NCBI GenBank assembly: GCA_011033025.1
Contig: WFMF01000094.1
Coordinates: 186,001 to 250,000 of the forward strand
DNA from: Beroe forskalii
Taxonomy: Eukaryota > Ctenophora > Nuda > Beroida > Beroidae
Direction of reading: 5' to 3'
DNA length: 64,000 nucleotides
Part shown: positions 1 through 64,000 of the stretch, one piece after another
Position numbering within the stretch: the first letter of the stretch is position 1
Layout of the letters: each line of letters begins with the position of its first letter
The notes under the pieces: model-generated
The model's database searches: none
What the model was told of the DNA's origin: nothing
What the model saw: the letters and a program-made list of their open reading frames with translations, nothing else
Position numbers and translations under genes: made by a program

Positions 1-479
1 GAAGCAGCGAACATACAATCATCATGCTACTCACCGGACATGTGTGTGATGTGTCATTCTGTGAAGAAAGATGGAAATTATAGTGCGCTGACTGTGCGCG
101 GAATATGGTAGATACTGGCAATGAATATTAGATCCTGGAAGTCTTGTCGTTAATTAAGTGAGTAATTATAGGAGATACGAGAGATAGATGAAAAGGATTA
201 AAATACCCATAGCTGAGCAGCATGCTTGGCTATAAAACACTGGCATCAACTCCAGGAAGTATTATAACCATATGATCATGCAACTTTCTAACACAGATAA
301 CCATCACATTCAGGTTTCATATAACATCTTCACAGCACCACAACAGCAACGCCAACTGGAACGAATAACAAAATATATATCTCATTGAAGCATTGAATAT
401 GCTGAGTCTTGCGCGCGTGAAGCTGCAAATGACAGTATGCGACCTCACGTCACTAACGGATAACTTAAAACCGTGACTA

Positions 480-487
480 TGACGTCA
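480..487. promoter_or_regulatory. CRE-like palindrome TGACGTCA
   Basis: This is a perfect 8-bp CREB/ATF consensus palindrome. A second perfect copy lies 167 bp downstream at 647-654, and a CACGTCAC half-site lies just upstream near 447. Two full sites this close are suggestive, but there is no visible gene to regulate. Confidence 0.3.
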
Positions 488-646
488 CACGTACAGCGGA
501 ACAACACCCTGCTCGCATTCATAGAACTATATAACACGAGGACCATATCAAAATAGAGCTGTCAAGATATAATGTACACGAGCAGCTCGAATATGTTTCA
601 TATAATTATATCCCGAATAGTATTAGCATATTATAGGTGTTCAGAG

Positions 647-654
647 TGACGTCA
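647..654. promoter_or_regulatory. Second CRE-like palindrome TGACGTCA
   Basis: Perfect consensus, paired with the copy at 480-487. Its function is inferred from the motif alone. Confidence 0.3.
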
Positions 655-1032
655 TAGTGATAGTTTGAAATGTTGAGTTGATGACTGAAATTATAGTAAC
701 TGCTCTGATTTTTTTGTGAGCATATTATAACGTTAATAAATTGCTCTCGAGTCGCAATATAATGGTTGCTTGAAATCAGAGATTTCATGAACATAGATAA
801 AATGGTGCACTGAAAAGTTATAAATGTCGCCTTATATCTTCATCTATTTTATGTGTTGAAAATAATATGATAACTTGTAAAGTTGTAAACTGCGTTGCAA
901 TACAAACAGACAGGATGAAATGCATGTTTTCTGGGTTGCTACGCAGGATGATGTGGATAAAGTAATAATAATCGGGGTTTCCGGCATGCCATACGACATT
1001 GTACTGAACTTTACATAGAACCGTACAAACCC

Positions 1033-1150
1033 GATTCCCGGACTTTATGCCGACACTGGACCATATGCCGACTCCGAAAAACCCCTGGTCGGCATAAAGT
1101 CCAAAAATGGACTTTATACCGACACTGGACATTTTACCGACATGATTTCC
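1033..1150 (+). repeat. Left terminal inverted repeat of MULE copy 1
   Basis: The outer 40 bp match the opposite end closely, and weaker matching continues to about 1150. Within it the core ACTTTATGCCGAC occurs about four times: direct near 1042 and 1109 (the latter as ACTTTATACCGAC), inverted near 1090, and as the degenerate ACCATATGCCGAC near 1060. Confidence 0.85.
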
Positions 1151-1244
1151 CGGACTTATAAAAACACAAAATATAATTGCAAAGATAATATGATCAGTAT
1201 AATATCACACACATAACAATCAAATACATAAGATCACTCATTAT

Positions 1245-2800
1245 CTAAATCAAACTACCCACAACTTTCAGATATCTTACAATACTATAATCATCGTACT
1301 TGTCAACAACCCTCTGGAGACGTTCATCGTAGTTGATCCACTTCTTCTGTCGAGTAGGAGGGGGATCCCTGGTCATGTGCTTCACGATCTTCAGCTCTGT
1401 GAGTGAGTGCTCCAGCTTCAAGGCATCCAGGAAGGACCAGATGGTGGGGTTGGTGCAGGTCACAATGCTCTTGAAGCCATTGTGCCATCCCTCCGCAAGG
1501 TTGGAAGACCGAGGTAGACCGCAGATGGTGGCATCAAACTGGTTCCATCCCAACTGGTCGAAGAGAGGTCTGGTAGAGGAAGTCCCCAGCCAGGTGTGCT
1601 CCATGTAGGCAGCAAAGGAGTCCATCTCTGAAGGAAGGAGAGGTTTGAGGTGCCGCCAAGCCATGTCGACATCACCGGGAGGAACGAAGGGGAGAGCTCC
1701 TACCATCTGGAAGGACTTCCGGACTGCCGAACCCACCACTCTGTACTCAGGGACCAGGTCTGTTGAAGCGAACTTCCTCCAGAGTGCTTGCTTGAAATGG
1801 AAGTAGCAGCCACGGATGGTGGTTCCTGGCCAGACAGAGAGAACAGCGTTGCGGAGACCGGTCTCGTAGTCAGTGAGGACGCTGTCAGGGTAGAAGGGTC
1901 CATGAGTGTCCAGCTCCTCCAGGAGGTTGGTGTAGAGGGCTTCTGACTTCCCAGGAAGGAGTCCGTAGGCACAGGGAATCCGCCACCCATCATCCAGGAG
2001 TCCATGGACAGTGAGCAGCTGTGTGAAGAGGTGAGGTGAGGTCTTGAAGGTCCCATCTATGACAAGGTTTGGAGAGGCAATCGTCTGTTCAAGGGAATCG
2101 TCTGTTCCGAAGAGGTAGGATCTTCTCAGGGAGGCGGAGTACCCGGAATCCCACAGGAGAAGGTTGCCCCCATCAGAGGTGGTGAGGTAGGAGGGAGGAA
2201 TGACCAGGTCTTCCAGGGTGGTGGGGTTGATGGGATGTCTGTTGTTCTTCTGTCTGGTTCTTCTGGCCGAGCAAGGGACTCCTCGTCGCAGCCAAGCTTG
2301 GACTTCTCTTCGCTGGTCAAGGAGGAAGTGAGGGTAGCTGCTAGCTTCTTAGGGTTGAGGTCTGAAGAGACGGCTTGCGACTTCAGGGAGATCTTGGCTT
2401 GGTGGACACTCAGCTCAACAGTCTGTTCATCATGGGTGTGGACAGGAGTGTTGGTTGGGATGTTGTTGTGGAGGACCAGGCGTCCAGTGCAGCCATCCTT
2501 CTTCAAGATGCAGTTCCAGTAGGACTTCTCCCCCCGTTGCTTGTTGCGGGTGTACCGGTGTCCTCCGAGCAGGGCGTTCTGAGCTCCTTTCTTGCCTGTG
2601 GTGAACTCCACTGGAGGAAGAGGAGAGGATGGGGCTGGAGTGGGAGTGGGAGCACTAGGAAGGGGGGTTGAGGCGGGGAGAACAGGAGCTGGGGAGGGGG
2701 CAGGATGGAGAGGAGGTGGTGGGGGGAGTGTAGGGTCATTGCTGAGGGTCTGGTTGGCTGCCACAAGATGATGAAATGTCTGGTTGAATGTACTAGACAT
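1245..2800 (-). pseudogene. MULE transposase with FLYWCH zinc finger, one frameshift
   Basis: This is the transposase of the surrounding Mutator-like element; such enzymes cut and rejoin DNA at the terminal inverted repeats in the nucleus. The start at 2800 is an ATG. Residues about 20-65 are proline-rich. A FLYWCH-type zinc finger follows at about 68-125 (pattern Y..W.C......C.G, then H.H). The MULE DDE domain then shows the first Asp in VIDGTF (2055), the second in LTDYE (about 1870), a conserved GCYFHFKQ motif, and the catalytic Glu in NLAEGWHNGFK (about 1490). The frame ends with LKVVGSLI and a stop at 1245. The N-terminal part and the catalytic part are in different frames, joined near 2265, so this copy needs a single one-base shift to read as about 518 residues. 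No other stop interrupts the catalytic frame. All three acidic residues are present, so family assignment is secure; whether the shift is real or an assembly slip is open. Confidence 0.9.
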
Positions 2801-2912
2801 GTTGGTATCAGTTGGAAACGGATAATCTCTGCATTTTACCTTCGGTATATATACTCATCTGTGTCCCAATCACAGCTTGGTGAAACATCACTTCATTCAC
2901 TCCAACTTATAA

Positions 2913-3260
2913 TCCCAATCACAGCTTCAGAAAACGTCCCTAAATTCATACAACCCAATAATCTCAATCACAGCTTCACAAAACATCACTATATCTACTT
3001 CAGCTAATAACAAGCTGCATCTAGCACCTCATCAGCGATCGCACCTTGTTAGCGACACATGACACGCGATCCAGCGGAAAAGCTCTCGAATAACAGGCCT
3101 GATACTGCCTGATCCCAATCACAGCTTCATAAATCGTCCCTAAATTCATACAACCCAATAATCTCAATCACAGCTTCACAAAATATCACTATATTTACTT
3201 CACCTAATAACAAGCTGCATCTAGCACCTCATCAGCTCTCGAGTAACAGGCTTGATGCTG
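2913..3260. repeat. Tandem duplication of about 200 bp inside the MULE
   Basis: Two successive blocks each begin with TCCCAATCACAGCTTCA and run through AATAACAAGCTGCATCTAGC to TGCTGCCTAAT-like ends. The second block of this copy lacks about 60 bp around the GCGATCGCA segment that copy 2 retains. The block is noncoding and sits between the transposase start and the right terminus, so it may hold the transposase promoter. Confidence 0.7.
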
Positions 3261-3334
3261 CCTAATAACCGCTATACACTATAGGATAAGGCACAAGGAT
3301 ACGATAAACCAAATAACAGAAGGGTAGCACAGAT

Positions 3335-3450
3335 TTGCCTGTCGGCATATAGTCCAAAATCGGACTTTATGCCGACAGACGATATACCGACATGTCCCTA
3401 GAAATCCTATGTCGGCATATAGTCCGCTGTCGGCATAAAGTCCGGTTACC
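3335..3450 (-). repeat. Right terminal inverted repeat of MULE copy 1
   Basis: Inverted counterpart of 1033-1150. It contains four copies of the GTCGGCATA(A/T)AGTCC core in alternating orientation and ends exactly at the 9-bp target duplication. Confidence 0.85.
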
Positions 3451-3459
3451 TACAAACCC

Positions 3460-4189
3460 CTGTAAGCCAACCCATGACATGTCACACAACCACAAAATGC
3501 ACACGATATATAGAGCTTATAGCAGGTATATGCCGCATACACCAGGCACGAGCAACGGGCTGCTCACAATGACGCCATTACTATGATTTGATGCGCCGAA
3601 TTGACCGCATCCCGCTGCCCGTGATTTTTCCTGCCCGGCAAATTACTGAAGCCATGCTTGTCCGCATTGTACAGTGTGGCTAATTCACCGTGGGTATAAT
3701 TGCCTAATCACCATATGATAATCTACTCGAGTATACAAATTGTAGACAATACTCAAAGTTACCGGCGATATTACTACAGCCAGATACTCAACTTAGTGAG
3801 TTTTTATTTAAGTAATTCTAGAATAAGAACAGTCATTAAAAAGCAATTAAGCAAAATTAAGATAACGCATAAATAATATTCAATCATGAGTTCTGAGTTC
3901 CTACTTCCTTCTATCAATCTACGAATAGTCAGCAATGAAATCCATAGAACACATTGGATTTCAGGATTTAATGAGAGAGCGAGAAGTTTTTTTTATCGTG
4001 CGGCGAGTTATCCAATTTTCATGAAATATTGAAATGATAAATGTTGAATTTTATGATAATTACCCAGTCATGAAAATATCATTATGAAATAATTGAATAC
4101 CGTAAAACGTTTATAATAGAGAGTTAAAATGTTACTAAATCATCACTTTCCATGCCGAGTCAAGCAATCCAAAAACCACCATTTAATAC
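3460..4189. other. Gene-free sequence
   Basis: I see nothing identifiable between the MULE and the 13-bp minisatellite. It is AT-rich and non-repetitive as far as I can tell. Confidence 0.5.
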
Positions 4190-4590
4190 TGCCACTCCAC
4201 TCTACACCTCCACTATACCACTCCACTATACCACTCCACATTACCACTCCACTATACCACTTCACATTACCACTCCACATTACCACTCCACATTACCACT
4301 CCACATTACCACTCCACTATACCACTCCACTAAACCACTCCACGATACCACTCCACATTAACACTCCACTATACCACTCCACTAAACCACTCCACTAAAC
4401 CACTCCACGATACCACTCCACATTAACACTCCACATTACCACTCCACTATACCACTTCACATTACCACTCCACATTACCACTCCACATTACCACTCCACA
4501 TTACCACTCCACTATACCACTCCACATTAACACTCCACTATACCACTCCACTAAACCACTCCACGATACCAATCCACTCTACACCTCCAT
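4190..4590 (+). repeat. 13-bp minisatellite (CCACTCCACATTA type)
   Basis: About 30 copies of a 13-bp unit alternate between CCACTCCACATTA and CCACTCCACTATA variants. The plus strand is almost free of G, giving strong strand asymmetry. Open frames run through it only because the unit lacks stop codons in some phases; their HST/PLH-rich translations are repeat artefacts. Confidence 0.9.
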
Positions 4591-5774
4591 ACTACCACAC
4601 TACGTACTCAATACTCATAAGAAACTTATTATGTGGGTTGCTGACATGTGCTAGAATATGATAACAACGTCCCTTCATCAAAGCCCTCGTTGGTACTCTC
4701 GTTGGTACTCTCTCTATTTATACTCATATCATGTCGGCTATTGAATAAGTGCAAAACCTCGTACAGACGCACAAACCCATTAGTAGTTGGTACACAGCAG
4801 CTCTTGGACAATGGACACAATGGACACAAAACAATAGCTGTGTTTTACAAACGATATACTCGGAGTGAGCTGGAATTCATGCAACATGCCCACCAAGCCA
4901 TGTAACGACGCACTTGCGGGGCATCCCCTTTAAAAGATAAAGACCCAGGCAATGAATTTCAGCTGCCCTTCAAACAACCTATTATAATTCCTGTGTCAGC
5001 TGCTCCCAATTCTTACAGAAGTACGCTTAATATAATGCCCTAGTTACTGGTTAAAATAGCGAGAAATCCGGGAAGTGTCACCATGTAAGGTTAATAACGA
5101 TCATTAGATTAAATGCGTGGGATCAGAAATAGATGGCTGAGATATTTCCAGGCAGGTGAAATAGTGCGGGCCTTATTAATGTAGCGACTAGCGTGTCATT
5201 AAACATTAAACTACAATGCCCTAGCATCATAGTATGATAGTAGCATGGAACAGTTGGGCACTCAGTTTTTAAACATAAACCGTGAATGCTATTTGTCATT
5301 TGGAAAGTAAAAGAATTCGATTTTCGAGCAGGAAATTCGTTAGAAATTCCTTATTAAGTTATTACAGTTTTAGAGGAAATCTTTCAGGAGTTAATATACA
5401 GCAGCTGTACTGCAGCAAACGAAAGGTAGATGAGGTTTATAGTAGCGTCATTATCATGATGATTATCATGGTCTAAGTGGGCATTGAAAGCGTCTAATTA
5501 TATTCTTGGCTGTAACTATGTAAATTGATAAGGTTTTGCACGCGGCTCAGTACCGGTTGAAACGTCAGGAAAATCGACTACCAAGCGAAAATTTGATGAC
5601 ACTGCAAACTTGCAAAAATATAACGTTTACATGACACGAAACGGACTCAATAAAGCCTGTGCATATAACATATTTCTGTATTTCATATCGTCTGATTATT
5701 ACGATTAGAAACGTTTAGTGATAGTAATACGTGAAGAGACTGAAGACAAGGGGAAAAATTTCGGGCAACGAGAA
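4591..5774. other. Gene-free sequence
   Basis: No coding region, RNA gene or clear repeat was recognised. A frame of about 85 codons near 4648-4905 has no recognisable domain and no splice context that would support it. Confidence 0.45.
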
Positions 5775-6592
5775 ACTTCCGTCGACCATGTATAGGCAGT
5801 ATACACCTGACTGTAACAAAAATTATATAACAGGGATGTTATCCAGTGTATTCGCCTTGCAAGGCAAATATTCCTGAGGCTCGCAGGACCAGGGATTATA
5901 CTTATAAGAATAAAATGTTTCCTTGTGTTTCAATGAAACCTCGTTAACTTCGTTTTCGAAGGTTTATTTTTGGTTTGAAAAAACGTTTATATCAAACCAA
6001 AAATAAACGTTTAAAAATTTATTTTGGTTTGCAGTAAACGTTTTCGCCAACCAAAATAAACTTTCAGAACGTTTATTGTTGGTCTTCAATGTTTTTCCAC
6101 AGAACCTGAAATAAACGTTTCTGTAACGTTTACTTTCGGTTTTAAGAAAACGCTTTTGTGGACCAAAATTTAAGTTTTTGGAACGTTTATTTTTGGTTCT
6201 GTGCGAAACGTTTCGTGAATACCAACAATAAACGTTTCGAAAAAGTTTATTTTTGGTTGGCGAGAAACGTTTACTGACCAAAAATAAACGTATTTTAAAC
6301 GTTTATTTGAGGTTTCCATGAAACGCAATTCCAATCCGTAAAATTGTTATTGTAAACCAAAGATAAACGTTAATTTAACGTTTATAATGGTATCATATAA
6401 AAACGTTTTGGATGAACCTAAATTAAACGTATCAGAAACGTTTATTTTGGGATTTCAATAAACGTTTCACAGAAACGTTTATTAAACGTATCAAAAACGA
6501 TTATCCATAACGTTTGACGGGAACCAAATTTAAACCAAATATAAACGTTTATTATTGGTTTATTATTGGTTTGGTTTGAAAATGCCGGCTGG
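5775..6592 (+). repeat. AACGTT-rich dispersed element, fullest copy
   Basis: The left part (CCGTCGACCATG, then GCCTTGCAAGGCA, then TTTCCTTGTGTTTC) matches 51413-51570. The right part, from GAGGTTTC near 6310 to the closing TGCCGGCTGGG, matches 53876-54165. The body alternates AAACGTTTATTTTTGGTTT and its reverse complement at roughly 40-bp spacing, centred on the palindrome AACGTT. No protein is encoded. The family is unrecognised and no target duplication was found. Confidence 0.7.
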
Positions 6593-6595
6593 GCA

Positions 6596-6718
6596 CTTAT
6601 TTGCTCTCGGCTAACGCCTCGATCGAATTTGTGTTATGTGTACTTATCAATACTCGGCTTCGCCTCAAGTGATCATAGTACACTTAAAGAACTCGGTTTC
6701 TCCTCCTGAAATTAGTGC
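6596..6718 (-). repeat. Short element of GCGAAGC-type hairpins
   Basis: Read on the minus strand, outer segments GCACTAATTTC and GCACTTATTTGC form a rough terminal inverted repeat. Between them lie three segments with the tip sequence GAGGCGAAGCCGAG or variants (GAGGCGTTAGCCGAG and a degenerate one). The middle one has a stem of GTGTACT paired with AGTACAC. The architecture matches 42596-42767 and 52888-53074. Confidence 0.55.
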
Positions 6719-7359
6719 AAACTGCAACAGTACCACCCTGCACCGCATATTATCTTATTAGCTGGTTTTGGTACTGTGAATGTTAATCAATGTTGGGTAA
6801 TGGGTATGCTAGTTCAAACTGTACAGTTGGAGTGTTGTTTAATAAGGTTATATATCACAAATTTATAGGGAAGTTAGGACAATTTATAAGGAAGTAAGGA
6901 CAAGTGGTGGATGTAGAATTTAAACTTTTGATTGTAGTTTAGAATTTTGGAATTCAACTTTAGGCTTGAAAATCCACCTGCCTGGGCGAGACCAATCGGA
7001 GGAAATAGATTTTCAAACCTAACCTAGAGATGCCGCATTACACTTCCCCCTTGCCGCATCTTCCTTTAAAACCCACATAATATGACACGTATTGCAGAAT
7101 CTCACATCCTTCCTCAGTCTCACGACTATTCCAGTTAGAATATTCAATATATAATATATTAATCATTTTAACAGCGTCTTTATAACAGTACAAGCAGTGG
7201 TAATGGGTTGTAATAAGCAGTTATAATGGTTAGTGCGAGCTGCATTACATAACGCTTTCAACTTTTAACATACCTCTATTCTAAAGACTCAGTCGAATCC
7301 GCGACCAGCGCGATAAAGCAATTACAAGACTTGGTAATAGGCAATCAGGTGATGCAGAG
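6719..7359. other. Gene-free sequence
   Basis: Nothing was recognised. The stretch is AT-rich, with no repeat family shared with the rest of the window. Confidence 0.4.
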
Positions 7360-8170
7360 TAGTCAGGTCAGTTATGCACATCCGGCTGCATTTATAGGTG
7401 CAAGTTTGAGACTCGGTTTATAGGCTCTCCATAGGTAACTCTTTCGAAATATACCGTGATCCAATGTTGAAAAGTGTGGGAACATGCCCAAATGACCACG
7501 CCCATTTTTACCGTGGGAAAAATTCGAAATTTTGATTTTCGGCCAATTTTCACATGCTTGGTATCTAAATAGTATGTTTTTGACCCACTGAATCGATTCC
7601 CGGCATCAGTTTTTCATTTCAACCATCCCCTGACCCTATAGGCCCGACCACGCCCTTTTTTGGTGACGTATCAGCTCAAAATGATCCAAAAGCACCAATT
7701 TCCTCTGGAGGACATATAATACATCAAACTAGTACTAATTTGGACCCCTGAATCGATTGCTGATGTAATTTTTCAGTTTCGACCTTCACCTGCCCCTTTA
7801 GAGCCGACCACGCCCTTTTTTTGTTTGGATCCCATGAGGCCAAAACTTCATGAATCATTCTAATTATTATTATATCAATGTGTGTCATCGAACCAGTGGT
7901 TTTTTAAACTCCTGAATCGATTGCTGATGTTATTTTTATGTCTTGACCTTCCCCCTGAACCTGTAGGGACGATCACCCTCTTTTTGCCTAGACCGCAAAG
8001 GGCCAAAACCTCATGAAATAAACCTCATTAACTCATTAAGTATTATCATATCAATATGGGGCATCAAACTAGTGAATTTTGGCTCCCTTTATCGAGTGCT
8101 GTTGTTAGTTTTTTGTTGTAACCTTCCCCTGACCCTGTAGGACGGAGCACACCGTTTTTGTTTTGACTGC
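7360..8170 (+). repeat. Left arm of long inverted repeat
   Basis: Inverted match to 12720-13735. CCACGCCC boxes occur near 7491, 7651 and 7809, with decayed versions near 7975 and 8146. Confidence 0.8.
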
Positions 8171-8194
8171 AAACGAAGACTACATTGTAACGGG

Positions 8195-8640
8195 AGCCCC
8201 AGATGATAGCGTGGGGCACAAATGGAGTGGGGAGCCCCAATTCTACTGGGTAGCTCAAATTGCATGGGGGGCCAAGTTATGCGGGAGACCAAATGGTACA
8301 GGGAGCTCAAATGGGTTGGGGAATCCCAATTGGTACAGGGAAGCCCAATTGGTACATGGAATCCCAAATGGTATGGGGAGCCCAAATGGTATGGAGGTAA
8401 GGGAAGTCGAAATTATACGGGAAATCAAATGGCTACGCAGGGTGCCGAAATGGTACAGGAGAGCTCAAATGGTTTGGGTGAGTCCAGATCGGTAGGAGAG
8501 TTAGAGTTATGGGCGAGCCCAAGTTAATAAGAGTCGCCCTAGTAAGGGGAGCCCAAGTTAGCATGAAGGAGTTCAAGTTCGTATGGGGATGTCAAGTAAG
8601 TACCTATGGGGAGCACCAACTAATACGCTTCAATAATGAT
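8195..8640 (+). repeat. Degenerate GGTATGGGGAGCCC minisatellite, left block
   Basis: Imperfect units of about 19 bp on the pattern AAATGGTATGGGGAGCCC. The same unit recurs in the same orientation at 11560-12180, on the far side of the LINE and hAT insertions. The following sequence at 8745-8860 is also matched directly by 12225-12345, so this interior block was duplicated in tandem. Confidence 0.65.
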
Positions 8641-8874
8641 AATATAAGGACTTATACCTAGTATAGAAGCTACTGGTATGGCAAGCCAAGTTATTATGGT
8701 TAAGTCAAGTACGATACATTATACTATTATAGCCCGCGGTTAGTGTGATCCCATGTTACATGGTAAACCCAAAACTTCGGTGGAGCCCAGGATTAGGTTG
8801 CGTCAGGTACACTGTATCCCGAGGCCCAGGTTAAAGGGCAAGCCTGGTTCAGGTGATCCCATCTTACGAGGTGG

Positions 8875-9667
8875 GCCTTTATTGTTGTTGACGTCCATGA
8901 CCCAGCTTTGAAAACAAGTTCGAGCTCCTCACCTACAGAACACCTAAAAGCCACCTTCTCCAGCAACTCCCATTCACATCCCAGTGGACCAAGTACATCA
9001 CTACATCTGGTCAAGAAATACTCCCGGCACCAAGTGTTAAAGACCTTGGCATAATGCTCACCCCTGACTTGAAATGGTCGACTCAGGTAAAGACTGCGGT
9101 CGAAAGTGCCAACAAAATGGCAAACTGGGTGCTTAGTGTCTTCAGACAGATCCCGAAATACCATGCTCACCCTCTTCAAGTCCATTGTCCGAAGCAGACT
9201 GGAATACTCTTGTCCAGTATGGAACCCCACACTAACGAGTGATATCCAAAGGCTAGAATCACCACAAAGAGCCTTCACCCGTCAAATATCCGGCTGCAAA
9301 GGTCTCAGTTATTGGGAACGGCTAAAAAAGTTAGATCTCATGTCAATCCAGAGACGCCGAGAAAGATACATCATCATCCAGGTTTGGAAGATTCTCAAAG
9401 GTATCGCTCCCAATGACCTCCAACTGAAGTCCTACGAACACATCCGGCTAGGAACTCGATGCTCTGTTCCACCTCTACCCAAGAAAAGCCCCATCCTACG
9501 CCAAGTCACTGTTTGATAAATCATTCGCAGTGACTGGCCCAAAGCTTTGGAACATTCTCCCTGCAGCGTCACCTGTGCTCCGTCCATAGAGTCTTTCAAA
9601 TGGAGACTAACATCCCATATCATGAGCACGTATCCAGATCAACCACCAGTACCCGGGTATACCTCTC
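8875..9667 (+). mobile_element. 5'-truncated LINE (CR1/Jockey-like) reverse transcriptase tail
   Basis: The plus strand encodes the C-terminal end of a non-LTR reverse transcriptase. Diagnostic pieces in order are SVKDLGIMLTPDLKWS near 9030-9080, TLFKSIVRSRLEYSCPVWNP near 9170-9225, FTRQISGCKGLSYWERLKKL near 9275-9330, FDKSFAVTGPKLWNILP near 9513-9560, and a PDQPPVPGYTSPG tail near 9632-9675. These appear in the order known for CR1/Jockey-type elements. At least two frame changes and an in-frame stop break it (for example near 9150 and 9510), so it is dead. The catalytic half is missing, as expected for 5' truncation. The hAT-type element at 9668-11546 inserted right at its 3' end. Confidence 0.85.
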
Positions 9668-11546
9668 CAGGCATGGATCCACCGGGGGCGTGCGGGGGCG
9701 TGCGCACGCCCCCATCAGAAATTTGGGAGCGTGCATGGGGGCGTGCAATTTTTGAAAATTTGATGCTTGCGATTTAATTCAAGATGCCAAAAATAAACTT
9801 AGTGAAAAACTTTCATTCATTCGTTACTTCTAGAAGCATATTCTAAATTTGAATACCTCTGATAATGATATTTTTATCTACATAAAACTATGTTCAACCA
9901 TATTTCTATAGTGAGCAAAAGTGAAAAGAAACAAAACAGAGGGCCCATGCATTACGCATTAACAAAAAGCACACCTCCAGAACTATAACAAAAGGGTTAC
10001 ATGAACTAAAAATAAATTTCTTAATAATAAGGCTTGAAAAGTGAAAAAATAGCTCACGGGCTAAAACGGGTCATTAAGTTGTGCAAGGGTGATTGTGTAG
10101 TACCTACAAAGTGTACTACACACGATTTTTCGGCCTCCATCCAAAAAATAATATTCATGCCAATAGCCTTGAAGGCTTGAGACAAAAACAGGACTTAGAG
10201 TTTTTGAACCCTATTGATTCAAAAACTCTAGTACTGCCTTTGCAGTATTACAACAACGAAAATAAAAGTCGCAAATAACAGGTGCAATGCAATTGATTGA
10301 ATCCAATTTCTTTCTTTCTTAATACTTCAGACCTCTAACTTCTGGGGGCTGCTGCCCCCAGACCCCTGTACTTTTGATTTTATATTTATATCAATTATCA
10401 ATGAGATTTTATACGACAGCATTAACAGCGCTGTTATATTGAAAGCAATGCCCAAACACTATTGAGTTGCCATTTCTTTATACTCCAGACCTCTGGCTTC
10501 TGGGGGCTGCCACCCCCCAGACCCCTGCTGCTCCTTTGATTCTAAATATAATATTCATTGGAAATTCGTACGACAGCAACAACAATGCCCAAACACTAAT
10601 GAGTTGCCAATTCGTTAAATACTCTATAACTTCGGCTTCTGGGAGCTGCCGCCCCCAGCCCCCTGCTGCTCTTTTGATTCTTAGAATAACATTTATTGGA
10701 ATTTTTATGACAGAAAGGACAGCGCTGTTATTAAGTTGAGAATAATGCCCAAACAGTATTGACTTACCATTTCTCTATACTTCAGACCTATGGCTTCTGG
10801 GGGCTGCCGCCCCCAGACCCCTGCTGCTCGTTTGATTTTATATTTATTGAGATTTCGTACAACAGCAACGAGAGCGTCGTTAAGTTGACAACATACGCAA
10901 ACACTATTTAGTTGCTAATTCTTTATACTCCAGAACTCTGACCTCTGTTGATCTTTTGATTCTTAGTATAACATTTATTGGAATTTTTATGACGGAAACA
11001 ACAGCACTGTTATTAAGTTGAAAATAATGCCCAAAGACTATTGACTTACCATTTCTCTATACTTCAGACCTCTGGCTTCTGGGGGCTGCCGCCCCCAGAC
11101 CCCTGCTGCTCTTTTGATTTTATATTTATTGAGATTTCATACAACAGCAACAAGAGCGTCGTTAAGTTGACAACAATGCTCAAACACTGTTTAGTTGCTA
11201 ATTCTTTATACTCCAGACCTCTGGCTTCTGGGGGCTGCCGTCCCCAGACCCCTGCTGCTTTTTTTTTCTTCTAAATGTGATATTCATTTGAATTTCGCAC
11301 AACAGCAACAACAGCGCTGTTAAGTTGAAAACAAAGCCCAAACACTAAAGAGTTGCCATTTTGTTATAATCTAGACCTCTGGCCTCTAGGGGCTGCCGCC
11401 CCAGCCCCTGCTTATACATACTTTAATTATCCTTCAAATATTCAAAAACTTCCTATGCTATGTGCGAACGAGGTGCCGCGAAGCGGCGCCGAGTGAGCTG
11501 TATAAATTTGCACGCCCCCAAAAATTCTGGGCTGGATCCATGCCTG
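9668..11546. mobile_element. hAT-type non-autonomous element carrying a satellite array
   Basis: The ends are perfect inverted repeats CAGGCATGGATCCA / TGGATCCATGCCTG, and the GGGGGCGTGCAA segment just inside each end is also inverted. The start CAG and the GGATCCA segment resemble known hAT ends. Flanking 8-mers TACCTCTC and TACCTGCA share only their first five bases, so the 8-bp target duplication is plausible but decayed. The interior is a satellite-like array (10320-11430) with no transposase. Confidence 0.65.
10320..11430 (+). repeat. Satellite array, about 150-bp unit with GC-rich hairpin core
   Basis: About eight units with cores near 10342, 10498, 10638, 10795, 11077, 11228 and 11383, plus one decayed near 10935. 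Each core has a CTGGGGGC stem, a TGCC loop and a GCCCCCAG stem, flanked by CTTCTGG and CCCCTGC. The remaining unit is AT-rich. The same core recurs in the opposite orientation in the array at 38850-40260. Confidence 0.85.
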
Positions 11547-11554
11547 TACCTGCA

Positions 11555-12700
11555 TGGACTATCCCATGTGGAGCCAAAATGGCACAGGGAGCCAAAATAG
11601 TATGGGGCAGCAAAGATGACATTGGGCCGAAATGGTATGGGGAGTTGAGGCCAAATAAGTATGGATGAGCTGAATAAGTTTAGGGTAGCCTAAGTATTTC
11701 TTTTCAGGTAGCCTTCAGGCCCACTTTTTTTCACCACAGGCCCAATTTTTAGCGGAAACTTGATTAAAAAAAACGGGCCCATTTGAGATAATACAAGCCC
11801 ATTTGAGACAGCACTGGCCAATTTGTGACAAAATTTCACCACCCCCACCCCATTTTTCCCAAAAACTCCTCGGATTTCGAAATTAAAAACAAAATCTCAA
11901 AACCGGAAAAAAGTTCTTTCTAGGATGCCAGCCAACAGCGCAGCCAGGAAAGAAAAAACCCTATTTATGAAGCCCGAGTCAATAATTACAATTTTTGTGA
12001 GACCAAGTCAGTTCTTCATGTTAGTATGGGCTGTCTAGCTTTGCAATAACCGGGGGCAAGTTAATATAGGGTAAACCCAACATAGCACAAGGGAACCCAT
12101 GTTAGCATGGAGGAGCCTAGGAAAATTTAATATTGTAGTGCGTACACTAGTATGGGGAGCCCAGTGAATAAAGTGAAGCCCAAGATTAATAAAGTGGAGT
12201 CAGGTACGGTAAGGTAAGGGTGATTATGGTAAGGGTGATCTCCTGTTACGGTTTAAGGCCAGAATGTCGGTGAAGACCAGGATAACATGATCAGGTTTCG
12301 TCAGGCGTACACTGTAGCCCAAGGTAATGGTGAGCCTGGAATGGGCGATCCTATTTTATGGTGTAAGCCTGGAGCATTGGTAATACGAGTAAAGTGCAGT
12401 CTGGTACAATGTAGCACAAGGTATGGAAAGCCTGATAGCCCGGGGCGATATCATGATTCGAGGTTCTCGGTTACAACTTCATAAGGTTATACTGTGGCGG
12501 TGGTGAAGCCTAGCAATGAAGTTAGTCTGGTATGGGCGATCCCGTTCATAGATGTAAACCCCGAGCTAAGTGGGGAAATGGTGAAACCCAAGATTCATCA
12601 GGGGAGCTTTCCAAATGTTTTTGATAATATAATGGTATAGTGAAATCTGGTATATGTGACTTGCTAGCACGAGAAAAAAGGGAAGCCATTCTGGCTCAAC
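11555..12700 (+). repeat. Degenerate GGTATGGGGAGCCC minisatellite, right block
   Basis: Direct-orientation counterpart of 8195-8870. It includes the conserved stretch around GTCAGGCGTACACTGTA near 12300, which matches GTCAGGTACACTGTA near 8800. No coding sequence was recognised. Confidence 0.6.
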
Positions 12701-12719
12701 GATATACCGGATGATTGAA

Positions 12720-13735
12720 AAAGTTTAGGCTCTATAAGGTCCAAAACAAAATGGGCGTGGTCGGCCCTACTGGATGCCGGATAGGGCCCAGGGGAGGGTT
12801 GAAACAGAAAATTAACAACAGCAATCAATTCAGGGAGTCAAAAAACACTAGTTTGATGCCCAACATTGATATGATGATATTTAATGAGGTTTATTTCATG
12901 CGGTTTTGGCCCTTTGCGGTCTAGGCAAAAAGGGGCTGATCAGCCCTACAGGTTCAGTGGAAGGTCAAGACATAAAAATAACATCAGAAATCGATTCAGG
13001 AGTTCAAAAAACCACTAGTTCGATGACACACATTGGTATAATAATAATTACATAATTAGAATGATTCATGAAGTTTGCCCTCATGGGATCCAAACAAAAA
13101 AGGGTGTGGTCGGCCCTACAGGTTCAGGGAAAGGTCGAGACATAAAAATAACATCAGCAATCGATTCAGGAGTTCGAAAAACCACTAGTTCGATGACACA
13201 CATTGATATAATAATAATTGGAATGATTCATGAAGTTATGGCCTCATGGGATCCAAACAAAAAAGGGTGTGGTCGGCCCTAAAGGGGCAGGTGAAGGTCG
13301 AAACTGAAAAATTACATCAGCAATCGATTCAGGGGTCCAAATTAGTACTATTTTGATGTATAATATGTCCTCTAGATGAAATTAATGCTTTTGGATCATT
13401 TTGAGCTGATACGTCACCAAAAAAGGGCGTGGTCGGGCCTATAAGGTCAGGGGATGGTTGAAATGAAAAACTGATGCCGGGAATCGATTCAGCGGGTCAA
13501 AAACATACTATTTAGATGCCAAGCATGTGAAAATTGGCCGAAAATCAAAATTTCGAATTTTTCCCACGGTAAAAATGGGCGTGGTCATTTGGGCATGTTC
13601 CCACACTTTTCAACATTGGATCACGGTATATTTCGAAAGAGTTACCTATGGAGAGCCTATAAACCGAGTCTCAAACTTGCACCTATAAATGCAGAAAGTC
13701 AGCAATTTTCGTGCATAACTGACCAGACTAGAGGG
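12720..13735 (-). repeat. Right arm of long inverted repeat
   Basis: Inverted match to 7360-8170. It is about 200 bp longer because it holds at least one extra module; the modules around 12930-13080 and 13080-13250 are close copies of each other. Short frames through it are repeat artefacts. Confidence 0.8.
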
Positions 13736-13969
13736 AAAGTTACACCCACGGTGATTGTAAGTCTAGGAACTATGGACAAGAATCATGTGTAGATTACTGA
13801 ATTCACTGAATGGTGATGGGGTAGTTGAGTAGGTGTGGTTACCCAGTGAAGATTACAGCATTCACTAAATCGTCGAGCAGTGTAAGGTTAACGTATCCTG
13901 ATACGCTGATAACACTGAGAAGCAGCAACCACTTGCCACAGAGCTACTGATAAAATCCTTGGTGGTCGA

Positions 13970-14245
13970 TCGTGGGCAGGATTTTAGGGGTGTAAAATCT
14001 GCTGAATAGGGCAGGATTCTAGCCGGGGGTGCAACACTGCAACAACCTGCGCACGAGTGCATGATTCTAGCTGGGATGCAAAGTCTCGTCGAATAGGGTG
14101 CAGGATTCCAGACGGGGTGCAAAATGCTGTAGAATTGGGTAGGATTCCAGCCGGGGTGCGAAATGCTGTAGAATTGGGCAGAATTCTAGGGGTGCAATAT
14201 CCTTTATCACCAGGGCAGGATTCTAGGCGGGTGCCATTACCTAGA
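13970..14245 (+). repeat. Degenerate minisatellite of about 45 bp
   Basis: About six imperfect units on the pattern GGGCAGGATTCTAGCCGGGG, then TGCAAAATGCTGTAGAATT. There is no coding potential beyond short chance frames. Confidence 0.75.
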
Positions 14246-15085
14246 CCATGTTATGGTATCATACAAGACACTGCTACCAATATTGCACCAGTGACAAGCC
14301 AAAACTAAGCCTACAGGTGACGCATTACTTACTTGGGTTATTGCTGAAATTTACCACCATGTCCATTAAGATATTTACCATTCGTGGTAACAGATGGTAA
14401 TTAGGCGTGCGGTTCGAGAGCAAAACTGATAACTAAATCCCAAATGGCTCACTTGAACAGATGTGAATACAGTTATATTAACTACAAAAACAGATCCCTT
14501 CAAGCTAAGATTCTTAACTAGCAAGTAATTAGGATATCAGTCTGGGGTGATTATACTTTATATTGGATTCATTAAAGCCTGTATGTGACCATAACCTCAG
14601 AAGATTAGGCTAAGATGAAATTCTCATTTTTGAATGACGATTGTCAATATTGCCAATTTATTGCCTATTTAGCACGAAGATGCTGTAATAAAAGACGGTT
14701 ACGGGTGCTACATAACATTTAAATCACACAATTCGATGCAAACTTACAGCATTTAATTAAGAGCTCCGAAATTTAATAAGAATGCACAGTATGAGGCCAC
14801 GACAAATTAAATGTGACATAATCCTTTGCTTGTTTGTTTTACAACTGTACCAGAAAAGATGAATTATGACCAAATAACATGATTTAGTACGTGTGGAATT
14901 TGGCTGTGACAATAAAAAATATTCCCGGTCTCTTTGTTTTAAGTTTTTAAATTCGTTAAATAGCGAAAAGTTAATGCCCTAAAACGTTTAAATTCTAATT
15001 CATCAGAGTTAAATTAACTGCTAGCATTGCAGCACTTCTCGTTTAGTATAGTAACAAGGTATCATATCAAGGTATGAGTACTCAC
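14246..15085. other. Gene-free sequence
   Basis: Nothing was recognised. If the exon at 15086-15212 is real, this is intron or 3' flank of that gene. Confidence 0.4.
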
Positions 15086-15212
15086 AGTATCGGAAGCTGC
15101 CTGGATGCCACACTCCGACGTGACGGTTGAGTCCTGCAGGGCACCGGAGGAGGAGGAGGAGAAGTCACTCGTCATCTCCACTAACTGGACACTAGTGCTC
15201 TCCGCATGCATT
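15086..15212 (-). CDS. Candidate internal exon of an unidentified gene
   Basis: On the minus strand, a pyrimidine-rich tract ending in CCCCCGTAG at 15213 is followed by an open stretch. It reads as Met-His-Ala-Glu-Ser-Thr, a VQLVEMTSDF segment, five serines, and then ALQDSTVTSECGIQAASDT. It stops at a textbook donor, GTGAGT, at 15085. The exon would be 127 bp. The mixed, low-repeat residue content and the two good splice sites make it more gene-like than anything else between the MULE and the UBR gene. I do not recognise the protein. No neighbouring exon was found, so it could be a chance match. A 22-bp block overlapping the acceptor tract is repeated at about 15301-15322. Confidence 0.4.
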
Positions 15213-15654
15213 CTACGGGGGAGGAGGGGTACTGAGTCAGGATTATAGTGACAGGATTATATAGCAACAGTGCAACACAGTCTTATATTCTCTAAAGGTG
15301 GGAGGAGGGGTACTGAGTCAGGTTATCTGGTTATCTGGGTTTGTGTTGAGAAACACATGATTTGTATAAACCAACATATTTCACACAATAGCTGCTCGGA
15401 CACAGTCCAAAGTCAGTAAAGGTACGTATTGGTGTATGTGACAGACATGAAATAAATGCTGAATATATCGATTTTATTATCCAAGGAGGGACAGAGAGGA
15501 GAGGGAAGAGACTAAACCGTGAAGCATCAGCGGTAACCTTGCAGATACAAGGTCCTCTCTCGTCAAGTGCGATGAGATTCTCAAACATCCGTAGATGACG
15601 AGAGAGAACGGAGAAGTTTGGGACCACCGTACCCCTCACAGCATGGCTAACAGT

Positions 15655-15830
15655 TGTCGCAAGTTCTAAGAAATGAGAATCATTCTGAAATTTCCGAGCC
15701 GTGCGGCACCATATGAATGTGCGTGTTATATTGTTGAATCAGCACCACGTACGTACAAATGGCGGTTGTGTGGGAATTTCAGAAGGCGTCTGGCGTTTTC
15801 AGAGCTCGTGACATCTACGCATTATTATTC
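15655..15830 (+). repeat. Dispersed repeat shared with 63490-63690
   Basis: Shared pieces in the same order include TGTCGC, GAGAAATGA, ATCATTCTGA, ATTTCCG and AATTTCAGAAGG, with diverged spacers. It encodes no recognisable protein and the family is unknown. Confidence 0.5.
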
Positions 15831-16049
15831 CCCGCACTTATATTTGATGAAACAACTGATTAACTTGAGGGCGTGGCCCGAGAAGTTTATACCATGTGGA
15901 ATAAAATTTGAGTGGGATTATGAACGATGAAGCCCAAAAGTGTTTTTATTACAACTTTATATAGAACTAGCCCAGAACTACCATAGAAGATTAGAAGTTA
16001 TGGAAGAGTCATCGACTGGGAGTCATGCCGATCAAATCAAATCACATAA
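15831..16049. other. Short gene-free spacer
   Basis: Nothing recognisable before the 8-bp target duplication of the next element. Confidence 0.4.
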
Positions 16050-16057
16050 ACTATATC

Positions 16058-17353
16058 CTTACCTTCCAAAAAGGAAAATCCCCTCGGTAGCAGATTTCAA
16101 AATCCCCTCGGTTTCAAGGTTGCTCGGAGCCAAGAGCCAATTAAGTGGCAATTATTATTAAGTACAGCCCGCCGCAGGCGAAAAATTTCAAGGCTTTGCA
16201 CATGAATCTGCCTCTGAGATCAATTTAGTTAATGTATAATGTGATTAAAACAGCCAGTCGTAGGCAAAACTTGTGAAAGTTTTACACCTGAGTTTGTGTA
16301 GGATCAATTAAGAGGCGTAATTCAATCCGTGCAGCCCGCCGCAGGCGGAAATTTTTAAGGTTTTGTGCGTGAATCTGCCTCTAAGATCAATTTGTTTATG
16401 AATGTATAATGTGATTCAAACAGCCAGCCGTAGGCAAAAATTGTGAAGGTTTTATACCTTAGATTGTGTCTAGGATCAATTTAGTGACATAATTGGATCA
16501 CAACAGCCCGCCGCAGGCGAAAAATTTTAAGGTTTTGTGCGTGAATCTGCCTCTAAGATCAATTTGTTTATGAATGTATAATATGATTCAAACAGCCAGC
16601 CGTAGGCAAAAATTATGTAAGTATAACATCTGAGATTGTGTGTAGGATCAATTTAGTGACATTACTGAATCACAACAGCCCGCCGCAGGCGAAAATTTTT
16701 AAGTTTTTGTGCCTGAGTCTGCCTCTGAGATCAATCTGGTAATGTTTAATTTGATTAACAATCCTTTTCTTGCCAAAGGCGTATTCTATGACTATCGATA
16801 ATCTATCTTTGAACTATAACACCTCACTCACCTTACATCTCATCACCGTAATTCCCCTCACCATACTTCCCCTCACCTTAATTAGTTAATTCCCCTCACC
16901 ATACTTTCCCTCGCCATAATAATAACTTAATTACCCTCATCTTACTTCCCCTCATCTTAATTACTTAAGTCCCCTCACTTTACTTTCACTCAGTTAACGT
17001 CCCCTCACCTTAATTCCCCTAAGCCCATCTGACCATCACACCATCTTCCTCTCTACTTCACTTCCCCTTGCCTCACTACCTGCTTCCCCTCACCTAATAT
17101 GATCACTTCCCCTCACGTCCCTTTGTATGTTTGTATTCCCCTCACATTTGCATCTTTACAGTAAGAATTGATCTAAATTGTTATTAGAACCCATTAGTAG
17201 CAAATAAATACAATTTTTAAGAAATTTTATTCGAGATTTCAGCGTGGCATGCACGCTGCGCGTGCGTGCATCTTGACTTGAAAATCCCCTCGGTTTTGAG
17301 AAAAATCCCCTCGGTAGCAGAGCTACTCCTGCTACCCACTTTTGGAAGGTAAG
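16058..17353. mobile_element. Non-autonomous TIR element, 8-bp target duplication, copy 1
   Basis: It is bounded by a perfect 8-bp duplication ACTATATC at 16050-16057 and 17354-17361. The termini CTTACCTTCCAAAA and TTTTGGAAGGTAAG are perfect 14-bp inverted repeats. Two AATCCCCTCGG motifs lie inside each end in direct orientation. The interior holds about four units of a roughly 165-bp repeat (CAGCCCGCCGCAGGCG, CTGCCTCTGAGATCAATT, CAGCCAGCCGTAGGC). A CT-rich TTCCCCTCACCTTA minisatellite follows at about 16810-17150. An 8-bp duplication fits hAT, P or KDZ-type elements; the terminal bases are not the usual hAT CAG, so the superfamily is open. The sister copy is at 30588-32139. Confidence 0.88.
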
Positions 17354-17361
17354 ACTATATC

Positions 17362-17923
17362 CTTGACAAGAAATATAGCAATTGATGTCCTAAGATTTTC
17401 TTAAGAAAACCTCCGATTAAATGCAGAAAAACAATGTGAAGTAAAAATTAACGACGGAATAAAACGATTTTCAGCATTGGGACGAGTTGACAGAAAAGTG
17501 GAATCTACGGATCAAATGGAGTAGGGATGAAATAATACCTTTGAAAGCTGTGGTGATCACACCCTAGCCGCGCGAGGGAGTTCTACAGCTAATTTTCGTT
17601 GTAGTGATTAAATAATGAATCATCGAATGCTATGCGAAAAGCCGGTTGAAGCAGTTAACATGACTTTCAATCAAAAAGTAACAGTTAACACCCCATATAA
17701 TCACCTCTTCGTATAACCATATAGTTAATATATAAAGACCCAAAATCTAAATCAGAATTGTCATGTCGATTTATTATATTGATTAGTTTTTAAATGTAAA
17801 ATTTCCTAATTTGGGGTAGCCCCATGACGCTCTATAACAGCTGTCAGGATGATTAATACTACTTACTAAGTTACTAGGAACTGAGATCGGTTCCGGACGT
17901 GGTGCTGCGACTCTAATGTATAT
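17362..17923. other. Gene-free sequence
   Basis: Nothing was recognised. Confidence 0.4.
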
Positions 17924-18182
17924 AAGCGGAGCAATGCTATGTGAGTTATGACACTAAAATATAGTTAACTGTAATTCCTCCCTTTACTCAATATTGAGAG
18001 AGAATTAAAATGATAGTAAGGCCATGGTGGTATTAAATCTTACTTAGTTAAAAGCGGAGCAATGCTATATGAGTTAGGACACTAAAATATAGTTAACTGT
18101 AATTCCTCTCTTTACTCAATATTGAGAGAGAATTAAAATGATGATAGTAAGGCCATGGTGGTATTAAATCTTACTTAGTTAA
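17924..18182 (+). repeat. Recent tandem duplication, 128-bp unit
   Basis: Two copies starting AAGCGGAGCAATGCTAT at 17924 and 18052 differ at only a few positions, plus a 3-bp GAT gain in the second. It is noncoding. Confidence 0.9.
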
Positions 18183-19818
18183 AACGCAAACTTATTAATC
18201 ACTCGCACAAACTCTCTCATTCTCCAAACTTCCATTTAAACATCTTTAGCGATATATGAGTATTGAGTTAATCGTCATATCTCTAAAGTTAGTTTGTTAC
18301 AGGATTCTGCAGAAACTCTGCAGAGTAAGCCGTATAACTGAGATCCAACGGATTTTATCTGAATCAGTGAATCGAGTAACAGAGTAACACGTCGTTAGAT
18401 TAACGTTGACTTGACGCGTGTCTTACGGAAGTGGCAAAGACTAAGAGTCAAGAGTGGCTAATGGCTATCGGCCTCGATTTAAACGGCCCTTCAAACCAAA
18501 TGCCAGATCATGAATCGCAATCATGGAAGTATTTAGTGAAAAAACAAAATATGTTTTTTTGAGAAAATAGCGTTAATAGTAGACTAGTTCATGATTCCAG
18601 CGATGGATTTTATAAAATTTTGCCGAACTTTGGTGATTGCTACTTGCTAGAAAGTTTGGCCCAAATTTAATAAATAGGCTTAAAATAATACAAATTTTGA
18701 TCTTAGGGTAACAATGCAAAAATTGGCTTCTATAAATATTGTGGAAATAAAATGATCAAAATATGCTACGCATCACATTTTCTAAGATATTGGGAAGATG
18801 TGAAACTGACGCTCACAAGCCATGGTCATATATCTGAAGTATCCTGAGAAATGTTTGTTTCGATTTAAGTCGCTGAATCCGATCCCCGTTGAAATGGTTA
18901 TGTCAAATTAAAATCAAAGTCGATCCAGTCAGATCTGCTGCCTGAGATAATTGAATTAGCAAGACAGGTCTGGTACCCTTGAACAGAGCTTTAAAAGGGG
19001 CTACAATGAGCGATATGGCTAAACGCGCGTGAGGGACACACATAATCAAGTAGATGTCAGGAGCGTTACCGTTAATCTGAAAATCTTGTCACCATTATAG
19101 ACTGACAAGTACACTGGATCATGGACCTCGGGTGCTCAGTCAAAAGATCTTGACCGGTCTAACGTTATGTAATGAATAAAATCAATTAAAATAGACATCA
19201 TCGGATAAATACTTCTAAAGTTCAACTATATCCAACTACTGCTAGCATGATCAATCATAACTCATACGTACCACAGGAAAGTCAAGCAGGTTTATAGATC
19301 CAAATTTGAACCAAATCATGGAATAAGTCCGATGCCAGTTTTCAATGACATATTTCTATTTTTAGCTTTTTGCTGCTAATTAACACCAGATTCAATTAAT
19401 CGAAATATTGTATTGTTCAATCACATAACAGCAAGCCAACTTTTGAAGCGGTTTCCATTCAAAACAAAAATAATAGATGATCTTTATTTAATATTCAAAT
19501 TTTCACCATTTTGATTCTTGACACGGTAGAGAAATTAAACGGATTATAAACGCGATGATCCATAGAAGGAGAAGGAATACTACTACAGTTCCCTGTGTAT
19601 ATTCCTAGTAACTAGGCAATGGATCGTAACGCTGCGGCATATGATGAAGTTATTTGCCGTGAGAAACAAGGGCACAGCGCGCTTGCTGCCCAAGGATTTC
19701 TAATTAATGACAAGGGCTTTACAAAGTAAACAACTTAAGGGGCCGCCACGGATAAACACCAAACACATGCAATTACCTTAATAACTTCCTCTAGCCGGTG
19801 GAGAAGGTGAGAGGGGGT

Positions 19819-19840
19819 CACGTGAGCTATCCCAGCCAAT
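19819..19840. promoter_or_regulatory. E-box next to CCAAT box
   Basis: A GGTCACGTGA E-box is followed 11 bp later by a CCAAT box. This pairing is common in animal promoters, but no transcript is visible here. Confidence 0.3.
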
Positions 19841-22140
19841 GGGAGGGGTGCTTGTTGGGTTTTATGAAGGGTGGTGGAGGTAATGGGGTTAACAACCACC
19901 TCCAGTAGACACAGCTAATCCTCCCCCAGTGATAATGAATGTGGTGGGTAGGCATGCTATAATGCTCCTTCATAATGTTATGTAATGTGGGGAGGAGAGG
20001 ACGATATGTTGTTTAAATATGAATCGCATTAAAGGAGAAATATTTCCTGCGATGTGATGCGCGGGATTTCCGATGAGCAGTATATTAAGTGATGCTCCTT
20101 GCTGGGCAACAGGAATACTGCAAGCATTTTGTAGTTTTATAGTAACCAGCGAGGGGAGAGTAAAGGTTTAGCTTTCTCAGGGTCTCGTCACTCAAGGTAA
20201 ATATTGATTGAAATCATGGACAATGAAGAAACCAGTACGAATAATTCCTCCAATATGGAAGTTCAATATCCTTCCTTCTCTTAATAGATACCATTGTCAT
20301 ACTTTTTCTTTGCCAAGACCAAAATAGGAATACAAGTTCCTTTGCCAAGTTAACTGAGACTCGCCAGATTGCACAGTTATACTGATTCTGAACGAATCTG
20401 AACGAATTAGATTGAAATTGAAGCCAATTTCAATCTAAGTATACTGATAAGTCTACTTTGGAGGAAGTCTACCAAATAGTGCTGGATACTCTAACTAACA
20501 CATTCACTTCGACATTCCATGCTCAGAGTTCAGTTAACAAAATAGCTGAAGTTGGGTACATCTAGGAATATTGTCGCGGGATATGAATTTCGATTTCCCT
20601 TCGTTTTTCAACATAATGAGAAGTGGAGGTTGAGAGGACGAGCAACAACGCACTCAGTTGTGACAGACTGTCAATGAGCGATGCTGAAGGTGGCAACCCA
20701 CCACCAACACAGAACCACGGCTCATGAGACTTACAACGTACGTGCACCATTGGTCCGCTGCCGTGTCTGATGAGAATTAAAAAGAGGCAGGATGGAGAGC
20801 GTTATCGGAAAATATATTGACACTAGCGGTCAAACGCAAGGATTTTTCATCACGGCAATCAGAACATATGTAATATATTTCAACGCCTGGTATCAAAATC
20901 TCGCACATTAGATCAGTGCCGGGGGGTGGATGAAATTAAAACAAAACTCATTCTCTGATAATATTGTAAATATACCGTTATATATATATATAAGTCCTGA
21001 GCGAGGTCTGCGGAGTCTGGAAATGGAGTGGGGGTTTGGGAAAAGGTCCGCAATAATACGTTCGGAGGTCATGCTCCTTGGAATTGTGTAATCGAAAATA
21101 TAGTGTCATAGTCAAATTCATATAAGGTCAATTATGGTTCTGGTTATTAACAAGTCCGCATTTAACTCGATATCATGGAACATGGTTACAGCAGCTCGGT
21201 TATAACACGTGTGATACACTGCGAGGTAGGCTGGCGCGGCGTGATCTCATCAGCAGGCCCGCATTATCGGTATTTTCTGTAAATTTGATTGAGAACCCGG
21301 TAAAACAGCCTGGGCAATTGGAATATAATCAATAATTTATAAGCACTATTCCCGAGACATTGCTTGATATGGAGATAAAATATTAATAGCAATACAGGAA
21401 AGTGCACTGAGGCCTAAACTTACATTCATAATCCTAATATGATGACTCTTTTGAGGCAAATCTTGAGCTTTGAGAGGGAAAATATGACAAACTCAACAGT
21501 TTAAAACCGCCAGCAGCTGACGCTACTACGGGTTTGTGTTTGTTTATGCTTTTATGCAACAAAACAGATCCCTTAGTTTTGTTATGAAAGAACTGGGTTT
21601 ATCTCTCTTGCATGGGCACATGAATGAAACGGACAACTATGATGAACATTGAACCATATCATGATCAGTAAACTCGATCTTGCAACAAGATTCTTACGAG
21701 AACCAACCCAAGTTAATCGTAACATCCTCGAGCAAAATTGTTTCTCTCACCACCTTGTCCAGTTATAAGCCATGAAACGCCTGGTCGAGATGATGCACAT
21801 TTACAGAATGCGATATAATGATTTCCTGGATTATGGAATCGGGGAGGAGGTTATCTGGTTAACAGTAACGATCTGCTAAGATGTCATATATCATGGGATG
21901 CTTCAGAGTGGGTGAAAATGAGGGAGAGAGATGGAGAAAAACGTACAAAAACTCGAGACGGAGTTACAACAAACTTATAAAGAAGAGGTGATCTCAAAAG
22001 TATTCTCGAGTCCACCACGCTAGAGGTGAGGGAACAAAAAATCAATTAGCACTATTTTACCTAACTCATTGTAACAAGAATACACGCGTGACAAGGCACA
22101 TTGCACGCGCCCCAACTCACCAAATCTAAAACTAATGCAT

Positions 22141-22221
22141 CACGTGATACTTCACACCACGTGACTCATCCGACTCACGTGACGACACGAGTCCCCTATA
22201 GCAACGGGAATATATCACGTG
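22141..22221. promoter_or_regulatory. Cluster of four CACGTG E-boxes
   Basis: Perfect CACGTG palindromes lie at 22141, 22158, 22176 and 22216, spaced about 17, 18 and 40 bp. Three are preceded by T and followed by A or G, as in USF/MITF/TFE-type sites. Four such sites in 81 bp of AT-rich DNA are unlikely by chance. A further site lies at 22956. Target gene unknown. Confidence 0.45.
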
Positions 22222-22648
22222 GGAATGTGGACCTATGATAATTGACGAGCTCCTTAACAGATTTATAGTTACATCCATCTTTCTATTGATTTAAGTGGAT
22301 AAGCTTGCCTTCATTGTCATTCATATACATAGAGCAGAGAATTGTCCGCTCAGCATGATTATAGTCCCCAAAAGAAGCATATAAACACGAAAGGTATAAT
22401 TTATTTAGAATTAATGAATTATTTTACTCCGGGGTTACGTCACGCGTACGCCGATATTATTTGTGCTGCTATACTAGATTCGTGCGCTGCCTCATGAGAC
22501 CAGGGTAGATGCCAAAAACCTCATTTTCATAATTTCATGCCCCTCAAAATCGTTGAAGTATGGTAACTAGGAAGCATCAATCATGTTTTTAAATAAAGAA
22601 ATGATTTGGCGACCTACAACTATTTCGATTCTTAGTGGTTTCGATAGA

Positions 22649-23367
22649 ATTTTTTGGCCTACCGACAAGTGCGCACATAAGAATCTATTTCCCACGGTCT
22701 AACAGGGTACCCTGTCAATGATTTGAGCTGAGTGAGCACTTCAGATGCTGAAAACGACAACTGCGCCCATTGCAGCTCAGCCAAGTCAGAATCTGATCCA
22801 AACTATAACAAACAACAAGTGCGCCCAATGTTTCTAGTTGAGACTGTGAGTGAACTTGAAGCGTCTCTTGGCGCAGTGCCCATGCGAGTGCCCATGCAAG
22901 GTCACGATGGGTGCTTTGTCATGCAAGGTCATGATGGGTTAGGTGACGTTCGACTCACGTGATGCGGCTCATAGCTTTAGCGTGTCATTTGAAAGGAACT
23001 GGGAGGGTTACATCACGGCTCATAGCTATGAGCATGCTATTTGGAATATCTGAGATAGGCATGTGTACTTGCTAACATTAAGGAGAGGACTACCCGACGG
23101 CATGGGCACCACCAACTGGAGTTGCTCCAAGAACAGAGGCCTCAAGAGTCCCTGCTCAGTCTTCTTCAACCCTGCCGACTAGACCCTCTCTTCCTGACCG
23201 AAGCAGCACAACCTGAGCTGATCCCAGAGCTGGATCATTGAATGTGCGCACTTGTCGTTTCAGATGTAGAGGATTAACTGATTGGGCTACTCTCCAAATT
23301 TTCCCACGCTACCCTGTCAATAATTGAGCTCCGGTGTGCGCAGTTGTCCGGCAGCCAATTTTTTTTC
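22649..23367. mobile_element. Possible TIR element with repeated GACAAGTGCGCAC ends
   Basis: The left end (AATTTTTTGGCCTACCG, then ACAAGTGCGCACA) is matched in inverted form by the right end near 23330-23367. A second, closer inverted copy, ATGTGCGCACTTGTCG, lies inside at 23242-23257. Related GACAACTGCGCCCA and CAACAAGTGCGCCC motifs lie near 22757 and 22815. The interior is more GC-rich than its surroundings and has open frames (22732-22962 and about 23080-23215), neither of which I recognise. No target duplication was identified, so the boundaries are tentative. Confidence 0.5.
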
Positions 23368-26300
23368 AGAATTATAGTTCTCCTAGCTAATGATCCAATA
23401 TTGTCCATTGGAAATTGCAAATCAATCGGGAGGCAATTCGAGATCCCACCAAACCCCCACCAGCACAGTCCACTGTATTGTGCATGGTGTTAAATACACA
23501 TTTTCGGCAAAATGCGGCAAAAATAAAATACGTATTTTACGGTGCAAACTGCCGTATTTTTTCTCCTTCAATTTTAAAATTTTGCTTTAACTTCAAATAT
23601 GCCGTATTGTCAAGTATAGGTCGCGCACGCACTCTAAAGTCTAAAGTCTAAATGTTTAATACCATCGTTTTACCATATTTGGTAACGCATGCGCGCGTAC
23701 TTTTTCATGTATTTAGCATTCAGAATCCGTGTTGAAATTTCTATTGTGAGGAAAATACGCGTACTCTTCTTCAGAGGTCAACACATCGTACTTTTTGACG
23801 ATCTTTCACGTATTTAATATCCTGGCTAGTTGTTAGTTTTAAATTAACGCCACATCGCGGCAGAGTGAGTTTATCTAACAGACGCGTAGGAAATGCGTGC
23901 AGCATTCTTGGCTCACTTTGGAAACATAATACTTGGCTGACACCATTTCTTCAATGTACAATCGAAAGTATATTGCTCACGAATCATGTTAACGAAACCG
24001 CGTGGTTTCCCCAGGGTAATGTAACACCTGACTATAAAAACCGTTAGAAAAAAACAGCGTTCAGTAGCACTAGCAGCACAAAAAGCCCAGCAAAAATATG
24101 GCAAACACCAAACACCCTGAAGTGTGGAAACACTTCTTCTCACTTATAACAGACCGCTGCTTATTATAGGGTAGCCGCAAATCATGGAAATGCATTATGT
24201 TTTTTGATGCTTTATATACTCGTTAAAGCATGGTCCTCTTAGAGTATATATTTGACCGCAAACTGCCTGATTCATTTCTCACACTTTTATCCGGATTTAA
24301 CGATATTAAAAAGTGCCGTATAATCCCGAACCGCAGCAGTAACCAACGTCTGGGGAGGTTTATATACACGGAATATATTAGTTAACCCATTGGCGACGGT
24401 GTGGCCAATGAACGTTCAGACTGTCCAGTGATTAAACTGAAGTAGCTTCACCTATGGTTGCTCTATTATATCGTTGCAAGAACGAGTGGCATATTTGTGT
24501 TTGGGTTTCCAATGACAAAACTGGGCATATAAGTGTTTGGGTTCCCAATGCCAAAAATGGATTTTCAAGCTATTATTATAGTATTTCCAATTTTTTTCAA
24601 TGCAACTCAGGCGAACTTTGATCGCGATTTGATAAATTGATGATAACCAATTTAACCGAATGATCGGATCACTTATTATTATATAGGACTCGCATACTGA
24701 TACTGATTAATGACGATGGTTGTCGCAGAGGCTACAATCATCATTAATCAATAACCAACTTACCAATAATCATTAAACTACTTCTCGTACAAATTATTGG
24801 GGAATGATGAATAACATAATAGATCTTTTCTGAGCATTGATCAATGTTGATCATATCTCTCTGTGTGATCATAATATCGGCATGGAGAGATATGATCGGC
24901 AGATTTCCGCCTTGGAACCTAATTAAATCTCAAATTTCGAGTTTTGATAATTTTACCGGAAATTATAGATGTTGGAAATTTGAAAATTCACGCTCACACA
25001 GTAATATAGTTTCATTTGAACTTGAGTATCTATGTATCTAAAACCTAGTACCAACAGCATTTTAATTTACAAAGCACAGTACATGAGAAGTACTGTGATT
25101 TGACCCGTTCATATCTCTGTGTTTAAATAGATGGTTATGTTGAAATATGCATCATTCAGTAACTATGTAAATATGTAAGGTCATTCCATATGTATTTCAT
25201 ACAGCTATTTATCAACACTAACTTATTGAAATAAAAAAGCATCTTAAAAAAAGAAGAATTAACGAGCCATTGGCGTAATTTCTTAACTCGAAGTTCCAAA
25301 CGTACCTACGGCTGACCTTGATTCGAATTGATGCATAAGTTCGAGTCCTAAGAAGGGATTATCTCGCGAAGACAAAACCTGGTAACCACATAGCTGACCC
25401 AGACAGAAAACCTAATTTATGAATGGTAGGTAAGTGATTTCGCTTATATTAAAGTACGCAGCCATAATACTATAATATACCGGGTTTTGATGTTAACAAT
25501 TACATAATATCATTATTATATCCAGAGGAGGGTCGTTTAGATTGATTTTTTGTTAAGTTGCAAATGAAAAATGCTCACTTAATAACAAAAGCCAATAAAA
25601 ATCAGTTTAAATAAATGGCAGTTATTCAAAATTAGAATTAAGAAGATGGCATGCCAGCATGCGCAAAACAACTATACGGCAATCTGAGGACAGTTACATC
25701 AGTTCTACATCGGAGATAATATAAAGAACAAGGCCCGCATGGGCTATAATGCGAGTTGCGGGGCAAACACAACTACCTTTGAGTTACAAGATAATGGATT
25801 TGTTTGGCAAACAAATCGAATGATTCCACCGGAGACTCTCAAAGTCGTCTTTGATACACGATTATCTCTCCACAATGCTTCAGCCCGACAAAATGCACGT
25901 GATGAATTTCCCAGTTATACTTATACTCGATATTAATGTGTGCACAGTCCTATGACATACCATCAAACTATCGGAGTGACAGTACGACTGGAGAAGGCTC
26001 TTTCGTTTCCACAATCCCCTAATCCCCTACTTGCAGAACAAATGTGTCACTGGAATAGTAGCCCTAAATCAGGGAGGTGAGGGGGAGGGACAAACCAGAC
26101 GTGTCTTGTGCAGATCCCCTGCTATAGCAGTAAATCCTGGGATCCCACCACACAATTATATAACGAAACCTGTAAAGCTGTTAACAAGAACAACCCTAAT
26201 TCTCCCACTCTCTCTCTCTCGATGGTGTTATACTTTGACAGCACGTTAACCGAGTATATTTAGCGAGATGTGAATATAGTACAGCACGTACTGAACTGTT

Positions 26301-27061
26301 ATAACACCTTAAAAGGCTAACAGGTCCTTCAACGAATACTTCGTATTGTGAGTGGTTACGGTCATAAAATATATTACATAATAAATCGCATTCTCTCATC
26401 CCGGCTTACAGTTAGTTGCGAAGACTCGTTTATCGATGATTATAACATCTTATGTCAGGGGAAAAATGGTGGTTTTGTGAGCGAGGAAAAATTTCTGCCG
26501 TTAATGGAGTTGAAAAGTCGTGATTTTCTGCATGACGCAGTTTTTTAGTGCTGATATGACACAAAATTTATAAAAATTTTATAGCCCCGGGTACTTTTGA
26601 GTATCTTCGGCCTAGAGAACTACGGTATTTCGTATGGATGTTTGCTATGGGGTGGAAACGGATCTAAGTTCAGTCGGATTTGTTAATTTGGGAAGCGCGA
26701 AAGTATTTACTTTCGACGTAGAAGCAGTTATATTAACAGAAATGAGCTCAACTGGACAGCGCATAATAGAAGCGACATGTCATGAGTTACCATGATGTCA
26801 CGAGTCATGCCATGGCCACTATGAAATTCAAGAATCAAAATTGCTTATTGCACGTGCAGAATAAAATATACATCATTGAACTTAATGATTAGCTAACTTC
26901 ATTACGAGTTAATTTTATTTTTCGAAAATAGTGGGTGAGTCGATTAAATAGAAGAGGTGAGTTCTACCATCCATGACCAACTCAGCTACTCATCAAAAAC
27001 ATGGGTGGTGAAAAATGCAAAACTTTATGATTGAATTAAAACGATCGTCCATGAAAAGTCT
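23368..27061. other. Gene-free stretch
   Basis: No gene was recognised in about 3.7 kb. One short perfect hairpin stands out at 24849-24897: GATCATATCTCTC pairs with GAGAGATATGATC around a 23-nt loop. Short frames here lack domains or splice support. Confidence 0.45.
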
Positions 27062-27066
27062 ATAAT

Positions 27067-27835
27067 AATACAGCCGATTTTTGAAATGACCTGGAACTGT
27101 TTTATAACAATTCATTTTCGGTTTCAGGGGCTAGTATAAGGTCTCAGGAAACCACAACAGAAAGTTTAAGATCTAGCTAATGGGGCGATGGTTTTTGGCC
27201 ACGCCCTTTTACGGGTGACGAGTAAGCCCTAAAATTAAAATCTTTATTTTTGTCCGATTTTGTTGAGTTTGGTGTCTAAATAGGGGTATTTTGACACGAG
27301 AAAAAACGATGGAAATGATATTATTTACTTTTGGGCATGATTTCACGTCCTAAAATTCAAAAAAAATGTGATTTTATGTTGTTTTGGCCACTCCAGTAGC
27401 CCAGCCAAAGTCAGTATTCAATATCCGAGCAGAGAGAGTTTCTCAACGGTTTTTGATAGATCTCAGGGTCCTTTATCGGAAAAATTTGCTGCCCTCCCGT
27501 GAATCGACGTCCTTATGGGTGCTGGTGCCACGCCCATTTTTCCGCTGAGACACGTATAGGTTTAAACCCATAACTTGGCTCAGGAAGGTCGTACAGACTC
27601 CTTTTTGGGCTCAAACGAATCGCAATGGCCATGTTTATATACGACTTGTTGATAAACATATGCCCTAAAATGCTCACAAACCAAGTTATGGACGAAAAAC
27701 TGATTTTGAGCCCATGCGCAAGCCAAAACTCGGCTCTTTCTCATAACCCGTGCAAGGAATGTCTAAAGTAATTACTTAATAGTTCAAAAGATTTTTAATT
27801 ATCATGTTTACATCTATCTTGAAAATAATATTTGC
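27067..27835 (+). repeat. Left arm of helicase-bearing long inverted repeat
   Basis: Inverted match to 29570-30383. The outer 680 bp are highly similar and the inner 90 bp are more diverged. Confidence 0.82.
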
Positions 27836-27989
27836 TCTAAAATGCACACAAATCAAACAAAAACAAGATTTTGGTTACATTGAAATCCAATATTGGGACC
27901 ATTCAGCATCCAAAATCCACATTATGTTAATAAATGTTAAAATTGATCATTAACTTAACCATTGTGAATGGCTCAATGGCAACCACGAA

Positions 27990-29240
27990 GCGATCATAAC
28001 CTCGGGTTCTGCTGAAAGCAACATAGAACAGGCCTTGCCAAAAACAGGCTCTGGTAGCATTAGGCCAACACGCTCGAGAGTTTGATTTGTTGATTGTCAT
28101 AGCCCAGGCAAGCTTAACTTCGTCCAGCTCGTGTTGAAGCCAAGCCTCTGAGCCTGATCTGGGGTGGCATCCAGAGTAACTTTGGGGATGAAGGTCTCTT
28201 AATTCCGGTGATCCCCTGTCTAAGTTCTAACCTTAATTACATGCTCGCCAAGCTCAACAACCCTAAGACGAACACCGTTTGTGAGGCCACACCTACTGTC
28301 CAGGTTCCTACTTCCTAATCAACATCACTATGCCACCGACCATAACGTTAAATTTGTGAGAAGGAAGACTTCCAAATTTCACTTGGGCCATTTGCTCTGG
28401 TGTTACAGGTGGTTGTAGCCATCCCAATTAACCTTATTGTAAGCCGTGTACAACCTAAGTATCCGTTCATTCATATTGTCAATGTGGTAGTTAAGCGGTG
28501 CAAGAATACCACGTTTGTCATCCTCCTCAAAATTGCCAAACACTTCCCCAATTATATCCCCTGTATCTAGATGAATTGGACGGCATTCCTCAGGGATATC
28601 AATCTGCCCGGGGAAGGGGTCAGAAGAGCGTTGAGGTGTAGTACCCTGAGAGACCTGACTTAGCCAGTTATTCCAACTTAGTCTTACGACATCTGGACTG
28701 TTGGCATCAGCACGCATGTTACGTGTGAACGCATACCGACGGACCAGAGACCATTACTCGGGATGACTGAATAGGCACGTTCTCTGCACCTCGCCCTCCG
28801 TCACCCCTGGGACGACACATAGAGTCTGATCAAACTGACCCATAATCACGAGCACTTTGGCTCCGAAATGTGTGTGTCTGTTCCCATTAATATCCCTGTG
28901 CATCCTATCAATGGCATCTGTGTGAAATATGGTTATCATTGATCCTTCATCAATGCCAGAAATTCACACGCCTGAGCTCTCGGTCTTTCGCCCCAGGGGG
29001 GAGTCAGGTGCGACGTCGCACTTGTTCGAACTCACAGGGATAGGAATTTCAAAAGTAGAATGTGCAGTTCTACCATCGGAGATGAGCAGTGAAGCCATAC
29101 CTGTCATAGCCGTTGCAGCGTAGCCAATTCCTTCAGCCTGACACCGATCTATGATGGTGTTCATGGTGTAGGACTTGCCTGCACCGGAAGAGCTTCCAGG
29201 TATAGGAATCTCCCCATTGACATTGAGATCAGCCAACTCA
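27990..29240 (-). pseudogene. Broken PIF1-type (Helitron-like) DNA helicase
   Basis: PIF1-type superfamily-1 helicases unwind DNA and, in Helitrons, form the C-terminal half of the replication protein. On the minus strand the motifs appear in family order. The Walker A site is SGAGKSYTMN near 29175. The TGMASLLISDGRTAHSTFEI block follows near 29070. Motif II/III reads VLVIMGQFDQTL near 28830. Next come IDIPEECR with a PLNYHIDNMNERIL block near 28470-28600, then a LPSHKFNVMVGG segment near 28350. The final motif, LFYVAFSRTRGYDRF, lies near 28000. The reading frame is interrupted in several places, so this is not functional. The Rep half of a Helitron was not found. It is the only recognisable gene between the two long arms. 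Confidence 0.82.
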
Positions 29241-29569
29241 TGTTGAGGGGATTCATCAGCTCGAATACCCGATCAACAAAAAGCTCGCTGCTCCCCGGTC
29301 ATGGAAGTGTACTGACATTGGTTAGTTGGTAACTTGGCAGATTGTTCGGCTTGAAGAAGCCACATATGCCAAAGATCTCTTCATTGGAATATTTAGAGTC
29401 CTGTCAGGGCTCTTTCAGTAACTCAATTGTAAAGTAATTGATCAATGTTAACCTTTAATAACTTGATAGCATACAGATTTCCGAGGCTGAATGAACCCAT
29501 GATAGGTATTGCATTGCAATTTATGTGATCAAAATCCAGCTTTTGGTCTGTTACCCAGTTTTTGTATTT

Positions 29570-30383
29570 TTATTCTCATGATAAATGTAGACATGATAAT
29601 TGCGGTTTTTTATATAAATGAGGACATTGCTATTGCGACGAATGTGATTATACAGCCAAGATTTAGATTTAGACATTCCTGGCACAAATTATGAAAAAGA
29701 GCCAAATTTTGGCTTGTGCTTGGGCTCAAAATCAGTTTTCGTCCATAACTTGGTTTTGTGAGCATTTTAGGGCATATGTTTATCAACAAGTCGTATATAA
29801 ACATGGCCATTGCGATTCGTTTGAGCCCAAAAAAGAGTCTGTACGACCTTCCTGAGCCAAGTTATGGGTTTAAACCCATACGTGTCTCAGCGGAAAAATG
29901 GGCGTGGCACCAGCACCCATAAGGACGTCGATTCACGGGAGGGCAGCAAATTTTTCCGATAAAGGACCCTAAGAGCTATCAAAAACCGTTGAGAAACTCT
30001 CTCTGCTCGGATATTGAATATTGACTTTGGCTGGGCTACCGGAGTGGCCAAAAACAACATAAAATCACATTTTTTGAATTTGAGGACGTGAAATCATGCC
30101 CAAAAGTAAATAATATCATTTCCATCGTTTTTCTCGTATCAAAATACCCCTATTTAGACACCAAACTCAACAAAATCGGACAAAAAATAAAGATTTTAAT
30201 TTTTAGGGCTTACGCGTCACCCGTAAAAAGGGCGTGGCCCAAAAAACCATCGCCCCCATTAGCTAGGATCTTAAACTTTCTGTTGTGGTTTCCTGAGACC
30301 CTATACTAGCCCCTGAAACCAAAAATGAATTGTTATAAAACAGTTCCAGGTCCATCCCGATTTTTGCAAAAATCGGCTGTATT
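29570..30383 (-). repeat. Right arm of helicase-bearing long inverted repeat
   Basis: Inverted match to 27067-27835. Apparent frames through the arm mirror those in the left arm and are not genes. Confidence 0.82.
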
Positions 30384-30587
30384 ATAATGCCAATAAAAAT
30401 TTTTAATTTTGAAAAATATGAAAATGTCAGAAAATATACAAGAATTGTCAAAATATTAAAATCTAGCAGCAGATTCTAAGAGTGCGGGTTTTCTAGTATT
30501 AGATCGAGCAGCACAGCTCGGCGCGCTGAGTTATTGCCGTTTAACGAGCTAAGGAGAGCCATCCATTACGTATTATAGAAGTGGGAT

Positions 30588-32139
30588 CTTACCTTCCAAA
30601 AAGGAAAATCCCCTCGGTAGCGAATATCAAAATCCCCTCGGTTTCAAGCCTGCTCGGAGCTACACGCTAATAGAGTGACATAATTCAATCAGTAAAGCCC
30701 GCCGCAGGCGAAAATTTTCAAGGTTTTGCACATGAATCCGCCTCTAAGATCAATTAACTTACTTCATAATGCGATTAAAACAGCCTGCCGTAGGCAAAAA
30801 TTTCGAAATGTTTAGATCTGATATAATAATATCTAGGATCAATTTAATCGCATAGTTGAATCAAAATTTTCAATGTTTTGTACCTCTGAGATCAAATTTG
30901 GTCAATGTATAATGTGATTGAAAGAGCCAGTTTATCATCTGAGATTATGTCTTGGATCAATTTAGTGACAAAATTGGACCAAAACAGCCCGCCGCAGGCG
31001 AAAATTTTTAAGAGTTTGTGCCTGAATCTGCCTCTAAGATCAATTTGGTTAGTGTATAATGTGATTAAAACAGGCTGCCGTAGGCAAAAATTGGAAAAGT
31101 TTTACATCTGAGATTGTGTCTAGGATCTATTTGGAGGCAAAATTCGATCAGTACACTTACAGCCCGCCGCAGGCGAAAATTTTTATGGTTTTGCGCCTGA
31201 ATCTGCCGAAGAGATCAATCTGGTTAATCTATAATGTGATTGAAACATCCAGCCACAGGCAAGAATTGTGAAAGTTTTCACATCTGCGATTGTGTCTAGG
31301 ATCAATTTGGTGACAAATTTATTGGATTACAATAGCCCGCTGCAGGCGAAAAATTTTAAGGTTTTGTACATGACTCTGCCTCTGAGATCAATCTGGTAAT
31401 GTATAATTTGATTAATGATCCTTTTCTTGCCATAGGACGTTTTCTATCAATTATCTGTTATTGACCTATGACAAAAGTTTACAATGGTCAGTATTTTTCT
31501 CTCGTTTGGCATGTCGCTTTTCCCTCATCAGCCATGCCCCACCTCTCTAAGAAATTGTCGCCTTACCTTCCCCTCAATCCTCACCTTTGGCCTTAACTGA
31601 TACTTCTCTCACCTCAATTCCTCTCACCTTACATCTCATCACGAATCACCAAGTTACTTCCCCTCACCTCACTTCCTCTCACCTTAATTAGTTAATTCCC
31701 CTCACCATACTTCCCCTCATCTTACTTAGTTAATTCCCCTCACTTTACGACCATTCTCCTTACTTTTCCTCACCTTGATTCCCCCAGCTTAATTCTCCTC
31801 ACCTTGATTCCCCTCATCCCATCTCCCATCTACCCATCACACCATCTTCCCCTCGGCTTCATTTCCCCTTGCCTCACTTCCCACTTCCCCTCACTTTATG
31901 ATGACGTCCCTTTGTATTCCCCCAACTTTTTAATGCATTTTTACAGTTAAATTGATCCACGTTGTTATTAGAACACATAAGTTGTGAATAAATATGATTT
32001 TCTATCAAATTTTATTCAAGATTTCAGCTTGGCACGCATGCTGTGCGTGCGTGCATCTTGACTTGAAAATCCCCTCGGTTTTGTCAAATTTTCCCCTCGG
32101 TAGCCACGCTACTCCTGCTACCCACTTTTGGAAGGTAAG
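30588..32139. mobile_element. Non-autonomous TIR element, 8-bp target duplication, copy 2
   Basis: Flanked by a perfect 8-bp duplication AGTGGGAT (30580-30587 and 32140-32147). It has the same 14-bp termini, paired AATCCCCTCGG motifs, 165-bp tandem repeat (about four to five units, 30690-31400) and CT-rich TTCCCCTCACCTTA block (about 31500-31930) as copy 1. The two copies lie in the same orientation and differ in repeat number and by many substitutions, so they are not a recent duplication of one locus. Confidence 0.88.
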
Positions 32140-32261
32140 AGTGGGATTTGAACAATAATCTATATATCGAAGTATTAAGAGGGTAACTGGTCAGTGGCCG
32201 CAATATACAGTTAAGTCAGCGGCGAAGTGGTTTATTTAATGTAAGGAGAGCTTTGCAGCCG

Positions 32262-33174
32262 GCCAATATATCAGTTTCCTGACAAGGAATACCTGCACCT
32301 AAGCCACCTCATTTCCTGACAAGGAATACCTTATTGGCCTTTATTTAACCGACAAAAACGACTTTGAGATTTTTGTACAAAGGGCCGGTTAAAAAGGCCG
32401 GTTAAAGTGGGGCCGTTCAAATTAAAGGCCAGTAAATTTAGATCAAATGAAACTTTTATGACTCGGCTTATATAGTGTAAAATTAACTGGAACGTCATTA
32501 CATAACACAATCAATAATCATGACCGAAATCATAATATTAGACCGAGATTTGGGTCTTTTGATGCAATTTATTTAGTATAAAGGGGTTTTAGTGGCCATT
32601 TCAGAGCAAAAAATCTTTGATCTGGCAACCACCAGAAAAATTTTTGTCCAAGGGTCCGGTTAAAACGGTTCAAAAATAATTTGATTTTTTTCCATAGGGC
32701 CGGTTAAAAAAGGCCGGTTAAACAAGGCCGGTTAAAAAAGGCCGGTTAAAAAAGGCCGGCTAAATAAAGGCCAATACGGTACCTGCACCTAAGCCACCTC
32801 TTTTCCTGACAAGGAATACCTGGACCTAAGCCACCTCATTTCCTGACAAGGAATACCTGCACCTAAGCCACCTCATTTCCTGACAAGGAATACCTGCACC
32901 TAAGCCACCTCATTTACTGACAAGGAATACCTGGACCTAAGCCACCTCATTTCCTGACAAGGAATACCTGCACCTAAGCCACCTCATTTCCTGACAAGGA
33001 ATACCTGCACCTAAGCCACCTCATTTACTGACAAGGAATACCTGCACCTAAGCCACCTCATTTCCTGACAAGGAATACCTGCACCTAAGCCACCTCATTT
33101 CCTGACAAGGAATACCTGCACCTAAGCCACCTCATTTCCTGACAAGGAATACCTGCATCTAAGCCACCTCATTT
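32262..33174 (+). repeat. 37-bp satellite with three-unit higher-order pattern
   Basis: The unit is ACCTGCACCTAAGCCACCTC followed by ATTTCCTGACAAGGAAT. Two units lie left of an inserted element (32332-32776) and about 11 lie right of it. Unit variants run in the order GGACC, GCACC, GCACC-with-TTTACTG twice in succession, which is a 111-bp higher-order repeat. Confidence 0.9.
32332..32776. mobile_element. Short TIR element inserted in the 37-bp satellite
   Basis: It begins TATTGGCCTTTATTTAACCG and ends in the near-perfect inverse. GGCCGGTTAA motifs are repeated just inside both ends, five times at the right. Flanking 8-mers GAATACCT and CGGTACCT share their last five bases, a weak 8-bp duplication. 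The satellite resumes immediately after the insertion, which defines it as a later arrival. It has no coding capacity. Confidence 0.7.
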
Positions 33175-34669
33175 ATTGTGTGTTAAGCACCGCCTTCTCA
33201 AAGCTCTCTCCCACACATGGCACCTCTCTTAAACCCTAATTTAACAGTTAGAGAACTAACGTAAATTATAAACCCTTCAAGGCGAATTAATATAAGTGGG
33301 AAGGCTGTTAACCGAATATTTAAGTACATCATCCAATTAGCATCGCAACTCCACGGTTGAGTACTGACAAAATATAGTTTTTCGGTTAAATACCACTTAA
33401 ATTTATGGCGCTAATGAAGTTTATAAAATGGCAAATGCTATACCATGGCACTGCCCGAACCTAGGAAGGGGGATATATGTAATGCTTGAAAAATTTCTTC
33501 GTGTTTCCATGCTAGGTTATTTTATAACGTTTCATTCATCGATGCAAAATTCAGTTCTGCATGAATTTTTGTATAACAAAAAAGGAGATTGCGGGGAGGG
33601 AAAATTCAAAATTTGAAGATAATGGGCGTTTTCCGAGGGCAACTGAGCGGCAATAATTCTCAGAGACGTGACCCATGTGTGTAACAAGAGAAATACTAAC
33701 AGATGTTATGAGCACTAAAATCACTGAGTGACAACATGGTTCTTAATTATTAAAAAGTTCATTGTAACTTAATTGGTGACATTTATTTTTGCCAAATACG
33801 GACATGAAGGGTGCGGTTCAAGGCCCACACTGATGCAAAGGCTTTTTGCTCAACGCCGGTCTTCGTTTTTTTAAAATCTTTCATTTCTTCAAGAAAGGCA
33901 GTGTTCCGAATGACTGAGTTTTGTAAGTTTGTATTAGAGGGGGCCCAGACCCTATTATAGTATAATAAAGAAGTGCTTGGGGCACTTTATGTAAATCAAC
34001 TACTTATAGTATGATTACAATGGTGACGGGAGTTTCTTACAAGCTTCCACGCTTTGCTCATGATCTCTAATGCCATTTCACCTTGTGAAGACGTTTTAAG
34101 TGCATGTTATTCACGATTATTAGAGGGTTTCGAACTCTTGATTAGAAGGTAACATCAGATAGTAATGACCAACGAAAAAAGAGAGATAATTATTAATTCA
34201 GGAACGTGGATCTTTATTAAGGAAATCCTTGAAGCTAGAGAAACTTTATTAGTGGGAAGCAAGAAGGTAACGAGTATTAATGAAATTAAACCTATAGGCC
34301 CTGATAGGTTGCCTTATAAAGGTAGATTTTCGATCCTGTCACGACAAAAATGACGAGAAAATTACCAATGAGCGGGGTGTTGTCAAGCCACTGACGGTCA
34401 TTGATTTAACATGGCTTGGATTTTATCAGACATTTATGATTTCTTATTCCGCTGTGAGAAGTGAAGCCGAACCCTCTGGGAATACGGTTTGGGAATAGGC
34501 GAATTTTCACGAATTTTCATATCGTGCGATTTGGGCCTGAATTTTATGGGAATAACCTAATATCTATGTAAGTATATAATGCAACTATGTATATTGTACA
34601 ATGGACACACGATTACAAGTAAAAGACAGAAAGATAAATCTTGAGAAATGGCTTCCATCAGTAGGAATG
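33175..34669. other. Gene-free stretch
   Basis: Nothing was recognised. Frames of about 62 codons at 33428 and 34165 have no domain or context. Confidence 0.4.
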
Positions 34670-34671
34670 TA

Positions 34672-35617
34672 CAGGGTGCGCCAAAAGTCTTGTCCCCTTT
34701 TACTTTTTTGATTATTCGAAAAATACAGCAGATATTTCGATTATGTAATAACTTCCTTTAAATACAACCAAAGAATGGCGGATTCTGAGATTTATAGGTA
34801 ACTATGACGTCCCTAGCAACCACACGAGTTCCCATAGCAACCGACCTAAAAATTGAAGATTTTTGGCATTTTTGACATAAATCTAAACCAAATTTGCTTA
34901 TTTGATTGGTCTTCATACAGGATAGATATTTCGATTCTGTGAAAAGTTTCAGTGATCATAACCAGTCAATGCTGAAATCTGAGATTTTCAGGTTTTTTCG
35001 ACTTCCATAGCAACCACACAAGTTTCCATAGCAACCGGGCCTAAAATTCAAGGATTTTCACTAAAATTAACCCCAAATTCCACCCAAGGAGACTACTTCG
35101 AACATGCATTGAACCCCTTTTGAGCTAGATTCACTGTATTTGATGATTTCGTATTGTTTACTACCATTTCCATCATCAATAGAATTGGAATAAATGGCAG
35201 TAAGCGAGTTTAATTTTTCAAAGACGCCCAGAATATCCCATTTTGAGCCTGGTTGCTATGGAGACTCGTGTGGTTGCTATGAAAGTCATAGCAAGCTGAA
35301 AATCTCAGAATTCATCGGTGACTGTTTGTGATCACTGAAACTATTGATAGAATCGAAGTATCTATCCAGTATGATGACCAATATAAAGAGAAAATGTGGT
35401 CTAGATCTATGTGTCAAAAATGCCAAAAATCTTCAATTTTTAGGTCGGTTGCTATGGGAACTCGTGTGGTTGCTAGGGACGTCATAGTTACCTATAAATC
35501 TCAGAATCCGCTATTCTTTGGTTATATTTGAAGAAAGTTTTTACAGAATCGAAATATCTGCTTTATTTTTCGAATAATCAAAAAAGTAAAAGGGGACAAG
35601 ACTTTTGGCGCACCCTG
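34672..35617. mobile_element. Mariner/Tc1-type foldback MITE, 946 bp
   Basis: A TA dinucleotide duplicate (34670-34671 and 35618-35619) flanks termini CAGGGTGCGCCAAAAGTC and its exact inverse, the signature of the mariner/Tc1 group. The inverted arms are about 390 bp each and include paired copies of CCATAGCAACC. The central 150 bp are unique. No transposase is present. Confidence 0.88.
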
Positions 35618-35713
35618 TAGTATCAATATCATATGTTTGCAATTCAATTTCAAGCTTCTGCATGCGTTTTGAATGCAGATTAAAGAGAATGAACGATTAA
35701 CTAACGAATGGGA

Positions 35714-35775
35714 GTGTTATATCGAAAATTATCACACGAGGCGTCAGCCGAGTTTGACAATTTTCGATATAACAC
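35714..35775. repeat. Hairpin with GAGGCGTCAGCCGAG tip
   Basis: GTGTTATATCGAAAATT pairs with AATTTTCGATATAACAC. The tip contains GAGGCGTCAGCCGAG, a GNNA-loop variant of the GCGAAGC family. A related GTGATATATCGATAATTATC segment lies at 36122. Confidence 0.7.
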
Positions 35776-37368
35776 GATCCATGAGTTAGTTAATTGTATT
35801 ATCACCCGACCCTACTTGGCTTGACCTAGCTGCTTCTGATTTCGGTATTTACGCTGCCTACATCAGGATTCTAGCTCTTTTCTTCAGGATTCAGCCAGGG
35901 GCTAGCCATACAACAGTATTTCCTTCCACTCGGGTCTGACGACCCTCGTCCGGATTGAACGCCTTTATAGATTTGCAAGTGCTCCTTTATCAAAATTTCT
36001 TTTCAAGTTTTTTCTGCATTCATTTTTTGGCTGTTTACCGCCTAGATTTGGTTTTATATTTGGGCTTCATTTGCTCCTTTAGAAAATTTTTGCGCGCGCC
36101 ACTATACAGTAGTTTTAAAGGGGTGATATATCGATAATTATCACACCCGAATTATAATCACGGGAGGGTGATAATAATTCTTTTCCAACCAGAGCAGCAA
36201 TTATATTAATTTCCAAAAATGATTTATGGCCCAAAATGGAGAATGCAACAAAAATGAAGGAAACCCAATGAGACACGGGAATAACTTGAGTGAGGGTGGA
36301 ACATAAGAAGTCGTTTTAGAAAATTGAGGCCCACGTCCATCATATCATATCATCGATTACTCAGGATGCTTACAATATGCACCTCCTGTTTTAATGGTGC
36401 ACTTTAAAAACATTTTCCCAGGTGTCTCGACCTTTTGAGGAGCGGCGAGTTTCGCCACGTCTGGGTACTTTTCAAGGCACACCAACAGATATGGAGCTAG
36501 GCCTACCATTGGATATATGAATAGGTAATATGGTGTCAGTGATAAGGCAGAGGAGAACAAACTGCGAGGAGATACTCTTATCTAGCAACATAAATGGTTA
36601 CAAAAACATTCGGGGACTTAAAGCCAAACTCTCAATTAAAGGATAATGAATAATACTCGGGAGAGGTAGACCGGCGGAGAAGAATAGGACAGTTTATCAA
36701 CATGCCACCAACAGAGCAGCGACCTCAAAATGAAATTGAAAGTGTTAAAAGGGATGGGAGGCACGTAAAGCGCATGACCACGCAGTTAAATGATCCCTGA
36801 ACCCAGCCTGAGCCAGGCATCCCTGAACGCAGCCTAAGAAGGTTATACCACGGTGTCTCGAAAATATGAGTGGCAACTAGCAGGGCTTTAGAAATAGAAC
36901 ATCAAAGTAAATAGCCGTAATAATGAAATGATGAAAAGTAATCAGCAGTTACCAAAATCTCTATTATCAAAACAGATAAACGTTTTATCACACAATGAGA
37001 CAATGCTAACAAGCTTAGAAAGTGATCCATTGATAACGTAGGACAGTCAGTGGTTACGCTGGGCATTTGACAAACAGCATACATTATCCAGAAACAGAAG
37101 ATATGACAATGATTCTGATATTTATGATTCGCGCGCCAAAGTGTGCGTACGTGATTATACTTAGCACCAAGTTCACATTCCGGACATTAGGGATCATGAG
37201 AGTTCAGCACCTCTTTACTGTGGTTTGTAGATAAAAATAAACAATATAACGTGAAATTGCGTGTCTTGAAACTGCAACTCTGCAACATAATATTATCGGA
37301 TGGGATTTTTCTAAACCCTCACAGTTTGCTAGCAAGAAGCTTTTAATGATAATTGTTGCAGAAAAGTA
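35776..37368. other. Gene-free stretch
   Basis: No gene or named repeat was recognised in about 1.6 kb, apart from the related hairpin half near 36120-36180. Confidence 0.4.
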
Positions 37369-38439
37369 CACACGGGTGGGTATTTTTTGGACATATTTCC
37401 AACTGATATGAATGAAATGGTATTAAGGTTTTAACTTCAGAAAACAATTTATTTCTCATCAAATGGGAAAAAGCCTAAATTTTTGAAGATAATCTACTTT
37501 TCTGGAGTTAAAGGTCCATTTTTTGAGATATACCTGCTCAAAGATGAATTTATTTTCAAATTTTCAACATTTATTCCAAATTTTCGGAAAATTTGTCTGA
37601 CAGAATTTCTAAAGAGTTTGGTGTCGAGATAATTTTCATACTTATTAATGAGTATTGCCTTGTCAAAATACAACAACTCCCATTGCTTTGTTTGAAGTCT
37701 CCAGCGAGTAACAGGCTCCCAAAGAGGCTACAAAATGACCACTGGTGGGTATTTTTAGGACACAATTGACTTCGGAAATTACAATGACAAATCATTATGA
37801 ATTTCCTTCTAACTCCAGATTAGGTAGTAAATTAAAGGTTGATATAAATGCTACAGGAAAAATTAACTGGTTACCATTAGTGTGTGATTTTATATTGAAC
37901 ATCAAAGTGTGTGCTTTAAAAATGACCACCTGTGGGTAATTTTCAGCTTTTATTAAGTCGTTTAAATCCATAAGAACGGCAATAGAACGATATTAAATAT
38001 TCGTTACGTTTGCAAAATATCATTGGCAAGAATCTGACAAGGATCGACCGAGGGGCAGATTTCTGACCGAGGCCGAGGCCGAGGAAAATGAAAATCTGAA
38101 ATTTCAACCGAGGCCGAGGCCGAGGAAAACGACGATCTAAAATTTTGACCGAGGCCGAGTCCTCGGTGCCCTAATTTGCACCGAGGCCGAGGCCGAGGCC
38201 GAGGATTTCAGTGGATATTTTCAACAATTTGAACGGATCACCACAACTGCACCGTTTTGTTGGGAAAGGTCAAAACTAATTGATATTGTTCAGTGGACCG
38301 TAATACTAGATCTTAACTGCATTATTTGCACTTATTATTCATCTTATCTGGACAAATGAAAGCACAGTTCCCTGCAAGGGACCTGTATGAGACCTCAACG
38401 AGCATAATATAGCATAGTATACACTATACTATTTTTTAA

Positions 38440-38695
38440 TTTTGACGGTTTTACTTTTATTCAAATAGCCGTACGGAAGTGTAATCCATACTTTATTCGC
38501 CCGAGACTTCGCTGTAATGGGCTTCGCCTCATTCAACCCTCCCGCACAGTTTCCTGTATGCTCGGCTGAGTGAACCGTCGGGCTGCATAGGCTCAAGATG
38601 AATCTCTCACCCTTAGCTCAGTGGCGCTTACCTACCGGGATTCGAACTCAGGATCTTTGGATCCTGTGCTCAATACACCACTGACCCTTTATAGT
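38440..38695 (-). mobile_element. Possible tRNA-derived SINE
   Basis: On the minus strand, GGGTCAGTGGTGTATTGAGC resembles an RNA polymerase III A box. It is followed by a potential anticodon stem CAGGATC/GATCCTG and then GAGTTCGAATCCC, a good B box. The downstream sequence ends near an A-rich stretch at about 38445. The tRNA-like part does not fold as a clean tRNA, so a SINE head is more likely than a tRNA gene. It lies inside the hAT-type element. Confidence 0.45.
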
Positions 38696-38849
38696 AGATA
38701 ATAGGTATTGTTTTGTATGTTAATAGAGAGATGGAATACCTAAAATACAAGACAAAGGTTTATAAAATTTGGTCTTGCGGGCATATGTTTACTTCGCCTT
38801 CTTTCACTTCTGTAACCTAACAGTGCTTTAGGTTTGACGTTGCTTCCTA

Positions 38850-40260
38850 TTTGACAATGTATAGCAAGGCTCTGGGGGGGGGGGGTAGCCCCCACAAGAC
38901 AGACGTTCAGATAAGATTGAAAATTGGTGCCTCAAAAGGATTTCACTTCAATTCTTGCCTATTTTCTACAAAGACTCTTCAAAGCAAAATCATGGCAGCA
39001 ACGTAAGTACAATGCTGGGCAGGGGTCTGGGGCGGCTACCCCCAGAGCCGTTCAAATTAGATTAAATTGGTACCTCAGACCTCAGTATGATTTCACATCA
39101 ATTCTTGACTAATTTCTACAAGACTCTTCAAGGACAAAATCATGGCAGCAACATAAGTACCACAGTCCCTACAGTGCTAGGCAGGGGTCTGGGGGCAGCA
39201 GCCCCCAGATGCCATGCGTTTAGATTAGATTAAATTGGTTCCTAAATATAATTTCACTTCAATTCTCATCAATTTTCGACGAGACTGTTCGAGGAAAATT
39301 CACGGAAGCAACTTAAGTACGGTGCTAGGGACTAGGGAGAGGTCGGGGGCGGCAGCCCCCAGATGCCAGTTGTTAAGATTTGAAATTGATTAAATTTGTG
39401 CCTCAATAGGATTTCACTTCAATTCTTGCCTATTTTTCTATTTTTGACGAGACTGATCGGAGAAAAATCACCGCAGTGACTTACTGACTTAAGTACGGTG
39501 CTATGCAGGGGTCTGGGGGCGGCAGCCCCCAGAAGCCAGACGTTCGGATGAGATTAAAAATTGGTGCTTCAATAGGATCTCACTTTGAATCTTGCCTTTT
39601 TTCGAAAAATTTACGGATCGGGACGTTGAATAAGAGTCCCATAATTGTAATTAATGAGTACTTTATTTATTCTCTGATTCAGTGGTACACTTACAAATGG
39701 AAACGATGTGGTTCTTTACAACAAATTTCGTCGTTCTACGACATCTTCAGGTCTCAATTTTGATTGTATAAAGTAGTTTTGTAAAGTTTAAAACAGTCTG
39801 GTCGATAAAAATCCATGGCAGCAACTTAAGTACAGTGCTAGGCAGGGGTCTGTGGGCGGCAGTCCCCAAAGGCCAGCTGCCAGACGTTTAGATTAGATCA
39901 AATTGGTTCCTCAATAGGATTTCACTTAAAAATCACGGCAGCAACTTAATACAGTGCTAGGCAGGGGTCTGGGGGCGGCAGCCCCCAGAAGCCAGACGTT
40001 TAGATCAGATAAAATTGGCGCCTCATTAGGATTTCACTTCAATTCTTGCCTCTTTTCGACGAGACTGATCAAGGAAAATTCACAGCAGCAACTTAATACA
40101 GTGCTAGGCAGGGGTCTGGGGAGGCAGGCGGCAGCCCCCAGAAGCCAGACGTTTAGATCAGATTAAATTGGTGCCTCAATAGGGTTTCACTTCAATTCTT
40201 GCTTATTATCGACAAGACTGGTCGAAAAAATCACGGCAGCAACTTGAGACGTGCAGTGCT
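38850..40260 (-). repeat. Satellite array, about 160-bp unit with GC-rich hairpin core
   Basis: About eight units with cores near 38872, 39025, 39184, 39345, 39507, 39845, 39964 and 40114. Each has CTGGGGGC and GCCCCCAG arms around a GGCA-type loop, flanked by GGGGT and AAGCCAGACG. The intervening AT-rich part contains TTTCACTTCAATTCTTGCC. The core is the reverse complement of the core at 10320-11430, although the rest of the unit differs. Confidence 0.85.
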
Positions 40261-41814
40261 AGTGAATTAAATTGAAGCTCCTAAATTTCTACCTACCCAT
40301 TTTTTCCTATTTTTGACGAGACTAGTCAAATAAATATGATGGCCACAGTTCATCAAATGTTTCAAGATCTTTCAAATAAATCATACAAGTTATTTTGGGC
40401 CCTTTTCAAAATAAAATTCAGGTTTTTCCTGTTATCAAATATGGATATTTTCCTTTAAAATCCTCGGTAAAATCCTCGGCAAATTTAAAAAAACTCGGCC
40501 GAGGCCGAGGAGAATTGGGATTTAAAATGACCGAGGCCGAGGCATTCCGAGGATTGGCAATTCTGACCGAGGCCGAGGCCTCGGTAAAACCCCAATCCTC
40601 GGTGAAAACCGAGGCCGAGCCGAGGCCTCGGTCGATCCTTGGAATCTGAGGCCATCACTGAAATGTCTCATGTTTAATTGCTCTTTAAATCATCACTAGA
40701 AGTTCAATATTACCCACCGGAGGGTATAGTAGTTTTCAAAGCGAACTCAGATTTTCTAATTTCAAAATGTTATTTTTGTCTTCAAATTGTTTGATATGAA
40801 TTTCTGATGAACTGTCTACCTGAAATCTACAATTTCCAGCAAAATTTATGGCACAATGCAATTAATCCTTCCAAAGGGGGCCAAAAATCCTGTGGGTATT
40901 TTTAGATTTTTGGCCCCCTTTGGAAGGATTAATTGCATTGTGCCATAAATTTTGCTGGAAATTGTAGATTTCAGGTAGACAGTTCATCAGAAATTCATAT
41001 CAAACAATTTGAAGACAAAAATAACATTTTGAAATTAGAAAATCTGAGTTCGCTTTGAAAACTACCCTCCGGTGGGTAATATTGAACTTCTAGTGATGAT
41101 TTAAAGAGCAATTTAACATGAGACATTTCAGTGATGGCCTCAGATTCTTGCCAATGATATTTTGCAAACGTAACGAATATTTAATATCGTTCTATTGCCG
41201 TTCTTATGGATTTAAACGACTTAATAAAAGCTGAAAATTACCCACAGGTGGTCATTTTTAAAGCACACACTTTGATGTTCAATATAAAATCACACACTAA
41301 TGGTAACCAGTTAATTTTTCCTGTAGCATTTATAATTATCAACCTTTAATTTACTACCTAATCTGGAGTTAGAAGGAAATTCATAATGATTTGTCATTGT
41401 AATTTCCGAAGTCAATTGTGTCCTAAAAATACCCACCAGTGGTCATTTTGTAGCCTCTCTTTGGGAGCCTGTTACTCGCTGGAGACTTCAAACAAAGCAA
41501 TGGGAGTTGTTGTATTTTGACAAGGCAATACTCATTAATAAGTATGAAAATTATCTCGACACCAAACTCTTTAGAAATTCTGTCAGACAAATTTTCCGAA
41601 AATTTGGAATAAATGTTGAAAATTTGAAAATAAATTCATCTTTGAGCAGGTATATCTCAAAAAATGGACCTTTAACTCCAGAAAAGTAGATTATCTTCAA
41701 AAATTTAGGCTTTTTCCCATTTGATGAGAAATAAATTGTTTTCTGAAGTTAAAACCTTAATACCATTTCATTCATATCAGTTGGAAATATGTCCAAAAAA
41801 TACCCACCCGTGTG

Positions 41815-42595
41815 GCAATTCTACTGCAATATTCTTCATGAATTATATACAGAGCATAGAAGAAAGCCAAGTTATGAGCAGTTACAAAATTTTTGTTAAA
41901 TGTACCCACCAGTGGGTAAAAATACCCACCTAGAATTGAAATCAAAGTCGTAATCTCAACAGAAATTTCCTATAATTTAAGAGTAACATAACAACCAAAA
42001 CTTGAAATAAAATGAGCAATCGCCGAAATCTAAATAATATCAAGTTGTGCCAATTTTATTTCTGTACCGTTGAACTGTTTAGTTATCGTAGAAAGTTCGA
42101 TTCCGTGAAAGCAACCATTTCTAATCTGTTCAAGAAGATCCAACATGTTAGATACCTAACATGTTCGATAACATTGGTCAATTAGGCGAGTTATTGCACA
42201 TGATTTATTATCACGGTTTCTATTTCATACACCTCTCATAAATTATTATCTGGTTTCCATTTAATGTACACCTTTTCATCTTCGGTTATATATTCGGGTA
42301 TCGTAAATAGCACTATCAGTATCAGATAATAAAGCATATATTATGAACTGCTCGAAGTAAGGGCGGACCCTTTCAATTAACGCTGATATTCGTTATAATT
42401 CCAACATTGCACAGTTATAATTCAGAGAAAATTCTCCTGCGATTCTAACTTTCTCAATACAAATTGAGCGGAAATTATTTAAGAGGCCATAATGCCAAGG
42501 GCTCTAGCTAAGCATGACGTGATTGACCATGTCACACTTAGTTTAGGCCCAACCATGTAATATCTGACGAGGTCATGTCATCATGGTATAGAACT
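41815..42595. other. Gene-free sequence
   Basis: It contains TACCCACC motifs near 41905-41930 related to the palindrome, and a small perfect inverted repeat (AACATGTTAG / CTAACATGTT) at 42142-42165. Nothing else was recognised. Confidence 0.4.
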
Positions 42596-42767
42596 ATAGG
42601 TCGAAGGAGTAACCTATATAATACCACATATATGTAGTGAGCGCGAAGCGCGAACTATATATAGACGCATTATTGGCCGAAGCGAAGCTGAGGTCAATAA
42701 TGGTTTGTTTTGGACGAGGCGAAGCCGAGTTCAAAACAATGTGGTATTAGGTACTCCTGAGACCTAT
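42596..42767 (+). repeat. Three-hairpin element with GCGAAGC tips
   Basis: The outer inverted repeat is ATAGGTC...AATACCACAT against ATGTGGTATT...GACCTAT. Inside are three hairpins. The first has a TATATGTAGT / ACTATATATA stem with tip GCGCGAAGCGC. The second has an ATTATTGGCC / GGTCAATAAT stem with tip CGAAGCGAAGCTGAG. The third has a GTTTTGGA / TTCAAAAC stem with tip CGAGGCGAAGCCGAG. The linker GGTTTGTTTT between hairpins 2 and 3 matches GATTTGTTTT in the 52888-53074 element. Confidence 0.75.
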
Positions 42768-43138
42768 GGTGATATTACATGGCGAAATTACATAAATTGT
42801 GGTGGAAACTCATAAGAAATATGAAACATGACGTCTCATAGTTGTACTTGTATAGTTGTATCAGGCGTCATGGTAAGAATGCTCTCGCCGGTAATTGCAT
42901 TTTTGTCGGGCCTCAAGACATGTACTTGTAGACATATGTCGATGGAATGCATATTGTGATGCCATGTAGCAATTTACCACAGTGAAGCAAGATAACGGCG
43001 TCATTTGAACAGCCTGTTGATCATTGGAGTCTCAAATACCACAAAATTCGAATATCTGCGTTCCAACCAAATTATTCAAATTGAATTGGCACTTGAGGCG
43101 GCAGGTATCGTTACTCGTGTAATGGTCCGCAAACAAAT
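42768..43138. other. Gene-free sequence
   Basis: Nothing was recognised. Confidence 0.4.
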
Positions 43139-43260
43139 GTAGACAACTCACGTCATAAACTTTCTTATTGAATCTACGACGATGTCATCATTGTAAATAC
43201 CCTATCAACTCTTGGAAAATCCTATAACATGGGGTTATAGGATCCGAACGACTCTAAAAA
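43139..43260 (+). repeat. Flanking direct repeat, left
   Basis: It contains CTCACGTCATAAACTTTC and AACATGGGGTTATAGGATCC. The same segments recur in the same order at 43900-44015, on the other side of the GGTACC array, so the array sits between two diverged direct copies. Confidence 0.7.
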
Positions 43261-43263
43261 GAT

Positions 43264-43886
43264 GGGGGGGGGGGGGCAACCCCCATAAACCCCCATAAAC
43301 CCCCAAAAATTTAACCCCCATTTGCCTTTTTCGATATCCACTTGGGGGCTTATGGGGGTTTAATTTTCCAGAAAAAGGTCGAAAATCTTTAATGAAAATC
43401 GGTACCATTTCAAAATAGGGCCAAAATCGTCAACAAAAAATGGTACTATTTCAGAAAAGGCTTGAAAATCGCCAACAAAAAATGGTACCATTTCAAAAAA
43501 GGGTCTAAGATTGTCAACAAAAAATGGTACCATTTCAAAAAAATGGCCGAAAATGGTACCATTTTAGGAAAGGTTCGAAAATGCGCAACAAAAATGTTAC
43601 CATTTCAAAATCAAAAAAGGCTTGAAAATCGCTGAAAAATGGTACCATTTCAGAAAAAGGGCCGAAATTCATCAACAAAAAATGGTACCATTTCAAAAAA
43701 AAGCCAAAAATCGTCAACAAAAAATGGTACCATTCCGTAAAATGCCAAAAATTGTGAACAAAATCAGTCATAAAACAGCAAAATTTAACTAAATTAAGCC
43801 CCCATAAACCCCCATAAACCCCCAAAAATTAAACCCCCATTTGCCATTTTTCGATATCCACCGGGGGTTTATGGGGGTTGGCCCCC
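43264..43886. repeat. GGTACC-palindrome array between G/C-rich ends
   Basis: About ten units of roughly 38 bp each contain GAAATGGTACCATTTT or a close variant, a self-complementary segment. At both sides stands a block of about 95 bp in direct orientation made of CCCCCATAAACCCCC runs, TTCGATATCCAC and GGGGGTTTATGGGGGTT. The outermost G run and C run are inverted, and AAAGAT flanks both sides, which could be a 6-bp target duplication of an inserted unit. The minus strand of the CCCCCATAAA block has four or more G5 runs. Confidence 0.65.
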
Positions 43887-43899
43887 CCCAAAGATATTT

Positions 43900-44015
43900 A
43901 GGCGACTCACGTCATAAACTTTCATATTGAATCTACGTCGGAGTCATCACTGTAAACACAGCTTATAGGGTCGGAAACGACCACATAACATGGGGTTATA
44001 GGATCCATCCCGACC
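43900..44015 (+). repeat. Flanking direct repeat, right
   Basis: Counterpart of 43139-43260. Confidence 0.7.
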
Positions 44016-44117
44016 CTATAATATTGAAATAACCCGATGTATATGGTTGCAAATAAGGGCTTATGAGCCATGTAATATCAGTTATACGTTCTAAATTCGT
44101 CGGATTAGAAACATCAA

Positions 44118-44915
44118 CTCCAGTGAATCACAAATACAGTGGTGAATGGTGAGTGAAAACTCCAGTGACCCACAATAACAGTGGTGGATAGTGAGTGAAA
44201 ACTCCAGTGAATCACAAATACAGTGGTGAATGGTGAGTGAAAACTCCAGTGACCCACAATAACAGTGGTGGCTAGTGAGTGAAAACTCCAGTGAATCACA
44301 AATACAGTGGTGAATGGTGAGTGAAAACTCCAGTAACCCACAATAACAGTGGTGGCTAGTGAGTGAAAACTCCAGTCAATCACAAATACAGTGGTGAATG
44401 GTGAGTGAAAACTCCAGTAACCCACAATAACAGTGGTGGCTAGTGAGTGAAAACTCCAGTGAATCACAAATACAGTGGTGAATGGTGAGTGAAAACTCCA
44501 GTAACCCACAATAACAGTGGTGGCTAGTGAGTGAAAACTCCAGTGAATCACAAGTAGGGGTGACTGGTGGTGAAAATGGTGAGTGAAAACAGGGGTCCAG
44601 AAAACTCCAGTGACCCACAAGTACAGTGGTGGCTAGTGAGTGAAAACTCCAGTGAATCACAAGTACAGGGGTGACTGGTGAGTGAAAACTCCAGTGAATC
44701 ACAAGTACAGGGGTGACTGGTGAGTGAAAACTCCAGTGACCCACAAGTACAGTGGTGACTGGAGAGTGAAAACTCCAGTGAATCACAAGTACAGGGGTGA
44801 CTGGAGAGTGAAAACTCCAGTGACCCACAAGTACAGTGGTACTGGTGAATGGTGAGTGAAAACTCCAGTGACCCACAAGTACAGTGGTGAATGGTGAGTG
44901 AAAACTCCAGTGATC
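44118..44915 (-). repeat. 42-bp minisatellite with 84-bp dimer pattern
   Basis: About 19 units. The unit contains GTGAGTGAAAACTCCAGTGA followed by a variable ATCACAAATACAGTG or CCCACAATAACAGTG segment. In the 44118-44530 half the two unit types alternate strictly, giving an 84-bp higher-order repeat. Because 42 is a multiple of 3, two frames stay open on the minus strand for about 166 codons (WSFHS-type repeats). I judge these noncoding. Confidence 0.88.
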
Positions 44916-45954
44916 AGTGGATCAGAGACAATGGACCGCGGTTGCTCTAATTCTAACTCTGCGCCCAGGATGAGTACCGAACAATCTAATTCACAAATGC
45001 AGGTATTATACAATGGATAAAAGCACTATTGTTTCATCATCATATCGCTATAACAAGCGCTTCAGACCTGAGGTCGAACGCATATAATACGAGTCACAAG
45101 TTCAGCCAATGGCAGACCACCATCGAGAAGCGAGTGACCAATCAGAAATGGAGTGCGGGCACGTGCCTAATATAAAGCAAGACATTGTTGTCGTTTGATA
45201 AAAGGGCGATTACAATGCAGCGTAGCTCGATATAGGCCATGTTCAGAATACTAGAAGAAAGGGTATAATAACAATTCTTGACAAAAGGATTAATTCAAAA
45301 CTCAGCTCATAACACCCGGCTTGACTTTAACCCTGCCTTTAATTGCACTGCCCTGTAACTTATCAGCTAAACAATGCCTCCCGACAACATGTGCAGCGCA
45401 TTATTATTGCTCACAGAATCATCAGTATCTTCTTCATTACTGGCAGATAATATAATATAGATCGTAAAAGTTGCTCTGTTTACTTCGACGGTCGGCGTAA
45501 AAAATACGGATCACTCGCTTCAGTCACTACAATAATCAACCATAAGCAGATTTTTTCAACTTTCGTGAAAAATATGGCTCGGATCATGCAGGTAGTGATT
45601 ACGCGGAAACTCACCAAACAAAAACCATTGAGGACTGCAGTATACTCGAGAAGCAACATTCAAGTAGGGCGTTTCCTAACCAAGCGGGGCATATCGGAAA
45701 GAAAACACGGACACGCGCTAATCTCCATGCTAATACGTGGAAGTACTGATTCAATCAGGACAGTTATCTGATTAACTGATCCCACAAAGGAAACGAAGTC
45801 AAGGTGTGTGCGCGTGTGTGCTCAAGCGAAATGCTAATAAGATGGTGTGAAGAGAGTGGCAAGTGATCTAAACAAATCGCACAGGAATGCAATGTTTCGA
45901 AAGTGTACAAATATATTATACTATCGCATAACAGCCTAATATTCGGCTGATGTT
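44916..45954. other. Gene-free sequence
   Basis: Nothing was recognised in about 1 kb. The frame at 45565 has no domain. Confidence 0.4.
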
Positions 45955-46442
45955 GGGCCGTCCCCGCGCGCGGTGCGTGGCCGGGGCGAGCGAGGGCGTG
46001 GAACACCGCGTGGCACGTGATGAGGCTCGAGCCCTGCCATTGGTGGGGTTAGAGTGACAGATGCACACGGATTGGATTATCAGGTTCTGTGTTAGGAGGA
46101 GGAGTTGTTGAAGCTATCACTTACAAGTATAGAATGAGCGGTAATCATTAATTACCGTTCACTCCTCCTAGTGTAGCGCAAAGACTCATCGTCTCTTAAC
46201 CATCGTCAAGCAGAAACATCCCTCTTGTCATTATCTAACACACCACGAGACACGTCACGTGACATCACCCTTGCCTCCTATTGGTTGGATGCCCCCTTTC
46301 CTGGAATCTCACTGGTCGGGATGAAGTGCACCGCGTACATATAATATCCGAGGGATGGTGTCATGCACCCGAATAACAAGGACCAGCTTGTTAGGACGTT
46401 GTGCAGCTAAATTGGCACGTGCAAATACTAGCGGGTCACGTG
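45955..46442. promoter_or_regulatory. CpG-rich patch with E-boxes and CCAAT boxes
   Basis: The patch at 45955-46020 is the most CpG-rich noncoding stretch of the window. CACGTG sites lie at 46014, 46256, 46416 and 46437, with ATTGG (inverted CCAAT) at 46039, 46280 and 46411. The recurrent E-box/CCAAT pairing suggests a promoter, but I found no first exon on either side. Confidence 0.4.
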
Positions 46443-47644
46443 TGCGCGCAGGGACTCATTGCTAAGCATTTCCAGTATATATTTAGATCCACAGGTAGAA
46501 CGATTTAGACGCTCTTGATTGACGGGTAACGTCCAAGCAATTACTTGCTTGATGCAGATATTAGTAGATTGATCTAATACTTCTTTATCATTACGTACAC
46601 GAGCTCGCAGATGGCTTTTTGAAAGTAATAATTTGATTGGAATCAAGGAATTAGAGGCAGGTCACCGGATAAAGGATCATAAAGGGGTATTTAACGTGCT
46701 ATCTGGAGCTTAAACTATCCGCAAAAACAAACAACAAGCATGGAGTAATTTAGCTAACGCTTGTATAGCAGTAGACCTTCTTCCCCAGTTATTATTTAAC
46801 TATTGAAGATTGAGAATCAAGGAGAGTTCGTATTTTTAGAAAGCTGAGTCCGTCTTCAAGTACTATCAAATCTGTCTTTACCAGTCTACAGGTGTCTCAA
46901 CTGCCAATTATTGTCAAGATCTGGGAACTGTGCTAAGGTGGAGATAACCAAATTTTAGAAACTTGCCAAGGATCAGGAAATTAACAGGATAATTCTCCGG
47001 CTACCGATCGTACACCATCGACGCCTAAAAGAGAATGCCGGTGGGCGATGGTACTCCGAAGATGCGCTTACGGCCCTACACTGTATCAAGCCATTGCTTT
47101 TGCAAAAATAGCTAGGACTTACCTAGTAGATTCCTCCACACTACCTAAATCCAAACAACCAAATTCTTAACTTCTATAAGATGATAACTAGGTATTGAAG
47201 GATTCCCATTTCGCAACAATTCCATCCTCTGCTGACAGTCACAAGATTAATAACTTCCACCCCGAGTCACGTTGGGTTATTTACCCTCTCAACCCCACGG
47301 ATAGTGCTACAAACAACATTATTTAGTCGCATAATGATAACGGTCAACTTTACAACTTGTTTACCCTCCATAATTTCAAGCTGAGGTTAACTGGTTAACC
47401 CGATGCAATGCGTTAAATTATTGAACGGATTCAAATAACCTAACAGGTTGAACTTTTATTTGACGTCGTTACATTACATAATAAGTTCTCTGGGTGCTTA
47501 ACAAACAAATTCGTTAAACTGGTAATTCAGTGTTACATTTTGTCATATGATTATCACGGTAACCTAAAAGTTTAAGCAATAAATTGGTTATTAAACTTAT
47601 TCAGCAATTTCTCACAACCATTTCACTAAATCTTAAGAATATGA
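46443..47644. other. Gene-free sequence
   Basis: Nothing was recognised in about 1.2 kb. Confidence 0.4.
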
Positions 47645-47746
47645 TGAACTATATATCAAAAACTGTGTCATTAAAAACTAGAAGATCACTTTAACATTGA
47701 TAAAATGACCAATGTTAAAGTGGGTTCCTTGTTTTTAATGATACTA
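47645..47746. repeat. Small foldback (MITE-like)
   Basis: GTCATTAAAAAC pairs with GTTTTTAATGAT as outer arms. Nested inside, CACTTTAACATTG pairs with CAATGTTAAAGTG. Superfamily unknown. Confidence 0.6.
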
Positions 47747-47807
47747 TATATTTGGTAACTATATTGCTAGGCCAATGTTGGCCTAGCAATATAGTTACCA
47801 AATATAT
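47747..47807. repeat. Perfect short palindrome
   Basis: TTTGGTAACTATATTGCTAG and the adjoining GCCAA are followed by the exact inverse, leaving a loop of only a few bases. It directly abuts the foldback at 47645-47746. Confidence 0.8.
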
Positions 47808-48316
47808 TCGAATTCCACTCGAAATACTAAGTTGAGAATTATACCTAAGAGTGTTGGGTACTTAAAAGAATTACGGAATGTCTTCAATAAGCTTAAAATG
47901 AATAGTCGGATTCAGATGCAGTAACTGGACACTGCACAGCAACGTATTTTTATCTACATACTACAGTACGGAAGTGCTAATCATGATCAGCAATCATCCG
48001 TGTCTCAATAGTTAGTAGGAAAAGCAAAAAATGTTATTCAATTTTATGTGTAATCTAATGCAATAATAACATTTCATACCTCCCTCTTGTTTACCCCCCC
48101 CAGCTACTCGTGCCTGAATTGCCAAAGATCACGAATTTGAGGTGGTATTATCACACATGTGATTATGATTTATAAATGACAAAACTAACTTTTAGTTTAG
48201 ATAGCTAGTTCCAGGCATCCGTGAATCGAGCCAACATTATTACTGTCAATAGTCAATTGGTCACAGGTGAGTTGTAGGTTACGGTTAATGAAAGAATGAA
48301 AACTTGAAACGACGTC
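47808..48316. other. Gene-free sequence
   Basis: Nothing was recognised. Confidence 0.4.
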
Positions 48317-48631
48317 GATACTACAAGCAGGAACTAGCCAAAGCGGCGTAACGACACACACCACCAGGAACCAACCCAAAAAGCTCCCGAATCAAGCCGA
48401 AACAAGCTGAAACGAGGCGAAAAAAGCGAATCAGCCCGAAACAAGCGATACAACTCGAAACAAGTGAATGAACCCGAATCAACCTAGGTAAGGGTAGGGG
48501 TCAATTCGGGTTGATTCGCTTGTTTCAGGTTGATTCACTTATTTCGGCTTGATTCGGAAAGGTCTTTTGGTCAGTTCGGGGTGGTTTCGGTTCGTTTCGG
48601 CTTGATTCGACAAGTTCCTGTATGTAGTATC
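48317..48631. mobile_element. Foldback element of GAAACAAG repeats, copy 1
   Basis: The termini GATACTAC(A)AGCAGGAACT and their inverse enclose two opposing arms of about 11-bp repeats of the AAGCCGAAAC / GAAACAAG type, meeting near 48490. A diverged second copy lies at 54401-54700. No target duplication is clear. Confidence 0.7.
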
Positions 48632-49449
48632 AAAATTAGCACTTTAACCCACTGACGGCATCCACAAAATAGGCTAACATACCTGACAATCTTTTCAAGA
48701 ACTTAAAATAAATATTATTAGCACGAGAGTACAGTACCCTAAATGGTCAAGTTACGAAAATAAGATGCTATTTTCTGACACCTATTTAAGTATTAATTGT
48801 TCTGGTTTTTATGAAACTCTCTCCACCACGTGTAGTTGTGTTGAGTAGTTTACATAATCCCTCCATAATATTAACAAGAAAATATGGAACTTTTGTAATA
48901 CAGCATTTCTCAGAAACTCTCCAAGTCTAGACTAGGATAAGCCCGTAAAAGGAACAATTCCCGCAGAATCACGGAAATTAGCCCTCATTAATCATTACCT
49001 GACATTTTGGCAAGTGCCAAGTGGTTTGCGTGATGATTAGCCATCGAAAGGATGGTCACAGCACGGGGTGGGCTTGATCAGGCCTGTCAAGCAGCTCTCA
49101 AAAAGTTGACAGGATTTCATTTTTGAAGCCAATAAACCATGAGCCCATCCTTAACATGATAATATAATCACTTTCAAGTTTCACAACAGTGAAGTAGGTA
49201 TTTGCATGGAGATTGAGGGTTCAGGGCATTAATGAGACAGTGATGTACTGATGTGGGGTAAACAAATTTTATAAGGCATTTTAAGAATTGAACAAAAATT
49301 TGAAGATAAGTTGAGTGCACTAGAAGATTTGCATAGTGAGTACGAAAACAAGGCATACAACGAAATTGTGCAGAGAAAATAACATACAATGAAAAATTCA
49401 TGTTTGAATAAAAAAGAGATAATGAAGCACGATCAAAATGCTTCGAATT
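48632..49449. other. Gene-free sequence
   Basis: Nothing was recognised. Confidence 0.4.
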
Positions 49450-49458
49450 GTATTTTGT

Positions 49459-50847
49459 GATTCCCGGACTTTATGCCGACACTGGACCATATGCCGACTC
49501 CGAAAAACCCCTGGTCGGCATAAAGTCCAAAAATGGACTTTATACCGACACTGGACATTTTACCGACATGATTTCCCGGACTTATAAAAACGCAAAATAT
49601 AATTGCAAAGATAATAATATGATCAGTATTATAATATCACACACATAATAATCAAATACATAAGATCACTCATTATCTAAATCAAACTACCCACAACTTT
49701 CAGATATCTTACAATACTATAATCATCGTACTTGTCAACAACTCTCTGAAGACGTTCATCGTAGTTGATCCACTTCTTCTGTCGGGTAGGAGGGGGATCT
49801 CTGGTCATGTGCTTCACGATCTTCAGCTCTGTGAGGGAGTGCTCCAGCTTCAAGGCATCCAGGAAGGACCAGATGGTGGGGTTGGTGCAGGTCACAATGC
49901 TCTTGAAGCCATTGTGCCATCCCTCCGCAAGGTTGGAAGACCAAGGTAGACCGCAGATGGTGGCATCAAGTTCTGGTTCCATCCCAACTGGTCGAAGAGA
50001 GGTCTGGTAGAGGAAGTCCCCAGCCAGGTGTGCTCCATGTAGGCAGCAAAGGAGTCCATCTCTGAAGGAAGGAGAGGTTTGAGGTGCCGCCAAGCCATGT
50101 CGACATCACCGGGAGGAACGAAGGGGAGAGCTCCTACCATCTGGAAGGACTTCCGGACTGCCGAACCCACCACTCTGTACTCTTCGGTATATATACTCAT
50201 CTGTGTCCCAATCACAGCTTGGTGAAACATCACTTCATTCACTCCAACTTATAATCCCAATCACAGCTTCAGAAAACGTCCCTAAATTCATACAACCCAA
50301 TAATCTCAATCACAGCTTCACAAAACATCACTATATTTACTTCACCTAATAACAAGCTGCATCTAGCACCTCATCAGCGATCGCACCTTGTTAGCGACAC
50401 ATGACACGCGATCCAGCGGAAAAGCTCTCGAATAACAGGCCTGCTACTGCCTATTCCCAATCACAGCTTCATAAATCGTCCCTAAATTCATACAACCCAA
50501 TAATCTCAATCACAGCTTCACAAAATATCACTATATTTACTTCACCTAATAACAAGCTGCATCTAGCACCTCATCAGCGATCGCAATATCGCATCTTGTT
50601 AGCGACACATGACACGCGATCCACCGGAAAAGCTCTCGAATAACAGGCTTGATGCTGCCTAATAACCGCTATACACTATCGGATAAGGCACAAGGATACG
50701 ATAAACCAAATAACAGAAGGGTAGCACAGATTTGCCTGTCGGCATATAGTCCAAAATCGGACTTTATGCCGACAGACGATATACCGACATGTCCCTAGAA
50801 ATCCTATGTCGGCATATAGTCCGCTGTCGGCATAAAGTCCGGTTACC
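49459..50847 (-). mobile_element. Internally deleted MULE, copy 2
   Basis: Flanked by a perfect 9-bp duplication GTATTTTGT (49450-49458 and 50848-50856). Termini and subterminal repeats match copy 1 at 1033-3450. A deletion removes what is 1749-2840 in copy 1 (1092 bp), with the junction at 50181/50182. This takes out the FLYWCH finger and the first two catalytic Asp residues. The surviving C-terminal frame (49677-50093 and above) keeps the NLAEGWHNGFK motif. Copy 2 retains about 60 bp in the second subterminal block that copy 1 lacks. Few substitutions separate the copies. Confidence 0.93.
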
Positions 50848-50856
50848 GTATTTTGT

Positions 50857-51029
50857 GATACACCGTGATATGAATTGTTAATAATACTATAAATAGTCTG
50901 AAACCCACTACTACTAGAAATGTGGCAACTTTCGCCGGAACTTTGACGAAAATGATATAAGAAACCAATGAAATTAATTATAGGTTAATCATGAGAGCCA
51001 CGTGTTTATATCAACCCAGCAGGCCAAAA
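50857..51029. other. Short gene-free spacer
   Basis: Nothing recognisable between the MULE duplicate and the AACGTT-rich segment. Confidence 0.4.
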
Positions 51030-51625
51030 AGCGTTTAAAATACGTTTATTCAACGTTTTTTGGGAAACCTTAACGAAACGAAATAACGTTTAATAAACGT
51101 TTATTAAACGTTTTTTCGCGTAACGTTTTAAAGCATACATTCGGTTTAAAATTTACGTTTCATAAACGTTTCTAGGGAAACGTTTAATAAACGTCAAACA
51201 GAAACGGTTATTAAACGGAAAATCACTCGAAAAATAGTTCCTGCGGTTTCGTTTATTTATGGTTTATAAATCGTTTTCAAAAAAACGTTTCTGATTGGTA
51301 TCCTCAAAACTATAAATAAACCAATTGATTAACCATTTCATCACTAAATTATTTCTTACTGTCCTAGACCCCTAGGACAATCTCGACTTGGACTATCTAG
51401 TGAGTCCTCCGTCGACCATGAGTATACAGTATGAGTACACACATGGTTTTAACAAAAGTAATAGAACTGGGTTATTAACCACAGTATTTGCCTTGCAAGG
51501 CACAATTTACAGACTGAAGCAGGACGGGGGATATAATTGTAAGGGTAAAAGGTTTCCTTGTGTTTCTATGATAAGGTTTATTTTTGGTTTATTTTTGGTT
51601 TATTTTTGGTTTATTTTCGTTTATT
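51030..51625 (+). repeat. AACGTT-rich dispersed element, second copy
   Basis: 51030-51310 is packed with AACGTTTATTAAACGTT-type palindromes. 51413-51570 carries the CCGTCGACCATG, GCCTTGCAAGGCA and TTTCCTTGTGTTTC landmarks of the fullest copy (5775-6592). GGTTTATTTTT then repeats four times in tandem (about 51580-51620). Confidence 0.65.
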
Positions 51626-52887
51626 TCTTATTCATTCGCTATCTATCAGTTTTTTGTGCGTGTTGATTAAGCAATTTTCTTATCAACAAATTGCAGCGTA
51701 TTTGCACAATATAGCACAAGCCTTTGTCCACAGCTGGCACGAGTTCACGCCCTGGGCAAGGCGGTAATCCGCGGAAAGATAGAGAGTAGAACCATGTTTA
51801 AAATGTTATTTTGCGCCATTTTGAACATCTATAACTAAATCAGTTTTTATCGGATAATGTTTTAAATTGGTAAGTTGCTTATGTTGTTCCTTAAGAATTA
51901 GCTATAAAACAATTTTCAGGGCAATCAGGTGTTAAATGCGGCCTCTGGAAGCCTCTAAAAATTGAGCTGCAAAATGATTAAAATAGGTTTTTGGCGAAAA
52001 ACGTTCTGCTGCCGCACTTAGTAATGCTATATAAGTGACCTTTTCATGGTGTCCTGTTGCCTGTTAGTAAAAAATCAAAAATGATGGAAAATAGGAGATG
52101 AAATTGTGCTGCACGTGAGTTCACGCGGAAGTTTGGTAGAAATTAGGGCATTTCATGAAATCAATATATACATGGGATTTTCGACTTGATTTTGTTAAAA
52201 CAAGTTCAAATACGATTAATGTGCGTGAAATTAGGTTCCAATGCTACAATTTTGCACGTGAGTTAGCACGGACGTTTTGTAGAACTTATTGAAATCGCTA
52301 CTTTTGATTTATTCAGGCATTAAACGTTACGATATGATGAGTTACGTGAACCCAAAGTGTGTTCGGAGGAGTTGCATGGGTTTGAACGGCCTCATCCAAT
52401 TTTAAGGGAGATAATTCAGCGACGACTCTTTTGCGGTTTTGGAGCCATATAGTTATATAGTGTACAAAGATCACGCATTAAATTCTCGCTAGAAAATCTG
52501 CACAGTGTGGCGAAGGAAATGAACTTTCAATGCTGTGTTTGGTGAAAAGTGGGAGGAGGTCAACTGTACTGCAAGACGACAGTGATGAAGTTTGACAAGT
52601 CTAGTCTACTCAGTCAAATTTGGTTTTGACAGCTGTCCGCGGTTTTCTTGTCAAGAGAGCAAGAGCAGAGTCAGCAGCTGGATCGATTCATCAGTTGAGG
52701 CGGATTCCGATCAAAAATCAGGAAACTCGGTTACAGCAGAGTAAATGTGAGCAATTCAAGAGTGAGTTTGAGGAGTGTCAGTGATGCGGTCAAGCATGAG
52801 CTGGGGTATGAAGAAAGAAAAGAGAGCTGAAAGCTGCGGTGAAATTTGCTGAGAAACACGGCGACTGAAAGTGAAAGAAAGGGCGGT
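51626..52887. other. Gene-free sequence
   Basis: Nothing was recognised in about 1.2 kb. Confidence 0.4.
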
Positions 52888-53074
52888 AATATAGAGTTAC
52901 TCAACGAATAAGTGTGAAGTAACATGATTTATGCCACGAGCGAAGCGAGTTGCATAAATCGCATTATTCACCGAAGCCGAATGCTGAGTTGAATAATGAT
53001 TTGTTTTCATCGAGGGCGCAGCCCGAGTTGAAAACATGCTGTTACTTCACACTTATGAGTTGTGTAACGATATT
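52888..53074 (+). repeat. Three-hairpin element with GCGAAGC tips
   Basis: The outer inverted repeat contains ATAAGTGTGAAGTAACA. Hairpin 1 has a GATTTATGC / GCATAAATC stem and tip CGAGCGAAGCGAG. Hairpin 2 has an ATTATTCA / TGAATAAT stem with a degenerate tip. Hairpin 3 has a GTTTTCA / TGAAAAC stem and tip CGAGGGCGCAGCCCGAG. The order and linkers match 42596-42767, but the stem sequences differ on both sides. Confidence 0.75.
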
Positions 53075-53433
53075 ATTCACCAAGTGTAAAAAGTACAAAG
53101 CTTTGACCCTTTAAAAGGCTGAGGTTTTTAGCATTCTGCACAGTTCACAGCAGAAAAGGACGTTCTCTAGTATCACTTTTTTTGGTGTAGAGCAATTATC
53201 TACTGATCAGTCAAGGTAGCAGTGTGCCAGCTCTCCCAACAGAAAAGGACGTTCTGTCGTATCACTTATTTGGCCAAAGTGTTGAATAACATCATAAAAA
53301 TGGCAAATAACACGGTGTAAGAGTGGAATAACATGGTAAAAGTGTGAATAATACCGAAAAGGGTGGAATAATACGACAAAAAACTCTAAATTACACGTTT
53401 ATATTCAACCGGAATAACCCCACCACATGGTGA

Positions 53434-53548
53434 ATAATATGATGTTACTACACACTATTGAGGTGTGGATTGGTGAATATTCCTCGAGGCGAAGCCGAGT
53501 GGAATATGGGAAATCCACACCGATATCCGTGTGTAGTAACATTATTAT
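53434..53548 (+). repeat. Nested hairpin with GAGGCGAAGCCGAG tip
   Basis: The outer arms ATGTTACTACACAC / GTGTGTAGTAACAT enclose a second stem GTGTGGATT / AATCCACAC and a third ATATTCC / GGAATAT, which carries the GAGGCGAAGCCGAG tip. The intervening 53075-53433 has GGAATAACATGG-type repeats and no gene. Confidence 0.75.
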
Positions 53549-53875
53549 TTAACGATCCGAAAAAAGTACGAGGCCGCTCCGTAATCTGGATTTCAAACTC
53601 GGCGAACGGGCTGTGAGTTAAATAATAGTAATTATACTGTTTGTTCTTGAAGAGATTACCAGCGAAGTTGTGCGGGGGAAGTGGAGAAGAGCCTGCAGTG
53701 GACATATCTGCAACAGAGCGAGCCATCAGTCCGTGACTGCTATGGGGTGGGAATTTCTAATAACCTGAACAGCCGGATCAAGTTTGATTTTAAAGCCCTT
53801 GTGGGTGCTACACACAGGGTTTGTGATAAACAGGTTTTTCGTGAACGAAAAATACACATTTTTAAAAAGTTTACT

Positions 53876-54165
53876 TGAGGTTTCTATGGAACGAAACTTC
53901 AATCCACAAATTAGCTTTCTGTAAACCATAGATAAACGTTCCACATACGTTTATTTATGGTTTTGTAGAAAACGTTATATGTAAACCAAAAATAAACGTA
54001 TCAGAAACGTTTAATTTTGGTTTTGGTGTAAACGTTTCTACAGATCCGTCTATTAAACGTATCAAAAACGTTTAGAAATAACGTTTGACGAAAACCAAAA
54101 TTAAACCAAAGAAAAACGTTTTTCATTGGTTTATTTTTGGTTTGGTTTCTTTGTGCCGGCTGGGA
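53876..54165 (+). repeat. AACGTT-rich dispersed element, right-end copy
   Basis: It matches 6310-6592 from GAGGTTTCTATG through ATAACGTTTGACG to the closing TGCCGGCTGGG. The left part of the element is missing. Confidence 0.75.
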
Positions 54166-54400
54166 AGGATTCGTTATCTTGCAGCTTGTTCGGTACTGTC
54201 CAAAATAGGTATAATAATGCCTCTATCAAAGTATCAAGGGGATCGGAATTGTTTAAGAAATATAAGAACCACGCCTGTCAATTTGTTATCATTATTACTA
54301 TTAAATTATTATTATCATTGAACAGGATCTTTCTGAAATAACAGTTCAAATCCTCAAGATCACAGAAAATTTTGCATGCTTCGCTGAATTATGTATAGAT

Positions 54401-54700
54401 CGTCGATTATTACTTCAAGCAGGAACTAGCTGAATCAGGCCGAAACAAGCGGAACAAACCGAAACCTCCCCAAACCAACCGAGAAACCTCTCTGAATCAA
54501 GCCGAAATAAGCTGAAACGAGCCGAAACAAGTGAATCAACACGAAACGAGCGAATAAACCCGAGTTAGTGTGTTTCAGGTTGAATCACTTGTTTCAGAAT
54601 GTTTCGGATCGTTTCGGCTTGGTTCGGGGAGGTTTTTGGTTTGTTACGCTCTCGGTTCGGCTTGATTCGACTATAGTTCCTGTTTGTAATATCAACGACG
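54401..54700. mobile_element. Foldback element of GAAACAAG repeats, copy 2
   Basis: Diverged copy of 48317-48631 with CAGGAACTA termini and CGTCG outside both ends in inverted orientation. The arms meet near 54570. Confidence 0.7.
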
Positions 54701-54708
54701 TATACATA

Positions 54709-54776
54709 GTTTCATTAAACAATGAATAAGCATACATCAATAAATTTATGTATGCTTATTCATTGTTTATTGAAAC
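54709..54776. repeat. Short inverted repeat (hairpin)
   Basis: 29-bp arms (GTTTCATTAAACAATGAATA and following, against the inverse) around a 10-bp AT loop, with one mismatch seen. Confidence 0.75.
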
Positions 54777-56243
54777 CATTTCGTAAACCGAGAAAGGGAC
54801 TATTTGTTGAAACTAATATCCATAAAGTGGTAGAATTCAAGCATTCAATGATGTGATGTCAGGGAGAAAAACCAACCTATTTCAAAGTTAATGGAAGGCT
54901 TTTATCGGTGATCACGCACTCAACATTTAGACCATCACCGGCGGATTGTTAGTTCTTTATCATGAAACTGGAAATAGTTAGTGGGGAAATGAATCAAGAA
55001 TCATTTAATTTTAACAATAATAATGCGGTCTTAGAGCGTGCTCGCGATTTGATTGGTCTAAGATCCCGCAAAACAATTTGGAAGGAGGTATTTGGCCCAA
55101 CGTAGACGTCGATATTCGATATGAAAGGGTCTATCTGGCCAAATTCCATGGGAACTCACTGAAATCCTAATAATAGAATATGTTGAATCTGTTGAAAGAA
55201 TTATGAAAGCAGAACCAAATTTTTTTCCCATCATATGCAGACGTCTCGGGGATGTAGGCAAGGGGGCATGGGACTACACGCCCCCCCCCCTTTTACAGGG
55301 GACCAGCCCCCTAGTTTTGAAAAGCCCCTTTTTTATCTCGAAGGTTTTACTGTTGTACTTCCCTCTCCCCAGAAAAATCTTATGGGGGCCTTGGCCCTAC
55401 CTAGGATTTTCTCAAAAATTTGTACACCAAAATGATTAAGTGTAAAATGAAGTTTCCTTGAAATCCATCTTTTCAGAATCAAAGCAAACAGAAAACATGA
55501 TTTGTTGTATTTTTATGCAAAATTAGGGCTTTAAAAAAGAAAATTCGTTTATGAAAATTTAGGCCCCCTTTGTTTTCAAAAGCCCCCCGCCCCCCTTAGT
55601 AAAAATAGAAAAAAAGGCCCCCACTGGCTCGAAAAAGTGTGTAATGACATGCAAGCAGGTCACAAATTGCCAAATTTTTCGGAGTCCCCGCCGAATAAGG
55701 GTCAATAATAAAGAAAAACACTCACTCTTACTTCTGTCATTCAAGGAGACTGGTCCCAGGTCCCACGTTCCCTTGCTACCCAGTACTAGTAGTGCCTTCT
55801 TCTGGACAAACTGTTATTAAGATGCTGTGTGCTTCGCATGTGTGTGATCTGAAGCCACTTCCGCATCATTTTATCACCAGACATAACCTCAAATGGATAA
55901 GACAATCAAGAAATGGCTGGATCTTTGTCGTAAGAGTATCATTAAATCCTTTCTTAGGGAGTTACAAATACATTAATATGACCGAGGCGCAAAACTGCGC
56001 ACTTACATTCAATTTTCACAAGATTTAACTGCTCCTATATAGCGTAAGAAATAGGACATGGCGCAATTAATAATTATGGAAAAAGAAAAATATGAAAAAG
56101 AAAAGAGTATGCCGTATGTAACCAGCAAAACTCATTTCTGATTTTGGTCACAATTCACAAATGAAATTATTGGCTAATGAAATTATTTAAGCCCCACTAC
56201 ACTCCATGAAATTGTGTTTATTGTAAACTTAAAAAGGGGAACG
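54777..56243. other. Gene-free stretch with G/C runs
   Basis: No gene was recognised. 55255-55625 has C and G runs and AAAAGCCCC-type segments at both ends and may be a decayed element, but I could not define its termini. Confidence 0.4.
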
Positions 56244-56390
56244 GACATTTTACCTCACGACACTTTACCACAAGTTATTTCAACCACAGGCAAAGGTTAG
56301 AGTCTGGTTTAGGGCTAGAGTTAATATAAGGGTTCCTTGGGCTAGAGTCAGGGGCGAGAGAAATGAGGTGCTGTGAGGTATAAAAATGTC
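56244..56390. repeat. Possible small foldback
   Basis: GACATTTTACCTCACGACACT is mirrored imperfectly by a segment ending TGTGAGGTATAAAAATGTC. Boundaries uncertain. Confidence 0.4.
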
Positions 56391-56707
56391 TGAGGTTATA
56401 AGTTGAGCTCCCATTGTACGATGTATGACCCGCTGACGACAGCGGCGCTGATTCTCACGAGGGTCTGTCAACGGCCGACAAGGCTCCCATTGGAAATTGA
56501 AGCGGTTTCGTAGTGCAAATCTTCCCCAACAAAGTCAATTGAGAGGTGGTCCCAATGCGAACCCTTATCGAAAACCTCATACAATTTCGACGCGAATTGT
56601 CGATGAATGCTGCCCAATTAAAGTCAACTTCATTTAAGAATACACATTTTACTATCAATACTGCTTTTGGGAATCACCACGAAAACGTTTCCACGCTTGT
56701 GCAGACA

Positions 56708-56874
56708 GACAAAACACCGCCCGGACGAAACACCACCTTAGAGCACAAATTTTGCGGAAGGAACGCACAATTCTACGTTCCCAACGCACAATTTCCGCTC
56801 TAGGGTGGTGTTAACTGTTATATGTCTGGGTGGCGTTTTGTCCGGGTGGTGTTTTGTCCGGGTGGTGTTTTGTC
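56708..56874. repeat. Small foldback with 16-bp tandem end
   Basis: GACAAAACACCGCCCGGAC at the left is inverted at the right. There GTCCGGGTGGTGTTTT occurs in a tandem run of a diverged copy plus two perfect ones. Confidence 0.65.
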
Positions 56875-57896
56875 CTACCATCTGTGGACTATTTCCTAAA
56901 TTGAATTGCGAGATCTGAGTTTAGTCCATGATTTAAATGTCACTACAGACAGCAATCTTAAAGCGGTGAATTCGATCAATCATTTGCTAGATCGAATTTT
57001 AATTTTTGCTCAATTGACTTTCATATTACAACTGAAAACCGGTTCACTTAGTAATTTCTTAGTATGTCCCAAAAAGATCCGAACCGATCCTAAAGGATGT
57101 GAAAATTTAAACTGCAACTATTTTTAGGTCATTAGTTCATATCACGTAATGAAGCATTCGAAATTCAGTGACCTTCTATGTATTTAATTGCACTGTGCGC
57201 TGCTCACGCGCGGCTCAAATTTGATCACGTGACCAAAAATTTATTGGGTTTCCACAACAAAAACAGCCGTGCGCATTACATTTTAGACTGTGGGACAAAA
57301 ATAACTCGACAATTTCGTCACTTAGGGTACACCTTGTACGTCATTATGACGATGTAGCCAGTTACTTTCGTTGTTATCTTAAATACTACAACCTAATCAT
57401 GAATCCAACAAATTTCAGGGAGAATCCAGCGTTGGACCGAACGATGATCGTAATTTTCGACTCACAAAGAACATATCTTTACGGAGAGACAGGGTTGTAT
57501 TAAATGAGAGGGCGTGCCCTGATCTCACGATACACTGGAAATTAGTGGAAGCAGTTGTCCTGTATATATGATTATCAATAAACCTGAAATTATTCATTAA
57601 TTTTATCATATATTTCATTTTCATCAAACTTTCAAGTCAACCTAATTCAATGAGATGGAAAACACAATCAATACTGCTTTTGAGATTTGAATTATATTAT
57701 CAATTACTAAATCATTGAAGTAAAACCAAACAGCCAATCAACAATATTCATTTCATCAAGAAGAGTTTTCACTATACAATAAGCCAATTACATCGGCTGA
57801 CTATAGGTTCCCACGAACAACACAGCAGGTTGCCAATAAATGAAATGCTGAAAGCAAAATGTACCACCACACGGAGATTCCCTGACAATTATCATT
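56875..57896. other. 3' flank of the UBR gene
   Basis: It should contain the UBR 3' untranslated region on the minus strand. I could not pick a convincing polyadenylation signal: a minus-strand AATAAA lies about 650 bp past the stop, near 57240, and nothing closer is clear. Confidence 0.4.
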
Positions 57897-60800
57897 TCAG
57901 TACATAAATCCGAGTTGTTCAGTTCTCGCGAAGCCGCCACTGTCCTTGTTTCTAAACACAAGAGGACGGATCGCATGACGAACCCACATGTTCTCTATTT
58001 TCTCGTAAATCTGTGGCGAGAGCGTCAGAGCTTTGTTCCTCGTGCTCTTGTAACTTTCCCCGTATTTGTCGACATAAGGTCCGTTGATGAAGTGTCCTTG
58101 GGTACGTAGCGGTAGCAGGAGAACCTGACATTTGTCCAGGGTAAGGAATATCCCCAGATCACCGCTACAGCGATGAGCGTGCATGTTGCAGGGCCCAAAG
58201 TTATCGTCCCTAATGGTTTCCTGGCAACAGTAACTCTGGAAACACACCATGTCACCGCACACCAGACACATGGCAGTGGTCTGTATCTTACCGAACTGTA
58301 TACGAGGGCAGGTGTACTGCGAAGCTTTGACGATCAGATCAATGTAGCTGTGTGGGAGAGGGATGAGCTTAGCTTCGCGCTTTGTTTCATTGAACTTCAC
58401 CGTAGACCAGAACTTCGTGCGGTCAAGAGACTGACACCACTTCTGAACCAGTTCTATCTTGGAGGTGCCCTCGATCTTCAACAAACTCTCGAGAGACTCA
58501 ATGTTCAGATACTGGAGTAATAGCTTGAATTCTCCCTCCGGGCTCTGCATTTCCTTGAGACCATCGGATCCGGGGATGGAGGTTGCATAGCGCAGGAACA
58601 GCGCTAGTTTCCTCAGCAACGGCAGTAAGTTGGTCTTGACCTTACTGACGAGGTAGGTGGGGCACTGGAAGAGATCGTCAGTATCACTGACCTGACACAT
58701 CTTCCTAACATGGCCCCACAGGGACGCCAGCTGGATGGCTAGCGCGTCCTCAGCTCCACTGTCTGTCCCAGACAGCTCGTTAACTTCCACAGACAGCAGT
58801 ATCTTGATGATCTGGGCAGTTACACACAGCTCCACCAAAGCGTTATCGTAACTCTTACCTTCCTGGTGAACCACGAACCGTGTGGCAACGAACACAGTGA
58901 AAATGTCAGTGTTAAGGATGCTTGGTAGGTCGACACTGTTCGATACCTTGGGAGAGAAGAGGTAGAGGAGCTCACGGGACAACTCCTGACTAAACAAGTG
59001 ATCACTGGAAGTGATGCTCATTTGCAGGGTCCTCAGGATGGAATCAAAGAAGCCTTCCTGGTACTCTGCCAGCCCTTTGAGCAGAGGTTTCTCTCGCAGG
59101 ACGTACTCCAGCATGGAGAAAGTGTAGGACACCATCTTGAGGGCGAAGGGAGCGTAACACCGGGCTCCAATAGCTTCCTGATCCAGAATGTTCTTAGCCC
59201 TTCTGTAGAACCTCCTCATATCCTCCTTGAACTTGGCAATGGGATCCACTTGGGTCTCCTCATCAGGGTCAGAAGAGCTGGCCAGCGTATTCTGCAGTCT
59301 GAGACTGGGGTTCCTCACTGAATCTCTGAGTATCTCCATGAAGTTAGCCTCAGTTAGCTCATCATAGGCTAGGAATTGTAGAGATGAGGTGGACTCTGCA
59401 GGAGATTCAGAGAACTCCAACTCCATCATCTCTATGTCGTTGTTATCATCCAGCCGGCATGCCACGTCCTCCAGAAACTCTTCAGTAGGAACATCTGGAG
59501 CACTGTGAGGGATGCAACCTACCACGGGCAGGGCACAGTTAGCTGCCATCTTGCAGTAGGGGCACGAGAAGTCGCCTATGGGAAGGTAGGAGGAACTCCG
59601 GTCTCGGATGAAGAGTTCCTGTCTGTTCCGGTCAGTACCAGTCATGGTTAGGATTTGTGGAAGGGTGGAGGGGAGCTTCTGCAGACACTTCAGATGGACC
59701 GGATGTCCGCAAGACTGGATGTGGAGGTTCTCGCCTCCAATCAGGTGACTCATCCTGTAGTCCTCGCTAATCTCATTGTCCTTCTCCACCTTCAGAACCA
59801 CCGACTTCTCTATCAGACACCCATACATCATGGTGGAGTAACCACTGCTCACACTCACTTTCTCGCTGTCTTTGCACAGGATACAGGTTAAAATCAGGTT
59901 CTCAGGCTTCGGTATCGGACCTTTGTTCGGGCCACAAACAACGTGATTAACTGATTCATCAACAGATTCCATTTCCTGATCCTCCGTTTTGGCCTCTTCG
60001 TCACTCTGCAACTTGTCAAACACCGTCGCGTTCTCCGACATGAACTTGTTCTGCTGCGACTTGAAGTTGTTGAGGATCGCTTCCCTGCGTTTCCTCATCA
60101 TCTCTCTTCTCGAGTCAGGGGTTTTGGTGGAGGGGGAAGGTGCTGCTTCTTCAACGCTCTCTGCTTCCTCGGAAGCATTGGTTAACGTGTCAAATGTGGT
60201 GAGGGTCCACTTAATGAGCGGCTTGACTTCGTTGACGCTCTTAATGTTCATGGTCAGGAGTTTCTTGAGGAGACTGACAATGGAACACGTGTTTTCCTCA
60301 CTGATCAAGTACTCCGGATTATCTTCTCGTGCTATCACGGAGGAAAACAGGACCGGAAGAGGGTCATCAGGTGTCTTCATCTCATCCAGGATCCCGAACA
60401 TAATGAGATAGAGAACTTGGTGAAGGAGCAGGTCAGACACCATGACGGGGGCATCTGAAGCAGTGAACCTCTTCAGTACCACGTACATGAAGCGCTGCAC
60501 AACAGGAGATACGAAGTAATGCCGCAGGTTCTTTGTCAGTGTAGTGAAGGCAGGGAGGGGCGGGGGCTGGAAGTCTCTGTTCGCACTCTCGTGGTAGTAC
60601 TTATTCTCCGCACTCTGGCGCTGGCCGTGCGAGTAGTGGTAGTAAAACGGGATGAACTCGTTGTAACACTCGTCCTTTAGCTTTAACATGGTTTTCACGC
60701 CATCCTCGATTGGAATCTTCGTTGATATCTTGTCTAGAATATCATCAACCTCGATGCTGTTAAGAATATCATCATCGAAGTGATCGTAGTTATTTTCCAG

Positions 60801-61705
60801 GGTCTTGATGACCTTACTCCGCAGGACATTTGACACAGCCAGAATGTGAACGGCATCTTTCCGGATTATATCTGCTTCACTTGCCTCGCTAACATTCAGC
60901 CTGAAGCGTTCAGCTAGGATGTAGAGAAGAAGGGAGGAGAAAGCTTCAGCCATCCTGATCAGAGGATCATAGGAAACCTGCTCCGACTTGAGGAGGACGA
61001 AGTAGGGCTCTATCTTGTACTTCTGGACAAGTTTCAGGATAGCATCTTCTGGCGATGATATAGCTAGGAGTAGCTGTATAGCCAGCAAGTCCTTATCCCA
61101 CATGACACACTTGTAGTGGTCTCTGTAACAACTGCTCTGTTGCTCCATAGTGGTTCCATTCCGCTTCCACATACTCGCCTCAATCTGCTGACTCAGCAGC
61201 ACGGACCGTAGAGGTATGTCCATCAGCTCCTCAGGGGTAAAGGTCTTTAGCAGCAACTCTATGGGCAGGTCGAACTTAGGGAAGAAGGAGAAGACGATAG
61301 CGAAGAGTCTGGTGACAGGCAAGTGGAAGGAGACCGGGTCTCTGAACATGTCATGTTCTACGTACGTCACCTGTCTCCTGAACAGCTTCTTCTCCATGAT
61401 GGAGAAGTGTTCTCTCTCCCAGGGCTTGGTGTTGGGGGCTCCCCCAGGGCTCGGACCATGTAGTCCAGAGAGCTGTATGACGTCACGTTGGTGGGCTTAG
61501 ACACCTCGAACTTGTCACTGTTATCGAGCTGTGCCCTGAGCAGGACTTCCAGCGACTTGACGAAGAGACGAGGGGAGGCCGTGCACCACCGAGCTACGGA
61601 GGACATTAGCTGACGGATGTCATTTATCTCGAGGATGAAGTATTGGTCCCACTCCTTCTCGTTGAGGATGTGGTTGCTGCTCTCACGCACGTGCGGGTTC
61701 ATCTC
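57897..61705 (-). CDS. UBR1/UBR2-type E3 ubiquitin ligase, terminal coding exon
   Basis: N-recognins of this family bind N-terminal degrons and pass ubiquitin from an E2 to the substrate, in cytosol and nucleus. This exon begins after a CTGCAG acceptor at 61706 (E-M-N-P-H-V, phase 0) and ends at a TGA at 57897 after LGFMY. Counting from the Met at 61397, a RING-H2 domain lies at about residues 503-610 (CILC, then SCGHPVHLKC, then CPYC). The C-terminal autoinhibitory domain has a Cys/His cluster at about 1043-1071 (CLVCGDMVC, SYCCQ, CNMHAHRC) and GPYVDKYGE near 1104. Upstream stretches such as HLPVTRLFA, MWKRNG and FYYHYSHGQ align with vertebrate UBR2 from memory. The protein ends a little differently from vertebrate UBR1/2. 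The exon is 3809 nt, not a multiple of three: the N-terminal 90 codons and the rest are in different frames, meeting near 61440. UBR1 versus UBR2 cannot be decided. Confidence 0.93.
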
Positions 61706-61837
61706 CTGCAGGAATCAAACAGGAATTAAACAAGTATAGTTCAAAGAGGTACAAACACCTCTGTTTGGACAAAAACATTAATTACATCATTTTTTCGAAA
61801 CTAATAAAATATTAAGAGGGCCTAAGTTACCAAATAC

Positions 61838-62383
61838 CTGCATGTAGGAGATGAAGGTAACGAACTGCCGCAGGAACTCCAGGAACGCATCCTCCGTGGC
61901 GCTGGAGATGGTGTCCGGGATGTTCGAGAGGATGTACTTGGAGTCGAGTAGCAGGTGACTCACTCGGTTACGTTGCTTAGACACGTTGTCATTCGACTTG
62001 AGGTCCTGGAACTTGGACTTGCCCGCAACTTGCTTCACGAACCGGGTGTAGATTTCGAAGAACTGCTGGAAGATGACCGAGAGGGCAGCGTGTTCCGTCA
62101 TGAGGACGGTGGACAGGGACGGAACCGTGAACAGCTGGACGGTAAGGGATATGATGCAGTAGGAGAATTCCCGGACTTTGCTGTCCAAGAGGTAGGATTT
62201 GAAGACCCCGCTGTAGTTCTTGATGAAGAGAACACCGATTTCCTTCTTGTACTTGGCATCTCCAAAGTAAACCGACATGAAGAGGCTGTGCCACGCACAC
62301 TTCACCTTCTTCCAGAAGTGTGCCTCGCTCAACATGACGTTCTCTACGAAGGTCTGTGACACGCCCATCCCTTTGAAACTCAC
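61838..62383 (-). CDS. UBR1/UBR2-type E3 ubiquitin ligase, preceding exon
   Basis: The protein segment FVENVMLSEAHFWKKVKCAW through QLFTVPSLSTVL and LLLDSKYILSNIPDT to FLRQFVTFISYMQ matches the middle region of UBR1/UBR2, just before the piece encoded by the next exon. The donor is ATGCAG|GTATTT at 61838/61837 and the 132-nt intron (61706-61837) ends in CTGCAG, with phase 0 on both sides, so the two exons join cleanly. The 5' edge is less certain. A CTCTCTAG acceptor gives a start at 62383 with V-S-F-K-G-M-G, and a TAG stop lies just upstream in frame. A use of the next AG, five bases inside, would instead give phase 2. Confidence 0.88.
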
Positions 62384-62795
62384 CTAGAGAGGGGACGTTA
62401 AGTTCAACGGTTTGAAATAAGTCATGTAAGGAGTAATGGCTCAGAGGTTTTCTATATAAAATTTAGGAGAGGCCAACGCTAGTTTTACCACCTTCAGTAG
62501 AAATCAGAACTCAAAATGAGTACAATTTTCTGAAAAGCATGCTCTTGAACAAAAGGCTATGTAAGGCTATTTTATTCATCAAGGTCATGGTTTCGGCGGT
62601 TGTTTTGAGGCAGAGTCCTAGTATAGCGCTACTAAATGGTGTGCCATATCGTGGTCCATGGATGACGGGCTATGCTTTTCATTTTGCACTGAATTGAATT
62701 TGCCGTTCGAGATTTAAACTTGCGATCAAAATAATAGATTCATTCATATAGATATTATCCAGGAGTACATTTTGTACAAAGTTCTAGCTCAAAAC

Positions 62796-62875
62796 CTTGA
62801 CAGCTCTCCTAACCAGTCTATGATGTCAATGAACAGGTTCTGAAGGGCAAAGTTGTATTCGCTCATTGACGCCGT
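62796..62875 (-). CDS. Possible further UBR exon
   Basis: On the minus strand a TTCTTTCAG acceptor at 62876 is followed by an open 80-bp stretch, T-A-S-M-S-E-Y-N-F-A-L-Q-N-L-F-I-D-I-I-D, then WLGELS. A donor AAG|GTTTTG follows at 62796/62795. It ends in phase 2, which does not join the 62383 acceptor in frame but does join the AG five bases inside it. I did not recognise the segment as a known part of UBR1/2, so this is a candidate only. Everything N-terminal to it lies beyond 64000. Confidence 0.4.
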
Positions 62876-63489
62876 CTGAAAGAAGGAGATCGTGTCATTA
62901 TAAATGGTGGAACGATTAACGAAAAGGACAATAACATCATGAAAATTGAAATGATAACTCCAATACGTAAGCATTAAGCTTAAACTTAGGATTTAAGGAA
63001 AATTTGACTGGATGATTCACTTACATCAATAATAGTCTACTAGTCTAGCATATTATATGTGATGAATGGTGATTTTCTAATTCAGTTGGTGAAGCAATCA
63101 TTGAATATTCTTTTAATCTTTTATGTATTCTAACAGTTACCTGATAACTGATATTCAATGAACATGCACCGACACTTAGAAACACACATTATTCATCACT
63201 TGATGGCAATGGATATGCTATATTATAATCGTCCATGCGATAAATTGTAAGTGTCAAAGTACATATGTCATGTCTATGACCTAGGTGTGAATGTCAACGC
63301 TAAATATAAATCTGTGATAATGTTGAATAATGTATAACAAAGAGAGAATCATGGTCTTGAGTACAGTGTACACAATGGATTCGTATTTCAGTGTATTTCT
63401 ACAGTAATATAATATGTGTACAGGGTGTGTATTATGATATCATGGAATTTGCTATATTTCACAACTGTTATCAGTTACATATTTCAGAG
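62876..63489. other. Probable intron of the UBR gene
   Basis: No coding segment was recognised. It is AT-rich and noncoding, consistent with an intron between the visible exons and those beyond the window. Confidence 0.5.
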
Positions 63490-63690
63490 GTGTCGCGAGC
63501 CTGAGAAATGAAGAAATGAAGAAATGAGGATCATTCTGATATTTCCGCATTGCACGGCGCCATGTACGTAAACGGTGGATATACCACGCACTTACGCACT
63601 CAAAAGTGGCAGTTTTGTGGAAATTTCAGAAGGACTTCATACAATCATACAACTAGTGACACCTACGTTATCACATTTAAAAGCAGACAT
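63490..63690 (+). repeat. Dispersed repeat shared with 15655-15830
   Basis: Same landmarks in the same order and orientation as at 15655. It would lie within the UBR gene, presumably in an intron. The last 300 bp of the window show nothing further. Confidence 0.5.
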
Positions 63691-64000
63691 TTAGCTGCTA
63701 GCCGTTATGAGTGTCATATTCAAGATTCATTATCTTGCAGTTGAGCGATTTTTTCTTAAAATTCCAGAGACTTTTACAAAATACATATACACAGGACTAA
63801 GGTCAGATAGGTATTTCACGCGTAAAGTTAACACTTGCATGACCTAATCATGCACGACTGAAAGACCTACTCAAATAGTATGTTTGTATGATGTATTTCA
63901 AGACACATTGACGCATTGACCACTGCCCACATAACAATGATAATTCTTTTGTTGAAAAAGATTCATTATCGCACCAGGTTTCCTAATAAGTTAACATTTC

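What the first reader, a model, noticed from the sequence alone, without database searches (positions are those of the whole stretch)
42596..53548. A family of short elements whose hairpin tips are all GNA or GNNA loops, with stems that change on both sides
Elements at 42596-42767, 52888-53074, 53434-53548, 6596-6718 (reverse) and 35714-35775 carry hairpins whose tips are GAGGCGAAGCCGAG or variants: GCGCGAAGCGC, GAGCGAAGCGAG, GAGGGCGCAGCCCGAG, GAGGCGTTAGCCGAG, GAGGCGTCAGCCGAG. Apart from two decayed tips (near 6690 and 52985), the loop is GAA, GCA, GTTA or GTCA closed by C-G. Single-stranded DNA of the form GCGNAGC is known to make unusually stable mini-hairpins. Two members share order and linkers (AATAATGGTTTGTTTT against AATAATGATTTGTTTT). 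Their stems differ in a compensating way: GTTTTGG/TCAAAAC against GTTTTCA/TGAAAAC, and ATTATTGG/TCAATAAT against ATTATTCA/TGAATAAT. This suggests selection on a folded single strand, perhaps recognised by an HUH or Y1-type transposase, or on an RNA.
Basis: partly seen in the sequence, partly recalled or inferred. Interest (0 to 1): 0.75.

Follow-up and report, generated by a model that had tools for sequence, protein, structure and literature searches.

The report
Jumping DNA built on super-stable hairpins
The repeated hairpins are the starting ends of short transposable elements that appear to move as folded single-stranded DNA, with tips that follow the rules of very stable DNA hairpins known from test-tube work and a built-in short pairing sequence that matches the element's own far end and its preferred target.

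Summary
The window (animal genome of 216 Mb, probably a ctenophore) holds four complete non-autonomous elements (A-D) and one decayed one (E). Each begins with a cruciform of one to three hairpins with tips GA-[2-5 bp]-GNA/GNNA-[stem']-GA. In 21 distinct contexts the loop is always closed by C-G and GA is always followed by a purine, neither of which the scan required. The commonest tip occurs 2,325 times genome-wide (<=1 mismatch) against 19 for the reversed control. Stems change on both sides (26 of 61 pairs). A 10-nt box (ATTA+6) after the cruciform is the reverse complement of the element's 3' end (..TAAT) in 20 of 42 clusters, and both change together between families. Three clear and two less clear empty sites show insertion after YAWT or similar without target duplication. 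GNNA tips are never GNRA (0 of 7), which argues for DNA, not RNA. Best reading: Helitron2/HINE-like elements moved as single strands by a HUH nuclease. Of four HUH-type profiles searched only Helitron-type places rang; no autonomous element with these tips was found. The tip grammar appears undescribed in what I could search.

The parts
42588..44076 (+). Element A, complete non-autonomous copy (with an internal minisatellite expansion at about 43280-43880)
   Evidence: BLAST against L003, L014, L008, L034; ends located; relatives L003 and L014 carry a second element (P1) directly after the 3' end, this copy does not
42588..42773 (+). 5' cruciform of A: outer stem enclosing three tip hairpins (tips at 42639, 42679, 42716)
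   Evidence: fold of the near-identical L003 copy; covariation in A1
42774..42783 (+). Guide box X of A, ATTACATGGC
   Evidence: exact reverse complement at 44067-44076
44067..44076 (+). 3' end of A, GCCATGTAAT (X')
52891..53438 (+). Element B, complete
   Evidence: matches L024 2571-3310 and L018; ends; left flank GGTAAT
52891..53071 (+). 5' cruciform of B: three tip hairpins (52938, about 52985 decayed, 53012)
53072..53081 (+). Guide box X of B, ATTATTCACC
   Evidence: exact reverse complement at 53429-53438
53429..53438 (+). 3' end of B, GGTGAATAAT (X')
53439..53626 (+). Element C, 188 bp, directly abutting B
   Evidence: 5' part recurs in L006 without B before it, and in opposite orientation inside a B copy of L018; ends
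53544..53553 (+). Guide box X of C, ATTATTTAAC
   Evidence: exact reverse complement at 53617-53626
53617..53626 (+). 3' end of C, GTTAAATAAT (X')
35691..36175 (+). Element D, complete; GTCA-loop tip at 35738
   Evidence: 3' end predicted from X and then found at 36165-36175, where homology with L026 also stops; empty sites for the L026 copy in L021 and L028
35798..35807 (+). Guide box X of D, ATTATCACCC
   Evidence: exact reverse complement at 36166-36175
36166..36175 (+). 3' end of D, GGGTGATAAT (X')
6596..6718 (-). Element E, decayed relative of family G (three tips, two with intact letters, outer stems decayed)
   Evidence: similarity to L028 1398-1517 and L021 3365-3455

Best explanation
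These are short non-autonomous transposable elements that move as one DNA strand. Shown from sequence: each begins with a foldback cruciform of 1-3 hairpins whose tips meet the rules for exceptionally stable DNA mini-hairpins; right after the cruciform a 10-nt box X (ATTANNNNNN) is the reverse complement of the 3' end (N6TAAT); insertions sit mostly after YAWT and before A without target duplication; elements join head to tail. Inferred: during replication or unwinding the strand folds, a HUH nuclease recognises the cruciform and cuts after the YAWT that pairs with the ATTA of X, first in the left flank and then at the element's own 3' end, which pairs with all 10 nt of X. This joins the ends into a circle or hands the 3' end to a new YAWT target presented on the same box. 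The likely nuclease is a Helitron2-type Rep-helicase encoded elsewhere in the genome.
For: Tip grammar: 76 hairpins, 17 tip sequences (overlapping loci such as L003/L004 count some sites twice). In 21 distinct contexts left after merging near-identical ones, the loop-closing pair is C-G in 21, a purine follows GA in 21, a pyrimidine precedes it in 19; none of these three was required by the scan. 3-bp G+C stems beginning with C are absent genome-wide (CGACSSGNASSGGAG: 1 place, not complementary, control 8). Pattern CGANSSGNASSNGAG: 2478 places, reversed control 492; 91 of the first 100 listed have complementary stems. Covariation. Guide/end pairing: exact 10-nt reverse complement in 20 of 42 distinct clusters, offset 44-54 nt, shuffled-tail control 0.32%; ten different X sequences, each matched by its own 3' end. 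D's 3' end was found after being predicted from X. Insertion: empty sites L014, L026 against L021 and L028, L177 against L178; left flanks YAWT 31 of 56, background 2.7%; first base after ..TAAT is A in 53 of 55 right flanks. Tandem arrays L035, L036; B abuts C; P1 abuts A. Helitron HUH domains: 21 PF14214 matches; all 13 matches of the HUH profile PF23343 overlap or adjoin those places. Literature passages: Helitron2, FoHeli, IS608, GNA/GNNA mini-hairpins.
Against: No autonomous element bearing these tips was found: fetched flanks of Helitron genes on C847 (two), C802, C256 and C359 hold tips only as nested insertions, and the ends of the C847 elements were not reached. 22 of 42 clusters lack an exact X' within 1.7 kb: eleven are P1 or P1-like, of which ten pair at 10 of 11 positions; four are cut by the locus end within 720 bases; the rest are degenerate or unknown. 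Some left flanks do not fit YAWT, e.g. window A (TGGT), L042 (ACGT) and two of four D copies (GAAT); part of the misses are matches to the other palindrome arm, which I left in the denominator. The hairpin at the 3' end is weak (z -1.1, -1.8, +0.1, -2.7 for A, B, C, D). Nearest-neighbour DNA energies favour the GNA strand only slightly, and for B they favour the other strand (-45.5 against -46.5). Movement itself is inferred from copies, not observed.
Confidence: 0.62

Rival explanations
1. Eukaryotic IS200/IS605-like peel-and-paste elements: a Y1 HUH transposase, not a Rep-helicase, cuts the folded strand at YAWT^ on both sides, guided by X.
For: Hairpin flush with the cut site, target tetranucleotide kept in the left flank, a similar tetranucleotide at the 3' end, guide pairing and no target duplication match IS608 (passages); X lies 3' of the hairpin, where IS608 was engineered to pair longer targets.
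Against: PF01797 has no match in the genome while it rings in 6 of 14 control genomes, all prokaryotes, so a very divergent eukaryotic Y1 protein could be missed. IS608 has a hairpin and a guide at each end with guides 5' of the hairpins; here one strong hairpin end and one guide 3' of it. The paired inverted repeats fit Helitron2 better.
Confidence: 0.2
2. Replitron-like elements with a stand-alone HUH endonuclease.
For: Short direct repeats (TAAT in the left flank and at the 3' end) could be read as the 5-11 bp direct terminal repeats described for Replitrons (passage of a review).
Against: The left TAAT belongs to the target, since it varies (TATT, CAAT, TGGT) while the 3' end does not and it is present in empty sites; the review gives 2-8 bp duplications, not seen here. 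The primary paper is not held.
Confidence: 0.08
3. Structured RNA elements (a SINE-like or regulatory RNA family) in which the hairpins act in the transcript.
For: Cloverleaf-like fold and compensating stems would also arise under RNA selection; G-T pairs occur.
Against: GNNA tips are never GNRA (0 of 7); GNA and GNNA loops on G-C stems are a DNA mini-hairpin rule; no target duplication in the empty sites; guide/3'-end pairing and the target fit DNA cleavage.
Confidence: 0.05
4. Folded-strand recombination sites comparable to integron attC, exchanged by a tyrosine recombinase.
For: Cassette-like head-to-tail joining (A-P1, B-C, P1 arrays).
Against: No recombinase was sought; single copies insert at dispersed sites; both cut sites would suit a HUH nuclease.
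Confidence: 0.05

Closest known systems
Helitron2 / Helentron and their non-autonomous HINE/DINE-1 elements
   Same: Short asymmetric terminal inverted repeats, one at a terminus and one subterminal beside the hairpin; no target duplication as a rule; internal tandem repeats; tandem copies (passages).
   Different: Multi-tip cruciform of roughly 100-190 nt instead of a short stem-loop; DNA mini-hairpin tip grammar; YAWT^A target; no autonomous Rep-helicase carrying the same ends found here.
FoHeli1/2 of Fusarium oxysporum
   Same: Target TNAT|A, GAA-loop hairpin at the 5' end; joined ends were amplified for FoHeli1 (passages).
   Different: Inverted repeat lies inside the 5' hairpin and 38-51 bp from the 3' end; one short hairpin; Rep-helicase encoded.
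IS200/IS605 family (IS608, ISDra2)
   Same: Works like it: folded strand, insertion 3' of a short target, base-paired guide, no duplication (passages).
   Different: No Y1 transposase found; one guide 3' of a single-ended cruciform; 10-nt Watson-Crick pairing with the element's own end.
d(GCGAAGC)-type GNA/GNNA mini-hairpins
   Same: The same loops on G-C stems (passages).
   Different: Described there for synthetic oligonucleotides; I found no paper that ties them to transposon ends.
Bacterial REP elements with TnpA-REP
   Same: Abundant small palindromes attributed to a HUH-type transposase (search listing only).
   Different: Other tag sequences and no pairing 3' end (recalled, not tested).

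Membership tests
[quoted passage not shown]
   10-nt X and X', ten different sequences, 20 of 42 clusters exact; P1 10 of 11
Helitron2 / HINE | Hairpin between the subterminal repeat and the nearer terminus | tested here: met
   cruciform fills that interval in A-D, F, G, P1
Helitron2 / HINE | Terminal repeat itself part of a hairpin at the other end | tested here: inconclusive
   short hairpins at the ends of A, B and D, but z only -1.1 to -2.7, and +0.1 for C
Helitron2 / HINE | No target site duplication | tested here: met
   empty sites
Helitron2 / HINE | 5'-terminal T, insertion TTTT|T/C or T|T | tested here: inconclusive
   target mostly YAWT^A; in Helitron2 orientation the terminus reads ATTA or, with the flanking base, TATTA
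Helitron2 / HINE | Autonomous partner encoding Rep-helicase with the same ends | tested here: inconclusive
   Rep domains exist but the ends of the C847 type were not reached; no shared ends in what was fetched
Canonical Helitron (Helitron1) | 5'-TC, 3' hairpin then CTRR, A|T target | tested here: not met
   ends are ATTA-type; two Helitrons here show a hairpin plus CTAG and differ
IS200/IS605 | Y1 HUH transposase TnpA | tested here: not met
   no PF01797 match in the genome
IS200/IS605 | Insertion 3' of a short target kept at the left, guide pairing, no duplication | tested here: met
   (from sequence comparison, not from cleavage assays)
Replitron | Direct terminal repeats with 2-8 bp duplications | tested here: not met
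Replitron | Replitron HUH endonuclease | not tested
   no profile at hand; generic HUH profile PF23343 rings only at or beside Helitron Rep places

The most novel reading that the evidence does not exclude
An animal genome hosts a large class of single-strand DNA transposons whose recognition signal is not a sequence but a three-dimensional DNA mini-hairpin (Py-GA-R..C-GNA-G..Y-GA), and whose target choice is set by a 10-nt guide inside the element that pairs with its own 3' end and with YAWT targets, so that guide, end and target co-evolve: a naturally guide-paired, in principle reprogrammable, eukaryotic peel-and-paste transposon lineage distinct from Helitrons.
Probability: 0.22. Interest if true: 0.9.

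Novelty: new variant of a known kind. Interest (0 to 1): 0.72.

Why it matters
To my knowledge it is poorly understood how Helitron-like elements recognise their ends as single strands in animals. Here many natural copies give a readable code: tips that obey DNA (not RNA) hairpin rules with compensating changes, and a guide that covaries with the element's end. This makes end recognition, circularisation and target choice directly testable with short oligonucleotides. It also gives a possible natural role in transposons for the exceptionally stable GNA/GNNA DNA mini-hairpins (no paper tying the two was found).

Tried and rejected
Rejected: that the Helitrons fetched carry the tips as their own ends (the K and D tips there are nested insertions); that the left TAAT is a duplication (it varies independently of the 3' end); an RNA role (non-GNRA loops). 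Caution: pair 137-141 in alignment A1 and some tip columns of hairpin 4 are misaligned by MAFFT (4-bp against 3-bp inner stem) and should not be counted as covariation. In one search loci were concatenated without separators; one search repeats the count with N between them. The counts for left flanks include matches to the other palindrome arm; one search uses longer patterns and is the one cited. In one search, 3 of 59 flanks that abut another element were dropped and the 4 D flanks were not counted.
Full report
What was checked. The genome has 216 Mb in 1134 contigs and the window is C1069:186001-250000. Genes in and near it are animal-like (UBR-type ubiquitin ligase domains in the ORF 57897-61397; ORFs look like a GPCR and an alpha-2-macroglobulin by eye). 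The mitochondrial cox1 reads TGA as Trp, is very divergent and keeps AGA at the usual Arg of 'IIRL' (my reading). My inference is a ctenophore, unproven; rRNA searches failed.

Tip grammar. The 14-mer tip occurs 2,325 times at <=1 mismatch against 19 for the reversed string. In the held sequence 76 hairpins with 17 tip sequences fit stem - GA - inner stem - GNA/GNNA - inner stem' - GA - stem'; many are copies of one family, and overlapping loci (L003/L004) count some sites twice. With other flank and loop letters the same scan gives 0-2 hits each instead of 49, apart from the mirror class (48), which is the same kind of site read on the other strand. Without assuming letters, at least 28 of 40 distinct hairpins with a 2x2 internal loop have GA/GA there. 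After merging near-identical ones, 21 distinct contexts remain: the loop-closing pair is C-G in 21, the base after GA is a purine in 21, the base before it a pyrimidine in 19, none of which the scan required; loops are GAA 13, GCA 3, GTA 1, GTCA 2, GTTA 1, GCCA 1. GNA or GNNA loops with at least two G-C pairs are the published rule for extraordinarily stable, nuclease-resistant DNA mini-hairpins (PMC4686876, passages). The Py-GA-Pu rule for tandem sheared G-A pairs in DNA is recalled; a paper search did not return it. Three-base G+C stems beginning with C, which would break it, are absent genome-wide: 1 place, not complementary, control 8. The pattern CGANSSGNASSNGAG has 2,478 places, reversed control 492; of the first 100 listed 91 have complementary stems and 9 do not, mostly copies of three tip types. 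RNA GNRA loops are not favoured: 0 of 7 GNNA tips qualify. Nearest-neighbour DNA energies favour the GNA strand slightly in A, C and D but not in B.

Covariation. Eight 5' ends of the related families A, A2 (L025, L026) and B align over 208 columns. Of 61 pairs 26 change on both sides with pairing kept; 95.9% of cells pair; sliding the partners gives 29-45% and 2-3 pairs; no shuffle of 500 reaches the observed values, except for the measure 'further pair types', where 391 of 500 do. These are essentially three lineages, and one tip region is misaligned, so the counts are not independent events.

Whole elements. Copies in the fetched loci share boundaries well beyond the hairpins. Directly after the cruciform, 44-54 nt from the last tip, stands a box ATTA+6. 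Its exact reverse complement lies downstream in 20 of 42 distinct clusters; with the six variable letters shuffled the rate is 0.32%. Of the 22 misses eleven are P1 or P1-like, ten of which pair at 10 of 11 positions. Ten different boxes have an exact partner; among them are ATTACATGGC/GCCATGTAAT (A), ATTATATGGC/GCCATATAAT (A2), ATTATTCACC/GGTGAATAAT (B), ATTATTTACC/GGTAAATAAT, ATTATTTAAC/GTTAAATAAT (C), ATTATCACCC/GGGTGATAAT (D), ATTATTACCC/GGGTAATAAT, ATTAGCCAAT/ATTGGCTAAT (F) and ATTATACCAC/GTGGTATAAT (G). For D the 3' end was predicted from the box and then found exactly where homology with L026 stops. In the window B and C abut base to base.

Insertion. L014 holds an occupied site (A+P1) and a related empty site..TTAATGTAAT|ATGTTC. 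The D copy of L026 is absent from L021 and L028..AAGGAAT|TACT. The GC-rich K insertion of L177 is absent from L178..CAACAAT|CCCTTA. A fourth case (D in L185 against L181) fits at the right junction, but its left flank has diverged; a fifth (P1 in L002 against L001) is ambiguous in AT-rich sequence. Left flanks end in YAWT in 31 of 56 cases (background 2.7%), and eight more read ATAT because the P1 pattern starts two bases inside the element (3 abutting flanks and the 4 D flanks left out). The base after ..TAAT is A in 53 of 55 right flanks. The left tetranucleotide varies while the 3' end does not, so it is target, not duplication. Head-to-tail arrays occur (L035, L036).

Mechanism. Shown: anatomy, pairing, target, absence of duplication. 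Inferred: the strand with GNA loops folds, a HUH nuclease cuts after YAWT held on the ATTA of box X, and the 3' end, which pairs over 10 nt, replaces the flank to close a circle or to be passed to a target. IS608 works in this way with tetranucleotide guides, and longer guides placed 3' of its hairpin were engineered (PMC5934647, passages). In the reverse orientation the layout is that of Helitron2: a 5'-terminal inverted repeat and a 3' repeat immediately before the hairpin (PMC3627910, passages); compensating changes were noted there in Helitron-1N1_CQu and -1N2_CQu. FoHeli1/2 insert at TNAT|A and have a GAA-loop 5' hairpin (PMC5148889, passages). DINE-1/HINE are the abundant non-autonomous kind (PMC4067079, passages).

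Partner. PF01797 Y1 transposase: none. Helitron_like_N: 21 matches, some of them pieces of one gene. The generic HUH profile PF23343 has 13 matches, all overlapping or adjoining those places. PF02407: none, but its control rang nowhere. The C802/C256 Helitrons have a hairpin plus CTAG end. So the partner is by elimination, not by link.

Verdict. A real, genome-wide class of foldback single-strand-type transposons, closest to Helitron2/HINE, with a tip grammar that I did not find described (listings, and passages of the papers named above). Literature outside the held library was not searched, and the Replitron paper is not held.

Noticed in passing
L178:2-4450 (C847:366500-370950): A long open frame of a Helitron-type element combines a 2OG-Fe(II) oxygenase domain with DUF6570 upstream of the Rep and PIF1 parts.
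   Followed up: partly
L177 1968-2143: K insertion: GC-rich tip hairpins (GAGGRCCCGAAGGGYCCGA) repeated in tandem every 78-79 bp, inserted in a Helitron and absent from its sister copy L178.
   Followed up: partly
window about 35930-35950 (-): A further tip with a 5-bp inner stem and GTCA loop on the minus strand inside D, with only two outer pairs; the stretch 35906-36014 recurs in L024 and L028.
   Followed up: no
window 6277-6593 and 53845-54164: The same 320-bp block (79% identical) lies beside E and shortly after B-C, and also near such elements in L018.
   Followed up: no
window 43280-43880 and 44114-44876: Minisatellite expansion inside element A and long repetitive frames just after it.
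   Followed up: no
L135 (viral contig IMGVR_UViG_3300050510_000332): Two tip-like hairpins with identical outer stems but different inner stems (GGC with GAA loop; GC with GGA loop) in one viral contig.
   Followed up: no
L016 about 4401, L011 about 4285, L032, L033: Family F variant with up to three GAGGCGAAGCCGAG tips; in L016 a matching X' lies about 1.6 kb downstream of X.
   Followed up: partly
L029 (C1134): Mitochondrial contig with a very divergent cox1, TGA read as Trp.
   Followed up: partly
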